From the NCBI GenBank assembly GCA_028821775.1, contig JAPKFB010000022.1:1-64000 (forward strand): a stretch of 64,000 bases of DNA. The letters are read 5' to 3'. Source of the stretch: Roseibacillus sp. (GTDB lineage Bacteria; Verrucomicrobiota; Verrucomicrobiia; Verrucomicrobiales; Akkermansiaceae). Under the pieces are notes generated by a model. The model did no database searches and was not told the DNA's origin. It saw only the letters and a list, made by a program, of their open reading frames with translations. Below, one piece after another: positions 1 through 64,000 of this stretch (positions are counted from its first letter, which is position 1; each line of letters starts with the position of its first letter). Made by a program: the position numbers and the translations under genes.

Positions 1-253
1 CCCACTCTACCGAGAGAGCGGCGCTCTCCGAAGCTGCGGTAGCAAATTCGGGTCGTTTCATGTTTGGGTGATTCTGAACGAGGCATGCCTAGCTGTTCTT
101 TCCGTGCCCGTCAAAGGCAGCTTTGTTGATTAAAAATCCGCCTTGATTAGAGGCTAAGGGATAACGGATCACATACCCTCCCATTCAGGTCCTTTCGCTA
201 GCTTGGGAGCCTTCTGTTTGACGACTCTCCAAGCATCTACTAACTAAAACAGC

Positions 254-775
254 ATGAATCAATCCGCTCGCCCCCTCCTCGTGGCCTTCTTCTCCCTCAC
301 CGCCCTCTCCCTCACCGCCCATGCCGGTGAATTCAAGGTAGCCGGGACCACCTTCACAGCTCCCAAGGAGTTCACTTCCGTCAAGCCCAAATCCGCCATG
401 CGGAAGGCTCAGTTTACGGTCGCCAAGCTAGCCGCGCAGGGAGAAATTGTCTTTTTCTACTTTGGACCGGGCGGAGCAGGCGGCGTCGATGCCAATGTGA
501 AACGCTGGCTCGGTCAGTTCGATGAACCCAAGGATAAGATCAATGCCAAGACCGAGAAGGGCAAAGCGGGAGAGGTTCCGGTCACCTTCGTCTCAGCGCA
601 GGGAACCTTCATGGGCGGCCCTCCCAACGACCCCATTCAGTTTCGTCACTGGGGCCTCCTGGGTGCCATCCTGGAGACCAAAGAGGGCGCTCTTTTCGCC
701 AAGTTCACTGGTCCAGAGCACACCGTGAAGGAATTCACGACCGCCTTCAAAAAGATGATTACGGACGCGAAGTGA
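254..775 (+). CDS. hypothetical secreted protein
   Basis: 173 aa ORF with N-terminal signal peptide ([25 protein letters not shown]). Confidence 0.75.
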
Positions 776-827
776 GCGCCTAACGCCACTCTTTCGGAGA
801 CCATCCCCCATCCATCCCGCCACTATC

Positions 828-1868
828 TTGAAGGCCGCCCTCTACACCGAGTTTCAAGGCCCGCTCACCATTCAGACGGTGCCTGACCCGACCCCGACCC
901 CGACCGGCACCGTCATTCGCGTTGCCGCGACCGGGATCTGCCGCAGTGACTGGCATGGCTGGATGGGTCACGATGCCGACATCGTACTCCCCCACGTTCC
1001 CGGCCACGAATTTGCGGGTGTGATCGAAGCGGTGGGGAGCGAAGTCACCAAGTGGCAACGGGGTGATCGCGTGACCGCTCCCTTTGTGTGCGGATGCGGA
1101 ATTTGCACGCTCTGCAAGGCTGGCGATCAACAGGTTTGCACCCGCCAATTTCAGCCCGGATTCACCGCCTGGGGATCATTCGCGGAATTTGTCATGCTCG
1201 AATACGCGGACGAAAACCTCGTCGCCCTCCCCGAGCATCTCGACTTCGTAACCGCCGCCAGTCTCGGCTGCCGCTTTGCAACCTCGTTTCGGGCGGTGGT
1301 CCACCAAGCTCGCGTGCAGGCAGGTGACTGGGTCGCCGTCCACGGCTGCGGCGGAGTTGGCCTTTCCGCCATCATGATCGCGAAAGCGCTTGGAGCCCGC
1401 ACCATCGCAATTGACATCGACCCCGCAAAGCTCGAGCGCGCCCTTCAACTTGGGGCAATCGCGAGCATTGACGCCTCCCGCGAGGGAGACCTTCCGGAGG
1501 CCGTGCGCGAGCTCACCTCTGGCGGAGCCAGAGTCTCCCTCGATGCCTTGGGCGCCACCGTCACGGCCTCAAATTCGATCAACTGTCTCGCCCCTCGAGG
1601 TCGGCACGTCCAAATCGGACTCATGACGGGCGATGCCGCACTCTCATCCGTTCCATTCGATAAAATCGTCGCCAAGGAACTGGAAATCTATGGAAGTCAC
1701 GGCATGCAGGCTCACCGCTATCCCGAACTCTTCGCCATGATATCCGATGGGCGCCTGGATCCGAGCAAACTGGTCGGTCACACCCTTACCCTCCAAGAGG
1801 CCCTGCCCGCCCTCACCTCCCAGGAGGCCTTTGCCGCACCGGGAATTACGGTCGTGGATCGAATTTAA
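828..1868 (+). CDS. zinc-dependent alcohol dehydrogenase (MDR family), TTG start
   Basis: [29 protein letters not shown] structural-zinc cysteines, [18 protein letters not shown] Rossmann motif. Confidence 0.92.
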
Positions 1869-1979
1869 CCTCTCTCAACACCTCCCGCAAAGATCTCAGA
1901 AATCACGCGCCTTGGTGGGTCCGCCATCCAACTGAGCGATCTCCACATGTCCTGAATGCTCCTGTTGACCCCAAGATCT

Positions 1980-3335
1980 TCAGGGGCCGCAGGTCCCCGG
2001 GGTGCGGGGATAGGGAATGACGTCCCGAATATTCTGAACTCCGGTCACCATCATGAGCACTCGCTCAAAACCCGCGCCAAACCCGGCATGGGGCACCGTT
2101 CCATAGCGTCGCAAGTCGAGATACCAACAGTAGACCTCTTCACTGAGTCCATCCTTTTTCATGTTGTCGGTGAGAACATCCAAGCGCTCCTCGCGTTGGC
2201 TCCCACCGACGATTTCACCGATCCCCGGCACGAGCACATCCATCGCCGCGACCGTTTTCTCATCGTCGTTTCGCCGCATGTAAAACGGCTTGATGGCCTC
2301 CGGATAGTCATAAACCGTGACCGGGGACTTGCAGTGCTCCTCGGTGAGATAACGCTCGTGCTCCGATTGCAGATTTTCGCCCCAGCCCACCGGATAATCA
2401 AAATCCTTCCCCGATCTCTCCAGAATCTCGACCGCCTCGCTGTAGCTCAGGCGCGCGAAGGGACGCTCAACAATAAACTTGAGGCGCTCCGCCAGTCCCT
2501 TGTCAACGAACTTGGCGAACAACCCGAAGTCGTCCTCGGGCCCATCCAGAATCGCCTTGGTGAGACTTTTCACAAACTCCTCCGCCAAATCCATGTCGCC
2601 CTCCAGATTGCAGAAGGCCATCTCAGGTTCAATCATCCAAAATTCCGCCGCGTGCCGCGCGGTATGTGAATTCTCCGCCCGGAAAGTCGGCCCAAAAGTG
2701 TAGATATTGGAAAGCGCACAAGCAAAGGTTTCCCCTTCCAGTTGACCGCTCACCGTAAGATGGGTGGTCTTGCCAAAAAACTCATCCTCAGCTTTGCCGG
2801 TACTGGCTTGCGTCTTCACCTGGAACATTTCGCCTGCGCCCTCGCAATCATTGGCCGTGATGATCGGGGTATGGACGTAAACAAACTCCCGCTCCTCGAA
2901 GAAGCGATGCACTGCGTGCGCCAGGCGACTCCGCGTCCGGAAAATGGCCCCAAAGAGATTCGTACGCGGGCGCAGGTGGGCGATTTCGCGAAGAAATTCG
3001 GGACCATGCCGCTTTTTCTGCAAGGGATACTCTTCCGGCGCGGTCCCCACGAGTTCCAACGAGGAAGCCTGCATTTCCCACTTCTGTCCCTTCCCCGGTG
3101 ATTCCACCAGGTTGCCCGTCGCCCGAATCGCGGCCCCGGTGGTCATCCCAAGCACTTGATCATACCCCTCGATGCCCACGTCCGCGATCACCTGGAGACT
3201 CCCGAGGCAAGACCCATCATTGATCTCCAGAAACGAAAACTCCTTGGAATCACGCCTCGTGCGCACCCATCCCTGCACAGTCACTCCCTCTGCTGCCTCT
3301 GACCCTCCCAGGACCTTCTTCACTGATCGCCGCAT
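1980..3335 (-). CDS. asnS: asparaginyl-tRNA synthetase
   Basis: 451 aa class II aaRS; OB-fold N-terminus [48 protein letters not shown]-terminal [30 protein letters not shown]. Confidence 0.97.
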
Positions 3336-3398
3336 GACTACTCATGCCGAACTATCCCCCCCTCTGCAAACGAAGAATTGTCGCAAGGTGACAACTCC

Positions 3399-4127
3399 CT
3401 ACCGCAGGCCACCTGGCTTGACCGCCTTGGGCTTGTCAAACTCCAGATAGGTCAGTCCCACAACCTTGTTCCCGATGGGGTCGACCGTATCTACCCGCAT
3501 CCGGCGCAGGGTGTAGGCATTGCCAACCTTCATGATATCGAGCACCTGGAAGCGCTTGAGCGGAAGTCCTTCCGCGTTGTAACCCACCACCTTCATGAGT
3601 GCCTGGGACTTTTTGTGCACCCAGACCCGCACTTGGGCATAGCGCCCCTTCCCATTCGGATTGGCAAGTTGCACCACCCTGCATTGCTGGCCTTTGATCT
3701 TGTCCAGTTCGGGGTCTACCGTCCCATTCGGCCAGTAAAGAAAACGCATCGAAAGGTCTTCGTAGGAAAGATCCGACCCTTCGATGGATTGCCCCAATTT
3801 CGCATCCGGAAAACGCACCGATTCGCCACTTGCTCCAACTTCCAGGAGTCGATAGCTGTCTTGCTGCAGGTGCATGTGGAAACGCACCTCCTTGTCCGTC
3901 CCCGGCTGCTTGTAGGTGAGCTGAATATTCTCTCCTCGAAGAAAAAGGCCCACCGGAAACTTCCGCTCGTTCTTCCTGATAAAGCCCTTGAGATCCTGCT
4001 GCTGCAGAGTCGCCACAAATCGCGCCGTCTTCAGCAAGTCATCGGCGCTCGGTTCCGCTTGAGCAAGACTCGTCGACGGGGCCGCCACCACCAAGATGGC
4101 CCTGAGAAGGAAGGAGGGGACTTTCAT
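3399..4127 (-). CDS. outer membrane lipoprotein-sorting protein-like (LolA/LolB-type fold)
   Basis: 242 aa with signal peptide; FLYWPNGTVDPELDKIKGQQCRVVQLANP...YAQVRVWVHKKSQALMKVVGYNAEG pattern. Confidence 0.65.
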   Translation of the reverse strand: MKVPSFLLRAILVVAAPSTSLAQAEPSADDLLKTARFVATLQQQDLKGFIRKNERKFPVGLFLRGENIQLTYKQPGTDKEVRFHMHLQQDSYRLLEVGASGESVRFPDAKLGQSIEGSDLSYEDLSMRFLYWPNGTVDPELDKIKGQQCRVVQLANPNGKGRYAQVRVWVHKKSQALMKVVGYNAEGLPLKRFQVLDIMKVGNAYTLRRMRVDTVDPIGNKVVGLTYLEFDKPKAVKPGGLR

Positions 4128-4210
4128 GCTGGAAATCTAGCAGTTCGCAAGGTGAGACGTCAAGCGCAGGCTCAATATTCAACCTGTCACCTGTTGATAG
4201 TTGGGGAATA

Positions 4211-4250
4211 CCCGCGGAAAACCGAAAAAGAATTGGGAGCACCCGCGGAA
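4211..4250. repeat. two CCCGCGGAA direct repeats about 31 bp apart
   Basis: cccgcggaa at 4211-4219 and 4242-4250, each containing the palindrome CCGCGG. Confidence 0.5.
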
Positions 4251-4254
4251 TTTT

Positions 4255-4263
4255 TGTGAATAA
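4255..4263 (-). promoter_or_regulatory. DnaA-box match (TGTGAATAA = TTATTCACA on minus strand)
   Basis: Exact match to TTATNCACA upstream of the HTH/nuclease-like gene. Confidence 0.35.
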
Positions 4264-4378
4264 GCCCCACCTTGTTCACGATTCACCGATTTTTTTTCGA
4301 ATCGACTACATTGCGGCTTGCGAGTCACTCCCCGCAAAGACTTGGATACCAACCAACGCACTTCGTTCAATCGCTACC

Positions 4379-5365
4379 ATGAGTCTTCGCAAACAGCTGG
4401 CTGATATCCTGCCCGACATCCTTCCGGCCAGCCCGAAGGAAGCAACCAAGGGAACGGAATTGATTCGTCTCGTTCGCTTGCGCTTGCAAGGGGATTACTC
4501 GGACGCCTCCTTGCGTTATCACTTCTCGATCATGTCCTGCGACCCGGCTTCGCCCATCGCGAAGGTGGAAAAGGGCCAGGGCTACTATCGACGTGCCGCT
4601 CCGGTCCCAGCACTGGCCGGGGCGCAGGACTTGCTTTCCATGACCCAGGGTCATCTTGACGACTTTGCCGGCGACCAGAGCGCGGTGAATCACGCCCTCC
4701 AGCGGGTGCGGAAGTTCCGTGCGGCGGCCACCCGCTACTGCGAAATCAATGGGCGCTTCCCCTATCTTTTCCAGGACGCGCTTGCCAAGGACTCTCCCTT
4801 CGGGAATTTGTGGAAATTTCCCGACATGGTCATGGTGGACTGGGAGAGCGGGGAACCTGCGGACCAAGGTCTCTCCCTGGACCACGAAATCTTGGCCATG
4901 AAACGCAGCCTCGGACTCCCGCCCTATCGGCTGCAATCGGTGACCCTCCGACTCGTGCCCAACCACCAACTCTACCGCGAAGAGTTCTTTCAGGCTCTCA
5001 GTGTTTCAGCGTGGTGTCAGGGCGGAGAATTGTTCTACGCCGGCCCCATCGAGGACGAGGCCCTCTCCGACGCCCTGCGCCATCTCAGCAACCAATTCGG
5101 CATCGGGGTGACCACCTTTGGAATGACGGCGGAAGTTCTCGATGATCTCCCTGGGCCCGAGCACATCCTTACCGCTCAACCGCGCGAGACCGAGGCTCTC
5201 ATGGAGCGCTTCGACATTCGCCGCCTTTCCAGTCCTCGCTTGCGTGATCATATCGATTGGGCGGCTTTGGCTGCCGTCCGCGAGGACGGGGAAGTCCGTC
5301 GTCTCTTTGGCTGGGTCGGCGAATGTGTCGAAACCGAGCAGGCTCGCCCCTTCCAATCAAGGTAG
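4379..5365 (+). CDS. HTH (HARE-like) + degenerate PD-(D/E)xK nuclease-like protein, COG2958/HrgA-like
   Basis: N-terminal winged-helix-like region; KFPDMVMVDWE; SVTLRLVPNHQLYREEFFQALSVSAWCQGGELFYAG...LRHLSNQFGIGV resembles the (ELK)...LREAFFQAVSNSSWA...FGIGI block of COG2958 proteins. Start set at ATG 4379 rather than ORF start 4256. Confidence 0.6.
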   Translation: MSLRKQLADILPDILPASPKEATKGTELIRLVRLRLQGDYSDASLRYHFSIMSCDPASPIAKVEKGQGYYRRAAPVPALAGAQDLLSMTQGHLDDFAGDQSAVNHALQRVRKFRAAATRYCEINGRFPYLFQDALAKDSPFGNLWKFPDMVMVDWESGEPADQGLSLDHEILAMKRSLGLPPYRLQSVTLRLVPNHQLYREEFFQALSVSAWCQGGELFYAGPIEDEALSDALRHLSNQFGIGVTTFGMTAEVLDDLPGPEHILTAQPRETEALMERFDIRRLSSPRLRDHIDWAALAAVREDGEVRRLFGWVGECVETEQARPFQSR

Positions 5366-5483
5366 GTCATTCTCACCAGCCACCCCCCTACTGGAACTCC
5401 AACCCTTGGCGAGCCCCCGCAGGGAGCGTCGCTTTGCTTTCGTGCGGACCCCACAACCCCTTCACTCTCCAGCAGACAGCGAT

Positions 5484-5876
5484 ATGCCCTACCCCATCAC
5501 CAGAGAGGAAATTTCCAAAACGGAAGCGATGACGGGCTACATCTTTCCCCAGGGCGTCAAAGAGCGAATGGTGAGGGACAACGGCGGCGAAATTTCGGTC
5601 GCTGGCGACGGATGGCAACTGGTTCCCTTCCTCGACACCACCGACGAAGAACGGGTGGCTCACACAAGTAACGACATTGTCAGGGAAACATCTTCCAAAC
5701 GGAGCTCGGGGGGCTTCCCGCATGCAGGGTTCGTCATCGCGCATAATAATGGAGGTGACTGCCTCCTCGTGGTTCCAGATCCCGAAGGATCGAAGACCTT
5801 GGGGGACACCATCTACTTCTGGGATCATGAGACGCGACGCTACGAACCCGTGGCCGATTCCCTCGACTCGATCTGA
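5484..5876 (+). CDS. SMI1/KNR4 (SUKH)-like protein
   Basis: MPYPITREEISKTEAMTGYIFPQGVKERMVRDNGGEIS...FVIAHNNGGDCLLVVPDPEGS...IYFWDHETRRYEPVADS is a SUKH-type layout. Confidence 0.7.
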   Translation: MPYPITREEISKTEAMTGYIFPQGVKERMVRDNGGEISVAGDGWQLVPFLDTTDEERVAHTSNDIVRETSSKRSSGGFPHAGFVIAHNNGGDCLLVVPDPEGSKTLGDTIYFWDHETRRYEPVADSLDSI

Positions 5877-5925
5877 CCAAGCGCCGACCGTCTCCGCAAG
5901 GAGCGGGATGAATGTGGAGGCCATC

Positions 5926-6681
5926 CTACATCGTCATTCCACCATCGATGGCAATCACCTGACCGGTGATATACCGCGCGTCCGGACTCGCAAGAAAAAG
6001 CGCCAGGTTGGCAATCTCATCGGCATTCCCCATCTCCTTGAGGGGAATGATCTTGAGAACCTCCTCCTGGCGCTTCTCACCCAACACTTCTGTCATGGTG
6101 GTGCGAATGAATCCCGGAGCGATTGCATTGCAGGTCACTTTGCGTCCTGCCAACTCGCGTGCAACCGATTTGGTAAACCCGATCAGTCCCGCCTTCGAGG
6201 CCGCGTAGTTTGCCTGTCCCGCATTGCCAATCATGCCGATCACGGAACTCATGTTGATGATGCGGGGATCATCCGCCTTCATGAGATTACGCTGAAAGGC
6301 CTTCACGGTATTAAAGGCCCCCTTGAGATTGGTATCGAGCACCGCATCCCAGTCCTCAGGCTTCATGCGAAGGAGCAGACCATCGCGGGTAATGCCAGCG
6401 TTGTTCACAAGGATATTCACACCTCCGAAATCCGCCACGATCTGCTTGCCCACTTCCTGCACCGCATCAAAGTCCGCCACGTCCACCGCATAGGCGCGCG
6501 CGGCGTCTGGATGCGCTTCGTTGATGGCGGCCGCAGACTTTCCACAACTTTGCTCATTCCTGCTCAGCACTGCGACCTTTGCCCCTTCTGAGGCGAAGGC
6601 TTCCGCCACCGCTTTTCCAATTCCCCGGCCAGCACCGGTCACCACCACGATCTTGTCCTTGAAGCGATCCATGCGCGTCAT
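5926..6681 (-). CDS. fabG: 3-oxoacyl-ACP reductase
   Basis: SDR: VVVTGAGRGIGKAVAEAFA, NNAGITRDGLLLRMK, YAASKAGLIGFTKSVARELAGRKVTCNAIAPGFI; start at ATG 6681 or 6672. Confidence 0.95.
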   Translation of the reverse strand: MTRMDRFKDKIVVVTGAGRGIGKAVAEAFASEGAKVAVLSRNEQSCGKSAAAINEAHPDAARAYAVDVADFDAVQEVGKQIVADFGGVNILVNNAGITRDGLLLRMKPEDWDAVLDTNLKGAFNTVKAFQRNLMKADDPRIINMSSVIGMIGNAGQANYAASKAGLIGFTKSVARELAGRKVTCNAIAPGFIRTTMTEVLGEKRQEEVLKIIPLKEMGNADEIANLALFLASPDARYITGQVIAIDGGMTM

Positions 6682-6734
6682 TTGCGACGAAATCCACAAT
6701 TGAGAAAGGCTAAATCTTCCACGGACAGGAATTA

Positions 6735-6759
6735 GAATTTCGAGCCGGGAATTTCGAGC
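6735..6759. repeat. two GAATTTCGAGC direct repeats with 14 bp period upstream of fabG
   Basis: gaatttcgagc at 6735-6745 and 6749-6759; a shorter GAATTTCG at 6842-6849. Confidence 0.5.
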
Positions 6760-6902
6760 TATCTTGAGGCCGGGATCGAGGGCCCTTCCTCTCGCACCGC
6801 TCTCACCGAGACCACGCGCGGTTTGCCCCGAATGCAAACTGGAATTTCGCACCACCAAGCGAGTCCTAGGCCCCCCTTCGGGCTCAATCTCTTTGGAGCA
6901 CC

Positions 6903-7922
6903 CTATCCCCCGAATGCCTTCAGGAAACTTACTTCGATCGCTAGTCCTTCCGGGACGTTGGTATTGAGCAAATCCCGCAACTCCTGGAGAGTATCGATCC
7001 GCTTGAGCAAGGCATTGAGGTCCTGGCTCTCCGCGAACTTGGCGGTTTCCTCCACGTGTTGCGCAAACCCTAACTCGGACACTCCGACTTTCTGACGAAT
7101 CGCGTCACCCAGCCAAGAGATGAGCCAATCCACCAGCGCGGACCGCACCGCGAGATACTCCGAGGCTGACTTCGCCTCGTAAAACTTCTCGCGTTCATCC
7201 AGCCAATCACCCTCCGTGGCTTGCTTGTAGGTATCTCTCTCCGCCTTCTGCGCCACATCGTTTGCCGACTTGATGGCTGATTTTCTTGCTGCGAGTAGTG
7301 ACTCGAAACTGGCCTTGAGAAGCAGGGCACGGTGGGCGGATGGTTTCTGCGTCCCCTGCGCTAGGATCCCCGCGAAAGCCTTGCGCTCGTCTTCCGCCAG
7401 CACTTCGTAGCGCTCGGTTGGCTGCAGTACGATATTCACACAGCGGGAGCGAATGGTGGGCAGAAGAATCTCCGCGTGCGCGGTGAGCAAGAGCAGGAGA
7501 CACCTTGGGGGGGGCTCTTCCAGGGTTTTGAGAAAAGCGTTGGCCGGTTCGTCGAACATGCGGTCCGCATCCACGATGACCCCAACCTTCCAGATTTCTC
7601 GGGGAGCTGCGAGATAGATGCTGCGCTCCAGTTCGCGAATCTGATCAATCAAAATGCGGCGCGACTTTGATCGAGGCCGCACAATACGGACAAACTCTCC
7701 TTGCAGCGAGTCGAGATTGGGGGGAGCCGGTCCCTCTTCGGGCTCGCCAAACAAATCGCTTCCCCCGTCATCGGCGGGCGGATTGACCATCTTGATCACC
7801 TGGGCAGCCAATTCCCGCTTTCCGCTCCCGGCGGCTCCCGAAATCAAGAAGGCATGGGCCAAACGCTCCCGTTGGTGCGCTCCCTCCATCAGTTCAAGTG
7901 CCCGTGCTGCGGTAACTGCCAT
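6903..7922 (-). CDS. holB: DNA polymerase III subunit delta'
   Basis: MEGAHQRERLAHAFLISGAAGSGKRELAAQVI Walker A; VIVDADRMFDEPANAFLKTLEEPPPRCLLLLLTAHAEILLPTIRSRC. ORF track start (8648) overextends; MAVTAARALELM at 7922 preferred. Confidence 0.88.
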   Translation of the reverse strand: MAVTAARALELMEGAHQRERLAHAFLISGAAGSGKRELAAQVIKMVNPPADDGGSDLFGEPEEGPAPPNLDSLQGEFVRIVRPRSKSRRILIDQIRELERSIYLAAPREIWKVGVIVDADRMFDEPANAFLKTLEEPPPRCLLLLLTAHAEILLPTIRSRCVNIVLQPTERYEVLAEDERKAFAGILAQGTQKPSAHRALLLKASFESLLAARKSAIKSANDVAQKAERDTYKQATEGDWLDEREKFYEAKSASEYLAVRSALVDWLISWLGDAIRQKVGVSELGFAQHVEETAKFAESQDLNALLKRIDTLQELRDLLNTNVPEGLAIEVSFLKAFGG

Positions 7923-8027
7923 CGCTCTAATCCAACGAATCCGCCGCCGTGCTGCAATCAAAACCGCTCTGAAATTCTCTCCATTTCGAGCTTTTGGTTT
8001 CCCCTTCGGCCCGCCAGCCTCCCGCCC

Positions 8028-8483
8028 GTGAGCGACCAGGAATCCATCAGCTTTTCCACCCGGGAAGATCAATCGTCCATCGACGAAACTGCAGCCTTCT
8101 GCCCGAAATTCGACGCGGATGGGCTCATCCCCGCCCTCGCCCTCGATGCCGCCACCAAGGAACCCCTCATGCTCGCCTGGATGAATGAGGAATCCCTCAA
8201 ACAGACACTCCGGATTGGCGAAGCCGTTTACTATTCCCGTAGTAGGCAAAAACTCTGGCGCAAGGGCGCCACTTCGGGACATACCCAGAAAGTGAAGGAG
8301 ATTCGCACCGACTGCGATCAAGACGTTCTCCTCATGTATGTCGATCAACAGGGAGCGGGCGCCTGCCACACCGGCCGTCGTTCCTGCTTCTACCGCAAAA
8401 TCGTTCCGGGGGACCCCAGCGCCCTCGACTTCGGGAAGGACGAGCGGACCTTTGACCCCAAGGAAGTTTACGGCGAACAGTAA
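8028..8483 (+). CDS. hisI: phosphoribosyl-AMP cyclohydrolase, GTG start
   Basis: LMLAWMNEESLKQTLRIGEAVYYSRSRQKLWRKGATSGHTQKVKEIRTDCDQDVLLMYVDQQGAGACHTGRRSCFYR. Confidence 0.95.
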   Translation: MSDQESISFSTREDQSSIDETAAFCPKFDADGLIPALALDAATKEPLMLAWMNEESLKQTLRIGEAVYYSRSRQKLWRKGATSGHTQKVKEIRTDCDQDVLLMYVDQQGAGACHTGRRSCFYRKIVPGDPSALDFGKDERTFDPKEVYGEQ

Positions 8484-9066
8484 AACCTGGCCCGCTGGCA
8501 GACTGGGAGCACTGCTAAACGGACTCCCAGGGCGCCCCCCCTGGCACCGGCAAGCCCGCGGAGGGCCCCAGCGCTCGCTCCCGCAAACTCCTCCCACTCG
8601 AATCCAGGACCTGCCTCCGACTCTTCCCCGGAACCCTTTTCGGTCCATTTCCGCGACAAGAAGGGCGGATCGCGCTAGAAGATTTTTGCGACCATCCCCA
8701 AGAAGAAAAACCTCACCTTCAAGAAGGCTCCAGTCTCCGATCCCCTCTCATCCTTTCGGTATGCACGGAGTCTCGATCTGAATGCCCGCGAAGAAATCGT
8801 GCTCGTCATCCATCTCTTCACCTCCCCTCACCTCGCCCACATACAAGTTCGCGAGCGCGTAGCCCACCGGGGCCTCAAGTGAGAACTCGCTTCAATCGAT
8901 CCCGCGGGAACCACCAGGCCGGAGGATCGATCGCTATTCCCAACCGCGCAGGACATCTCCCGCGCGATTCTACCCTCCGGCTCTCCAGACCTTCAAATAT
9001 AGCTGAAACTACTGCAAAACTAAGCGTCTAGTCTTCGCTGTCAGGATAGATTTTCGGTTAAGGCCT

Positions 9067-9395
9067 ATGAACCCTATTACCATAACTGCTGCCCTCATCA
9101 CCCTGCTCAGTCCCTTCGCCTTTGCAGACCGCTGCGAAACTCTCGCGGGATATCGCGACCTCCTCATCCTGAAGAAGCGGGAGGCTGCCCTTGCCCTCTT
9201 CGTGACGGACACTCCCATTGTGCAATACCAAAAAACTGGGAAGCGCCCGGTGCAACTCCAACTCGGCAAGACCCGCCGCACCGAGTCGTAGTGCAACTAT
9301 GCCTACCACCCACGGGTGGAGAACCCCCTTCCTCCAATCAGCCTCTCGCGCTCGCCGGACCTGCCACCGTCAAACTCGTCACCGGTGGCGTGTGA
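9067..9395 (+). pseudogene. putative decayed secreted-protein gene
   Basis: 74 aa ORF with signal peptide ends at TAG (9289-9291). The same frame continues as CNYAYHPRVENPLPPIS, then a one-base shift gives LALAGPATVKLVTGGV*. Confidence 0.4.
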
Positions 9396-9585
9396 GCTTT
9401 GCGAGTCGTGAAGACTAGGTAAGTCCCCTCTCATCTGAGAGTGAAGAATTATTCAGAGGTCTCGGTGCAACCGAAGCCCCTTTTTGGTAGAGCCCCGCTC
9501 TAACATCTTTAATGATAGGTGAAATTGAAGCCGCCCCGCAAATTCTACGCTTCAATTCTCCGCCCCCAGAGAGTGAACTCCCTCT

Positions 9586-10200
9586 GTGCACATCACGAGT
9601 TATGCGGGCGGACTTCTAGAAACCAACGGGTATCTTATTGAGAGCGAACAGGGAGCCGTCGCGATTGACGCACCCACGGGAATGTGGGCTTGGTGTCAGG
9701 AGAAAAAGGTGAAACCGACTGGTCTGTTGCTGACCCATCAGCACTTTGATCATGTCGACGACGCGGCAAAAATGCAGGCCGCGGGAATCCCGATCCATGC
9801 CGCCTCTCCTTTTCAGAGGGAGCTCCTCATTGAGGAGATGGTGCTCGAGTGGGGGCTCCCGCTCTCGGTGCAACCCTTCGAAGTCGATCATGTCTTCAGC
9901 ACCAAAGAGAGCCCCCTTAAGCTCTCCGGCATCGAGTTTGAACTCCGTGCGGTGCCAGGGCACTCCCCCGATTCTTTTGTGTTCCACGTGGCACTTTTTC
10001 AAAAAGTTTTTGCTGGAGACACCCTCTTCGCTGGGGGAGGCATGGGCCGATGCGACCTCCCTCTTGGAGACGGCAAACTCCTCCTGCGTTCGATTCGCGA
10101 GCAACTTCTGACCCTTCCGGACGAGACCGACGTCTTTCCAGGCCACGGTCCACCTACTACAATCGGGCGGGAAATTGTAAACAACCCGTATTTGCGCTGA
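9586..10200 (+). CDS. MBL-fold metallo-hydrolase (glyoxalase II-like), GTG start
   Basis: LLTHQHFDHVDDAAKMQAAGIPI (HxHxDH variant), VPGHSPDSFVFHV, VFAGDTLFAGGGMGRCDLP, VFPGHGPPTTIGREIVNNPYL. Confidence 0.9.
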   Translation: MHITSYAGGLLETNGYLIESEQGAVAIDAPTGMWAWCQEKKVKPTGLLLTHQHFDHVDDAAKMQAAGIPIHAASPFQRELLIEEMVLEWGLPLSVQPFEVDHVFSTKESPLKLSGIEFELRAVPGHSPDSFVFHVALFQKVFAGDTLFAGGGMGRCDLPLGDGKLLLRSIREQLLTLPDETDVFPGHGPPTTIGREIVNNPYLR

Positions 10201-10302
10201 TTTCCCAACAAGAAGAGCGCCCAATTTCCAACTGGATTGCCGACGCCTCCTCTGCGAGACTCCGCCAGTTAGGCGAAGCACGCTCCGCCGACCTGTAAGC
10301 CG

Positions 10303-13044
10303 ATGCCCAAAGACGATTCTCCGACCGCGAAGCAGCAGCGTGCTCCGCTCCCCGAAAGCCTGAAGGGTCAGCTGAACACCTTCCGCGGCCAGCTATGGCG
10401 TGTGAAAGTGGCGGAGGCCATTCTAGCGGGCTGCTTTGGACTCCTCTTTTCTTATCTCCTCGTCTTTGGCTTGGATCGCCTCTGGGCCACGCCTCCCCTC
10501 GTGCGCCTCACCATCCTGATCGGGGGCACATCTTTCTTCGTCTTCTTCGCTCCCTATTGGATTCATCGTTGGGTCTTCGGCCACCGCCGCGAGGATCAAC
10601 TCGCCCGCCTGATCGCCCGCAAGTTTCCCCGCCTCGGTGATCGCCTGCTCGGAGTGGTGGAGCTGCAGAACCAAGAGGAAAGTAAGGAATCACTTTCCCC
10701 GGCACTCCGAAACGCCGCCATGCGTTCGGTGGCCTCCCAAGCGAAGGGTCGAAAATTTGAGAAAGCCCTCCCGAACGCCCGCCACCGAAGCTGGTCGTTG
10801 GTCGTCCTCGCGACCTTTGCCATCGCAGGCGCAGCTCTCGTCCTTGTTCCCAAGGTAGGCATGAATGCACTGAAGCGTTGGCTCCTCCCGCTCTCGGACA
10901 CCCCGCGCTACACCTTCACCAAGATCGACCCCTTCGCCGCAGAGATCATCGTGCCGCGCGGAGAACCGTTTGAGATCGAACTTACCTTGAGCTCGGATTC
11001 CGATAAGAGGCCCCCTCATGGAACCGCGCGTTTTGGCATCCAGGATCCGGTCAAGAGCCCACTCCGGGCCAATCGCAGTTACCTCTTCTCCTTCCCGGGA
11101 CAAGCCGAAGATGGAACGGTCTCGATCCAGATCGGAGACGCCCGCCAAGCAGTCCGGGTGATCCCGACGACCAGACCGACCATCGGGTCTGTAAGCGCCA
11201 ACGTTACTTATCCTGAATATCTGGAACTCAAAAATAAACGGTTGGACCTGCGCGCTGGCAGCATGTCGGTGGTGGTGGGAAGTCAGATTTCCTTGGAGGC
11301 CAATACGATTGAGAACCGAGCTCTTGATCTCGGCACCCTGACGGTGCGCATTCTCCCCAAGCTGAGTGCACGGGATGTCTTTGATGACTTGGAAGCCGAT
11401 CCCACCTCTCCCGAGGAAGAGAGCGTGGAAGAGAGCCTCCCCACGGAACCGGAGACCTTTGCCCTTCGCATTGTCGGCACCGCGATGTCTTCCCCTCCAA
11501 TCGTGATTGGCGATACTCCGACCGAACTTCAGCTCAATTGGCGCGATTCCTATGGACTGGACGATGACGGCGGTCACCGGGTCCGCGTGGAACCGCTCGA
11601 AGACCAAAACCCCACCGCCTACCTCCAAGGGGTGGAGCGTCAGCTCGTCATGCTGGCCACCGACACCGTGAGTTTCGAGATCCTCACCGAGGATGACTTT
11701 GGGGTGAGGGAAATTGGCTACGAATGGGCCGGTCAGTTCACCAAGCCTACGGACGAGACTCCTTCCCGGGGGGATCGCGTTCTCAAGAAGGGAGCCCCCG
11801 ACCTACGCCGGGTCTCGGAAAGAGTGGAGTTCTCCCCCTTCGCGCTGGAGATTCAGCCACAGAAACTCGTCGTGCGTGCCTTTGTGAAAGATTACTTCCC
11901 GGGACGGGGACGCATCTACTCCGAGCCCATCACGGTCTTTATTCTGACCAAGGACGAGCAGGCCCAACTTCTCAAGCAGCAGTTCGATCGCATCATCGGC
12001 GAGCTGGAAGACGCCGCCCGCCGCGAGCAAAACAATTTCGACGAGAACCGCCGTCTCGAGCAAGAGGCTCCAGAGGAACTGCAGGGCGATTCCAGCCAGG
12101 AACGCCTCGAGCAACAGGAGGCCAAGGAAGCCGAGAACGTCGAAAAAATGGAGGAGCTTTCCGAGCGTATGGAGCAGCTTCTTTCCGACGCCCTGCGCAA
12201 CGGAGAGGTCGACTCGGAGACGATGCAGAAGATGGCGGAGGCGATGCAGAACATGCAGGAGCTGAGCCAGCAGGATATGCCCCAGGTCGAGAAGGAACTT
12301 CGGGAATCCCAGGACGACCGCTCTACGCCCGAACAGGCCAAGAAGGATCTCCAGGAAGCCATTGAAGAGCAGGCCAAAGTGCTCGAGAAGATGCGCAAGA
12401 CGATTGAGAGCGCCAACGAAGCCAACGAGAATTTTGAAGCAAGCACCTTCATCAATCGCCTGCGCCGTGCGGCCTCTGAGGAGAACGGAATCGCATCCAC
12501 CCTCGTCAAGGCCATCGAAGCAGATCGAGGAGTAAGCACCATTGCCGGACTCACCATCGAGGAACTCGACCCCGCCGATCAACGCATCGTGGGAGAACTC
12601 TCCATGCAGCAGCGCCGGACCGCCTCCGACGTGCGATGGATCCAAGAAGACTTGGGCCATTTTTACGCCCGCACCCAGAAGGAGGAGCACAAGGAACTGA
12701 TGGAGGCCATGCAAACATCCCAAATCGATAGCGGACTTGAAGAAACCCGTGAGAAAATCGCCGTAAATCGCACCTTTGAAGCCATTGGTCGCGCCAAAAA
12801 GTGGGCCGCCAAGCTGACCGAATGGGCGGATATCCTCGATCCCCCCAAGGATCCCAGCGCTGGGGGGGGCGAGGGAGAGGGAGGCAACAACCAAGGACTC
12901 GACGACAACGATTTTGAGTTTATGTTAAAGATCATGAAGATGATTCAGACCGAGCAGGATATCCGGGCGCGCACGAGAGCCTTGGAACAACTGCGACGAA
13001 CTCTCCATCTTCAGGACGCTCCCAAGGACGACAACCTCAGATAA
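10303..13044 (+). CDS. large membrane-anchored coiled-coil protein, DUF4175-like
   Basis: 913 aa; two N-terminal TM helices (AILAGCFGLLFSYLLVFGL; LTILIGGTSFFVFFAPYWI), beta-rich middle, long E/Q/M-rich coiled coil. Confidence 0.65.
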   Translation: MPKDDSPTAKQQRAPLPESLKGQLNTFRGQLWRVKVAEAILAGCFGLLFSYLLVFGLDRLWATPPLVRLTILIGGTSFFVFFAPYWIHRWVFGHRREDQLARLIARKFPRLGDRLLGVVELQNQEESKESLSPALRNAAMRSVASQAKGRKFEKALPNARHRSWSLVVLATFAIAGAALVLVPKVGMNALKRWLLPLSDTPRYTFTKIDPFAAEIIVPRGEPFEIELTLSSDSDKRPPHGTARFGIQDPVKSPLRANRSYLFSFPGQAEDGTVSIQIGDARQAVRVIPTTRPTIGSVSANVTYPEYLELKNKRLDLRAGSMSVVVGSQISLEANTIENRALDLGTLTVRILPKLSARDVFDDLEADPTSPEEESVEESLPTEPETFALRIVGTAMSSPPIVIGDTPTELQLNWRDSYGLDDDGGHRVRVEPLEDQNPTAYLQGVERQLVMLATDTVSFEILTEDDFGVREIGYEWAGQFTKPTDETPSRGDRVLKKGAPDLRRVSERVEFSPFALEIQPQKLVVRAFVKDYFPGRGRIYSEPITVFILTKDEQAQLLKQQFDRIIGELEDAARREQNNFDENRRLEQEAPEELQGDSSQERLEQQEAKEAENVEKMEELSERMEQLLSDALRNGEVDSETMQKMAEAMQNMQELSQQDMPQVEKELRESQDDRSTPEQAKKDLQEAIEEQAKVLEKMRKTIESANEANENFEASTFINRLRRAASEENGIASTLVKAIEADRGVSTIAGLTIEELDPADQRIVGELSMQQRRTASDVRWIQEDLGHFYARTQKEEHKELMEAMQTSQIDSGLEETREKIAVNRTFEAIGRAKKWAAKLTEWADILDPPKDPSAGGGEGEGGNNQGLDDNDFEFMLKIMKMIQTEQDIRARTRALEQLRRTLHLQDAPKDDNLR

Positions 13045-13088
13045 GGCGGGAAGCGACCCCTCTCCAGAAATCACCAACCGATCTAACC

Positions 13089-13511
13089 ATGAAGACATCC
13101 CGCAGACTAATGATGGCGTCAGTTGCCCTTGTTCTGTTGACCCCCAGCTGGGCGCAGAACGAGACCGCTCCTCCGAAGACAGAGGGGCCGGAAATCGACC
13201 TCCCAAAAATCGAGTATCCGAAGCCCGTCACCGAGGAGCAGAAAAAGGCGGCGGTGAACCACACCAAGGGATCGCAAAGCCTGGCCGGGGAACAGGACGA
13301 ACTTTCCGCTGACGTTCAGGAACTCATCGAGGAACAGACGAGCGAGAAAGTAATCAGCCTGCTCGAGTCCGTGGAAGAGATCATGGCTGAGGTGACCGGC
13401 TCCCTTGATGAAACCGATACCGGCGGGGGCACGATCGCAGCCGAAACCGAGATCATTGAAAAAATCTTTGAAGCCGCCGAGCAGCGAGCCCAACAAAACG
13501 GCGGCACATGA
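13089..13511 (+). CDS. hypothetical secreted protein, N-terminal part of a frame split by TGA
   Basis: Signal peptide MKTSRRLMMASVALVLLTPSWAQ; in frame with 13524-13781. Confidence 0.65.
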   Translation: MKTSRRLMMASVALVLLTPSWAQNETAPPKTEGPEIDLPKIEYPKPVTEEQKKAAVNHTKGSQSLAGEQDELSADVQELIEEQTSEKVISLLESVEEIMAEVTGSLDETDTGGGTIAAETEIIEKIFEAAEQRAQQNGGT

Positions 13512-13523
13512 CCAAACACCGGA

Positions 13524-13781
13524 ATGAGCATGGGTGCCATGCTCGATATGATGCAGCGGATGATGGGGCAACAGCCAGGCCAGGGACAAAAGCCGGGGAA
13601 CGCCGGCAATCAGGGAGGGGAAGGCAAAGGCGGCCCCTCTGACGCGCCCAACAAGGACCTCGCCAGTGCCGGTGAGGGCAATAAGGAAACGCGCCGCTTC
13701 GAGAAAAGCTCAGGCAAGGCAGGCGCAGGTCTCCCCCCCGAATTTCAGAAAGCCCTCGATGCCTACAACAGGAAGCGGTAG
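13524..13781 (+). CDS. hypothetical Gly/Gln-rich protein, probable C-terminal continuation of 13089-13511
   Basis: Same reading frame, separated only by TGA 13509-13511 and four codons; MSMGAMLDMMQRMMGQQPGQ...LPPEFQKALDAYNRKR. Confidence 0.55.
   Translation: MSMGAMLDMMQRMMGQQPGQGQKPGNAGNQGGEGKGGPSDAPNKDLASAGEGNKETRRFEKSSGKAGAGLPPEFQKALDAYNRKR
13526..13544 (+). promoter_or_regulatory. perfect 8-bp hairpin (GAGCATGG-GTG-CCATGCTC) downstream of the in-frame TGA
   Basis: Direct reading of an inverted repeat starting 14 nt after TGA 13509-13511. Confidence 0.5.
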
Positions 13782-13787
13782 GCCATC

Positions 13788-14780
13788 ATGAAGACTGTTC
13801 TCGTTGCCGCCGCGGTGATCACACTGCTGGCGCCCGCAGAGGCTTGGGGGCAATCCTTGCCACGGCGTCAGGACGACCCGATTCCGCCTCAAGTGGACCC
13901 GATGTACGTCAAGGGCCTCCGCTTTCTTGCCCAGACCCAAAGCAAGGAAGGCAATTGGCCCGATCGCAATGGAACTGAGCCCGCAGTGGTGGGTCTCTGT
14001 GTCATGGCCTTCCTCGCTCACGGCGAAGATCCGAATCACGGACCTTACGCGAAGAACATTCGCCTTGGAATCGAGTTCATCATGGACAGCCAATCCGAGT
14101 CGAACGGCTATATTGGTTCCAGCATGTACAATCATGGTTTCGCCACCCTGGCTCTCGCCGAGGCATACGGAGTGTTGCGCGACAAACGGATCGCGGAGGC
14201 GCTCAAAAATGCCGTCGATCTGATTCTTTCGGCCCAGGAGCGCAATGGCCGGGGAGCTTGGCGCTATACTCCACAAAGTCCCGATGCCGACACCACTGTG
14301 ACTGGAGCACAGATGGTGGCCCTCTACGCCGCCCGCAATGCCGGATTGCCAGTGCCCGATGAAGCCTTCAAGAAAGGCCAGGCCTTTCTCAAGCGCTGCC
14401 GGGGTTCGGACGGCGGCTATGGCTACACTTCGGCGGGGAGCGGAAAACCCACCCTCACCGCAATCGGATCGCTCTGTCTCGCCCTCGGGAAGGACCGGGA
14501 CAGCAAGGGCTATCGCGCCAGCGTGGAATACCTCCGCAAGCGCATGACCTATCGTGATCGCTTCTACCCCTACTACTTCGAGTACTACATGTCGCAGGCT
14601 CTCTTTCACGCCGACGAAACGATCTGGAGCGAGTGGAACCTCAAAAATATCCGCTACCTCTCGGCCTTGCAGAGCCGGGAAGGCTCCTGGCCCGGAAACA
14701 AGGGCCCCGCCTTCAGCACGGCCGGCGCCCTCCTTTCCCTCGCCCTGAATTATCGCTTTCTTCCGATCTATGAAAAGTAA
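13788..14780 (+). CDS. secreted prenyltransferase/squalene-oxidase-repeat (alpha/alpha toroid) protein
   Basis: Signal peptide; repeated motifs GLRFLAQTQSKEGNWP, GWRYTP-like GAWRYTPQSPDADTT, RCRGSDGGYGYTSAG, LSALQSREGSWPG. Confidence 0.8.
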   Translation: MKTVLVAAAVITLLAPAEAWGQSLPRRQDDPIPPQVDPMYVKGLRFLAQTQSKEGNWPDRNGTEPAVVGLCVMAFLAHGEDPNHGPYAKNIRLGIEFIMDSQSESNGYIGSSMYNHGFATLALAEAYGVLRDKRIAEALKNAVDLILSAQERNGRGAWRYTPQSPDADTTVTGAQMVALYAARNAGLPVPDEAFKKGQAFLKRCRGSDGGYGYTSAGSGKPTLTAIGSLCLALGKDRDSKGYRASVEYLRKRMTYRDRFYPYYFEYYMSQALFHADETIWSEWNLKNIRYLSALQSREGSWPGNKGPAFSTAGALLSLALNYRFLPIYEK

Positions 14781-16338
14781 GAATAGAGGGCTTTTCACCG
14801 CTACTAGAGCACTAGTATCACTCCTGGCGGGCGTTTTTCTGACCGTCGGCCCATCCTCCGGGGAGACGGAGAGGCCAAACAGCGATCTTCTCCGCTTTCA
14901 AAATGGAGACACTCTCCACGGACAGTTTCTCGGTCTGAAGGACACTGAAATTAGCTGGCGCCACTCCGAAGCCCGTGAAACGATCAAGCTCAAGACCAGT
15001 AAACTGCGCCGGATCGCGTTCAACGGTGGACGTTCCCGCAAAGTTCTTCGAAGCCTCTCTTTTGTTCACCTGGAGGGGGGTGATCGCATTCCGGGGACCA
15101 TCATAAGTCTGGATGCCGAGAACCTCATCATGGAGACCGAGTTCGCTGGCACCGTCACCATCCCGCGCAAATTTGTCAGCCAACTCTCCCCCAATCCACA
15201 TGGAGGCGCGCTTCACTACCTAGGCCCATTCTCAGCCGATGAGTGGACGGTGGCGGAGCCTCCTGCAAAGGAGGAAGACCCACCTCCTCTGCCCCAGGAG
15301 GAGAAGGAGAAGGAGGATCCCGCCGCGGCCCGGGAGGACCCCGAAAATATCGAGGAAGACCTTTGGGTCTTCAGCGCGGGGGCCTACTACAGCAATGGCC
15401 AACTTCCCATCGCGATTGACACCCGGGCCCCAGACAAGGCCCGGATCCGTTTCTCGCTCGCTTGGAGAAATCGTCTCAATGCCGCAATCGCCTTCCACGC
15501 CACCATGAGCCAACCGGAGCTCCCCGACGACAAGAAGAAGGACGACGTGGTGAAGATACCGAAAATCGCTCCCGGCAAGGCGGGAGGAACGGCGGGATTC
15601 GCTTACACCTACGGACACAGCTACGTACTCACGATTTATTCGAACTACGCTCAAATCTACCGCTGCGGATTCGACGAGGAGGGCAAAGCCGACATGGATC
15701 GCCTGTCAAATGCCAGTGCCAACTTGCGCTTGGAGGACGCTGGCCAGGCGGAATTCGAGCTCCGTTGCGATCGCGAAACGGGGATGATCATCCTTTTCGC
15801 CAATGGTCGCTTCGTCAGCCAATGGGAGGACCATCGGGGCTACGTCGCGACCGGTAGCCATCTTGCCTTTGCGGCCCAGGGTGTGAATTCACGCCTCCGG
15901 GTCTCCGATGTGGTGGTGACGTCCTGGAATGGTATGATGGACAGCGCGCAGAGCATGGAGGCCGAAGACCGGGACGTCATCCTGCTCACCAACGGGACCG
16001 ACCGCTTTTCAGGCGAATTGAGCGGCTTGAAGGATGGGATGTTCAGGGTCAAGGGATCCTACGCCGAAATGACGGTGCCCCAGGAAGACGTCCAGGAAAT
16101 TCGCCTCGCTCGCGAGAAGAGGACCCAGGAAAATGACGAAGAGAGCAGCCGGCAAAGGGTGCGCCTCCTTCTGCAGCCATACGGTCGCCTGACCTTGAGA
16201 CCTCTGGAGGCTAACGCGGAGCGCATGAACGCGCATCACCTGGCCATGGGTGAACTCAAAATCCATTTGGGCTATGCCAGCCTCATGGAGTTTTCATTCA
16301 GCAATAGTGTGCTTGATTTATGGGACGACGACTACTGA
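14770..16338 (+). CDS. secreted beta-module protein A (tandem paralog 1 of 3)
   Basis: 522 aa; RFQNGDTLHGQFLGL, HLEGGDRIPGTIISLDAENLIMETEFAGTVTIPRKF; overlaps upstream gene end. Confidence 0.75.
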   Translation: MKSKNRGLFTATRALVSLLAGVFLTVGPSSGETERPNSDLLRFQNGDTLHGQFLGLKDTEISWRHSEARETIKLKTSKLRRIAFNGGRSRKVLRSLSFVHLEGGDRIPGTIISLDAENLIMETEFAGTVTIPRKFVSQLSPNPHGGALHYLGPFSADEWTVAEPPAKEEDPPPLPQEEKEKEDPAAAREDPENIEEDLWVFSAGAYYSNGQLPIAIDTRAPDKARIRFSLAWRNRLNAAIAFHATMSQPELPDDKKKDDVVKIPKIAPGKAGGTAGFAYTYGHSYVLTIYSNYAQIYRCGFDEEGKADMDRLSNASANLRLEDAGQAEFELRCDRETGMIILFANGRFVSQWEDHRGYVATGSHLAFAAQGVNSRLRVSDVVVTSWNGMMDSAQSMEAEDRDVILLTNGTDRFSGELSGLKDGMFRVKGSYAEMTVPQEDVQEIRLAREKRTQENDEESSRQRVRLLLQPYGRLTLRPLEANAERMNAHHLAMGELKIHLGYASLMEFSFSNSVLDLWDDDY

Positions 16339-17663
16339 TGAACGCCAATTTTCGCCTCCTTCTTGCCTGCTCTCTTTCCTGCGCACCCGCCCTCTTCGCG
16401 GCCGATCTTATCAGCCTGAAAGACGGAAGCACTCTGCGCGGGACAGTCCGCTTAATCGACCAACATGGTACTGTCGTGTTAGATTCCACTCTCAGCGCCA
16501 AACCCATCCGGTTGAAAGGAGAAGCCCTGCGATCGATCAACTTCGACATCAAGGCTACCGCCCTCCAGAACCACAGCGAACTTCTCCATCTCACCAACGG
16601 AGACATTCTTCCAGGCACTCTCAAGTCCCTCGATCACGACAAGCTCACCTTTCATACTTGGTACGCGGGCGAGGTCACGCTCGAGCGAAAGTTCGCACAA
16701 GCCATCGACTTCGGTGTGTCGCCCCAGAAAATGGTTTATCAGGGCCCAAAGGGACTGTCTGAATGGAGCGCCAATGACGACTGGGAATTTGAAAATGGGA
16801 AACTGGTGTGTGATACCAGCGGCACGATTGCACTCGAGAGCATCCTACCCAAGCAGTTCATCCTGCGATTCAGGCTCGAGTGGGAGAACAGCCCGAACTT
16901 CCGCATCTATTTCTGCGACGACCACCTGAAGCGCACCGGAATTGCGGATCGCTATTACTTTGAATTCAACTCCGCTGGTTCACAACTCAAACGGCAAACT
17001 TCCGAGGGCGATCGCCAATGGTTCACCCTGGCCCAGTCCCACCAACGCCCCGAGGAGTTCAATGGCCGCGGAGTGGATGTGGAGTTGCGCGTGGATCGAA
17101 TCCGCCGCCAGATTTCCCTCTATCTCAATGGTGAGAAACTGCAGCGCACCCCGGACCCGATCGATAGCTTCCCGACCGGGACTGGGATCATGCTGCAGAG
17201 TCAAGCGGGCGGCGATTTGAAGAACATCATCCCACAGATCGAGATTTATGAATGGGATGCCATTACCGAGCTCCGGCGCAACGAGGGCCACGATGACCTC
17301 AAGACCGATGGACTGGTCGATGTGGAAGGCCAGCACATCAGTGGCACCGCCTTGCGCTTGGAGAAGGCCGATGGGAAGGCGCGGGTGGTCTTCGAAAGCC
17401 CCTTCAACAAGAAGGCCCTTGAAATCCGCACTCATCGAATTTCTTCGCTCTACTTCAAGACCGAGGGAGATCCTCCCAAAGAGCACACTCCCATCCGATT
17501 CAACCTCCGCGGTGGTGGAGAGCTGCAACTCTCCACCCTCGTTCTCGGGGAACGTAATCTTTCAGCCCAACATCCTCTCCTTGGCGAACTCACCCTCAGT
17601 CGGGAAGCTCTCGAACAACTCTTCGTCCGGCCCCCGGAAGAAGAATCCGATCAGATCCAATGA
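16338..17663 (+). CDS. secreted beta-module protein B (tandem paralog 2 of 3)
   Basis: Start at ATG 16338 (TGATGA overlap with A); SLKDGSTLRGTV, LTNGDILPGTLKSLDHDKLTFHTWYAGEVTLERKF. Confidence 0.75.
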   Translation: MNANFRLLLACSLSCAPALFAADLISLKDGSTLRGTVRLIDQHGTVVLDSTLSAKPIRLKGEALRSINFDIKATALQNHSELLHLTNGDILPGTLKSLDHDKLTFHTWYAGEVTLERKFAQAIDFGVSPQKMVYQGPKGLSEWSANDDWEFENGKLVCDTSGTIALESILPKQFILRFRLEWENSPNFRIYFCDDHLKRTGIADRYYFEFNSAGSQLKRQTSEGDRQWFTLAQSHQRPEEFNGRGVDVELRVDRIRRQISLYLNGEKLQRTPDPIDSFPTGTGIMLQSQAGGDLKNIIPQIEIYEWDAITELRRNEGHDDLKTDGLVDVEGQHISGTALRLEKADGKARVVFESPFNKKALEIRTHRISSLYFKTEGDPPKEHTPIRFNLRGGGELQLSTLVLGERNLSAQHPLLGELTLSREALEQLFVRPPEEESDQIQ

Positions 17664-19021
17664 AAAAATTGATCGTCCTCCTTGCCCTCCTTCCCTGCCT
17701 TGCACCAGCTCAGGAAGAGATCGAGCCCGAACTTGCCGGCACCTTGAAATTTGCCAATCGAGACCGCATCAGCGGCTATCCGAAAGGCCTTGATGCCGAA
17801 GGGCACCTCAAGTGGCAGGCCAGCTTCCTCAAGGAGCCCATCTCGATTCGCCCATCTACAATCCTTGAGATGCGCTTGGAGGGCGGGCAGCGGGTTGCCC
17901 CCGATGTTGCGCATCATGCTCTCCTCACCCTCACCAATGGCGACACCCTTCGCGGGCAGCTCGATGCCCTGGATGAAGAGCACGTCACCTTGAAGACCTG
18001 GTATGGCGGCAACCTGAAGATCAAGCGCACGATGGCTTCCAATCTTGAAATCCTGCGTAACGAGCGCGCGGTCTACTCCGGACCGGTCGATTTTGAATCT
18101 TGGAACATCAAGGGCGAACCTGATTCCTGGTCGATGAACACCGGCGTGCTGACATCTTCCAAGGGTGCGGGGATCGCTCGCGAGATCGACTTCCCAGACA
18201 AATGTCGGATTGGTTTCGACGTTTCCTGGCGGAGCGGCCTGCGTTTACGCGTTCTTCTCTTTTCAGACGATGGAGACGACACTCAGCCCGACAATTGCTA
18301 CGACCTCGTCTGCCAACGACGCTTTGTCTATCTTCGCAAACGCTGGATGACGCGCGGGTCCGGGGGCTCCCGGATAGTGGGCCAGGCTAACATCGAAAGC
18401 CTTGCGACCAAGGAGAAGGCGCGCTTTGATTTCTATATCGACCGCACGGTGGGAACGATTGCCCTCTACATCGATGGCGCCCAGGCCCAAGTCTGGACCG
18501 ATCAGGATCCCAAGGTGGGTAAGCTGGGCAATTGGCTCCATTTCATCTCCGAAGACTTTTTCCCAATCCAAGTTTCCCGCATCCGGGTGAGCCCTTGGAA
18601 GGGGGACCTCCCCGAGAATGTGAATACCGCCGCGCTGGAAGAGCAGGAGGACGACGACGGACAACTTATCCGCCTCCAGAATGGCGATCTCGTGATCGGC
18701 GAAGTGGGTCAAATCGCAAATGGAGTTCTCGATATCAAAACGAAGTTCTGCGACATGAAAATTCCTGTTGACCGCATGCGCACGATCGATCTCTCCACCG
18801 GAGAATACGAGGAACCGATCCGCAAGGAAGGCGACGTGCGGGCATGGTTGCAGGCGGGCGGGCGCGTGACCTTCCGTCTCAACACTTTCGATAGGGAGTC
18901 CCTCAGTGGCTACAGTCAGACCTTCGGCGACGCGACCTTCAAGCTGAGCGCATTCTCCCGCATCGAGTTCAATATTTACGATGATGAACTCGAATCGATG
19001 CGGGGCACCAACAACTGGTAA
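17660..19021 (+). CDS. secreted beta-module protein C (tandem paralog 3 of 3)
   Basis: ATGA overlap with B; LTNGDTLRGQLDALDEEHVTLKTWYGGNLKIKR, LQNGDLVIGEVGQI. Confidence 0.75.
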   Translation: MKKLIVLLALLPCLAPAQEEIEPELAGTLKFANRDRISGYPKGLDAEGHLKWQASFLKEPISIRPSTILEMRLEGGQRVAPDVAHHALLTLTNGDTLRGQLDALDEEHVTLKTWYGGNLKIKRTMASNLEILRNERAVYSGPVDFESWNIKGEPDSWSMNTGVLTSSKGAGIAREIDFPDKCRIGFDVSWRSGLRLRVLLFSDDGDDTQPDNCYDLVCQRRFVYLRKRWMTRGSGGSRIVGQANIESLATKEKARFDFYIDRTVGTIALYIDGAQAQVWTDQDPKVGKLGNWLHFISEDFFPIQVSRIRVSPWKGDLPENVNTAALEEQEDDDGQLIRLQNGDLVIGEVGQIANGVLDIKTKFCDMKIPVDRMRTIDLSTGEYEEPIRKEGDVRAWLQAGGRVTFRLNTFDRESLSGYSQTFGDATFKLSAFSRIEFNIYDDELESMRGTNNW

Positions 19022-19540
19022 GCGGGGATAATCCCGCCGGCACCACCCACACCCGCTCTCCGTCCGCTCGGACTTGCTGCGATCGAAGTCGCACCGAGCG
19101 ATCGAGTTGAGACCCCGCTTAAGCTTCTCTCTCATCATCGGGAATCAACGAGTCAGCCTGCAAGCACCTGGTTGGTCAACCCGCGAAGACCAGGCCCGTA
19201 AGATCAGGATGGTCTATCGCGAGAAGGGCAATGACTTGAAGTTTGGCTAATCGCAGATCTCATCGACCGCGCGCCGCGCCGTTGGCTTTGCGTTGGACCC
19301 ATGCACAAATTTAAAACTTGATCGCAGCACCCCTTGCCCCCGTGGAGACGCTTCCCCCACAAGTGGATGCTCTTCGAGACGCTGTGAGCGCGCCCAAATG
19401 CGGGTTGCCATTCGAAGGCTCCCCCCGCTCCTGGTCTCATTGGCGGAAGGAAAAGAGCGCCGGGGATGAACCCGACGCTCTTCACACCTACGATCCCAAT
19501 CGCAATGGATTGTGTTTTATGAATCCAACGCTTTACCAAT

Positions 19541-20383
19541 CTAAATTGGTTTGGGCATTGGCTTCTCCTTTTTACGCAACGCATTTCGCATTTTATCAAG
19601 CGCAACGTTTTGAACTTGCCGAATTCTTTCTCGGGTGACTCCGAATTCTCGTCCGACTTCTTCAAGAGTCATTGGTGTATTTCCGTTCAATCCGAACCTG
19701 GCGTCGATGATTCTGTGCTCTCGATCATCCAGAACATCCAGAAGATCATCGAGTTGATGATGAAGGTTCTTGTCTGCAAGGGCGTCCAGTGGATTCAAAG
19801 CCCGCTCATCACCGATAATTTCACCGTAATTTGTCGATTCTCCCTCATTCACCGGGCCATCGAGCGAGGTAGGTCGCTTAGAAGCCCTCCTTAGAAAAGC
19901 CAATTTTTTGCGGGGAATGCCGATTTCTTCAGCAATCTCATCGTCTGTGGGCTCGCGCCCCATTTGCTCACCCATGAGCATCGTGATGCGCCTCATCTTC
20001 GCAATTTTGTCCACCATGTGAACCGGGAGGCGGATCGTCTTGCTCTGATTTGCGAGCGCCCGCTTGATGGACTGCTTGATCCACCAAGCCGCGTAGGTAC
20101 TTAATTTCCCACCCTTTTCAGGATCAAATCGTTCCACGGCTTTCATCAGGCCGATATTCCCTTCGGAAATCAAATCTGCCAGAGGAAGGCCATAGTTGGA
20201 GTAATCTTGGGCAATTTTGACGACCAAGCGCAGGTTTGCCTTGATCATGTGTGCACGGGCCTTTTTATCGCCCTTCTTGATGCGTGCTGCGAGCTCCACC
20301 TCCTCTTTGGAGCTGAGCAGGTCGGTCTTCGAGATCTCCCGAAGATACACTCGGAGGCTGCTGTCTGAATCTAATCCTGCCAT
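19541..20383 (-). CDS. RNA polymerase sigma factor, primary-type sigma-70 (RpoD/SigA-like)
   Basis: Regions 1.2-4.2: DSSLRVYLREIS, LRLVVKIAQDYSNYGLPLADLISEGNIGLMKAVERFDPEKGGKLSTYAAWWIKQSIKRALANQSKTIRLPVHM, LEEVGREFGVTRERIRQVQNVALDKMR; start set at ATG 20383. Confidence 0.95.
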   Translation of the reverse strand: MAGLDSDSSLRVYLREISKTDLLSSKEEVELAARIKKGDKKARAHMIKANLRLVVKIAQDYSNYGLPLADLISEGNIGLMKAVERFDPEKGGKLSTYAAWWIKQSIKRALANQSKTIRLPVHMVDKIAKMRRITMLMGEQMGREPTDDEIAEEIGIPRKKLAFLRRASKRPTSLDGPVNEGESTNYGEIIGDERALNPLDALADKNLHHQLDDLLDVLDDREHRIIDARFGLNGNTPMTLEEVGREFGVTRERIRQVQNVALDKMRNALRKKEKPMPKPI

Positions 20384-20719
20384 TTCTCTAAACCTTTCTC
20401 TCTCACTGGTTAAACGCCACCTGAGCCAATTTATTTGCCCCGATTTTGTCATCACATTGTAAAAACATTCTTGTCGATAGTTTCATGCAGTCCGTATGCC
20501 CAAGTCGAGATCGGAGTTGGAACAATTCTAATTCCGAAGATGATATTTGTGACTCCCTGGTTTTCAGTAGGTTGCAAACCAAACTTTACCTTCTTGACTT
20601 AATAATGGGCTCAAATGTCACTATGCAATCACCGCATTGGGGTTAACTCAAACGTGACATCGTGGCGCGCCACGTCTGTTTGACTCGGTCAGAGCGTCCC
20701 AAATTCCCTTTTTTCCCTT

Positions 20720-21583
20720 TTGATGATTCTTCGCATTTTTTTCTTTCTCATGGTTTCGGCGGCCCTCCTCCCTGGCTTGGAGCCCGATCCCCACCTTTTG
20801 GACAATGGATCGATTCGCTTGGGCGTAGACAAAGGCTCGGGAGCGAGTGTGTTTTTTCTAGGTGAGAGCAAGACCAAGCGGAATTTGCTCAATCATGCCG
20901 ATCGCGGTCGCTTCGTACAGCAGTCCTTCTATGGCGCCACGGATGGCTCGAAGTGGTCGCAGAAGCCTTGGCGTTGGAATCCTGTGCAAGGCGGGAATTG
21001 GAAGGGAAAGCCCTCCTTCTTGGAATCCTTCAAATCGGACAAGACCTCGCTCTACTCCAAAACCATCCCGCATCACTGGGCGGGGGAACATCTCATCCGC
21101 AGCGTACGCATGGAACAGTGGATCAAACTCAAAGGGAAAATCGCCGAAATTAAATTTCGCTTCACCTACCATGGAGACACCGCTCATCCCAAGGCTCATC
21201 AGGAACTCCCCGCAGTCTTCATGGACTATGCTCTCCCGAACCTGGTCTTTTACAACGGCGACAAACCGTGGACCGGGGACACCCTCACGCGCGTTGTTCC
21301 CGGCTGGCCCAACGAACTTCAGAAATCGACCGAGCATTGGGCTGCCTATCTCGACGAGAACAACTGGGGCTGCGGAGTCTACTTTCCCGGGACCAGCTCG
21401 CTCACGACCTATCGAAACCAGGGCCCTCCCGGACCGGTGGGAAGCGGATGTTCCTATCTGGCTCCCATCCGCACCTTGGCGATCACCAAAGGTATGCGCC
21501 TGACCTACCAGGTTTACTTCACGATCGGGACCGTGGAAGAGATTCGGACTCGCTTTTCCCAGATCCGCAAGCCCCTGAAATAG
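20720..21583 (+). CDS. hypothetical secreted protein
   Basis: 287 aa with signal peptide (MMILRIFFFLMVSAALLPGLE); aromatic-rich beta pattern. Confidence 0.65.
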   Translation: MMILRIFFFLMVSAALLPGLEPDPHLLDNGSIRLGVDKGSGASVFFLGESKTKRNLLNHADRGRFVQQSFYGATDGSKWSQKPWRWNPVQGGNWKGKPSFLESFKSDKTSLYSKTIPHHWAGEHLIRSVRMEQWIKLKGKIAEIKFRFTYHGDTAHPKAHQELPAVFMDYALPNLVFYNGDKPWTGDTLTRVVPGWPNELQKSTEHWAAYLDENNWGCGVYFPGTSSLTTYRNQGPPGPVGSGCSYLAPIRTLAITKGMRLTYQVYFTIGTVEEIRTRFSQIRKPLK

Positions 21584-21781
21584 AGAAGTAGCAGAGCCCC
21601 TTCAGGTGCAGGCGCAAGGCCTTCGTGGAGGGGACCAAAGGAGTGTGACAGAACCGTCACCATTTCAGAGTCTCTCGATGTCCCTTTGTGCCCTTAGAGG
21701 AAAGTCGGTGGCCGAAGCAATCATCCATTCCCTTGGCCTCCCTCTCCTCGGATCTCATTCCCTCACGACTCAGCTTTTGCC

Positions 21782-22465
21782 ATGAAATCGATCAGCAGTC
21801 TCTTTGGCCAGTCACCCTTTGTCCATGTGATGGAGCACGGAGCGAAGGTTGAAGAATGCGTGGGCAGACTCAGAAGTCTCGTCTCCATGGTTTTTGAGAG
21901 CGGCGATCCTGAGCAAATCAACACCATGGCCCTCGAAGTGGCCGACTTGGAGACCGAGGCTGATGGCATCCAAAACAAGATTCACGAAACCCTCTCCGGG
22001 AAGCTTCTGCTCTCGGTGAGCCGCGGCGAACTCTTTGACATCATCGAGCAACAGGACTCAATGGCCGATTGCGCGGAGGAAATCGCGGTGAACTTTACCT
22101 TCCAATCGCTCCGCCTGGCCCCGGGAATTGCAGTCGAGATCAAACGATTCGTGGAAATCGTTTTTCAGAATTGTGCGATCGCCGCCGGGGTGACCTCCAA
22201 ACTGAATTTCCTGATCGAATCCTCTTTTGCAAAACGGGACTCCCAGACCGTGCTCAAGCTCATCAACGAACTTCGCGAACGCGATGACCTTACCCGAGAC
22301 GCCTACCTGGCCGCTACCCGTAAGATCTATTCTTCAGAAGAAACCTACTCCTCCGTCGAGATCATCCTCTGGGTGAGAATCATGGGGCTCTTTCAGGAAC
22401 TGAGTGGATTCGCCGATTGCACCGCCAACGGACTCCGTATCGTGGTCGAGAATCAAAGAAACTAA
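21782..22465 (+). CDS. DUF47/PhoU-like phosphate transport accessory protein
   Basis: ADLETEADGIQNKIHETLSGKLLLSVSRGELFDIIEQQDSMADCAEEIA; 3 bp upstream of Pit transporter. Confidence 0.9.
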   Translation: MKSISSLFGQSPFVHVMEHGAKVEECVGRLRSLVSMVFESGDPEQINTMALEVADLETEADGIQNKIHETLSGKLLLSVSRGELFDIIEQQDSMADCAEEIAVNFTFQSLRLAPGIAVEIKRFVEIVFQNCAIAAGVTSKLNFLIESSFAKRDSQTVLKLINELRERDDLTRDAYLAATRKIYSSEETYSSVEIILWVRIMGLFQELSGFADCTANGLRIVVENQRN

Positions 22466-22468
22466 GTC

Positions 22469-23896
22469 ATGCTTCTCTCCTTTCTCGAAACCACCCTTCC
22501 CTATGGCCAGATTCTTTTGATCCTGGCGGTGATCTTTGGATTTTACATGGCATGGAACATCGGAGCGAACGATGTCGCCAATGCCATGGGAACCTCCGTT
22601 GGTTCTGGCGCCCTCACCGTCACCAAGGCCGTCATCATTGCCGCCATCATGGAGATGGCGGGCGCCGTTTTGGCCGGTAGCGATGTCACAAACACGGTCC
22701 GCAAAGGGATCTTCGATCCCACCGCCTTTGAACCCATGCCCTTGGTTCTGGGATTCCTCGCAGCTCTCCTGGCTTCCGCAGTCTGGTTGCAGATCGCCAC
22801 TTGGAAGGGTTGGCCGGTTTCCACCACGCACTCCATTGTGGGCGCGGTGATCGGAATCGCCATCATGATTGGGGGGCCCTCCGTGGTGAGTTGGGGAGGC
22901 GTCCTCAAAATCGCGGCCTCCTGGGTCACCTCGCCCCTTTGTGGAGGAATTATTTCCTTCCTCCTCTTCCGCTTGATTCAAGGGAAAATAATCAACAACA
23001 AGCGACCGCTGCAACAAGCCTATCGCTACGCTCCTTACCTCGTTTTTTATATCGGTTTTGTACTCACCCTGGTCATGGTCTACAAGGGATTGAAAAACCT
23101 GAAACTGGACCTCAACCTGGGACAGGCCTTGATCGTGGCCACCATCGTGGGCGCGATCTGCTTTGTGCTCTCGCTCGCATGGGTTGGAAAGCTTCGACGG
23201 AAGCATGAAGCCGAACGAGCCGAGCTCGGGGTTGAACTTGAGGACGATCACCCGGAAGGCGTCCCCTTTGTGCGCAAGTCAGATCCCGACATGGATCCCA
23301 TTCTCCGGCCGCCCCTCACCGAGGGATCGGATACCCCAAGCAAACGTTGGGAATACCGGCGCGAGTTTGAGTACTCTCGCCTCGAAAAAATATTCGGCCT
23401 CCTCCTGGTTTTGAGTGCCTGCTTTCTCGCCTTTGCCCATGGGGCGAACGACGTCGCGAATGCCATCGGTCCCCTCGCCGCCGTGGTCGACATCGTGCAG
23501 ACCGGTGAGATCGCCGCCAAATCTGCGGTCCCCATGTGGGTCCTCATGTTGGGCGGAGTCGGGATCGTAATCGGCCTGGCCACTTGGGGATACAAGGTGA
23601 TGGAGACCGTCGGCAAAAAGATCACCGAACTCACCCCCAGCCGTGGCTTCGCAGCAAACATTGGAGCCGCTACCACGATCGTGGTGGCCAGCCGCATGGG
23701 GATGCCGATTTCCACCACTCACACCCTGGTCGGCGCCGTGCTCGGGATCGGTCTCGCCCGGGGCATCGGTTACCTCAATCTCAAGATCGTGCGCGAAATC
23801 GCGATCTCCTGGGTCATCACGATCCCGGCAGGTGGCGGATTCGCCGCCCTCTTCTACCTAATTTTGAATGCGTTCTTTGGGGAGGGGGCGAAGTAG
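22469..23896 (+). CDS. pit: inorganic phosphate transporter, Pit family
   Basis: Duplicated PiT signatures: AWNIGANDVANAMGTSVGS and AFAHGANDVANAIGPLAA; GWPVSTTHSIVGAVIG and GMPISTTHTLVGAVLG. Confidence 0.96.
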   Translation: MLLSFLETTLPYGQILLILAVIFGFYMAWNIGANDVANAMGTSVGSGALTVTKAVIIAAIMEMAGAVLAGSDVTNTVRKGIFDPTAFEPMPLVLGFLAALLASAVWLQIATWKGWPVSTTHSIVGAVIGIAIMIGGPSVVSWGGVLKIAASWVTSPLCGGIISFLLFRLIQGKIINNKRPLQQAYRYAPYLVFYIGFVLTLVMVYKGLKNLKLDLNLGQALIVATIVGAICFVLSLAWVGKLRRKHEAERAELGVELEDDHPEGVPFVRKSDPDMDPILRPPLTEGSDTPSKRWEYRREFEYSRLEKIFGLLLVLSACFLAFAHGANDVANAIGPLAAVVDIVQTGEIAAKSAVPMWVLMLGGVGIVIGLATWGYKVMETVGKKITELTPSRGFAANIGAATTIVVASRMGMPISTTHTLVGAVLGIGLARGIGYLNLKIVREIAISWVITIPAGGGFAALFYLILNAFFGEGAK

Positions 23897-24033
23897 CCCC
23901 GGCCCAACGCAGCCATCAGCGGAGGGACCCGGTCCGCGTGCCCACCGAGGCGCCTCTCAGGATTAGCCCAAAAAAAGAGTCTGAGACATTTCGCGCTGGG
24001 CAAGCCTATTGAGCTGACCCACAAAACCCTCTC

Positions 24034-25443
24034 ATGACTCGCCTGCGCCTCAGCCTCCTCTTCTGCCTCCTCGCCCCTTGCCTCGCGCTTCCCTCCCAAG
24101 CCGCCAAACAACCCAACATCCTCTGGATTTTCATCGAGGACATGTCGGCTTGGATCGACTGTTACGGCGACAAGGTCAACCAGGGCAAGACCCCTAACAT
24201 CGATGCCCTCGCGAAACAGGGAGTGCGTTTTTCGCGTTGCTATGTTCCCTGCCCGGTTTGCTCTCCTTGCCGCTCGGCCATGATCACAGGCGCCTACCAA
24301 ACCACGAACGGCATTCATAATCATCGTTCGTCGCGGAGCCCGGCTGGTGCCATCCGCCTCCCGAAACGAGTCACCACCTTGCCCCAGATCTTTCGCAAGC
24401 ACGGCTACGCCACCTTCAATTCCGGCAAGGAGGACTATAATTTCGTTTTCAAGATGGACGAGCTCTACTCTGTCTCTGGCAAAAAAAGAAACCTCACGGC
24501 TTGGCGCTCGGTGCCCAAGGGCAAACCGTGGTTCGGGCAAATCCAGTTGGCTGGGGGCAAGAGCAACACCAAGAAATGGAAGGACAAAGTGGATCCTGCC
24601 AGCGTCACTCCACCGCCCTACTTCCCCAACAACAAACTTTTTCGCAAGTGGCACGCACACCACTTCGATACCGTTCGTCAGACTGACTCCGACACCAAGA
24701 ACATCATGGACGGCCTCAAGGCCGATGGCTTGCTCGAGAACACCATCATTTTCTGGTTCACCGATCACGGCAACAATCACTCGGTGCGCGCCAAGCAATT
24801 CTGCACCGAGAGCGGAACCCACGTTCCCCTCATCGTCCTGGGCCCGGACGAGCGCCTCGAGGCAGGCGCCCTCCGCAAGGATCTCATTTCCACCCTGGAC
24901 ATCTCCGCCACCTCCCTCTCGATGGCCGGAATCGAGATCCCTGACTACTTCGACGGGGTGAATCTCTTCGCCAAGGACTTCAAGGCCCGCGACCATGTCA
25001 TCTCCGCCCGGGATCGCTGCGACTACACCATCGATTACATTCGCACCGTGCGGACCGAGAATTATCGCTACATCCGCAACTTCCTGACCGATCGTCCGCT
25101 CCTGCAACCCCAGTACCGCGACAACCGGGACTACGTGCAGTTTCTCCGCAAAGGTCATGCCGACGGCACGCTGCCGAAACTCACGGACGAAATTTTCTTC
25201 GGTCCCCGCTCGCCCGAAGAACTGTATGACCTCACCGCAGATCCCCATGAGATCAAGAATCTCGCCAAGGACCCCAAGTTCATCAACGAGCTCAAACGCC
25301 ATCGCATGATCCTCGCCGAGTGGCAGAAATCGACCGATGACAAGGGGCAATATCCCGAGTCGGATGCCGGTTTGCAGGAGGTTCTCGACCAATGGAAGTC
25401 CCGCTGCGTGAACCCGGAGTATGACCGGGTGCGGAAAAAGTAG
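24034..25443 (+). CDS. sulfatase, Cys-type formylglycine motif
   Basis: Signal peptide; QPNILWIFIEDMSAW; CSPCR motif (24259-24273); WFTDHGNNHS. Confidence 0.95.
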   Translation: MTRLRLSLLFCLLAPCLALPSQAAKQPNILWIFIEDMSAWIDCYGDKVNQGKTPNIDALAKQGVRFSRCYVPCPVCSPCRSAMITGAYQTTNGIHNHRSSRSPAGAIRLPKRVTTLPQIFRKHGYATFNSGKEDYNFVFKMDELYSVSGKKRNLTAWRSVPKGKPWFGQIQLAGGKSNTKKWKDKVDPASVTPPPYFPNNKLFRKWHAHHFDTVRQTDSDTKNIMDGLKADGLLENTIIFWFTDHGNNHSVRAKQFCTESGTHVPLIVLGPDERLEAGALRKDLISTLDISATSLSMAGIEIPDYFDGVNLFAKDFKARDHVISARDRCDYTIDYIRTVRTENYRYIRNFLTDRPLLQPQYRDNRDYVQFLRKGHADGTLPKLTDEIFFGPRSPEELYDLTADPHEIKNLAKDPKFINELKRHRMILAEWQKSTDDKGQYPESDAGLQEVLDQWKSRCVNPEYDRVRKK

Positions 25444-25591
25444 GGCTCCAGAGCCGTGTGATCCCCCGCGGGTATCAGGGAGCCCCTACCTCCGTATCCG
25501 GAGGCCACACGTCTGCAGAAGCGCCCCAACTTCGAGGGTGAATTTCTCGCCAGATCCCATAGGCTTTTGGTCGCTTACTCATTTCTTCAGC

Positions 25592-28500
25592 ATGCCACTC
25601 CGCTCCCTTCTCCTCCTTGGGCTCACTACCCTCTCTTGCAACGGCGCCGTTCTTGTCGCCCGGGCCGCTCAGTGGAACTACCTCAAAGGAACCGTTGAAG
25701 CATCCGCGCCCACTTCCGCCTGGCGCGGGGTTGACTTCAATGACGCCACTTGGACAGTCGGCAACGCGCCCTTCCGCTACGGTGATGGCAGCGGGGGGAC
25801 CAACCTCACCGACATGCGGGGCAACTACACCACCCTGTTCCTCAGGCGCACGTTCAACGTCACTGAGGTCGCTCTCATTTCGAGTCTCGAGCTCATCATC
25901 GATTTTGACGACGGCTACGCCCTCTGGATCAACGGATCTCTCGTTCATTCGCAGAATCCGCCCCAAACCTATACCTACCTCGCCACCGCTGGGGGCAGTC
26001 ACGAGTCGGGCACCTTCCAGAGCTTTCCGCTCCCAAACCCGCAGGATTTTCTCGTCGAAGGGGTGAACACCATCGCGATCCAGGTCTTCAACGTCAACTC
26101 TACCAGTAGCGACCTCATGATGAATCCCGAGCTCGTCTCGACCGCTCCCGATTCCGAGCCTCCGGTGGTGGTCAACCTCACCCCAGCTCCGGGCAACGTC
26201 ATGGACTTGTCTCAAATCACGGTGACCTTCTCGGAACCGGTCAGCGGAATCGATGCGAGCGACATGACCATCAATGACGTGGAGGCCCAGTCGGTGTCAG
26301 GGGGAGGCGATCAGTATACCTTCAGCTTCGCGTCCGTCCCCTTCGGCCCTGCCACGGTGGAATGGAGCCAGGATCACGGAATTAGGGACACTGCTTCGCC
26401 CTCCAACCCATTCGACTCAATAGTCCCCGGCGAGGTGCGTTCCTATCTTGTGATCGATGACCTCCCACCCACCACCACCGGTCTCTTGCCTCCGCCCAAT
26501 CTGATCCTGCGCGACCTGAAGGATGTCTCGGTGAGTTTCTCCGAACCCGTCACCAGAGTGCATGCCGGCGACCTCCTCGCCAACGGCACTCCTGCCACCG
26601 CCGTCAGCGGCGCCGGGGCCGGACCCTACGTCTTTTCCTTCAGCGCCCTCGGGGACGGCCCCCTTGCGATGAGCTGGGCCAGCAATCACGGAATCACCGA
26701 CCTCGCGGCGGACCCCAACAGCTTTCTCGGAGCCAGCTGGTCCTACACCATCGATCCCAACGCAAACCCGGGGAGCATTTCGATCAATGAGCTTATTGCG
26801 TCCAATCGCTCCGGTCGCCTTGATGAAGATGGTGAAGCCACCGATTGGATCGAACTTCACAATTTCGGCACCACCCCGGTCAATGTCATGGGCTGGTCGC
26901 TCAGCGACGATCCCAATGAACCCAGCAAGTTCATCCTGCCGGATCGCAGTATCACCGCAGGCGGATACCTCCTCATTTCTGCCTCCGGAAAGAACCGCAC
27001 CCATGTGGGGGCGGGTGAGATTCACACCGGCTTCAAACTGGCTGCCTCTGGCGAGTATCTCGGCCTCTTCACACCCGAACTCCCCCGCGCGGTCGCAGAT
27101 GAACTGGCCCCTGCCTTCCCCGTGCAGCGCAATGATCATTCCTACGGCCGTGATAACCTCGGGACTTGGCGCTATTACTCCAGCCCAACCCCCGGCAGCC
27201 CCAATGGCAACAGCACGATTTTGGGACTCCTACCCCCGCCCCACGTGAATATCCCACGCGGATTCTACCGCTTGGCTTTCGACCTGCACTTCGCTTCCGA
27301 GGACCCGCTAGCCACCATTCGCTACACCACCAACGGAAGTGAACCAACCTCCACCAACGGCACCGTCTACACCAACTCAATCCGTGTCACGAGCACACGG
27401 GTGATTCGAGCCGCGGCCTTTCGCAGAGGATACCTGCCCTCCGAGATCATCACCCATAGCTACTTTTATAACGCATCCTCGGCGGTGCGCTCCCTCCCCG
27501 TGGTTTCCCTCACTACTGACAACAGTAATCTCTGGGGATCAACCGGGATCCAGGAAACCAATCCGCGCAACACCACCAAGCGGGGCATCGCCTGGGAACG
27601 TCCCGTCTCGGCGGAACTCATCAACCCGGACAACAGCGGATTCCAGAAAAATTGCGGGCTTCGTGTACAGGGCGGTGACTACGTTCGAGGACGCTACAAC
27701 CCCAATGGCGGGTTGCCGTTTTCAAAGTACTCCTTTCGACTCTATTTCCGCGGTGATTACGGCCCCACCATGCTCGACTACCCGTTCTTCGAGGACTCCG
27801 AAGTGGAACTCTTTGATCGCATCACCCTGCGCGCCGGAATGAACGACCACTCCAATCCCTTCATCGTCGATGAGATGGTCCGACGCATGCAGTTCGAGAC
27901 CAAGAATGTGGCGGCCCGGGGAAACTTCATCAACCTCTTCATCAACGGCCAATACAAAGGATACTACAATGCCACCGAACGCATCGATGATGACTTCATG
28001 CGCTCTTGGCATGGCGGCGACAACCGCTGGGACGTCATCGCACAGTTTGGCGAAGTGCGGGAAGGAGACTCCGCCGAATGGAACAGCATGCGCAGTATCG
28101 TGGGGCGAGACATGACCATCCCCACCAACTACCAGGCTGCCCTGCAGGTCCTCGACCTCGACAACTTCATCGACTACCTTCTCGTCAATGTCTACGGAGG
28201 CACCGGCGACTGGCCGCACAACAACTGGCGCGCAGCCCGGGAGCGGGTAAGCGGTGCCAAGTTCCGCTTCTACGTCTGGGACGCCGAATGGTCGTTCGGA
28301 AACCTCGGGCGCTCCGTCAGCGGGAACACCCTCACCGGTGAACTTGGCGGGGACTCCGAAATCGCTCTCCTCTATCAGTCACTCCTACAAAGTGCCGAGT
28401 TCCGTCTCCGTTGGGCCGACCGTGCGCACAAACATTTCTACAACGGAGGCTCCATGGAGGATGCGCGTAATCTCGAACGCTATGAAGAATTGCGCAGCAA

Positions 28501-31500
28501 GATGTCCTCCGTCCTGCCAGGCCTGAGCACCTCCATCCGCAACACCTGGATCCCTCAACGGCGCGCGGTCATCATTCAGGACATGAAGGGACAAGATCTT
28601 TTCCGCTCGGACGACGCTCCTTCCTTCAATCATTTGGGAGGCTCGGTGGCACCCGGATTCCAAGTGAGCATGAGCGCCCCCGGCGGAGACATCTACTACA
28701 CCGTCGACGGGAGCGATCCCCGCTCGGCGCCGGACCCCAATGCCGGGGGGTTCTCCCGCGTCCTCCTTGCTGAAAACGCACCCAAACGCGTCCTGGTGCC
28801 AACCTCCAACGCTCTTGGCACCACCTGGACCGGCGGCAACGAACCCTTCAATGCTACCTCCTGGATCTCGGGCACCGCCGGGGTGGGGTACGACGAACAA
28901 TCCACCTACAACTCGCTCATCAACATCGATATCGAGGCCGAGATGAACAACAACAACACCTCGTGCTACATCCGCATTCCGTTCACGGTGACCGCAGGGG
29001 ATCTCCTCGACGTGAACTTCATGCAGTTGAAGGCGCGCTACGATGATGGCTTCGCGGCCTTTCTAAATGGCGTGCGCATCATCGGACCGAATGCCCCGGC
29101 CTCCCTCACCTACAACTCTCCCTCGCAGGGAAACAATTCGGACAGCTCCGCGGTAAATCTTCGCAGTTTCAACGTCACTGACTTTCTGGGTGAGCTCAAT
29201 CTCGGTGACAACATCCTCGCCATGCACGGATTGAATGACGGCATTGGCAGCTCCGACTTTCTAAACTCCGTTGCGCTCGAAGTAGGCGAGAATCTCACGG
29301 GCGGCGTTTCACCATCCGCTCTCGAATACGCCCTCCCAATCATCATCAATGGCAACACCTTCGTCAGGGCACGCACCGTTCGCAACGGGGAGTGGAGCGC
29401 GATCCTGGAAGCGGAGTACTTCCACGAACCGGACACCCCCTCCCTTCGCATCACGGAGATCATGTACAATCCGGATGGCGGCAGCGCATATGAGTTCATC
29501 GAATTGCAAAACGTGGGGACCCGCCTCGTGGACCTGGCACGCCTCCAGTTCTCGGGCATCACCTTCACCTTCCGGGAAGGAGCCACGCTCGCCCCGGGAG
29601 CGCGCCTGGTCCTCAGCTCCAACAATGGTCCCGCCGCCTTTGCCTCCCGCTATCCCGGCGTGGCCGTCTGGGGCTCCTTCGCCGGCAACCTCTCGAATGG
29701 CGGCGAGCGCATCGCCCTCACCGATGGCTTTGGCAACACCCTCACTTCGGTTGACTACCGCGATTCCGACGGATGGGCCACCGCCGCCGATGGGGAGGGA
29801 TTCTCTCTCGTCCTGCTCGACCCTTCGGGCGACCCCGATGACCCAGCCAACTGGACTGCCAGCTCCATGCTCGACGGCTCCCCCGGTCTCCCCGACCCCT
29901 CGCCCCCACCACCGCTCGTCACCTTCACCGAAGTCCTCGCAGACAACCAGGGAGCAGTCCCCCACGGTGACGGAGCTCCCGCCTTCATCGAGTTGCACAA
30001 TCCCAGCCTCAGCCCGGTAATCCTCACCGGATGGAGCTTGAGCAATGACGGAAACCTCCTCGACAAATTCAGCTTTCCACTCGGGAGCCAGATCGGAGCC
30101 GGACAACACCTCGTCATTTGGTGCACCACTCCCCAGGGAGTTCCCGGTCTCTACAGCGGCTTTGCTCTCGCGCCCGATGGGGGCTCCCTCTTCCTGACCA
30201 ACGCCGGCAATCGTCGAGTCGATGCACTTTCCTATGGCCTCCAAGTCCCCGATCTCTCCGTGAGCATGGTGGGCAACGACTGGACCCTCGCAATTCCCAC
30301 TCCCGGATCTGCCAGCCTCAACGCGGTCGCCCTCGCCTCACAATCACAACTCTCCATCAACGAGTGGGTTTCCAATCGCGTGCCCGGGCAATCCGACTGG
30401 CTCGAACTCTACAACCGGGATGCGAGCGCTCCGGTGCCCCTGCACGATCTCCATCTCAAGAGCGGAGATACCACTTTCGGATACCGCGCCCTCTCCTTCA
30501 TAGCCCCGGGAGGTTTCCTTCGTCTCTGGGCTGACGAAAAGGTTGGCCCCGCCCACCTCGACTTTCGCCTCCAGGCGGAGGGCGGAACCCTCTCTCTGCT
30601 CGACTCCAACGGCGTGGAATTCGAGACTCTGAATTACTCGTCGCAGAGCGAAGATGTCTCGAGCGGCCGCCTGCCCGATGGCGCCGCCTCCATCGTCACC
30701 TTCACCAATTCCGCCAGCCCCGGCGCCGCCAATTATCAGTCGAGAAATTCAGGTCTCCTCTTCAACGAATTGCGGGCCGAATTCGCCGGCGCTGGCCCGG
30801 GGTGGATCGAACTGAAGAACACAAGTGGCAACCTCTTCTCACTGACCGGGCACTCCCTGACCCTCGGTCATCGGGACGGAACTCGCTGGCCCTTCCCGAG
30901 CGGGCAAAGCATCCCGAGCAACCGCCACCTCGTCGTCATCTGCGACGGACTCCGAGCGCCCGCCTCTCTCCCCGGTGATATGAACACCGGTATCGCGCTC
31001 TCACCGGTCGGACAAGAGATCTATCTCTTCGATGCTGCCGGACACGAAATCGATCGTCTGCACTACGGTTCACAGGTTTCCGGCAAAAGCATCGGACGCC
31101 CCTCCGATCTCGGAACCTGGACCCTGCTCTCCTCTCCCACCCGGGGCACAGGCAACTCAGGGGGCGCCCAGCTTGGCCTCGTGAACGCACTGCGCATCAA
31201 TGAGTGGCTCGCCAATGCGGGCCTCAACGAGAGTGATTACGTCGAACTCTTCAACTCCTCCGCGCTACAATCGATCTCCCTCGCCGGTCTGCGCCTCACC
31301 GATGATCTCACTACCCATGGCATCAATCAGTTCACCATTCCCGCTTTGAGCTTCATCGGGCCCAGTTCGTTCGCGCTCTTCATCGCGGACGGTTCCCGGG
31401 AGGTGGGACACCTCCCCTTCAATCTCGACGCGAACGGCGAAACGCTCCGTCTATACAGCACAACCGGCTCCACCATCCTCAATGAAGTTACCTGGGGAAT

Positions 31501-31981
31501 TGAAAGCGAAGGAGTATCCTCTGGGCGCCTCCCGGACGGTGCAGCCGCCCTCGGGACGCTCGCTTTCCAATCCCCCGGAATCTCGAATCAGAGCAATCCA
31601 AATCTGGACAGCGATGGCGACGAGATGATCGATTCCTGGGAACTCGCCCACGGACTCAATCCCAATGATCCTGCGGACGCCACCCTGGACGCCGATGAGG
31701 ACGAGCGGTCAAACCTCTACGAATTCCGCAGCGGCACCAATCCGAACGACCCATCCAGCTTCCTCGCCATCTCCAGCACGAGCCGTGACGCTAACGAATT
31801 CAGGCTCGAATTTACGGCTCACGCCGGCATTCGCTACACCGTCGAGCACAGTGAAGATCTCGTCGCTTGGCAGCAACTGGAAGTCATCGAGAACCAGAGC
31901 GTGGATCGTCTCGAATCAGTGGTCGCCTCCGCGCCCGGAGCAAGACACTTCTATCGCTTGTCTGCGGAGCGGGCGCCGTAA
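25592..31981 (+). CDS. giant secreted multi-domain protein: Ig-like, about six lamin-tail domains, CotH-like kinase, chitobiase-like domain, TSP3-like Ca-binding tail
   Basis: About 2130 aa; repeated [IL]NE...WIEL(H/Y/K)N blocks; CotH-like LRVQGGDYVRGR...FINLFINGQYKGYYNATERIDDDFM...FYVWDAEWSFGN; DSDGDEMIDSWELAHGLNPNDPADATLDADEDERSN. Confidence 0.88.
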   Translation: MPLRSLLLLGLTTLSCNGAVLVARAAQWNYLKGTVEASAPTSAWRGVDFNDATWTVGNAPFRYGDGSGGTNLTDMRGNYTTLFLRRTFNVTEVALISSLELIIDFDDGYALWINGSLVHSQNPPQTYTYLATAGGSHESGTFQSFPLPNPQDFLVEGVNTIAIQVFNVNSTSSDLMMNPELVSTAPDSEPPVVVNLTPAPGNVMDLSQITVTFSEPVSGIDASDMTINDVEAQSVSGGGDQYTFSFASVPFGPATVEWSQDHGIRDTASPSNPFDSIVPGEVRSYLVIDDLPPTTTGLLPPPNLILRDLKDVSVSFSEPVTRVHAGDLLANGTPATAVSGAGAGPYVFSFSALGDGPLAMSWASNHGITDLAADPNSFLGASWSYTIDPNANPGSISINELIASNRSGRLDEDGEATDWIELHNFGTTPVNVMGWSLSDDPNEPSKFILPDRSITAGGYLLISASGKNRTHVGAGEIHTGFKLAASGEYLGLFTPELPRAVADELAPAFPVQRNDHSYGRDNLGTWRYYSSPTPGSPNGNSTILGLLPPPHVNIPRGFYRLAFDLHFASEDPLATIRYTTNGSEPTSTNGTVYTNSIRVTSTRVIRAAAFRRGYLPSEIITHSYFYNASSAVRSLPVVSLTTDNSNLWGSTGIQETNPRNTTKRGIAWERPVSAELINPDNSGFQKNCGLRVQGGDYVRGRYNPNGGLPFSKYSFRLYFRGDYGPTMLDYPFFEDSEVELFDRITLRAGMNDHSNPFIVDEMVRRMQFETKNVAARGNFINLFINGQYKGYYNATERIDDDFMRSWHGGDNRWDVIAQFGEVREGDSAEWNSMRSIVGRDMTIPTNYQAALQVLDLDNFIDYLLVNVYGGTGDWPHNNWRAARERVSGAKFRFYVWDAEWSFGNLGRSVSGNTLTGELGGDSEIALLYQSLLQSAEFRLRWADRAHKHFYNGGSMEDARNLERYEELRSKMSSVLPGLSTSIRNTWIPQRRAVIIQDMKGQDLFRSDDAPSFNHLGGSVAPGFQVSMSAPGGDIYYTVDGSDPRSAPDPNAGGFSRVLLAENAPKRVLVPTSNALGTTWTGGNEPFNATSWISGTAGVGYDEQSTYNSLINIDIEAEMNNNNTSCYIRIPFTVTAGDLLDVNFMQLKARYDDGFAAFLNGVRIIGPNAPASLTYNSPSQGNNSDSSAVNLRSFNVTDFLGELNLGDNILAMHGLNDGIGSSDFLNSVALEVGENLTGGVSPSALEYALPIIINGNTFVRARTVRNGEWSAILEAEYFHEPDTPSLRITEIMYNPDGGSAYEFIELQNVGTRLVDLARLQFSGITFTFREGATLAPGARLVLSSNNGPAAFASRYPGVAVWGSFAGNLSNGGERIALTDGFGNTLTSVDYRDSDGWATAADGEGFSLVLLDPSGDPDDPANWTASSMLDGSPGLPDPSPPPPLVTFTEVLADNQGAVPHGDGAPAFIELHNPSLSPVILTGWSLSNDGNLLDKFSFPLGSQIGAGQHLVIWCTTPQGVPGLYSGFALAPDGGSLFLTNAGNRRVDALSYGLQVPDLSVSMVGNDWTLAIPTPGSASLNAVALASQSQLSINEWVSNRVPGQSDWLELYNRDASAPVPLHDLHLKSGDTTFGYRALSFIAPGGFLRLWADEKVGPAHLDFRLQAEGGTLSLLDSNGVEFETLNYSSQSEDVSSGRLPDGAASIVTFTNSASPGAANYQSRNSGLLFNELRAEFAGAGPGWIELKNTSGNLFSLTGHSLTLGHRDGTRWPFPSGQSIPSNRHLVVICDGLRAPASLPGDMNTGIALSPVGQEIYLFDAAGHEIDRLHYGSQVSGKSIGRPSDLGTWTLLSSPTRGTGNSGGAQLGLVNALRINEWLANAGLNESDYVELFNSSALQSISLAGLRLTDDLTTHGINQFTIPALSFIGPSSFALFIADGSREVGHLPFNLDANGETLRLYSTTGSTILNEVTWGIESEGVSSGRLPDGAAALGTLAFQSPGISNQSNPNLDSDGDEMIDSWELAHGLNPNDPADATLDADEDERSNLYEFRSGTNPNDPSSFLAISSTSRDANEFRLEFTAHAGIRYTVEHSEDLVAWQQLEVIENQSVDRLESVVASAPGARHFYRLSAERAP

Positions 31982-32080
31982 TCACGACGATGCGCAGCAA
32001 GCGCCCCTCCCCACCGGCCCAGAGGAGAGACTTTAGGCATGGCGCTTGAAATACCCCGCCTCGGCCCTCAGCTTCCTCCC

Positions 32081-33499
32081 ATGGCGCGCGCATTTCTCGA
32101 CGACAACTTCCTGCTGCACAGTAAAACAGCGGAGCATCTCTACCACGAAGTGGCAGCTGTGCAGCCCATTATTGACTATCACACCCACTTGCCGCCCCAG
32201 GAAGTGGCCGAGAATCAGCGCTGGGAAAACATCACCGCGCTTTGGTTGAGCGAAGATCACTACAAGTGGCGGGCGATGCGCGCAAACGGCATTCCCGAGA
32301 CTCACATCACCGGCAATGCGTCTCCTCGCGACAAGTTCCAAGCCTGGTCCCAGACCATTCCCAACACCATCGGCAACCCCCTCTTTCACTGGACTCATCT
32401 TGAACTCCGGCGCTGCTTCGGAATCGACACTCTGCTCAATCCGGACACCGCAGAGGAAGTCTGGAACGCCGCCAACGAGCGAATCGCTGAAAAAGACTTT
32501 TGTGCCCACGGTCTCCTCGAACGCTTCAAGGTCGACACCGTCGGAACGACCGATGATCCGTCCGATTCTCTGGCCCATCATGAGGCCTGCGCAGCTCTCG
32601 ATCTTGAAACCAAAATCTATCCCACCTTTCGGCCCGACAAGGCCTTCATGATCGACCGTCCCCACATTCTGAATCCCTTCTGCGATCGCTTGGGGGAAGC
32701 AGCCGACATCGAGATCAACTCCGTGGATGAACTCCTCAAAGCGCTGAAGAAGCGCCACGACGATTTTCATGCTGTGGGCTGCCGACTCTCCGATCACGGC
32801 ATGAAGCATTGCCCCTCAGCCCCTTGCTCCGAGAAAGACGCAGCTGCCATCTTTCATAATGCGCGCTCCGACCTCGATGTTAACGTCTCGGATGTTGATC
32901 AGTTCACAGCCTACATCATGCAGCACCTCGCACGCTGGAATTCAGAGCGCGGCTGGACCATGCAACTACACCTCGCGCCGGTGCGGAACCCAAACTCTCG
33001 CTATTTCAGTCAGGTGGGCCCGGACTCCGGATTCGATACCATCGGGGACTGGCCCCAAGGCGAAGCTCTCTTGAGGTTTCTCGATCTCCTCGATGGCGTC
33101 AAAGCTCTCCCCAAGACGATTCTCTACAATCTCAATCCCCGTGACAACGCCCTCTTTGCAGCTGCCTGCGGTTCCTTCCAGGAGGGTCCCACCCCAGCCA
33201 AGATCCAATGGGGCTCCGCCTGGTGGTACAATGACACCCTGCGGGGCATGACCGATCAGATTCAAACCCTCGCCTCCATCGGACTCCTGCCGCGCTTCGT
33301 GGGCATGCTCACCGACTCACGCTCCTTCCTGTCCTATCCCCGCCACGAATACTTCCGGCGTCTCCTCTGTAATCTCATCGCCACCGATGTGGAGAACGGA
33401 GAGATTCCGGACGACAGGGATCTTCTTGATTCCCTCATTCGCGGCATTTGCTATGAAAATGCCAAAGCCTACTTCACCTTTCCTCACCATGACTGCTAA
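32081..33499 (+). CDS. uxaC: glucuronate isomerase
   Basis: FLDDNFLLHSKTAEHLYHEVAAVQPIIDYHTHLPPQEVAEN, WKWRAMRANGIPE-like, FVGMLTDSRSFLSYPRHEYFRRLLCNLI. Confidence 0.96.
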   Translation: MARAFLDDNFLLHSKTAEHLYHEVAAVQPIIDYHTHLPPQEVAENQRWENITALWLSEDHYKWRAMRANGIPETHITGNASPRDKFQAWSQTIPNTIGNPLFHWTHLELRRCFGIDTLLNPDTAEEVWNAANERIAEKDFCAHGLLERFKVDTVGTTDDPSDSLAHHEACAALDLETKIYPTFRPDKAFMIDRPHILNPFCDRLGEAADIEINSVDELLKALKKRHDDFHAVGCRLSDHGMKHCPSAPCSEKDAAAIFHNARSDLDVNVSDVDQFTAYIMQHLARWNSERGWTMQLHLAPVRNPNSRYFSQVGPDSGFDTIGDWPQGEALLRFLDLLDGVKALPKTILYNLNPRDNALFAAACGSFQEGPTPAKIQWGSAWWYNDTLRGMTDQIQTLASIGLLPRFVGMLTDSRSFLSYPRHEYFRRLLCNLIATDVENGEIPDDRDLLDSLIRGICYENAKAYFTFPHHDC

Positions 33500-35414
33500 C
33501 CGCCACCTTGGGCTCACGCTCCTCTTCCTCGTCCTTTGCCTCCCTCCTCTCGCTTCTGCGGCCCCGGCCCAGCAGCCCAACATCCTCTGGCTCTCTGCCG
33601 AGGACCACGGTCCGCATCTCGGTTGCTACGGCGACAAGTATGCCACCACCCCCAATGTGGACGCCTTCGCAAAACGGTCGCTGCTATATAGCAAGGCCGT
33701 TTCCACCGCTCCAGTCTGCGCCCCCGCGCGCACCACGATCATTTGCGGCATGTATGCCCCATCGGTCGGCGGCCACCACATGCGCTCCCAGGCACCCAAA
33801 CCCAAGTGGCTCAAATTCTATCCTGAGTTTCTTCGTGAAGCGGGTTACTACTGCACCAACAGTTCGAAGACAGACTACAACATCGATCACAACATCAAGG
33901 AGATCTGGAACGAATCTTCGGGCAAGGCCCACTACCGTAACCGCAAGGAAGGACAGCCCTTCTTCGCAATCTTCAACCAGACCTGTACACACGAGAGCAA
34001 GATCCGCAGCGCGAACGCCAAAACGATCCATGACCCCGCCTTGGCAACCCTCCCGCCCTACCATCCTGACACTCCCGAAGTGCGCAGCAACTGGGCCCAG
34101 TACTACGATCGTCTCACCCAGATGGACGACTGGTTTGCCGGTCACCTGAAAGCGCTTGCAGAAGCCGGACTCGCCGAAGATACCATCGTGATCTTCTGGG
34201 CCGACCACGGTTCCGGCATGCCGCGCGGCAAGCGCTACGCCGGATGGAGTGGACTCCATGTCCCCATGATCGTGAATATTCCCGAGAAGTGGAAGCACCT
34301 GCGCCCTCCCGAATACAAGGCGGGCGGCAAGTCCGACCGATTGGTGGGCTTTGTCGATCTCGGCGCAACCACTCTTTCTCTCGCAGGGATCAAGCCCGCA
34401 GAGTTCCAGCAGGGCAATGCCTTCCTCGGCAAGTTCGTCACCGATCCGCCCAAGTATTCCTACGGCTTCCGCGGCCGTATGGACGAACGCCCCGATTGCT
34501 CCCGCACCGTGATGAATGGCCGATATGTCTATATCCGCAACTTCATGCCCCACCTCCCACACGGGCAGAGCCTGAACTATCAACTCCAGACCCAAGCCAC
34601 TCGCGTGTGGCGTCGTCTCTACCGTGAAGGAAAACTCAATGCGGTGCAGTCTGCCTTCTGGAAGAAGAAAGCTCCTGAGGAACTCTACGACATCACCAAG
34701 GACTACCACGAGACTGTGAACCTGGCCCTCGATCCGACCCATCAGACCCAACTCGTGACCATGCGCGAAGCCCTCTATGCCAACATTAAGGCGACCCATG
34801 ATGTCGCGCTCTTTCCTGAAGGAATGTTTCACGATGAAGCGAGGAAGCACGGGGTCACCCCGGCCGATCTCACCCGCAAGGAAGGGGCCTATCCCGTTGA
34901 TGAGATTCGCAAGTCTGCCGACCTCTTACTCAACGCCGAACTCAAACCCGGAGGCCTCGCTCCCATGCTCAGCGCGAAGCTTCCAGCCCAACGGTTCTGG
35001 GCCGCCCTCGCCTGTCTCTACAAGGGCGAACACTTTAGTCATGCCCTCAGTAGCCAGCTCACCGCCTTGCTCCAGGATCCTTCCCGGAGCGTTCGGATTG
35101 CAGCCGGTGAAGTGCTTGCGACCTATCCCAGCGACAAGAAGCAACGGGATCTCGCCATGGCCGTCCTGCTCGAAAACAGCGACCCCACCAAATCCAGCGC
35201 CTTCCATGCAGTCTCCGCCCTCAACGCCTTGGAGCATCTCCCCCTTCTTCCCAAGCCTCTCAAGGAGCAGATTGCCAAGCTGCCCACCAACGATCCCAAC
35301 GTCCCCGGCCGCCCCAACGGCTATGTTTCACGCATGAAAAGCCACATCGCTTCTCCCATCCCTGATCATTTTACGGCCACTCCTCAAACCAGGAAAGCCC
35401 GGAAGAAGAAATAG
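33489..35414 (+). CDS. sulfatase, Cys-type formylglycine motif, with C-terminal repeat-like extension
   Basis: QPNILWLSAEDHGPHLGCYGD; CAPAR motif (33717-33731); FWADHGSGMPRGKRYAGWSGLHVPMIV; start overlaps the uxaC stop. Confidence 0.94.
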   Translation: MTANRHLGLTLLFLVLCLPPLASAAPAQQPNILWLSAEDHGPHLGCYGDKYATTPNVDAFAKRSLLYSKAVSTAPVCAPARTTIICGMYAPSVGGHHMRSQAPKPKWLKFYPEFLREAGYYCTNSSKTDYNIDHNIKEIWNESSGKAHYRNRKEGQPFFAIFNQTCTHESKIRSANAKTIHDPALATLPPYHPDTPEVRSNWAQYYDRLTQMDDWFAGHLKALAEAGLAEDTIVIFWADHGSGMPRGKRYAGWSGLHVPMIVNIPEKWKHLRPPEYKAGGKSDRLVGFVDLGATTLSLAGIKPAEFQQGNAFLGKFVTDPPKYSYGFRGRMDERPDCSRTVMNGRYVYIRNFMPHLPHGQSLNYQLQTQATRVWRRLYREGKLNAVQSAFWKKKAPEELYDITKDYHETVNLALDPTHQTQLVTMREALYANIKATHDVALFPEGMFHDEARKHGVTPADLTRKEGAYPVDEIRKSADLLLNAELKPGGLAPMLSAKLPAQRFWAALACLYKGEHFSHALSSQLTALLQDPSRSVRIAAGEVLATYPSDKKQRDLAMAVLLENSDPTKSSAFHAVSALNALEHLPLLPKPLKEQIAKLPTNDPNVPGRPNGYVSRMKSHIASPIPDHFTATPQTRKARKKK

Positions 35415-35662
35415 CCCCCCAGTTTGTCCTCCCGCCCTTTCCTGGAGAGCGCGGCATTCCAGGCTTCCCAAAAATTCATGTCGCAACTTGCGGCCTCTTT
35501 TCCCGGTCAGAAACATGGCCTGAGTGACATCCACTCTCTCGTTGCCAGAGCGGCGCGAGAAGCAGCCAAGAAAGCAGAATACCCGGGGCATAATCCCTGC
35601 TTCTCCCCCAAGCTGCCAAGGACAGGGTTGAAAAACACCAGCACGGTGTCATTAGTCCCCCC

Positions 35663-36892
35663 GTGAGTGACGCCCCCGCCCAGGAGAAGCGCAAACGTGT
35701 CAACGTGCGCCGTCCCGATGTCATGGAGAAGGTTCAGGCGGAGGTGGAGAAGCACTATCACTCTCCCATCGTGGAAAAATTCCGCAATCGTGGCGGCACC
35801 CTCACCATCGATAACACCACCCTTCGCCTGGCTCAGACATTTGGATTTTGTTACGGAGTGGAACGCGCGATCGATCTGGCCTACGCTTCTCGCCGGGTTT
35901 TTCCGGAGAATCGCATTTTCCTGATTGGTGAGATCATCCACAACCCCGAGGTCAACCGGCAATTGGTCGGTATGGGGATCGTCTCTCTTCCCTGGAAGGA
36001 GATGGACCAGCAATACGACGAGATCACTCCCGACGACGTCGTGATCGTGCCCGCCTTTGGCGCTCCCACCACTTTCATGGAGAAAATCGAGGCCTCCGGT
36101 TGCTATGTCGTCGATACAACCTGTGGCGACGTCATGAAAGTCTGGCGGCGAGTGCGCACCTACGCCAAGACTGGAGCAACCTCCATCATCCATGGAAAGA
36201 AAGGCCACGAGGAGACTCGAGCCACCGCTTCCCGCGCCCAGGGAATCGATGGCAAGGGACACTACCTCATCGCCCTCACCCTCGAGGAGACCGACTATAT
36301 CTGCGACTACATCCGCAAGGGAGGCGACCGCGAAGAGTTCCTCGCCCGATTTGGAGAAGCAACTTCAGAGGGCTTCGATCCCGATCTTCACCTGGTCGAG
36401 GTGGGGGTGGCCAATCAGACCACCATGCTCAAAAGCGAAACCGAAGAGATGCAGCGGCGCATCAGCACCGCGATTGAGGATCGCTACGGATCGAGCGCCA
36501 ACTACCAGGTGTTCGACACCATTTGCGGAGCAACTCAGGAACGGCAGGACGCCCTCTTCGACATGCTGCGTGATCCGATGGACATCCTGCTGGTGATCGG
36601 CGGCTACAACAGCTCGAACACATCCCACCTCGTCGAGATCGGTCAGGACCAACTTCCCACCTTCTTCATCCGCCAAGCGAGTTGTCTGGCCTCGATCGAG
36701 AAAATTGCCAACTACGACCTCAAGGCGAAGGAGGAGATTGAAAGCGACTACCCGGGCAAACTCCTGCGAGGCAAGCCCGCCGTGATCGGAATTACCGCAG
36801 GGGCATCCTGTCCTGCCAACCTCATCGAGGCAACGATCCTGCGAGCCTTCGAGTTACGGGGAATTTCGAGAGCGCGCGTGGAGGAAGCATAA
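35663..36892 (+). CDS. ispH: 4-hydroxy-3-methylbut-2-enyl diphosphate reductase, long plant/cyanobacterial-type, GTG start
   Basis: AQTFGFCYGVERAIDLAYASRRVFPENRIFLIGEIIHNPEVN, VDTTCGDVMKVWRRV, GGYNSSNTSHLVEI. Confidence 0.94.
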   Translation: MSDAPAQEKRKRVNVRRPDVMEKVQAEVEKHYHSPIVEKFRNRGGTLTIDNTTLRLAQTFGFCYGVERAIDLAYASRRVFPENRIFLIGEIIHNPEVNRQLVGMGIVSLPWKEMDQQYDEITPDDVVIVPAFGAPTTFMEKIEASGCYVVDTTCGDVMKVWRRVRTYAKTGATSIIHGKKGHEETRATASRAQGIDGKGHYLIALTLEETDYICDYIRKGGDREEFLARFGEATSEGFDPDLHLVEVGVANQTTMLKSETEEMQRRISTAIEDRYGSSANYQVFDTICGATQERQDALFDMLRDPMDILLVIGGYNSSNTSHLVEIGQDQLPTFFIRQASCLASIEKIANYDLKAKEEIESDYPGKLLRGKPAVIGITAGASCPANLIEATILRAFELRGISRARVEEA

Positions 36893-36906
36893 GGCCTTCC
36901 CTTTAC

Positions 36907-38676
36907 CTACGGCTTGCGCACGTCTTCGATCAACTTGCCAATCCCAACCGCGTCGGATTGGTGCCCCAACTGAAGGAGACATTGCTGATAGCCTTGCAAC
37001 GCCACGAGGTCGTTCGGTCGACGTCGCAGGGCCTCCTGGTAGGACTCGACTGCCCGGGCGAGCACGCCGGTTTGAACAAAAAACTGCGCAAGGCGTATCT
37101 CCATCGGTAAGACCACTACCGGCGGCATCAGGAGGGAGGGACGTTGTTGCTTCTCAGCGGCCGACTTGAACCAACTTCGCGCAATCGCCCAATCAATCTT
37201 GCCCCCGGCCAGCGCAACGAAGCCTCGTGCCTCGGAGACATAAACCTGCAAGGCGGTGACTGCGCGGACGTACTCTGAAATCGAGGAACTCTTCATGGCG
37301 TTGGCTTGAAGCCCCTCCATCCGCTCGAGGGTCTCGCTCAGGGCGAGCCGATATTTGTGAGCGAGATCTCGGTCACCTGCTTCTAGGCCCTTGCGACACT
37401 CGAGATATTGGCGAAGCGCTTCGAGGTAGAAAATTGAGAGCGTTCGGTCCTTGAAGAGCTGGGGATGATTCTTCCCGGGTAAACTGGCGATCCCTTTGGC
37501 AAAATCCCCTTTCCATCCCCGCGCAAGATAGAGGCGCGCGGGAAGAGTGCGCACCTCCCACACCACCAGGTTGGCCCCTGCCGAACCGAGTCGCGTGCCT
37601 TCAATTTGCAACTTCGTGAGGCGCTCCGCAATCTTCATCGCTTCCTCAAATTTTCCCCGGCTGTGCATCGCGGTCGCGAGAAAGAGCTGACAGCGAATCC
37701 AGCCATCGCACTCGTGGAAGGTCAGCTTGTGCTTCTTCATGTGGGCAGCGTAAAGCGAGGTCGCGCGGGTGAGCGCTATCTCGGCAAGATGATGATTTCC
37801 ACAACGCCACTCAAAGTGGCCGAGAAGATGCTGGTAGGGGGGGAATTCCGGCGCCCTGCGGGCAATCTTGCGCACCACCGGTAAAATCTCCTCGCGTAGC
37901 TTGGTGGCCGCCTCCGGAGCCTCCGCGTGCAGCATGGCCCAGAAACTGAGCACCCCTATGTTTTCGCGATTGTCGTCGACCACTTTCTCCATCTCCTCCA
38001 CGGCGCGCTCCTGCCCCAAGTTAGCAGACCCAAATTCGTCGTATCCGTCGCGCTGAAGATAGATTGCAAGACACTTCGCCTGCAGATTGTTTGGAAACGT
38101 GTTGGAGAGAACCTTGAAGGCCTCCAGAGCCTGTCCCCCTTGCAGCGCAAAGAGGGTCGCCAGCGCAAGGGCGTACTTTTGCTCCATGGGAGAGGCGATG
38201 GGAACATCCTTGCCCCCGACCTGCACTGTGGCATCCATCAACTCGATCATGCGCTCGACCGCCACCATGCGCTCATGGGCAAACTCATTGTTGGGCGCCG
38301 ACAGGGCGAGGCCAATGCCCCAATAGGCCATCATGCAATCTGGATCGAGTCGTACCGCGGCACAAAAATGTCGATAGGCTTCAAAGTCCCACGCTGCCTG
38401 AATATAGGCCAATCCCTGCAAGACATGCCGGGAGGCCAGTGGACTCCGCGAGGAAATCGCCATTGGAATGGAGACAATCGGATCGTAAAACTCCGGCTGA
38501 GGGAGGGCCGCCACCACCGGGTGGACCACCTGATCGATCGTAAAGGGCCTTCTCGGAGCCTCCACGGTCGGCTTTTTCTTTGCCTGAGCCCACGTCGAAC
38601 CAAATCCCAGCCCGATGCTCAAGCCGAAGATCACCCCCAATGTCCGCCACTCAATGCACATGATCATACTCTTCAT
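36907..38676 (-). CDS. tetratricopeptide-repeat secreted protein
   Basis: 589 aa; AYIQAAWDFEAYRHFCAAVRLDPDCMMAYWGIGLAL and C-terminal TPR AVESYQEALRRRPNDLVALQGYQQCLLQLG. Confidence 0.85.
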   Translation of the reverse strand: MKSMIMCIEWRTLGVIFGLSIGLGFGSTWAQAKKKPTVEAPRRPFTIDQVVHPVVAALPQPEFYDPIVSIPMAISSRSPLASRHVLQGLAYIQAAWDFEAYRHFCAAVRLDPDCMMAYWGIGLALSAPNNEFAHERMVAVERMIELMDATVQVGGKDVPIASPMEQKYALALATLFALQGGQALEAFKVLSNTFPNNLQAKCLAIYLQRDGYDEFGSANLGQERAVEEMEKVVDDNRENIGVLSFWAMLHAEAPEAATKLREEILPVVRKIARRAPEFPPYQHLLGHFEWRCGNHHLAEIALTRATSLYAAHMKKHKLTFHECDGWIRCQLFLATAMHSRGKFEEAMKIAERLTKLQIEGTRLGSAGANLVVWEVRTLPARLYLARGWKGDFAKGIASLPGKNHPQLFKDRTLSIFYLEALRQYLECRKGLEAGDRDLAHKYRLALSETLERMEGLQANAMKSSSISEYVRAVTALQVYVSEARGFVALAGGKIDWAIARSWFKSAAEKQQRPSLLMPPVVVLPMEIRLAQFFVQTGVLARAVESYQEALRRRPNDLVALQGYQQCLLQLGHQSDAVGIGKLIEDVRKP

Positions 38677-38765
38677 TCCTTCCCAAATTTCTCAAGAAAA
38701 AGCGTTCAGAATGAGAAAGATTCAAGATGCTTGAAACTTGAATCTGAACCGACGAAACTCCGCCC

Positions 38766-39575
38766 ATGAAACTCGGTCTCATCGGTTGTGGAAAAATGGG
38801 GAAGGCTCTCGCGGCGGGAGCCATCAATGCGGGAGCGGTCGCGGCTTCGGAGGTGTTCGGCTACGATGTCCATCCTCCAGCCATGGAAGGGTTGGTCGCG
38901 GAACACGGCGTGACCGCTGCAGGCTCCATCGGCGAGCTCGCCACGACGGTTGACGTGCTCATTTTGGCCACCAAGCCCTATCATGCCTCGGCCGCCCTTC
39001 AGTCCATCGCCGCCTCAGGAAGCACGAAGGAGAGCCTCCTCGTCATCTCAGTGGCTGCAGGCCTGAAACTGGAGCGTCTTGAGGGTGAGGTCGGCGAGGG
39101 AGCCCGCATGATTCGCTCGATGCCCAATACCCCAGCTCTGATCGGAATGGGTGCAGCGGCCTTCACCCTGGGGTCTGCAGCCACCGAGGAGGATTCCGCC
39201 ACCGCAAATCGACTTCTGGGTGCCGTTGGACTTGTAATTGAGATCAATGAATCCCTGATGGATGCCGTCACCGGGCTCTCTGGAAGTGGTCCGGCCTACG
39301 TCTACATGTTCATCGAGGCCCTTACTGACGGCGGAGTGCAGAATGGCCTCCCCTGCGAACAAGCCCGCGAATTGGCAGTCCAAACCGTGATCGGAGCTGC
39401 CGCCATGGTCCAAGCCACCGGAACCCATCCGGCGATCCTCAAGGAAATGGTCACTTCCCCCGGAGGCACGACCATTGCAGGCTTGGAGGCCCTTGAATCC
39501 CACGCCTTTCGGTCTGCCTGCATCGATGCGGTTAATTCCGCCACCCGAAGAGCAGAAGAATTGGGACGCCCCTAA
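38766..39575 (+). CDS. proC: pyrroline-5-carboxylate reductase
   Basis: KLGLIGCGKMGKALAAG, RSMPNTPALIGMGAAAF, VTGLSGSGPAYVYMFIEALTDGGVQNGLP, VTSPGGTTIAGLEALE. Confidence 0.97.
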   Translation: MKLGLIGCGKMGKALAAGAINAGAVAASEVFGYDVHPPAMEGLVAEHGVTAAGSIGELATTVDVLILATKPYHASAALQSIAASGSTKESLLVISVAAGLKLERLEGEVGEGARMIRSMPNTPALIGMGAAAFTLGSAATEEDSATANRLLGAVGLVIEINESLMDAVTGLSGSGPAYVYMFIEALTDGGVQNGLPCEQARELAVQTVIGAAAMVQATGTHPAILKEMVTSPGGTTIAGLEALESHAFRSACIDAVNSATRRAEELGRP

Positions 39576-39656
39576 CTCAGTTCCGTTCAAATATTCCCTT
39601 CGGAATAGTGAATAAAATCGGTTGGCATTTGCACAACGCTGACTAGGATTTTCGCC

Positions 39657-40601
39657 ATGACCGGTCTCCGCCGTGTTTTCCTCACCACTGGTTGTGGCGC
39701 CTGTCTCCTGACAGGATGCTCCAATAAACTTGAAGACGCCCTGCCCCTCGCGGAGCGCAACAATCACGCCGATCCCAAGACCGATAGCCTCTACGCGAAG
39801 GCTCTCGCCGCCGATCAGGCGGGAAAATCCGAAAAGGCCATCAAGCTCTACCGCACGATGGCCAACACTTACCCGGGATCCCCGAAGGCGTCCACGGCGC
39901 GTTTTCGCCAAGCCACCTTGCTCGAACACGAGGGCGAACTGCTCGATGCCTTTGATGCCTATCAACAGGTCATTCATCGCTATCAAAGCACGGCTCTCTA
40001 TCCTGAGGCCCGCGACAAGCAGGCCATCGTGGCCCACAAAGCTTCCGAGGGCTTGATCAAGAACAGCTTTTTCGGACTTAAATCCCGACTCGAGAGCAAG
40101 ACAATCGTCGAGATGCTCGAGAAGGTACGAGACAATGCCCCCCAATCGGCCTCCGCCCCCAAGGCGCAATTTACGATCGGCGAAGTACTTGAGAATCGCA
40201 AAAAACTGCTCCCCGCAATTGCGGCCTACCAAAAAGTGGTGGACGATTATCCCAAGTCTTCTCTGGCCCCCGACTCTTACTACCGCATTGGCCACATCCT
40301 CCTCACCTCTGCGGCGGGGGGGAATCAAAACCAAGCCAATCTCGATCGCGCCCTGCACACCTTTGAGGACCTGCGCCAGAGCTATCCAGGCACCAAGCGG
40401 GCCGCCGATGCTGCCCTGAAAATCACTGAAATCAAGTCCCGCGACATTCAGCGCAGTTTCGACATTGCGGAGTTCTATTTCAAGAAGAGACAAAATTCTT
40501 CGGCTGCATTTTATTACCAGGAGGTCCTGAGCAAGACCAAGGGGGGCGCACTCCACAACAAGGCGCAACAACGTCTTCAACTCCTCGGGAGCGGCAACTA
40601 G
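39657..40601 (+). CDS. bamD: BamD-like outer membrane assembly lipoprotein (TPR)
   Basis: Lipobox LLTGC; TPR repeats AIKLYRTMANTYPGSPKASTARFRQATLLEHEGELLDAFDAYQQVIHRY; followed by an LptE-like gene. Confidence 0.7.
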   Translation: MTGLRRVFLTTGCGACLLTGCSNKLEDALPLAERNNHADPKTDSLYAKALAADQAGKSEKAIKLYRTMANTYPGSPKASTARFRQATLLEHEGELLDAFDAYQQVIHRYQSTALYPEARDKQAIVAHKASEGLIKNSFFGLKSRLESKTIVEMLEKVRDNAPQSASAPKAQFTIGEVLENRKKLLPAIAAYQKVVDDYPKSSLAPDSYYRIGHILLTSAAGGNQNQANLDRALHTFEDLRQSYPGTKRAADAALKITEIKSRDIQRSFDIAEFYFKKRQNSSAAFYYQEVLSKTKGGALHNKAQQRLQLLGSGN

Positions 40602-40605
40602 ATCC

Positions 40606-41124
40606 ATGGCCTTACGTGTCTTCGCTCTGCTAGCGCTCACACTCGCACTCCTTCTCAATGGCTGTGCTGGCTATCAACTGGGTGGGGCCAAACCGCAGCA
40701 ACTAGGCGCTATCAACTCCCTACACGTTGCCATGGCGCGCAATGACACTCAGATCCCGCGGGCAGCGGCCCACACCACCAATTCGATTGTCAACGCCCTC
40801 ACCCGTGACGGAACCTACCGCATTGCCACGATCGATACTGCCGACGCCCGCCTTCTCACCACCTTCCGCAAGATCAACTACCGCCAGGCCCGCTCCACTC
40901 GCATCGACATCCTGCGCTCGGAAGAACTCGAAATGGAGGTCCACCTCCACTGGATTCTCGTCGACGCGAGGAACCCCCTCAAGATCCTCGCTCAGGGAAA
41001 ATCCCGCGGCACCACCCGCTTCTTCGTGGACCCCAATTTACAGACCGCCCGACAGACCGCCCTCATCGACGCCCTCAAGCGCGCATCCGAAGCCGTGGCG
41101 AGTCGTCTGGCGGATGGATTCTAG
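40606..41124 (+). CDS. lptE: LptE-like LPS assembly lipoprotein
   Basis: Lipobox LLLNGCAGYQLGG; LHVAMARNDTQIPRAAAHTTNSIVNALTRDGTYRI. Confidence 0.8.
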   Translation: MALRVFALLALTLALLLNGCAGYQLGGAKPQQLGAINSLHVAMARNDTQIPRAAAHTTNSIVNALTRDGTYRIATIDTADARLLTTFRKINYRQARSTRIDILRSEELEMEVHLHWILVDARNPLKILAQGKSRGTTRFFVDPNLQTARQTALIDALKRASEAVASRLADGF

Positions 41125-41281
41125 GGTGCGGTTACGAAGTTCCTGCGAAATTTGAAATCGATTGAGATTGGGGATTGCCTCCCTTAGCTCGTTCCTGATT
41201 CAGAAAGAGCGGCCCTCATTTCCACATTCGGCATTGTTCGTTCATCGGTGAGCCTTCGCCGCTCCCTCCTTGAACTCGCAA

Positions 41282-41303
41282 AAAAGATGCGCGTGCATCT
41301 TTT
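41282..41303. terminator. strong hairpin AAAAGATGC-GCGT-GCATCTTTT, candidate (possibly bidirectional) terminator
   Basis: Perfect 9-bp inverted repeat with A/T-flanked stem in the lptE-rsmI intergenic region. Confidence 0.4.
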
Positions 41304-41610
41304 GCAGGAACTTCGGAGGCAGCCTAATTGAGCGAGCTCGTGAATCAATCGCGAGGACACGACCCTCTCCACAATTGCTCGCCTTGGCGGTGGCGAAACT
41401 CATGGCCTCGGGGCGCACAGACCCCTCGCAACCAAGCTGCCGCCTCGGCCCCTCGGCGACCGGAAGGGATTACGGCGCGATGAAGAGCCTCTCTCTCCCT
41501 CATCCGAGACTCACCACCGAAATCCTTGACTCGCCAGCACCGAAGAAACGCCAACTCAATTCCCGACCTTCAACCTTCCGGCCTCTCGTCCTTCAATCTA
41601 TACCTCACCC

Positions 41611-42309
41611 ATGTCTGATGAGTCAGTCAATGATCCGCCCGCAGTCTCGTTTGTGCCAACTCCAATCGGCAATCTTGGCGACATCACCCTGCGCGCCCTT
41701 GAAACCCTGCGCTCGGTTGATCTCATCGCCTGCGAAGACACCCGTCACTCCCGCAAACTTCTCAATCACTACAAGATCGAGAAACCAACCACCTCCCTCC
41801 ACGATCACAACGAGAAACGGCGTTCCCTGGAGCTCGTTGCCAGGGCTCAGGGAGGTCAGCGAATCGCAGTCATCTCCGACGCTGGCACCCCATGTTTATC
41901 CGATCCTGGACACCGTTTCATGCGGGCGTGCATCAAGGCAGAACTGACCTACGAAGTCCTACCAGGAGCCTGCGCGATCACCACCGCTCTCGTCGCATCC
42001 GGACTTCCTCCACATCCCTTTACCTTCGGTGGGTTCTTGCCTTTTAAGAAAGGCAAACGAGAACGGGAGCTCCAAGCTGCCCTCGGAAGAGGCCATACTT
42101 CCGTATACTTCGAGTCTCCACACCGCCTTGTTTCAACACTCGAAATATTAAGTGAACTTAACCCTTTAGCTCGTATATGCATTACGAAAGAGTTAACTAA
42201 GAAATTTGAAAACATATATGGCGGACAAACCCTGAAATTGCTAGATGCCTTTACTGATCGGCCGCCACGCGGCGAGTTTGTGTTAGTGATCGATCCTACC
42301 ACCCCCTAG
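41611..42309 (+). CDS. rsmI: 16S rRNA (cytidine(1402)-2'-O)-methyltransferase
   Basis: FVPTPIGNLGDITLRALETLRSVDLIACEDTRHSRKLLNHYKI, AVISDAGTPCLSDPG, PHPFTFGGFLPFKKGKR. Confidence 0.96.
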   Translation: MSDESVNDPPAVSFVPTPIGNLGDITLRALETLRSVDLIACEDTRHSRKLLNHYKIEKPTTSLHDHNEKRRSLELVARAQGGQRIAVISDAGTPCLSDPGHRFMRACIKAELTYEVLPGACAITTALVASGLPPHPFTFGGFLPFKKGKRERELQAALGRGHTSVYFESPHRLVSTLEILSELNPLARICITKELTKKFENIYGGQTLKLLDAFTDRPPRGEFVLVIDPTTP

Positions 42310-42312
42310 TCC

Positions 42313-42702
42313 ATGACATCTACCACGCCTATTCCCTCTACCCAGCCCCCGTCTCCTCGCAAGAGACTTCCGCTTGTTCTGATTACCAATATTTGCGTTG
42401 CAGTTGTTTTGCTCGCCGCCATTCCGGTGATCTACAGCGGTCAACAAGGTTTCGTGCCCCACGCCGTTGTGAATAAGGAATACGTCAACGCTGCCATCAG
42501 CAGCGGTGAAGCAGATTTCATGCACAACGCACTCAAAAGCACCGAGATCGCTCGCGCGATGGCACACGACAATCACCTGTCAACGATGACCATCATGCAA
42601 GTGGCCATTGGTGCTCTTGCGGTGATCTTCTTTCTGAATAGCTTCTTTCTCTTCCGGTTTCACCGCCAACCTGAACCAGCGCGCATTCCGCACAGTTCCT
42701 AG
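42313..42702 (+). CDS. hypothetical protein with two TM helices
   Basis: LPLVLITNICVAVVLLAAIPVIYSG and IGALAVIFFLNSFFLFRF; 3 bp after rsmI stop. Confidence 0.7.
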   Translation: MTSTTPIPSTQPPSPRKRLPLVLITNICVAVVLLAAIPVIYSGQQGFVPHAVVNKEYVNAAISSGEADFMHNALKSTEIARAMAHDNHLSTMTIMQVAIGALAVIFFLNSFFLFRFHRQPEPARIPHSS

Positions 42703-42729
42703 AACTGTTCAAGGAGTGCGTATCCCCGC

Positions 42730-43707
42730 ATGCTCTCCTTTTCTACCTGTTGGAATAACTCTCGCCACACTGATGGCGAGGCCATGATCGAGGAGATCCT
42801 CGGACTGGGAGTCGATACCATCGAGCTCAGTCACGGGATGACCGTTACGAAATTGCCGGGCATCCGGAAGGCCTTCGAGGGCGGCGCCTTTCGTTGCTCC
42901 GGGGTACACAATTACTTCCCCTCTCCCACGGAAGTCATGATCGATGCCCCCGACGCCTATGAGTTCAGTTCCCACCGCCCCTTCGACCGGAAGCGGGCGA
43001 TGGACATGACCATCAAGACCCTCGAGATCGCCGCCGAATTCAAGGCCGAATACATGGTCCTTCACATGGGCTCGGTTCCCCTCATGCCTCACAGCAAATG
43101 GACCGGCCAACTCACTCGGATGGCGAAGGAGGGCCGTCAACTCACCAAGGAGTATGCCGACTTCAAACTGAAGTGCGTCGCCAAGCGAGAGAAGACAGGC
43201 GCACTCTACTTCCGGCGCGCGATTGAGGCCCTCGAAAAGATCGCCGAGAAGGCCGCGGATTACAAGGTGAAGCTAGCGGTCGAATCACGCTCCAAGTACG
43301 AAGACGTGCCCACGGAACGCGAGATGATCGCCCTCCAGGAACATTTCGCCGATCACGAATGGGTCGGATACTGGCACGACTTTGGCCACGTGCAACTGAA
43401 GCACAACCTGCGACTTCTCGAGCACGATTTCTGGCTTAAACAGATGGAGCCCTACGTCATTGGCGCCCATGTCCACGATGTGGTGTGGCCTCACCGCGAC
43501 CATCAGGTCCCCTTCACTGGCACCCTGGACTACGACCAGCTTCTCAAGCACTTCAAACCGGAGATGCCCTTTGTCTGGGAACTTTCGCCTGGCCGCAAGG
43601 AGGAGCAAATCCGCACCGCGCTCATCTGTTGGAAGGAGAAGCATGCGGAAACCCTGACTGTGGCCGATCCAAGCGCTGAGCCACAGCCGAAGATCCGCTG
43701 CTGGTAA
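42730..43707 (+). CDS. sugar phosphate isomerase/epimerase (AP-endonuclease 2-like TIM barrel)
   Basis: LGVDTIELSHGM, YMVLHMGSVPL, KLAVESRSKYEDVPTE, WVGYWHDFGHVQ, GAHVHDVVWPHRDHQVPFTGTLDYDQLLK. Confidence 0.88.
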   Translation: MLSFSTCWNNSRHTDGEAMIEEILGLGVDTIELSHGMTVTKLPGIRKAFEGGAFRCSGVHNYFPSPTEVMIDAPDAYEFSSHRPFDRKRAMDMTIKTLEIAAEFKAEYMVLHMGSVPLMPHSKWTGQLTRMAKEGRQLTKEYADFKLKCVAKREKTGALYFRRAIEALEKIAEKAADYKVKLAVESRSKYEDVPTEREMIALQEHFADHEWVGYWHDFGHVQLKHNLRLLEHDFWLKQMEPYVIGAHVHDVVWPHRDHQVPFTGTLDYDQLLKHFKPEMPFVWELSPGRKEEQIRTALICWKEKHAETLTVADPSAEPQPKIRCW

Positions 43708-43712
43708 ACCTC

Positions 43713-44657
43713 ATGAACGCTCGCGAGCTCTCCCCAGCTCTCCGGCATCTCGCCCAGCAGGGAATCTACCTCGGCACCTCGTCGTGGAAGTACCCCGGGT
43801 GGCTGGGACAACTCTACTCCCCCGCACGCTATGAGTATCGCGGCAAGGTCGCCAAAAGCCGCTTTGAGAAAAACTGCCTCGAGGAATACGCGGAAGTCTT
43901 TCCGAGCGTCTGCGTCGATGCGTCATTCTATCGTTTTCCCGGAGCGAAGTATCTTCAGGACCTCACCGACCAGGTTCCCCAGGATTTCCGCTTTTCGCAC
44001 AAGGTGACGGACACGATCACAATCAAGCATTTCCCCAGGCACCGCAGACACGGCGAGTATGCCGGCAAGGACAACCCCTGCTTTCTCGACGCAAACCTAT
44101 TTCTCCAGTCCTTCCTAAAGCCTCTGGAACCATATCGCGAACAAACCGGGATCATCATGTTTGAGTTTTCACGCTTCTATCAGCGAGACTTTGAACACGG
44201 CCGCGATTTCGTCTTGGCCCTCGATGCCTTCCTCGCAGAACTCCCCACCGAAGAGTGGGATTTCGGGGTCGAAATTCGGAACCCGGAGTTTCTGAAGAAA
44301 CCCTATTTCGATACCCTCGCCCGTCACCGAGTCGGACACGTCTACAATCAGTGGCAGCGCATGCCCTCCCTCGCGGAGCAGATTACGCTCCAGGTTCCCG
44401 ATCGGGAGGTCACTCCCATCGCTTCGCGTCTCCTCTTGAAGTGCGGCCGTAACTACAAATCGGCGGTGAAATCCTTCGAGCCCTACGACCGTATCCAGGA
44501 GCCCCAACTCGGGGTCCGCAGTGCTGCCTCCAGCCTCATCAGGAAGCTCGCCGAGAAACCCAAGGGACGCCGGAGTTTCCTCTACGTAAACAATCGCCTA
44601 GAAGGTAACGCCCTCTCCACCATTGCCGCCATCCTCGCCCTCCTCGCCCTCGATTAA
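43713..44657 (+). CDS. DUF72 domain protein
   Basis: IYLGTSSWKYPGWLGQLYSP...RFEKNCLEEYAEVFPSVCVDASFYRFP...VNNRLEGNALSTI. Confidence 0.92.
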   Translation: MNARELSPALRHLAQQGIYLGTSSWKYPGWLGQLYSPARYEYRGKVAKSRFEKNCLEEYAEVFPSVCVDASFYRFPGAKYLQDLTDQVPQDFRFSHKVTDTITIKHFPRHRRHGEYAGKDNPCFLDANLFLQSFLKPLEPYREQTGIIMFEFSRFYQRDFEHGRDFVLALDAFLAELPTEEWDFGVEIRNPEFLKKPYFDTLARHRVGHVYNQWQRMPSLAEQITLQVPDREVTPIASRLLLKCGRNYKSAVKSFEPYDRIQEPQLGVRSAASSLIRKLAEKPKGRRSFLYVNNRLEGNALSTIAAILALLALD

Positions 44658-44859
44658 CCCTTCCCCCCAACCGTCCCTCCTTTAGTGGGATTTCTCAATT
44701 TTCACTGAGAGGTCATGGAGATTTTCTCCCGCTTGATGTTAAATCATCACTTTTTGAACCCCTTGATTGGAGTTTTTCGCCAACTTCACGGAATAATGCC
44801 AATTTTCATCTCGACTTTTCCGTAATAAATAGGACTTTCCCCGCCGAAAGGCAAACTTG

Positions 44860-46587
44860 ATGGCTAACCAGAAACTCGACGGGGCGCAAGCCCTCCTCAA
44901 GACTCTCGATGATCTCGGAATCGAATACATCTTCGGTTACTCGGGCGGAGCGGCACTCCCGATCTTTGACGCGTTGGAGACCGTCGAGACGAAGATGAAA
45001 TTCATCCTCGTTCGCCACGAGCAGGGAGCGGTGCACATGGCCGATGGTTATGCGAGAGCCACTGGAAAACCCGCCGCGGTTCTCGTGACCTCCGGACCAG
45101 GTGCCGGCAATGCAGTCACTGGTCTCATGACGGCTCAGATGGATTCCGTCCCCATGATCGTTCTGACCGGGCAACAAGTGACTTGGATGCTGGGCAAGGA
45201 CGCCTTCCAGGAAGCCGACATTTTCGGGATCACGATGGCTGTCGTGAAACACAACTTTCTCGTCAAGAGGACCAATGATCTCCCCCGCATCGCGAGGGAA
45301 GCTCACCATATAGCCACCACCGGGCGTCCCGGCCCGGTCCTGATTGATATTCCTAAAAACGTCTCACAGGACCCCTTCGACGGCGACCTCGATCCTGAAA
45401 TCAACCTCCCGGGTTATCATCCCGAGCGCGCATTCCAGATCGAGGAGAGCGCAATCGACGAAGCCGTCAAGCTCATCAGCCAGTCAACCAGACCTGTCAT
45501 CCTCGCAGGCCAAGGCTGCATGATTGCACGGGCTGAAGACGAACTGTTCAAACTCTCTCAGATGCTGGGCTGCCCGGTCACCTCCACTCTGCTCGGCAAG
45601 GGTGTGTTTCCGGAGACCCACGAACATTCCCTCGGCATGCTCGGAATGCACGGCACTGCTTACGCAAACAAGGCCATTGTGGAAGCGGACCTCATTCTCA
45701 ATGTCGGCTCACGCTTCGATGACCGCATCATCGGCCAAGCCGACAAGTTTGGAGCCAATGCCAAGATCATCCACATCGATATCGATCCCTCCGAGATGAA
45801 CAAGATGATCGTCCCGGATGTGCAAATCATCGGCGACGCCAAGGCCGCGCTCATTGAGCTCAACAAGCGCGTCTCGAAACTCGATAGTGAGCCATGGTTG
45901 AATCATCTCGCGGGCTACAAGAGAAAGTATCCCCTCTGCTACAAGAAGCAGGGCGGCCTGCGCATGCAGCAGGTCATCGACGAACTGTTCATCCTCACCA
46001 AGGGCAGTGCCATTGTCGCCACCGATGTGGGCCAACACCAGATGTGGGCGGCCCAGTTCTACAAGAACGACGCTCCTCACAAGTGGCTCTCTTCCGGTGG
46101 AGCAGGCACCATGGGATTCGGTTTTCCAGCCGCCATCGGCGCACAGTTTGCCTGCCCCGACGCCCTGGTGGTTTCGATCTCCGGTGATGGCGGCTTCCAG
46201 ATGACGCTCTTCGAACTCGCCACCGCCGCCCTGCACAAACTACCCATCAAGATCCTGGTTTTGAACAATCACTACCTCGGCATGGTGCGCCAGTGGCAGG
46301 AGCTCTTCTTCGACGACCGCAAGAGTGGAGTGGATCTCGAGGGGAATCCCGATTTCGTCAAACTGGCCGGCGCCTATGGCATCAAGGGCTTCAACATCAA
46401 GCGACCAGCGGACGTCGGTCGCGTCTTGCAAAAGGCGCTCGACTACAACGAGGGTCCATGCCTCATTCACGCTGAGTGCGTGAAGACCGACAACGTCTTC
46501 CCCATGATTCCGGCTGGGGCCGCTCTGGAAGACATGCTCATTGAGCCGCCAAAGCACAAGATGCCCAAACCGGTTGGCTCCACCTAG
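44860..46587 (+). CDS. ilvB: acetolactate synthase large subunit
   Basis: ThDP enzyme: [85 protein letters not shown] 44860 preferred. Confidence 0.97.
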
Positions 46588-46627
46588 ACGCCTCCGCAGA
46601 TCTGAAACCTCAAATCTGATATCTGAA

Positions 46628-47170
46628 ATGTCCAAGAAGATTGTCACTACCGACACGCCCGTTGCCACATCTTCCACCGAGGTGATCCACACCCTCTCAA
46701 TCTTCGTCAACAATAAGGCCGGGGTCCTCATGCGGATTTGCCAGGTCTTTGCCCGACGCGGCTACAATATTGAGTCCCTTGTCGTTTCGCAGGGTCGCGA
46801 CGCGAATTTCAGCCGCATGACGATCGGCCTCAAGGGGGCCCCCGAAGGTCTGGAGCAAATCATCAAGCAGGTGAACAAACTCATCGATGTCATTCACTGC
46901 TACGAGCATACCGCCGCCGACGCGGTGGTGAAGGAAATGCTTCTCATCAAGTTCCTCGTCGCAGACGGCCAGAAACGTACCGACGCACTCCAGATCATCG
47001 AGCACTTCAATGGGAAGACCGTCGACCTGACGCCCTTCTCCATGATCGCTCAGATCACCGGTGATTCACCCAAGATCGATGCCGCGGTGGGCATGCTGGG
47101 GCAGTTCGACATCATCGAGACCGTCCGCACCGGAAAGGTCGTTATGGCGCGGGGCGAAAAACCGACTTAG
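46628..47170 (+). CDS. ilvN: acetolactate synthase small subunit
   Basis: ACT domain HTLSIFVNNKAGVLMRICQVFARRGYNIESLVV. Confidence 0.96.
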   Translation: MSKKIVTTDTPVATSSTEVIHTLSIFVNNKAGVLMRICQVFARRGYNIESLVVSQGRDANFSRMTIGLKGAPEGLEQIIKQVNKLIDVIHCYEHTAADAVVKEMLLIKFLVADGQKRTDALQIIEHFNGKTVDLTPFSMIAQITGDSPKIDAAVGMLGQFDIIETVRTGKVVMARGEKPT

Positions 47171-47210
47171 GGGAACTCCGCGCAGTGACAAATCCCTCAC
47201 GCGGGTAGGG

Positions 47211-47705
47211 TCAATCGCCCAACTCTGCCAGGTGCTCCACCGGCCGGGGAGCAAGATTATTGCGCTCGATGAGCCGGGCACAGGTGTTCCAACGCAGGGT
47301 GGATTCGCCCCCGGTGGAATGACTCAGCGCCAAGGCCTCCTCGAAATGGCTCATCGCAGTGGTCAGGCACTCATAAGCCACGTAGCTCGACCCGGGAGAC
47401 TGCCCGCGAATCTTGGCCAGGCCGCGGCGTTCCGCCACCAATCCGGTGTAGTAAGCGCGTTCGTAGTCGCTCGGTATCTGTGCGATGAGATCCTCCACGC
47501 GATGATCACTGATCTTGTAGCCTCCTCCAGAGTGATCGCTCATCGCGAGGATGAGGATCACCAGAGCTTCCCTGTTCTCGGAATCGACCCGCAGGATATC
47601 GAGACAAATGCTTTCCGCGGCAGCAGGCTCATTGAGGAGGCGGTAGTGCTTGGCCTTCTTGAGAGCGGCCGGAACGGCCTCGGTTGGAAGAGGTTTCAGT
47701 TCCAT
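47211..47705 (-). CDS. hypothetical TPR-like protein
   Basis: KKAKHYRLLNEPAAAESICLDILRVDSENREALVILILAMSD helical-repeat pattern. Confidence 0.7.
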   Translation of the reverse strand: MELKPLPTEAVPAALKKAKHYRLLNEPAAAESICLDILRVDSENREALVILILAMSDHSGGGYKISDHRVEDLIAQIPSDYERAYYTGLVAERRGLAKIRGQSPGSSYVAYECLTTAMSHFEEALALSHSTGGESTLRWNTCARLIERNNLAPRPVEHLAELGD

Positions 47706-47736
47706 GTCAGTGAGCTCACTTCTTGCAAGCGGTTGG

Positions 47737-48513
47737 TCATTTCGTGTTTTCTCCGACCCCTTTATCCGGCTTCTTGCGACGAAAGCGCCGCAGAAACATG
47801 GCCAGGGGGTCGTAAAAGCGATCCACTACCCGCTCCTTCAGCGGGATGATGGCATTGTCGGTGATCGTGATGTCTTCCGGACAAACTTTGGTGCAGCACT
47901 TGGTGATGTTGCAGTAGCCAATCCCCTGTGCCTTCTTGAGATCCTCGAGGCGATCTTCGGTATCCAGAGGGTGCATTTCGAGCGCGGCGGAATAGACAAA
48001 GAGACGCGGCCCGATAAAGTCGTCGTGCAGGTCATGTTCCCGCAGAACGTGGCAGACGTTCTGGCAGAGGAAGCACTCGATGCACTTGCGAAACTCCTGC
48101 ACCCGGTCGACATCGTCTTGGACCATGTTCCAGGTTCCGTCATCGTGATCGGGTGCCCGGGGCTTGAATTTCCTGATCTTCTTTTTAGCCACGTAGTTCC
48201 ATGAAATATCGGTCGTGAGGTCCTTGATGATCGGGAATGCTTTGATGGGCTCCACTGTGATGGGCCTATCGAGAGGCAGATCACTCATGCGACACATGCA
48301 CATCAGTCGCGGCATGCCATTCACTTCCGCCGAACAGGATCCGCACTTCCCCGCCTTGCAGTTCCATCGGCAGGCGAGGTCATTTGCTTTCTCGGCCTGA
48401 ATCCGGCGCACTGCGTCGAGCACGACCATCCCTTCGCTCACCTCGGTGGAGAAATCGTGAAACTTTCCTCCCTCTACGTTTCCTCGCCAGATTCTGAATG
48501 TCGCGCTGGACAT
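47737..48513 (-). CDS. sdhB: succinate dehydrogenase/fumarate reductase iron-sulfur subunit
   Basis: CRWNCKAGKCGSCSAEVNGMPRLMC, CIECFLCQNVC, CNITKCCTKVCPEDI. Confidence 0.97.
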   Translation of the reverse strand: MSSATFRIWRGNVEGGKFHDFSTEVSEGMVVLDAVRRIQAEKANDLACRWNCKAGKCGSCSAEVNGMPRLMCMCRMSDLPLDRPITVEPIKAFPIIKDLTTDISWNYVAKKKIRKFKPRAPDHDDGTWNMVQDDVDRVQEFRKCIECFLCQNVCHVLREHDLHDDFIGPRLFVYSAALEMHPLDTEDRLEDLKKAQGIGYCNITKCCTKVCPEDITITDNAIIPLKERVVDRFYDPLAMFLRRFRRKKPDKGVGENTK

Positions 48514-48563
48514 GACCTTGTGGTATCTTGTCGGAAATTCGCCATCATGGCGCTATTTTTCTG

Positions 48564-50381
48564 CTATCCCATCTCATCGACGATGGCCTGCAACTCCGCA
48601 GGCATGTCATGAATAGGCACTTTCTCGACTTCCATCGAGCCGTCGCGGGCTTTGCGAATGACATTGTTGGCTTTTCCCCACCCCGGATCCTTGCTCGGAA
48701 AATCCTTGCGGAATTGTGCCCCGCGACTCTCTTCGCGGGCCAGCGCGGAGCGCGCAATCGCTTCCGAAACCGTAAGAAGATTCTCGAGATCGAGAGCCGT
48801 ATGCCATCCGGGATTGTACTCCCGGTGACCAACCACCCCCACCTCTTCGGCACGCTGGCGCAGCTTCGTGATCTCTTCCAGGGCCGTGCGCATCTCATCC
48901 CCGGTGCGCACGATGCCCACCAGCGCCTGCATCGCCACCTGCAGGTCATTCTGGACCGCGTAAGGGCCCTCCGCTTCCGAGCCCCCACGATCAAATGCCC
49001 TCAGAGCCGTCCGCTGAGCCGCCTCGACCCGCGCCTCGTCAATCCGACCAGCCTGAGTCTCCAGGGCATAGATGGCCGCGTGTTCACCTGCCCGTTTGCC
49101 CAGCACGATGAGATCCGATAGTGAGTTGCCGCCGAGGCGATTCGCACCGTTGATCCCGCCTCCGCACTCGCCACAAGCATACAACCCGGGCACGGTGGCG
49201 GCCTGAGTGTCGGCCTCGACCCGGATCCCTCCCATGATGTAGTGCGTGGTGGGCCCCACTTCCATGCGCTCGTTCGTGATGTCGATATCAGCCAACTGCT
49301 TGAACTGGTGATACATGCTCGGAAGCTTGCGTTTGATATGAGCTTCCGAGTCGCTCATCTTTTCCTTGATCCATGCGATGTCCAGGAAGACGCCGCCGTG
49401 AGGACTCCCCCGCCCCTCCCGAATCTCCCGAACGATGCAACGTGCAACGTGATCGCGAGTGAGCAACTCGGGAGGGCGACGCGCGATCTTGTCACCAAGC
49501 ACGTAGCGCCAGCCTTCCTCCGGCGTATCGGCGGTCTGGTCCTTGTAGTTGTCCGGGATATCGTCGAACATGAAGCGCCGTCCTTCGCTGTTGGTGAGGA
49601 TTCCCCCTTCCCCGCGCACCCCTTCGGTCACAAGGATTCCGCACACACTAGGTGGCCAGACCATCCCGGTGGGATGAAACTGGATGAACTCCATGTCGAT
49701 GAGATCCGCCCCGGCGTGGTAGGCTAGGGCGTGCCCATCACCGGTCCCTTCCCAGCTGTTGCTGGTGATCTGGTAGGCCCGCCCCACTCCACCGGTGGCC
49801 AGCACAATGGCCTTGGCACGGAAGATTCTGAATCGCCCCCGCTCCCGATCGTAAGCCACCGCCCCGACCACCCGGTCGCCATCCTTCATCAACTCGACCA
49901 CCGTCACTTCCATGTAGACTTCGATCCCCTGATGAATGCCGTGATCCTGCAGGGTGCGGATCATTTCGAGCCCGGTGCGATCTCCCACATGAGCGAGGCG
50001 AGGATACTTATGCCCTCCAAAGTTACGCTGAAGAATTCGTCCATCCTTGGTCCGATCAAAGACCGCACCCCAGGACTCCAGTTCGCGCACGCGATCGGGT
50101 GCTTCCTGGGCATGAATCTGTGCCATGCGCCAGTTGTTGATGTACTGCCCGCCGCGCATGGTGTCGGCAAAGTGCACCTTCCAATTGTCGCGGTCATCAA
50201 CGTTGGCGAGGGCGGCGGCAATTCCGCCTTCTGCCATCACGGTGTGGGCTTTTCCGAGCATCGATTTGCAGACCAACCCGACCGAAACACCTGCCGCTGA
50301 CGCTTCGATCGCTGCTCGTAATCCCGCGCCCCCGGCACCAATAACCAGCACGTCGTGTTCAAATTCGATACATTCCCCCAT
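48564..50381 (-). CDS. sdhA: succinate dehydrogenase/fumarate reductase flavoprotein subunit
   Basis: DVLVIGAGGAGLRAAIEA, HTVMAEGGIAAAL, FVQFHPTG-like FIQFHPTGMVWPP, THYIMGGIRVEADTQAATVPGLYACGECGGGINGANRLGGNSL. Confidence 0.98.
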   Translation of the reverse strand: MGECIEFEHDVLVIGAGGAGLRAAIEASAAGVSVGLVCKSMLGKAHTVMAEGGIAAALANVDDRDNWKVHFADTMRGGQYINNWRMAQIHAQEAPDRVRELESWGAVFDRTKDGRILQRNFGGHKYPRLAHVGDRTGLEMIRTLQDHGIHQGIEVYMEVTVVELMKDGDRVVGAVAYDRERGRFRIFRAKAIVLATGGVGRAYQITSNSWEGTGDGHALAYHAGADLIDMEFIQFHPTGMVWPPSVCGILVTEGVRGEGGILTNSEGRRFMFDDIPDNYKDQTADTPEEGWRYVLGDKIARRPPELLTRDHVARCIVREIREGRGSPHGGVFLDIAWIKEKMSDSEAHIKRKLPSMYHQFKQLADIDITNERMEVGPTTHYIMGGIRVEADTQAATVPGLYACGECGGGINGANRLGGNSLSDLIVLGKRAGEHAAIYALETQAGRIDEARVEAAQRTALRAFDRGGSEAEGPYAVQNDLQVAMQALVGIVRTGDEMRTALEEITKLRQRAEEVGVVGHREYNPGWHTALDLENLLTVSEAIARSALAREESRGAQFRKDFPSKDPGWGKANNVIRKARDGSMEVEKVPIHDMPAELQAIVDEMG

Positions 50382-50384
50382 ACG

Positions 50385-51191
50385 CTAGAAAATTCTGAAA
50401 TCGGTCCAAATCCCCATTGAGCAAAGCCGGACATAGACATCCGTGAACCCGACCCAGAACAAACTCATCCAAGCAAACCTCATGTGACCGCGATTGAGAC
50501 AACTCACACAATCAAAGACGCACTGGCGCGGACGCGAGCTCCTCGAAAGACGATCGCGAACCCCGCCCACCAAGTGCCGAAAGGAGTGGCAACCGAAGGT
50601 GTAGCCACCCAATAACACCACATTGATCACGAGCACCAAGGAGCCAATCCCGATCCCGAAAGACCCCTTGCCCGTCTCTTCATCGGCGAACCAGAACCCC
50701 TTGACGGCATCCATACCGAGCAGGACGATGAAGATCAGCGCGACGTAAAGGAAGTAGCGATGGATATTCTGCAAAATGAGCGGAAGAGAGTTTTCGCCGA
50801 GATACTTCTTGCGAGGTTCACTCACCGCGCAAGCCGGCGGATCAGCCCAGAAGGCCTTGTAGTAGGCGCCCCGATAGTAATAGCAGGTCATGCGGAATCC
50901 CGCCGGAGCCCAAAGAATAAGGAGGGCCGGGGAGAAGGGCAACCACGAGGGCCAGATCTCCGGCTTCGGCCCCATCAGTGCATGCGGGGAGCTCCCGAAA
51001 ATCTCGGGGGAGTAAAACGGTGAGAGATAGGGACCGGAGGTATAGTGCACGCCCTGAAAGGCGGCCCAGGTCGAATAAACAATAAAGCTCGTGAGCCCGA
51101 GAAAAACCACCAAGGGCTGCCACCACCACGCATCGCGACGCATTGTGCGTCCAAAGCCGGTTTTTTGAATGGGAATCTCGGTGGTCGGCAT
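50385..51191 (-). CDS. sdhC: succinate dehydrogenase cytochrome b subunit
   Basis: Multi-TM; MTCYYYRGAYYKAFWADPPAC; directly upstream of sdhA; start set at 51191. Confidence 0.85.
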   Translation of the reverse strand: MPTTEIPIQKTGFGRTMRRDAWWWQPLVVFLGLTSFIVYSTWAAFQGVHYTSGPYLSPFYSPEIFGSSPHALMGPKPEIWPSWLPFSPALLILWAPAGFRMTCYYYRGAYYKAFWADPPACAVSEPRKKYLGENSLPLILQNIHRYFLYVALIFIVLLGMDAVKGFWFADEETGKGSFGIGIGSLVLVINVVLLGGYTFGCHSFRHLVGGVRDRLSRSSRPRQCVFDCVSCLNRGHMRFAWMSLFWVGFTDVYVRLCSMGIWTDFRIF

Positions 51192-51372
51192 ATCCCTGCG
51201 CGCACAAACGTAAAGAGGGCGAAGGATAGAGACAGATTTGCCCATGGGTCGAGGGGAATTTATCAGCCCTCTCCCCAGGCCGGATTTGCAGGCTCTACGC
51301 GTCCCCCGAGGGATTCACCGCCAACAATTCGCGTGCATTCGGGGGCATTCGCGGTTTCCTCATCGTTGCCTC

Positions 51373-52620
51373 ATGAAACAAGTCATCTCTCCTCTCATCC
51401 TTGCCCTCCTCTCGATCTTGCCAACCTCTGCTCGCGAAGCAAAAGAGTACGACAAGGACGTCAACTATGACGACCGGAAGACTCCACACTACGACCTCCC
51501 TCCCTTGCTCGTTACTTCGCAAGGGCAGACCATAACCACCGCCGACCAGTGGCACCACCACCGCCGTCCCGAGATCCTCTCCCTCTTCAGCAATCTGGTC
51601 TACGGTCGCGTGCCCGAACCATCCGACCCGATCAAGATGGAGTTCGAAGTCGTGAAAACCGATTCCAATTTCATGAAAGGCAAGGCCACCCGCAAGGACG
51701 TCAAGATCCACCTCAGCAACAAAAACGGGCGGATCTCGATGCACTTCCTCGTCTTCGTCCCCAACGAGGCTCAGAAGCCGGTCCCGGCATTCTTCAAACA
51801 CAGCTTCAACAACACACAGGGCAAGGACTTCGACGCCTCAAGTTTTCGAGCGGGTAAACTCAAAAACGGTTGGCCCCTTGGTGAATTCCTTGATCGCGGC
51901 TACGGGTTCTGCGCCGTCTACCACCAGGACCTCGTGGGACACAATGAAACCGAGTTCCTCAAATCCGTCCACAAGCTCTTCTACCCAAAAGGCCAGAGCT
52001 TTCCAAAGGCTCACGAGTGGGGCGTGCTCTCGGTCTGCGCCTGGGGCGCCATGCGTGGGATGGATTATCTCGAAACCGATGATGATATCGATCATACCCG
52101 CATCGCAATCATGGGGCACTCCAAGATGGGCAAGGCCACCCTCTGGACTGCCGCCCAGGATGAACGCTTTGCCCTCGCAATCTCCGCTCAATCAGGTTGC
52201 GCCGGTGCCGCCCTCTGGCGCCGCAAGTCCGGGGAGACCCTAAAGAAAATGGTGACTCGCTTCCCCTACTGGCTCTGCCGCAATGCCTGGAAATTCGTGG
52301 AGCAGGAGGACGACCTGCCCGTTGACCAGCACATGCTTCTGGCCTGCATCGCCCCGCGTCCAGTGTATGTCCACAGCGGGGTGGAGGACACTTGGGCAGA
52401 CGGGCGTGGTGAGTATCTCTCGGCCTACCACGCCAGCGATGTATATCGCCTTCTCGGCAAGAAGGGATTGGAGTCAGAAAAATCCCCTCCGGTTGGCAAA
52501 GCGATCATCGAGAGCCAGGTCGGCTACCACATCCGCGAAGGCGGCCACTCGATCGAAAAATACGATTGGGAGCGCTTCCTGGAGTTCGCGGACTACCACT
52601 TGAAGGGATCCTCGAAGTAA
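51373..52620 (+). CDS. CE15-like glucuronoyl esterase / alpha-beta hydrolase, secreted
   Basis: Signal peptide MKQVISPLILALLSILPTSA; LSVCAWGAMRGMDYLETDDDIDHTRIAIMGHSKMGKATLW; C-terminal GYHIREGGHSI. Confidence 0.85.
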   Translation: MKQVISPLILALLSILPTSAREAKEYDKDVNYDDRKTPHYDLPPLLVTSQGQTITTADQWHHHRRPEILSLFSNLVYGRVPEPSDPIKMEFEVVKTDSNFMKGKATRKDVKIHLSNKNGRISMHFLVFVPNEAQKPVPAFFKHSFNNTQGKDFDASSFRAGKLKNGWPLGEFLDRGYGFCAVYHQDLVGHNETEFLKSVHKLFYPKGQSFPKAHEWGVLSVCAWGAMRGMDYLETDDDIDHTRIAIMGHSKMGKATLWTAAQDERFALAISAQSGCAGAALWRRKSGETLKKMVTRFPYWLCRNAWKFVEQEDDLPVDQHMLLACIAPRPVYVHSGVEDTWADGRGEYLSAYHASDVYRLLGKKGLESEKSPPVGKAIIESQVGYHIREGGHSIEKYDWERFLEFADYHLKGSSK

Positions 52621-52801
52621 CGGCGCGGAGTTCGTCGCCCTCTCACCCGGTCCCACCCGAACATCCATCCGAAGGGCAAGGACTCCATCGCGGTGACAGT
52701 CGCATGGGGAATGGGCCACCCTTCTCGGAGTCGGGGAGCGAATGAATCACCTGGGTCGCAGGGGGAGGGATCGTGACTCTTTAAAATACAGCGGGAAAAA
52801 G

Positions 52802-52810
52802 TTATTCACA
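52802..52810 (+). promoter_or_regulatory. DnaA-box match TTATTCACA
   Basis: Exact match to TTATNCACA in the intergenic region upstream of carA. Confidence 0.35.
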
Positions 52811-52958
52811 CGGCTAAGGCGGAAGCAATCAAGGGGCGGCGGCGACTCCTGAAATTTAAAGAGCCTCTTCCCACAAAGCTCTCGGGAAATCGAGTGAGGT
52901 CACCACACCAATTAATACTTGCCATTGGGCGACTTTCCCCGACGATCCGCGCCGCCGA

Positions 52959-54098
52959 ATGGACGCTATTTTGGCTCTAGAAGACGGTCGCGTTTTTCGC
53001 GGCGAAGGATTTGGGCACACCGGTATCTCGACTGGTGAGGCCTGCTTTAATACCTCTATGACGGGGTACCAGGAAGTTCTCACCGATCCGAGCTATCGCG
53101 GTCAGATTGTGACCATGACCTATCCTCTGATTGGGAATTACGGGGTCAACGAGGAGGACGCCGAATCACGGGGTCCCCATGTGCGGGGATTTGTCGTGGG
53201 CGAACTCTGCCGCACGCCCTCCAACTTCCGTTCGCAGCAATCGCTGCAGGACTATTTCATCGAGCACCAGATCATCGGAATCGAGGGGGTCGACACGCGC
53301 GCCCTCACAAAGCATCTCCGGTCCTCTGGCGCGATGCGCGCCTGCCTCACCACGGAGTTGAATCAGGACGAGGCGATCCAACAAGCCAAGGACTCCGCAC
53401 CCATGGAGGGTTCCGATTTTGTCCAGGAAGTCACCACCCCCGCCGGCTTCACCTGGGAGGCGGAGTCCCGCAACTGGGTCCTCCCCAATCCTTCACACGG
53501 ACAGGAGGGGCACTATGCCGACCTTCCCGAGGTTCGCCACCGCATCGTGGCTTATGACTTCGGAATCAAGTACAACATCCTGCGACAACTGCGACAGAAC
53601 GGATTTGAGGTGGAGGTCGTCAGTGCGCGCACCTCTGCCAAAGACGTGCTGGCCCACAATCCGGATGGCATCTTTCTCTCAAACGGACCCGGCGACCCGG
53701 CGGCCCTCGATTACATCCACGCCGAGATCGAGCAACTCATCGGCGCGAAACCCATTTTTGGAATTTGCCTCGGCCACCAGATCCTCACCCATGCCTTCGG
53801 CGGCAAGACCTTCAAACTGAAGTTCGGTCATCGGGGTGGAAACCAACCCGTGAAGGATCTCCGTAGCGGAGCAGTCTCCATCACGTCCCAGAACCACGGG
53901 TTTGCAACCGATCGCGAATCCCTTCCTTCACACGTCGAAGTCACTCATCTCAACCTCAACGACAACACGGTCGAAGGAATTCGTTCAACGAGCGATCCCG
54001 TCTTCTCCGTCCAGTATCACCCCGAAGCGGCCCCCGGTCCGCACGACGCATCCTACATTTTTAAGGAATTCGCCGACCTGATCGACGCGACGAAGTAA
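52959..54098 (+). CDS. carA: carbamoyl-phosphate synthase small subunit
   Basis: [104 protein letters not shown]. Confidence 0.98.
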
Positions 54099-54328
54099 GG
54101 GGGCAACCGCGAATGCACGCGAAAATATCATTTCAAAAGAGAGATCGTGAAAGGCGCTCTTTTGGTCCTGGGAATTCTCGCACAGGGCCTTCATGGAAAT
54201 CCTCACCCAAACGCCCTCCTAGGCAGAGGACCCCCCCCAAAGGAGCCAACCCGGGAGCGGGAGCTCCTCAGATTCTCGAACTAATGAGCACTCGCGCCTC
54301 TTGGTGCTGAGTGCCGATTATCCATCCA

Positions 54329-55597
54329 ATGAATACGATTGTTAATGGCCTCCAGTGGGGCGATGAAGGAAAAGGCAAGATTGTCGACTTTCTCACCGAG
54401 AGTGCAGACCTCGTGGTCCGCGGACAGGGAGGAAACAATGCCGGGCACACTGTCATCGTCGGCGAGAACAAGTATATTCTTCATCTCGTTCCTTCCGGCA
54501 TCCTGTGGGGGGACAAGATGAACGTGATCGGTAACGGGGTGGTCATGGACCCGGTCGGACTCGTCGCGGAATTTGAGAAATTGCGAGGCCTGGGTGTGAC
54601 CATCACTCCGGACAATCTTCTCATCTCAGATCGTGCCCACGTGGTCCTTCCCTACCATCGCGATCTCGATGCGGCGCAGGAAGAAGCGCGCGGCAAATTC
54701 TCGATCGGGACAACGCGACGCGGTATCGGACCGGCCTACTCCGACAAAGCCACCCGTTGCGGACTGCGTCTTGCCGACCTGCTCGATGCGAAGCTGGCCC
54801 ATGAGTTGATCTCGGTTCGTCTCAAGGACGCCAATCAATTCCTGGCCGCTCACGGACTTCCCCAGCATGATGCCGACGAGGCGCTCGGCCATGTTGAGGA
54901 CGCGCTAAACCACCTGCGTCCTCACGTCACCAATACCATTCCCGTTCTTCACGAGGCGTGGAAGGCCGACAAGAACATCGTCTTCGAGGGCGCACAGGGA
55001 ACCTTTCTCGACGTCGATTTTGGGACCTATCCCTTCGTCACCTCATCCAACACAACCTCGGGCGGAGCGTGCACCGGCAGTGGCCTGCCGCCCATCGCGG
55101 TCGATCGCGTGGTGGGAGTTTGTAAAGCCTACACCACGCGGGTGGGCCAAGGCGCACACGTTACGGAGAGTCAGGAATTTTCCGATTACCTGCATGGACT
55201 CGGTCGCGAATTCGGCGCCACCACCGGACGCAAGCGGCGCTGCGGATGGCTCGACATGGTCTTGTTGCGCTTTGCCTGTATGGTAAATGGCGTCACCGAC
55301 TTGGCCGTGACCAATCTCGATGGCCTCGACGAACGTGACGAGATCATGGTGTGCACCGCCTACAACATCGACGGACTCGAGAACCCCTTCCCCCCTGCCC
55401 AACGCGATGCCTGGGACCGGGCGCAACCAATCTACGAGACCCACCCCGGATGGAAGATGGACACTTCGGGCTGTCGCACTTGGGATGACCTTCCGAAGAA
55501 TGCGCAGAGCTATCTTATGCGACTCGGAAAGCTCGCAGGCGCACCGGTTAAGTATGTCGGCATTGGCCCCGATCGCGAGCAGACCATCCTCCTTTGA
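54329..55597 (+). CDS. purA: adenylosuccinate synthetase
   Basis: NTIVNGLQWGDEGKGKIVDFLTE, GGNNAGHTV, GTTRRGIGPAYSDKATRCGLR, EGAQGTFLDVDFGTYPFVTSSNTT. Confidence 0.98.
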   Translation: MNTIVNGLQWGDEGKGKIVDFLTESADLVVRGQGGNNAGHTVIVGENKYILHLVPSGILWGDKMNVIGNGVVMDPVGLVAEFEKLRGLGVTITPDNLLISDRAHVVLPYHRDLDAAQEEARGKFSIGTTRRGIGPAYSDKATRCGLRLADLLDAKLAHELISVRLKDANQFLAAHGLPQHDADEALGHVEDALNHLRPHVTNTIPVLHEAWKADKNIVFEGAQGTFLDVDFGTYPFVTSSNTTSGGACTGSGLPPIAVDRVVGVCKAYTTRVGQGAHVTESQEFSDYLHGLGREFGATTGRKRRCGWLDMVLLRFACMVNGVTDLAVTNLDGLDERDEIMVCTAYNIDGLENPFPPAQRDAWDRAQPIYETHPGWKMDTSGCRTWDDLPKNAQSYLMRLGKLAGAPVKYVGIGPDREQTILL

Positions 55598-55711
55598 GTG
55601 CGGCAAGGCCTCCCCCCTCAGGCCTTAAACGACGGCCAAACTCACCCCAACCAAGCATGGACCTTGAATTGCGCCCTCCCGCCCGCACAATTGCCACCTC
55701 CCATTACTCCC

Positions 55712-56431
55712 ATGCCTTCAGGCTCCAGCCACTCCGACATCCCCCGCCATGTCGCCATTATTATGGATGGCAACGGGCGCTGGGCTCGTGAGCGAGGACT
55801 CCCCAGACGAGAAGGTCATCGAGCAGGCGCGGAATCCGTGCGCGAGGCGGTGGAGACCTGCAAGGAAATCGGGATCAAATTTCTAACCCTCTATGCCTTC
55901 TCCTCCGAGAACTGGAGCCGCCCCAAGGCCGAAATCAAAGCGCTCATGGAATTGCTGGAGCGCTTCCTGAAAAAAAAGGCTCCCGAGATGCACAGGCAAG
56001 GGGTTCGTCTTCACGCCATCGGCCGCCTCGAGTCCTTGCCCAAGAGCTGCCGCAGGGAACTGGAGCGCGTCATCGAGCAAACCTCCTCCAACCAGGACCT
56101 CGACCTGGTGCTGGCCCTCTCCTACGGATCCCGCGAAGAGATTGTCGATGCGGCCCGTCAGCTCGCACGCGAGGCCGCCGAGGGGGGACTTGATCCTGAG
56201 TCCATTGACTGCGAATCCTTCGCTCAGCGACTCTACACCTCTGAGTTTCCTGATCCCGACCTCCTCGTGCGCACCTCGGGCGAGTGCCGCCTCTCCAACT
56301 TTCTTCTCTGGCAGATCAGCTACTCGGAAATTGTGATCACTCGCAAGTTCTGGCCCGAGTTCAAGAAGACCGACCTCCACCAAGCTGTCGAGGAATATGC
56401 TCGCCGCCACCGCCGCTTCGGTGCTATCTGA
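55712..56431 (+). CDS. uppS: isoprenyl transferase (undecaprenyl diphosphate synthase)
   Basis: HVAIIMDGNGRWARERGLPRREGHRAGAESVREAVETC, LTLYAFSSENWSRPKAEI, DLLVRTSGECRLSNFLLWQISYSEI. Confidence 0.97.
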   Translation: MPSGSSHSDIPRHVAIIMDGNGRWARERGLPRREGHRAGAESVREAVETCKEIGIKFLTLYAFSSENWSRPKAEIKALMELLERFLKKKAPEMHRQGVRLHAIGRLESLPKSCRRELERVIEQTSSNQDLDLVLALSYGSREEIVDAARQLAREAAEGGLDPESIDCESFAQRLYTSEFPDPDLLVRTSGECRLSNFLLWQISYSEIVITRKFWPEFKKTDLHQAVEEYARRHRRFGAI

Positions 56432-56461
56432 CCGACGCCGAGCCTTCTGCGCCAGATTCTC

Positions 56462-57844
<1,383 letters not shown>

Positions 57845-57845
57845 G

Positions 57846-58475
57846 ATGACTGCGGCCATGACTGTTCTCGACCACCCCATCATTGCAGACCGCCTGGCCC
57901 GCCTGCGGGACAAGGATTGCAGTTCCCAGCACTTTCGTCTCCTGGTGGGCAATGTCGCTCGCCTCATGGTGCCCCAGGTGACCTCCGATCTGGCAGCGGA
58001 ACCTTGCGAGGTGGAAACTCCACTCGAACTCATGAAAGGGGCTCGCCTCGCCCGCCAAATCGTCTTGGTCCCAATTTTACGGGCCGGTCTGAGCCTCTCG
58101 GATGGCTTTCTCGACCTCATTCCTGAGGCTGTCGTGGTCCACCTCGGATTGGCTCGAAACGAGAAGACCCTTGAGCCCGAAACCTACTATCAAAACGTAA
58201 AATTCGATTTCACCGAAGCACACGTTCTCGTCCTCGATCCCATGCTCGCGACAGGCGGGAGTGCGGCGGAAGCCTTGCGTCAGTTAAAGACCCAAGGGGC
58301 GACCCGGCTCAAGTTCGTCTGCCTGATCGCGTCTCCGGAAGGTGTGGAGTGTCTCGAGAAGGAGCATCCAGATGTCCCCATATATACCGCCGCGGTCGAT
58401 CGAGGTCTGAACGAACTTGGCTATATTTACCCCGGACTCGGCGACGCGGGAGACCGCTCCTTTGGCACGATGTGA
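57846..58475 (+). CDS. upp: uracil phosphoribosyltransferase
   Basis: LDHPIIADRLARLRDKDCSSQHFR, VPILRAGLSLSDGFLDLIPEA, LDPMLATGGSAAEALRQLK, PGLGDAGDRSFGT. Confidence 0.97.
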   Translation: MTAAMTVLDHPIIADRLARLRDKDCSSQHFRLLVGNVARLMVPQVTSDLAAEPCEVETPLELMKGARLARQIVLVPILRAGLSLSDGFLDLIPEAVVVHLGLARNEKTLEPETYYQNVKFDFTEAHVLVLDPMLATGGSAAEALRQLKTQGATRLKFVCLIASPEGVECLEKEHPDVPIYTAAVDRGLNELGYIYPGLGDAGDRSFGTM

Positions 58476-58518
58476 TCGCCACTCTGGCAATTTCGACCAA
58501 AGGCGCTATCATCAGCCC

Positions 58519-61101
58519 ATGCTCCGCGTCGCCTCTCTGCTTCTGATCGCGAATCTCTGTGCTCCACTAACCCCTGCACAAACAACACTCGCGGAGAGTC
58601 CCCCTTACCAGGCTGGCCTGCGCCGGATGGAAGGGCACCTCCCAGATCTCGCTCTTCCCAACTTCGCGAAGGCTCTGAAGGACTTCGAGAATGACGCGGA
58701 GGCCCAGGCCACCATCAAGCTGAAGATGGGAGAGGCTTCCGTGCGCGCTGCTCGCGAAGAGTCCGATCACTCCGCAATGAGAATCCATGCCCAAGCCGCC
58801 CTCGAGCATCTCTCGTTGCCAAGGCTCAAAGATGTGGAGAGCTCGATTTTCTGGTCCGCACAAGCCTCCCTCCTTCTGGTAGAATTCAAACAAGCGGCCG
58901 ATCTTTTCAGACGCTTGGCCGAAGCGAAGGATCCTAATCTCCGCACCCGGGCGCTCCTTTCCCGGGCCCACCTCCTCGCCACCATGGGACAACCCGAGGA
59001 AGCAACGGCTCTCCTCTTGCGAGTGGCCGCAGTGAAAGATCCTCACCTCGCCGGGGAAGCGCGACTCCTCCATGCCACTCTCCTGCTCATGCAGGGGAGG
59101 TTCGATGAACTCGAGGCCCTCATTCCCGATGGTGTAACAAGCAACAACCCAACCCACCGTGGTTATGAGCGCTACATACGTGCCCGCATGGCCCAGGCGA
59201 AGGGGGACCCCCAAACGGCGGGGAAAGAGTTCCGTGCCCTTTCCGAGCAACCGGAACATCTCGGCGCCATGATCCATCACGGCGCCCGGGTGGGCCTCGC
59301 CGAATGTCTCCGCGCCGCTGGAGAACTAGAAGAGGCCACCGAAACCCTCATCAGCTTGATCGACAAGCACCCTCGCACTCCGCTCTTGGAAGCGTCCTTC
59401 CTGCGCCTCCTGAATTGGTCCACCACCGAGACCCTCAAGGGGCGCTTCGAACAGCAGTTGGCACTCTGGGCCAACGCGCTCGGCAACTCAATTCCCGAGG
59501 CCACTCCCAAGGATCCCGGGGGACCCCAAGTGGTGATTTCCACCGCCTCCGATCGGAGCGGTTTCGCACTCTACTATTACTCGGTCCATCTGGCCGAAAA
59601 AAACGATACCAAGTCCAACGCTCTGGCTGAGAATCTCCTCGCGAGATTGACCGAAAACCTCCCGGCCCATTCCCTCGTGCCGGCAGCCCTGCTCGCAACG
59701 GCCGCCTTGCAAATAGGAGACCGACGCAAGGTGGAGGCCCTCGCTACTCTGAGCCTGCTGGAAAAGTCCACAGGATCCTTCGCCATCAAGGCGGAAGCGG
59801 CCGATTTGATGGCCCGTCTGAAATTTAAGGCAGGGGACTTCAAGGGAGCGGCGGCGGCCTTCCAGCGGGTGCGAACACTCCTCGAACCCGCCGAGGCGAA
59901 AGACGTCGCGTTCAATACCGGGATCTGCCTTCTTCACGCGGGTGAGAGGCCTGCATTTGGCTCTTATCTAAAGACCCTCAACTTTGCCGAGACGCGCAAC
60001 ACCTTGCTCTTGGAGCAGGGCCTCCACCTTGCCTCCGTGGGAAGTGGCGATGCGCGAGCGATCCTCGAGCGCTTCCTGCGCGAAAATCAACATCACTCCC
60101 GTCTCCCCGAAGCCCGCCTCGCCTACGCAAAGGAATGGTTGCGCCTCGAACCCAGTTCCAAAGCCGCCCAGCAACAAGTCAAAGGTGAACTTGAGACCCT
60201 CGATCAACTGACCCTGCCCGCTCCCCTCGCGCTGAGTCACCTTCTCCTCCATCTACAGCTGGCCGGCTTGATCCAAGATTGGAAGCCCGCGATTGCAGCC
60301 GCAAACCGCTTTATGAAAAATCATAAACAGGCGGAGGTTGCACCCATTATCCGCCTGAGACTGGCCGAGGCCTATTTCAGCAACAACGATCTCAGTGTCG
60401 CCCAGCGGGAATTTCAGAGCGTCGCCTCCGCTGCAGATGACCCGGTGGTCAAAGAAGTGGCCCTTTTCTACGCCGCACAAGCGGCCTTGAAACTCCGCAC
60501 CGCCAAGTCGCCCCAGGAAGCGATGGATCTCTTGCAACAAGTGATCAAGGGGAAGGGACCGCTCGCCAACGATGCTCGACTCTCCCTCGCTCGAAGCCTC
60601 ATCGACACCAGCCCCACCGATGCGCTCATCGTGCTGCAACCCCTTCTCAGTAACCAAATTCAGGACCGGAAAATCGATGCCTTTGTCCTCGCGGCAGCCG
60701 CACATAAACGAATTGGAGCCGAAGAAAACCTGAAGGAAGCTCTCAAGATTTACGATCACATCCTCAGCAAGCCAAAGCTCTCCTACCCGCTCAGCAATCG
60801 TCTCCACTCCCTCAAGGGACAAGCCTACGAGCGCCTTGGAGAACCCGGCCTGGCCCTCGAGACCTACTACACCGTAATCGACTTTGAGAACTTGAACGAG
60901 GGCGAAAAGGAATCCGAGTGGTACTATTTCTACGAATGCGCCTTCAAGGCAATCCAGATTCTGGAGACCGGTCGACCACGCTGGCAGGCCACCCTGGATA
61001 TCCTCCGCAAGGTGGAGGACAGCGGGAGCCCATGGAGCGCAGATGCCAGAAAGCAACGCGAGCATCTCAAGCTCAAACACCAACTCTTTGACGCCGAGTA
61101 G
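58519..61101 (+). CDS. large secreted tetratricopeptide-repeat protein
   Basis: 861 aa after signal peptide MLRVASLLLIANLCAPLTPAQT; multiple TPR-like repeats. Confidence 0.85.
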   Translation: MLRVASLLLIANLCAPLTPAQTTLAESPPYQAGLRRMEGHLPDLALPNFAKALKDFENDAEAQATIKLKMGEASVRAAREESDHSAMRIHAQAALEHLSLPRLKDVESSIFWSAQASLLLVEFKQAADLFRRLAEAKDPNLRTRALLSRAHLLATMGQPEEATALLLRVAAVKDPHLAGEARLLHATLLLMQGRFDELEALIPDGVTSNNPTHRGYERYIRARMAQAKGDPQTAGKEFRALSEQPEHLGAMIHHGARVGLAECLRAAGELEEATETLISLIDKHPRTPLLEASFLRLLNWSTTETLKGRFEQQLALWANALGNSIPEATPKDPGGPQVVISTASDRSGFALYYYSVHLAEKNDTKSNALAENLLARLTENLPAHSLVPAALLATAALQIGDRRKVEALATLSLLEKSTGSFAIKAEAADLMARLKFKAGDFKGAAAAFQRVRTLLEPAEAKDVAFNTGICLLHAGERPAFGSYLKTLNFAETRNTLLLEQGLHLASVGSGDARAILERFLRENQHHSRLPEARLAYAKEWLRLEPSSKAAQQQVKGELETLDQLTLPAPLALSHLLLHLQLAGLIQDWKPAIAAANRFMKNHKQAEVAPIIRLRLAEAYFSNNDLSVAQREFQSVASAADDPVVKEVALFYAAQAALKLRTAKSPQEAMDLLQQVIKGKGPLANDARLSLARSLIDTSPTDALIVLQPLLSNQIQDRKIDAFVLAAAAHKRIGAEENLKEALKIYDHILSKPKLSYPLSNRLHSLKGQAYERLGEPGLALETYYTVIDFENLNEGEKESEWYYFYECAFKAIQILETGRPRWQATLDILRKVEDSGSPWSADARKQREHLKLKHQLFDAE

Positions 61102-61442
61102 GAGCCCATCAACTCTATCTTAACTCCGACTCGGATCCGTTCAAAATCCCGGGTGAATGGCGGCGCGAGCCATTTTCCCTACTGACAAGGCGTCGACCGG
61201 CGGCAAGGGGCAGGCCCAGACAGCCGTGACGTGAAGACTGCCAGACGTAAAAGGGACCGCCATTCCTCTTCGCTGTGCTGCTCGGGTGGCCTGATTTTTT
61301 CTTCCGAAATGAATTCCTAGCCCGCTGCTCGTCAAGGAACTCGAGCACATCTTGGGTCCGCATCAGGCCCTCGCGCTTCTTTGCAAGGGCAATGCCAAAT
61401 CGCACTCGACACCGAGCCATCGCGGAGCAAGCTTCGCCCGCA

Positions 61443-62525
61443 ATGCCGAAACCAAAGCTCTTCATTCCCGGACCGGTCGATATTTCGCCGGCAACATTTG
61501 AAGCCATGTGCGCTTCCATGATCGGACATCGCGGCGCAGATTTTGAAGCGCTCTATGCCTCGATCCAGCCCGGCTTGCAACAGATTGCCGGCACACAGCG
61601 CCGCATTTTTCTTTCCACCTCGTCCGCATGGGGAGTGATGGAGGGCGCGATCCGAAATCTTGTGCAAAAGAAGGTTCTCAATCTCTGTTGTGGTGCCTTT
61701 TCCGACAAGTGGTTCGACGTTTCGCTTCGTTGCGGAAAAGAGGCTGAGAAAATTCAGGTCGAGTGGGGGGAAGCGATCGACCCCGCGACCGTCCGCGCCA
61801 AACTTGCGGAAGGTGGCTTCGACACCGTGACAATGGTTCACAACGAGACCTCCACCGGAGTGATGAACCCCCTTGCAGAGATCGCGGCCGTGGTGAAGGA
61901 GTTCGACGGGGTGCTCCTGGTAGTTGACTCGGTTTCCTCTTTCAGTGCAGTGCCCATTCCCTGCGATGAATTGGGCATCGACGTCCTTCTGGCCGGCGTC
62001 CAGAAGGCGATGGCCCTACCTCCCGGCCTATCCATTTTTGTGACCTCAGAAGCCGCCCTCACCCGTGCTGAGACCACTCCAGACCGCGGCTACTACTTCG
62101 ACTTCCTCGAGTTTGCCAAGAACGACGCCAAGGACAACACCCCCTCGACCCCCGCCCTGGCTCTCCTCCACGCTCTAAAACAAATGGTGGATTCAATCAT
62201 GACCGAGGGGCTCGAGGCTCGCTACGCCCGTCACGAGGAGAACAATGATCTGGTTCACGCTTGGGTAGAAGCGAACGGCTTCGCACATTTTGCTCCCGCG
62301 GGTTACCGCTCCAGGACTCTCACCACGATCGCGAACAATCGTGAACTCGAAGTCGCAGGCTTCGTCAAAGCGGTGCGCGAGAAGCATAACTTTCTCATCA
62401 ATGGCGGCTACGGAAAGATCAAGGGAAAGACCTTCCGCATCAGCAACATGGGCAACGAAACCGCCGAAACTATGCACGAACTACTCGCCGCTCTCGACGA
62501 CGTGCTGCCCGGATTCGTCTCCTAG
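61443..62525 (+). CDS. class V PLP-dependent aminotransferase (alanine-glyoxylate / serine-glyoxylate type)
   Basis: KLFIPGPVDISPATFEAM, MIGHRGADFEALY, TVTMVHNETSTGVMNPLAEIA, VDSVSSFSAVPIPCDELGIDVLLAGVQKAMALPPGLSI. Confidence 0.93.
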   Translation: MPKPKLFIPGPVDISPATFEAMCASMIGHRGADFEALYASIQPGLQQIAGTQRRIFLSTSSAWGVMEGAIRNLVQKKVLNLCCGAFSDKWFDVSLRCGKEAEKIQVEWGEAIDPATVRAKLAEGGFDTVTMVHNETSTGVMNPLAEIAAVVKEFDGVLLVVDSVSSFSAVPIPCDELGIDVLLAGVQKAMALPPGLSIFVTSEAALTRAETTPDRGYYFDFLEFAKNDAKDNTPSTPALALLHALKQMVDSIMTEGLEARYARHEENNDLVHAWVEANGFAHFAPAGYRSRTLTTIANNRELEVAGFVKAVREKHNFLINGGYGKIKGKTFRISNMGNETAETMHELLAALDDVLPGFVS

Positions 62526-62627
62526 GAGCGGCTCCTCGGCCCCTCAAAACCTCCCAAAAGCAAGCCAAGGCAAGCATCAGATCGCTATCCGGTTCACTCC
62601 CAGCCATGGGGTGCCCCTCTTAACCCC

Positions 62628-62858
62628 TCACTCCCGATAGCCGCGCGCCCTACCAATGGTGGCCAAAGAGACTTCGTGCTCGGGATCCTCGGAGGGACGA
62701 AGGCCCGAACATGATCACTCCCGAATGCATCGCTCACACAGGGCGCCTCCCATCACCATCAGGACCGCGCCGATGAAGACTCCAATCCCCTCGAAGAAGC
62801 TGACAAACCCTCCCCCCAGAAGGAGACCGCTTCCGTCCTGTCACTTGCCTGATACCAT
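62628..62858 (-). pseudogene. candidate stop-interrupted small membrane-protein frame downstream of pepP
   Basis: ATG 62858, then MVSGK-TGA-QDGSGLLLGGGFVSFFEGIGVFIGAVLMVMGGALCERCIRE-TGA-SCSGLRPSEDPEHEVSLATIGRARGYRE-TGA in one frame, starting 5 nt after the pepP stop. Confidence 0.3.
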
Positions 62859-62863
62859 CCAGG

Positions 62864-64000
62864 CTAGGAATTCATGAGCTCCTCGATCTCGTCGACTTCG
62901 ATCGGGATGTCCTTGAAGAGGTTTACGTTCTCTTCTTTGCCGATCACAATGTCGTCCTCGAGGCGCACCCCGAGGTTTTCTTCCCGGATATAGATTCCAG
63001 GTTCGACCGTGAACACCATACCCTCTTTCACGGGTTCGTGCAAATCACCCACATCGTGCACATCGAGACCGAGATGGTGCCCGATACCATGCATGTAGTA
63101 TTTTTTGACCAGCTCCCGATCATTCGGATCTTGCTTCTTGGCCTCCTTGGCATCGATCAGACCGAGCCCAATCAATTCGACTTCCATGAGCTCGATGGTG
63201 TGATCACGCCACTCCTTTTGAGTCACTCCCGGGCGGAGAAAGTCGGCGGAACCTCGTTGCACCTTCAAGACCGCGTTGTAGACGTCGCGCTGACGCTTCG
63301 TGAAACGCCCATTCACCGGCACGGTGCGCGTCATGTCCGCATTCCAATTAGCCCATTCCGCACCGACATCCATCAAGAGCATCTCGCCATCCTGACACAC
63401 GGAGCCATTCTCGACGTAGTGAAGCACGCAGGCGTTCTTCCCTGAGCCGATGATGGGCGGATACGCAAACTTGCGGGAGCGGTTCCGAATGAACTCGTGG
63501 AGGTATTCAGCTTCGACTTCCCACTCGCCCACCCCGGGTTTGAGAAACTTCAGCACCCGGCGAAACCCGGCTGCGGTTATATCGATCGCTTTTTGCAGTT
63601 CCGCGACTTCGACCTCGTCCTTGATGACCCGCAATTGGTCCATGACTTGCGCAAGTCGCTTGTAGTCGTGCAAGGGATAGCGTGCCTGACACTCCCTGAT
63701 AAAGCGGGCATTGCGCGTTTCCACGATCACTTGAGCCCGAATATGCTCGTTGGTCGCCAGGTAAACCGATTCAGCCTGCGGCATGAGCCGATGAAAGTGC
63801 CCCTCGAAGTTTTGCGCCCACTGAACGTTCTTAATCCCGGAAACCGTCTGCCCCTGCGCCTTGCTCAGTTTCTCCCCTTCCCAGATCGCGAGCAGATCGC
63901 TGGTTTCACGCACAAAGAGAATTTCGCGATCCTTCTCCTCCTTGGCGTCGGGAAAAAGCACCACCGTGGTCTCCTCCTGATCGACACCGCTAAGGTAATA
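62864..64000 (-). CDS. pepP: Xaa-Pro aminopeptidase (M24), 5' end truncated by window edge
   Basis: YPPIIGSGKNACVLHYVEN, LLMDVGAEWANWNADMTRTVPVNGRFTKRQRDVYNAVL, HGIGHHLGLDVHDVGD, FTVEPGIYI; the frame stays open to 64000 (YYLSGVDQEETTVV...), so the track's GTG start at 63964 is internal. Confidence 0.95.
   Translation of the reverse strand, partial: YYLSGVDQEETTVVLFPDAKEEKDREILFVRETSDLLAIWEGEKLSKAQGQTVSGIKNVQWAQNFEGHFHRLMPQAESVYLATNEHIRAQVIVETRNARFIRECQARYPLHDYKRLAQVMDQLRVIKDEVEVAELQKAIDITAAGFRRVLKFLKPGVGEWEVEAEYLHEFIRNRSRKFAYPPIIGSGKNACVLHYVENGSVCQDGEMLLMDVGAEWANWNADMTRTVPVNGRFTKRQRDVYNAVLKVQRGSADFLRPGVTQKEWRDHTIELMEVELIGLGLIDAKEAKKQDPNDRELVKKYYMHGIGHHLGLDVHDVGDLHEPVKEGMVFTVEPGIYIREENLGVRLEDDIVIGKEENVNLFKDIPIEVDEIEELMNS

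What the first reader, a model, noticed from the sequence alone, without database searches (positions are those of the whole stretch)
10303..19021. Compact seven-ORF envelope operon centred on three tandem paralogs: candidate undescribed system
Seen: about 8.7 kb of same-strand ORFs with tiny gaps or overlaps (14770 starts inside 13788-14780; TGATGA at 16338; ATGA at 17660). Products are a membrane-anchored coiled-coil protein (DUF4175-like), one or two secreted low-complexity proteins, a secreted squalene-cyclase-like toroid, and three secreted paralogs. No cyclase-pathway, transport or regulatory genes are interleaved. Inference: co-translated subunits of one cell-envelope assembly. The MoxR/DUF58/VWA (Bat-type) genes I would expect near some DUF4175-like genes are not seen here.
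Basis: partly seen in the sequence, partly recalled or inferred. Interest (0 to 1): 0.78.

Follow-up and report, generated by a model that had tools for sequence, protein, structure and literature searches.

The report
Selenocysteine protein in envelope operon
The 'two small secreted proteins' of this conserved bacterial envelope operon are one protein interrupted by a UGA codon that these bacteria almost certainly read as selenocysteine, so the operon carries an undescribed kind of selenium-containing protein whose relatives without selenium have no cysteine in its place.

Summary
The operon is real and its order is conserved, but it has six genes, not seven. ORFs 13089-13511 and 13524-13781 are one reading frame interrupted by an in-frame TGA (13509-13511). 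At least 44 Akkermansiaceae genomes (four genera) carry such TGAs, some two: all 55 in-frame stops examined are TGA, never TAA/TAG. A bSECIS-like hairpin (GAGCAUGG-GUG-CCAUGCUC) follows, exactly 22 nt from UGA to loop in 38/43 genes. Its Ser/Gly codons are frozen (AGC 42/42, GGT 43/43), while every other conserved degenerate codon tabulated in the gene varies. The genome encodes SelB, tRNA-Sec(UCA) and a Sec-containing SelD; selA was not tested. 41/44 UGA genomes have SelB, and no UGA was seen in six SelB-less genera. In one genus selB sits directly downstream of the operon. Relatives elsewhere in the class fuse this protein to the membrane-anchored partner. Non-Sec homologs have no Cys at the site, unlike catalogued selenoproteins. 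No NCBIfam/Pfam family matches. Best reading: a periplasmic helical selenoprotein with Sec on a flexible linker beside a Met-rich helix, part of an envelope complex with a DUF4175-like anchor, a toroid and three lectin-like proteins. Selenocysteine insertion: about 0.95, inferred. The chemistry (redox or soft-metal binding) is open.

The parts
9586..10200 (+). MBL-fold hydrolase gene, upstream neighbour in genera g1, g2, g7, g8 and some g24, not found beside the operon in g9/g10/g25; possibly first gene of the transcript
   Evidence: Lactamase_B E 1.5e-13; neighbour
10303..13044 (+). DUF4175L: membrane-anchored 913-aa protein (three hydrophobic segments by eye) with periplasmic region and coiled coil; carries the selenoprotein domain as a C-terminal fusion in other families
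13089..13781 (+). Selenoprotein gene (230 residues, reads through TGA): signal peptide, helical bundle 49-136, Sec141 in flexible linker, Met-rich helix 145-158, disordered linker, C-terminal helix 217-229
13509..13511 (+). In-frame TGA, read as selenocysteine (residue 141)
   Evidence: conserved as TGA in all g1 genomes holding the gene and in g9, g10, g25
13526..13544 (+). bSECIS hairpin GAGCAUGG-GUG-CCAUGCUC, loop 22 nt after UGA
13788..14780 (+). Secreted alpha/alpha toroid, squalene-cyclase-like by family search
   Evidence: PF13243 E 1.4e-7; far below the cyclase cut-offs
14770..16338 (+). parA, first of three secreted paralogs
16338..17663 (+). parB (ORF open from 16320): paired small beta-barrels, central ConA/lectin-like beta-sandwich, C-terminal small barrels
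   Evidence: LSM E 4e-4 and 3keto-disac_hyd E 0.01, both below cut-off; AlphaFold pLDDT 87.6; Foldseek lectin-like jelly rolls
17660..19021 (+). parC, third paralog; last gene here; selB follows directly in genus g25

Best explanation
The locus encodes a periplasmic/envelope complex whose second gene is an undescribed selenoprotein. UGA at 13509 is decoded as selenocysteine by SelB and tRNA-Sec, guided by the hairpin 22 nt downstream. This joins the signal-peptide-bearing N-terminal helical bundle to the Met-rich helix and C-terminal segment in one exported protein, the form that non-Sec relatives make as an uninterrupted ORF. Sec lies on a short flexible linker and is the only Sec/Cys in the mature protein here, though some relatives have U-x2-U, U-x3-U, U-x5-U or U-x2-C. 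Inferred function: a mobile selenol/diselenol site tethered to the DUF4175L membrane anchor (the domain is fused to it in other families), exchanging Se-S/Se-Se bonds with partners or substrates in the envelope, or binding a soft metal together with the Met-rich helix; the toroid and three lectin-like proteins are the scaffold or ligand-binding parts. Likelihoods: UGA read as Sec about 0.95; one functional envelope assembly about 0.85; redox exchange about 0.5 against metal/metalloid binding about 0.3. Shown by sequence: TGA conservation, hairpin, codon freezing, operon order, presence of Sec genes. Inferred: decoding itself, export, complex formation, chemistry.
For: 55 of 55 internal in-frame stops are TGA, while terminal stops of the same genes are TGA in 12/43. 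38/43 genes have a UGA exactly 22 nt before a GU(G/U) loop; the stem, loop, G-U, spacing and MFE fit the published bSECIS model (PMC13188914). Ser AGC 42/42 and Gly GGT 43/43 in the hairpin, whereas every other tabulated conserved degenerate codon (at least 90% same residue) uses 3-6 synonyms; GGT is 16% of Gly codons elsewhere in these genes. The outermost stem pair is G-C in 15 and A-U in 6 distinct sequences. The 17-mer occurs once per genome in 45 of 260 family genomes plus twice in G249; the reversed control pattern occurs in none. Natural loss: G244 has no UGA and its GGT became GGA. SelB above cut-off, tRNA-Sec with UCA anticodon and Sec-containing SelD in the own genome. 41/44 UGA genomes have SelB; the other three are MAGs of 80-88% completeness. 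selB is the next gene after parC in g25, in UGA+ and UGA- species. Fusion of the domain to DUF4175L elsewhere. In family f3 the DUF4175L linker holds CxxCxxC in four relatives and UGA in Sec-encoding G034.
Against: No experiment shows selenium. selA was not searched. Residues next to the UGA are variable, and non-Sec homologs have no Cys at the site, so conventional Cys/Sec pair support is missing. Three genomes have only a UGA 40 nt from the loop (outside 16-37 nt), and G221/G222 keep the hairpin without a UGA. Stem covariation is limited to one pair because the hairpin hardly varies. Three of 44 UGA genomes lack a detected SelB. No partner cysteine tracks the presence of Sec. The G034 UGA is a single genome.
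Confidence: 0.9

Rival explanations
1. Gene fission: UGA is a true stop and the second ORF is translated separately by re-initiation at ATG 13524 or 13530; the hairpin is a coupling element.
For: Two ORFs in g1 with an ATG 12 nt after the stop.
Against: The second ORF would have no signal peptide although its homologs are part of a secreted protein. No Shine-Dalgarno-like sequence between UGA and ATG in most genomes (inspection). The first ATG lies next to the stem and the following ATGs lie inside it. 12 of 43 genes have two in-frame UGAs. Only TGA is used (55/55). Presence tracks SelB.
Confidence: 0.04
2. Programmed stop-codon read-through that inserts an ordinary amino acid (for example Trp), stimulated by the hairpin.
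For: UGA followed by C in 44/55 cases, a leaky context by general knowledge; stem-loop downstream.
Against: Fixed 22-nt spacing and invariant G-U loop match SelB recognition; phylogenetic match with SelB; selB adjacency in g25; the same genome has an in-frame UGA in SelD.
Confidence: 0.04
3. Sequencing error, pseudogene or ordinary nonsense mutation.
For: Many genomes are MAGs.
Against: TGA at this site in 44 genomes of four genera; frame and protein conserved on both sides.
Confidence: 0.005
4. Given Sec, the site binds soft metals or metalloids (Cu(I), Hg, Ag) together with the Met-rich helix rather than cycling redox states.
For: Met-rich helix MGAMLDMMQRMMG directly after Sec, conserved in Sec-less homologs too; single Sec with no Cys in the mature protein in g1; catalogued metal-binding selenoproteins with UxxU.
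Against: A Met-rich helix may simply be an amphipathic binding surface. No metal-transport gene in the operon. Foldseek similarity to CsoR/CstR is not significant (E above 1).
Confidence: 0.3

Closest known systems
Bacterial selenoproteins (119 families/subfamilies catalogued in PMC13188914)
   Same: In-frame UGA, bSECIS within the published constraints, SelB/tRNA-Sec/SelD in the genome; a minority of known families also have 2-3 Sec
   Different: No thioredoxin-like or other known domain; Sec in a flexible variable linker; no Cys at the site in non-Sec homologs, whereas PMC12013277 states that all known selenoproteins appear to have Cys-containing homologs and that its filter may discard families lacking them
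DUF4175 proteins (PF13779)
   Same: Membrane-anchored coiled-coil protein; distant relation to a paralog in the same genome that matches PF13779 weakly
   Different: PF13779 does not match this protein
MoxR-DUF58-VWA (Bat-type) operons
   Same: In same-order relatives DUF58 (L069) or BatA (L072) genes lie upstream of the homologous gene set
   Different: None of these genes is present at this locus
Squalene-hopene cyclase / prenyltransferase toroid family
   Same: alpha/alpha toroid by HMM
   Different: 330 aa, secreted, scores about 20-29 bits against cyclase cut-offs of 322-851
LSM and ConA/LamG-like carbohydrate-binding domains
   Same: parB model: small barrels flanking a lectin-like sandwich
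   Different: No curated family reaches its cut-off; Foldseek TM-scores normalised by the query are low (about 0.25-0.31)

Membership tests
Bacterial selenoprotein | In-frame UGA conserved with coding sequence on both sides | tested here: met
   44 genomes, four genera; 55/55 internal stops TGA
Bacterial selenoprotein | bSECIS: loop 3-9 nt with G in first two positions followed by G/U, stem 4-16 bp, 16-37 nt from UGA, MFE at most -7.5 | tested here: met
   loop GUG/GUU, stem 7-9 bp, 22 nt in 38/43, MFE -8.9 to -20.5 for the 22-nt cases; three genes have only a UGA at 40 nt, outside the range
Bacterial selenoprotein | Sec machinery in the genome (SelB, tRNA-Sec, SelD; also SelA) | tested here: met
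   SelB 300 bits, tRNA-Sec 68.6 bits with UCA anticodon, SelD with in-frame TGA; SelA not searched
Bacterial selenoprotein | Homologs with Cys at the Sec position | tested here: not met
   none in the Sec-less homologs inspected; customary in catalogues rather than definitional; a CxxCxxC/U replacement exists in the other linker, in DUF4175L of family f3
Bacterial selenoprotein | Selenium in the purified protein | not testable with these tools
   needs 75Se labelling or mass spectrometry
A curated selenoprotein family (NCBIfam) | Match to a model | tested here: not met
   0 families for the window protein; three weak single-member hits among 15 members, none a selenoprotein model
DUF4175 (PF13779) | Pfam HMM match | tested here: not met
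Bat-type operon | MoxR, DUF58, VWA genes in the operon | tested here: not met
   absent from the neighbourhood here; present upstream in relatives and at C35
Squalene/hopene cyclase | Full-length match above curated cut-off | tested here: not met

The most novel reading that the evidence does not exclude
Selenocysteine used not in a classical redox-enzyme active site but as one or two mobile selenols on an intrinsically flexible linker of a cell-envelope assembly, with no cysteine precursor at that position and, in one genus, with selB built into the operon, so that this structural complex is a main client of the Sec machinery. In two-UGA mRNAs an extra hairpin containing the second UGA may bring the same SECIS within reach of the first.
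Probability: 0.35. Interest if true: 0.85.

Novelty: new variant of a known kind. Interest (0 to 1): 0.74.

Why it matters
It adds a selenoprotein family that current finders are built to miss: deep-Sep and other Cys/Sec-pair methods filter on Cys-containing homologs, and the authors of PMC12013277 state that all known selenoproteins appear to have them. Here Sec appears to be kept or lost without a Cys intermediate (Ser, Gly or Gln instead), which bears on how Sec sites arise. It puts selenium into a widespread, uncharacterised Verrucomicrobial envelope operon and gives that operon a testable chemical handle. A gene caller that stops at UGA splits the gene in two, as happened here.

Tried and rejected
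Partner cysteines that track Sec: none does. Foldseek of the selenoprotein model: no significant match; helical CsoR/CstR hits at E above 1 were not used. Foldseek of parB: top hits are botulinum/tetanus binding domains and their relatives at TM-score about 0.28 and rmsd about 20 A, i.e. generic jelly-roll similarity; no toxin relation is claimed. Covariation across the whole stem: too few changes, only the outermost pair varies on both sides. Treating the G034 UGA as a second case: kept as a single-genome observation, since four relatives have CxxCxxC. The extra hairpin between the two UGAs: a stem forms there in all 11 distinct sequences, but z-scores of the nine tested run only from -0.4 to -3.3, so suggestive. 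Literature: no paper in the library holds Roseibacillus with selenocysteine; the 2026 review does not mention Verrucomicrobia.
Full report
WHAT IS THERE. The window lies on contig C24 of a 5.24-Mb assembly; related contigs are named Roseibacillus / Akkermansiaceae. In genera g2, g7, g8, in same-order family f6 and others the corresponding gene is a single ORF of about 200-250 codons. So the operon is: [MBL-fold hydrolase] - DUF4175L - selenoprotein - toroid - parA - parB - parC.

CONSERVATION OF THE OPERON. The order DUF4175L > small protein > toroid > parA > parB > parC, with small gaps or overlaps, recurs in Akkermansiaceae genera g1, g7, g8, g9, g10, g23, g24, g25 and g27, and in family f6. 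Akkermansia-like g3 and other families of the class have shorter versions. In g11 the first two genes and the rest lie apart in the loci examined (L061/L062, L227-L229). In distant families of the class the small protein is the C-terminal part of a 1030-1146 aa DUF4175L protein. In families f2-f5 the three paralogs are replaced by one protein of 1000-1260 aa, and in L069 and L072 DUF58 or BatA genes lie upstream. The own genome has a separate MoxR-DUF58-BatA-VWA-DUF4175-like operon at C35.

THE UGA IS CONSERVED AS UGA. A profile of the small protein (A1) matched 179 of 260 family genomes. Reading the loci gives 43 genes with internal stops: all 13 g1 genomes holding the gene, 19 g9, 4 g10 and 7 g25, plus G249, 44 genomes in all. 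In the 43 genes, 12 have two internal stops; all 55 internal stops are TGA, while the terminal stops of the same genes are TAA 19, TGA 12, TAG 12. Two-UGA forms are mostly U-x5-U, with U-x2-U in L175 and U-x3-U in L178; L060 and L163 have U-P-S-C.

THE HAIRPIN. Downstream is GAGCAUGG-GUG-CCAUGCUC (loop GUU in g10 and g25). The distance from UGA to loop is 22 nt in 38 of 43 genes, 28 in two and 40 in three. [quoted passage not shown] the 38 fit. The constraint is on RNA: in a codon alignment of the 43 genes every other residue tabulated as conserved and degenerate uses 3-6 synonymous codons, but the hairpin serine is AGC in 42/42 and the glycine GGT in 43/43; GGT makes up only 16% of Gly codons elsewhere in these genes. 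The outermost pair changes from G-C to A-U in 6 of 30 distinct sequences. Over 260 genomes the 17-mer occurs in 46, once each except G249 (two contigs, same gene), and the reversed control pattern in none. Exceptions: G212 is cut by a contig end, and G221/G222 keep the hairpin but have Ser in place of Sec. In G244, a g9 species without UGA, the same amino acids are kept but GGT became GGA, as expected if the GU loop matters only with a UGA.

SEC MACHINERY. The own genome has SelB above the curated cut-off, tRNA-Sec with UCA anticodon and SelD with an in-frame TGA (SCAGUASKLG). Of the 44 UGA genomes 41 have SelB over cut-off; G239, G245 and G210, MAGs of 80-88% completeness, do not. No UGA form was seen in genera without SelB (g3, g6, g7, g11, g23, g24). 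In g25 selB is the next gene downstream of parC in the six loci that reach it (L205, L208, L212, L213, L214, L243; 28-294 bp in the five with gaps listed). On a toroid tree the UGA trait changes about six times, at least four on well-supported branches; with a near-identical hairpin throughout, one old gain and repeated loss is more likely than repeated gain (inference).

WHAT THE PROTEIN LOOKS LIKE. No Pfam or NCBIfam family matches it. The AlphaFold model (mean pLDDT 69, main helices over 90) has a signal helix, a helical bundle 49-136, a short loop with Sec141, a Met-rich helix 145-158, a disordered stretch and a C-terminal helix. The window protein has no cysteine. Sec-less homologs carry Ser, Gly, Gln or deletions at the site, not Cys. 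PMC12013277 states that all known selenoproteins appear to have Cys-containing homologs and that its method may discard those without, which could explain why this one is not catalogued. A related hint comes from family f3: four relatives have CxxCxxC in the DUF4175L linker, and Sec-encoding G034 has a UGA there with selD nearby; two other same-order genomes have CxxC (L069, L070). The complex may thus commonly carry chalcogen residues on a linker. G034 is one genome and is not part of the claim.

PARTNERS. parB folds confidently (pLDDT 87.6) as small barrels around a lectin-like sandwich. The toroid is squalene-cyclase-like by HMM but far below cyclase cut-offs. Neither says more than 'binding or scaffold'.

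MECHANISM AND LIMITS. Shown: conserved TGA, RNA-level constraint, bSECIS fit, Sec genes present, conserved operon. Inferred: Sec insertion (about 0.95), export, one complex (about 0.85), chemistry (redox 0.5, soft-metal 0.3). In g1 a single Sec without Cys cannot form an internal bond, so a redox role there needs a partner thiol, a second copy or a small molecule; no partner Cys tracks Sec. In two-UGA mRNAs the first UGA is usually 40 nt from the loop; a second hairpin spanning the later UGA position forms in all 11 distinct sequences, which could shorten the path to about 18 nt. This is suggestive only.

VERDICT. I file the gene as a new selenoprotein family (a new variant of a known kind), with decoding inferred from sequence and not yet shown by experiment.

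Noticed in passing
L237 (G034:C76), DUF4175L linker; selD at G034:C76:6184-7113: Single-genome in-frame UGA (GFTUKSSKPGDSLPPE) in the fused DUF4175L protein of a Sec-encoding family-f3 genome, where four relatives (60-65% identical) have CxxCxxC (e.g. QCSNCSSC); selD lies downstream of the operon there.
   Followed up: partly
L155, L158, L164-L173, L177 (g9/g10), between the first UGA and the SECIS hairpin: An extra hairpin spans the second UGA position in mRNAs whose first UGA is 40 nt from the SECIS loop; arms differ in sequence but a stem forms in all 11 distinct sequences.
   Followed up: partly
L205, L208, L212, L213, L214, L243: selB is the gene directly downstream of parC in genus g25, in UGA+ and UGA- species alike.
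   Followed up: yes
L045 (G000:C35): Second, MoxR-DUF58-BatA-VWA-DUF4175-like operon in the same genome, holding a distant paralog of the 913-aa protein that matches PF13779 weakly.
   Followed up: partly
window 13524-13568: Met-rich segment MSMGAMLDMMQRMMG directly after Sec; the methionines are conserved also in Sec-less homologs, compatible with soft-metal binding or a hydrophobic binding surface.
   Followed up: no
window 9586-10200: MBL-fold hydrolase gene stays upstream of the operon in several genera (g1, g2, g7, g8, some g24) and may belong to it.
   Followed up: partly
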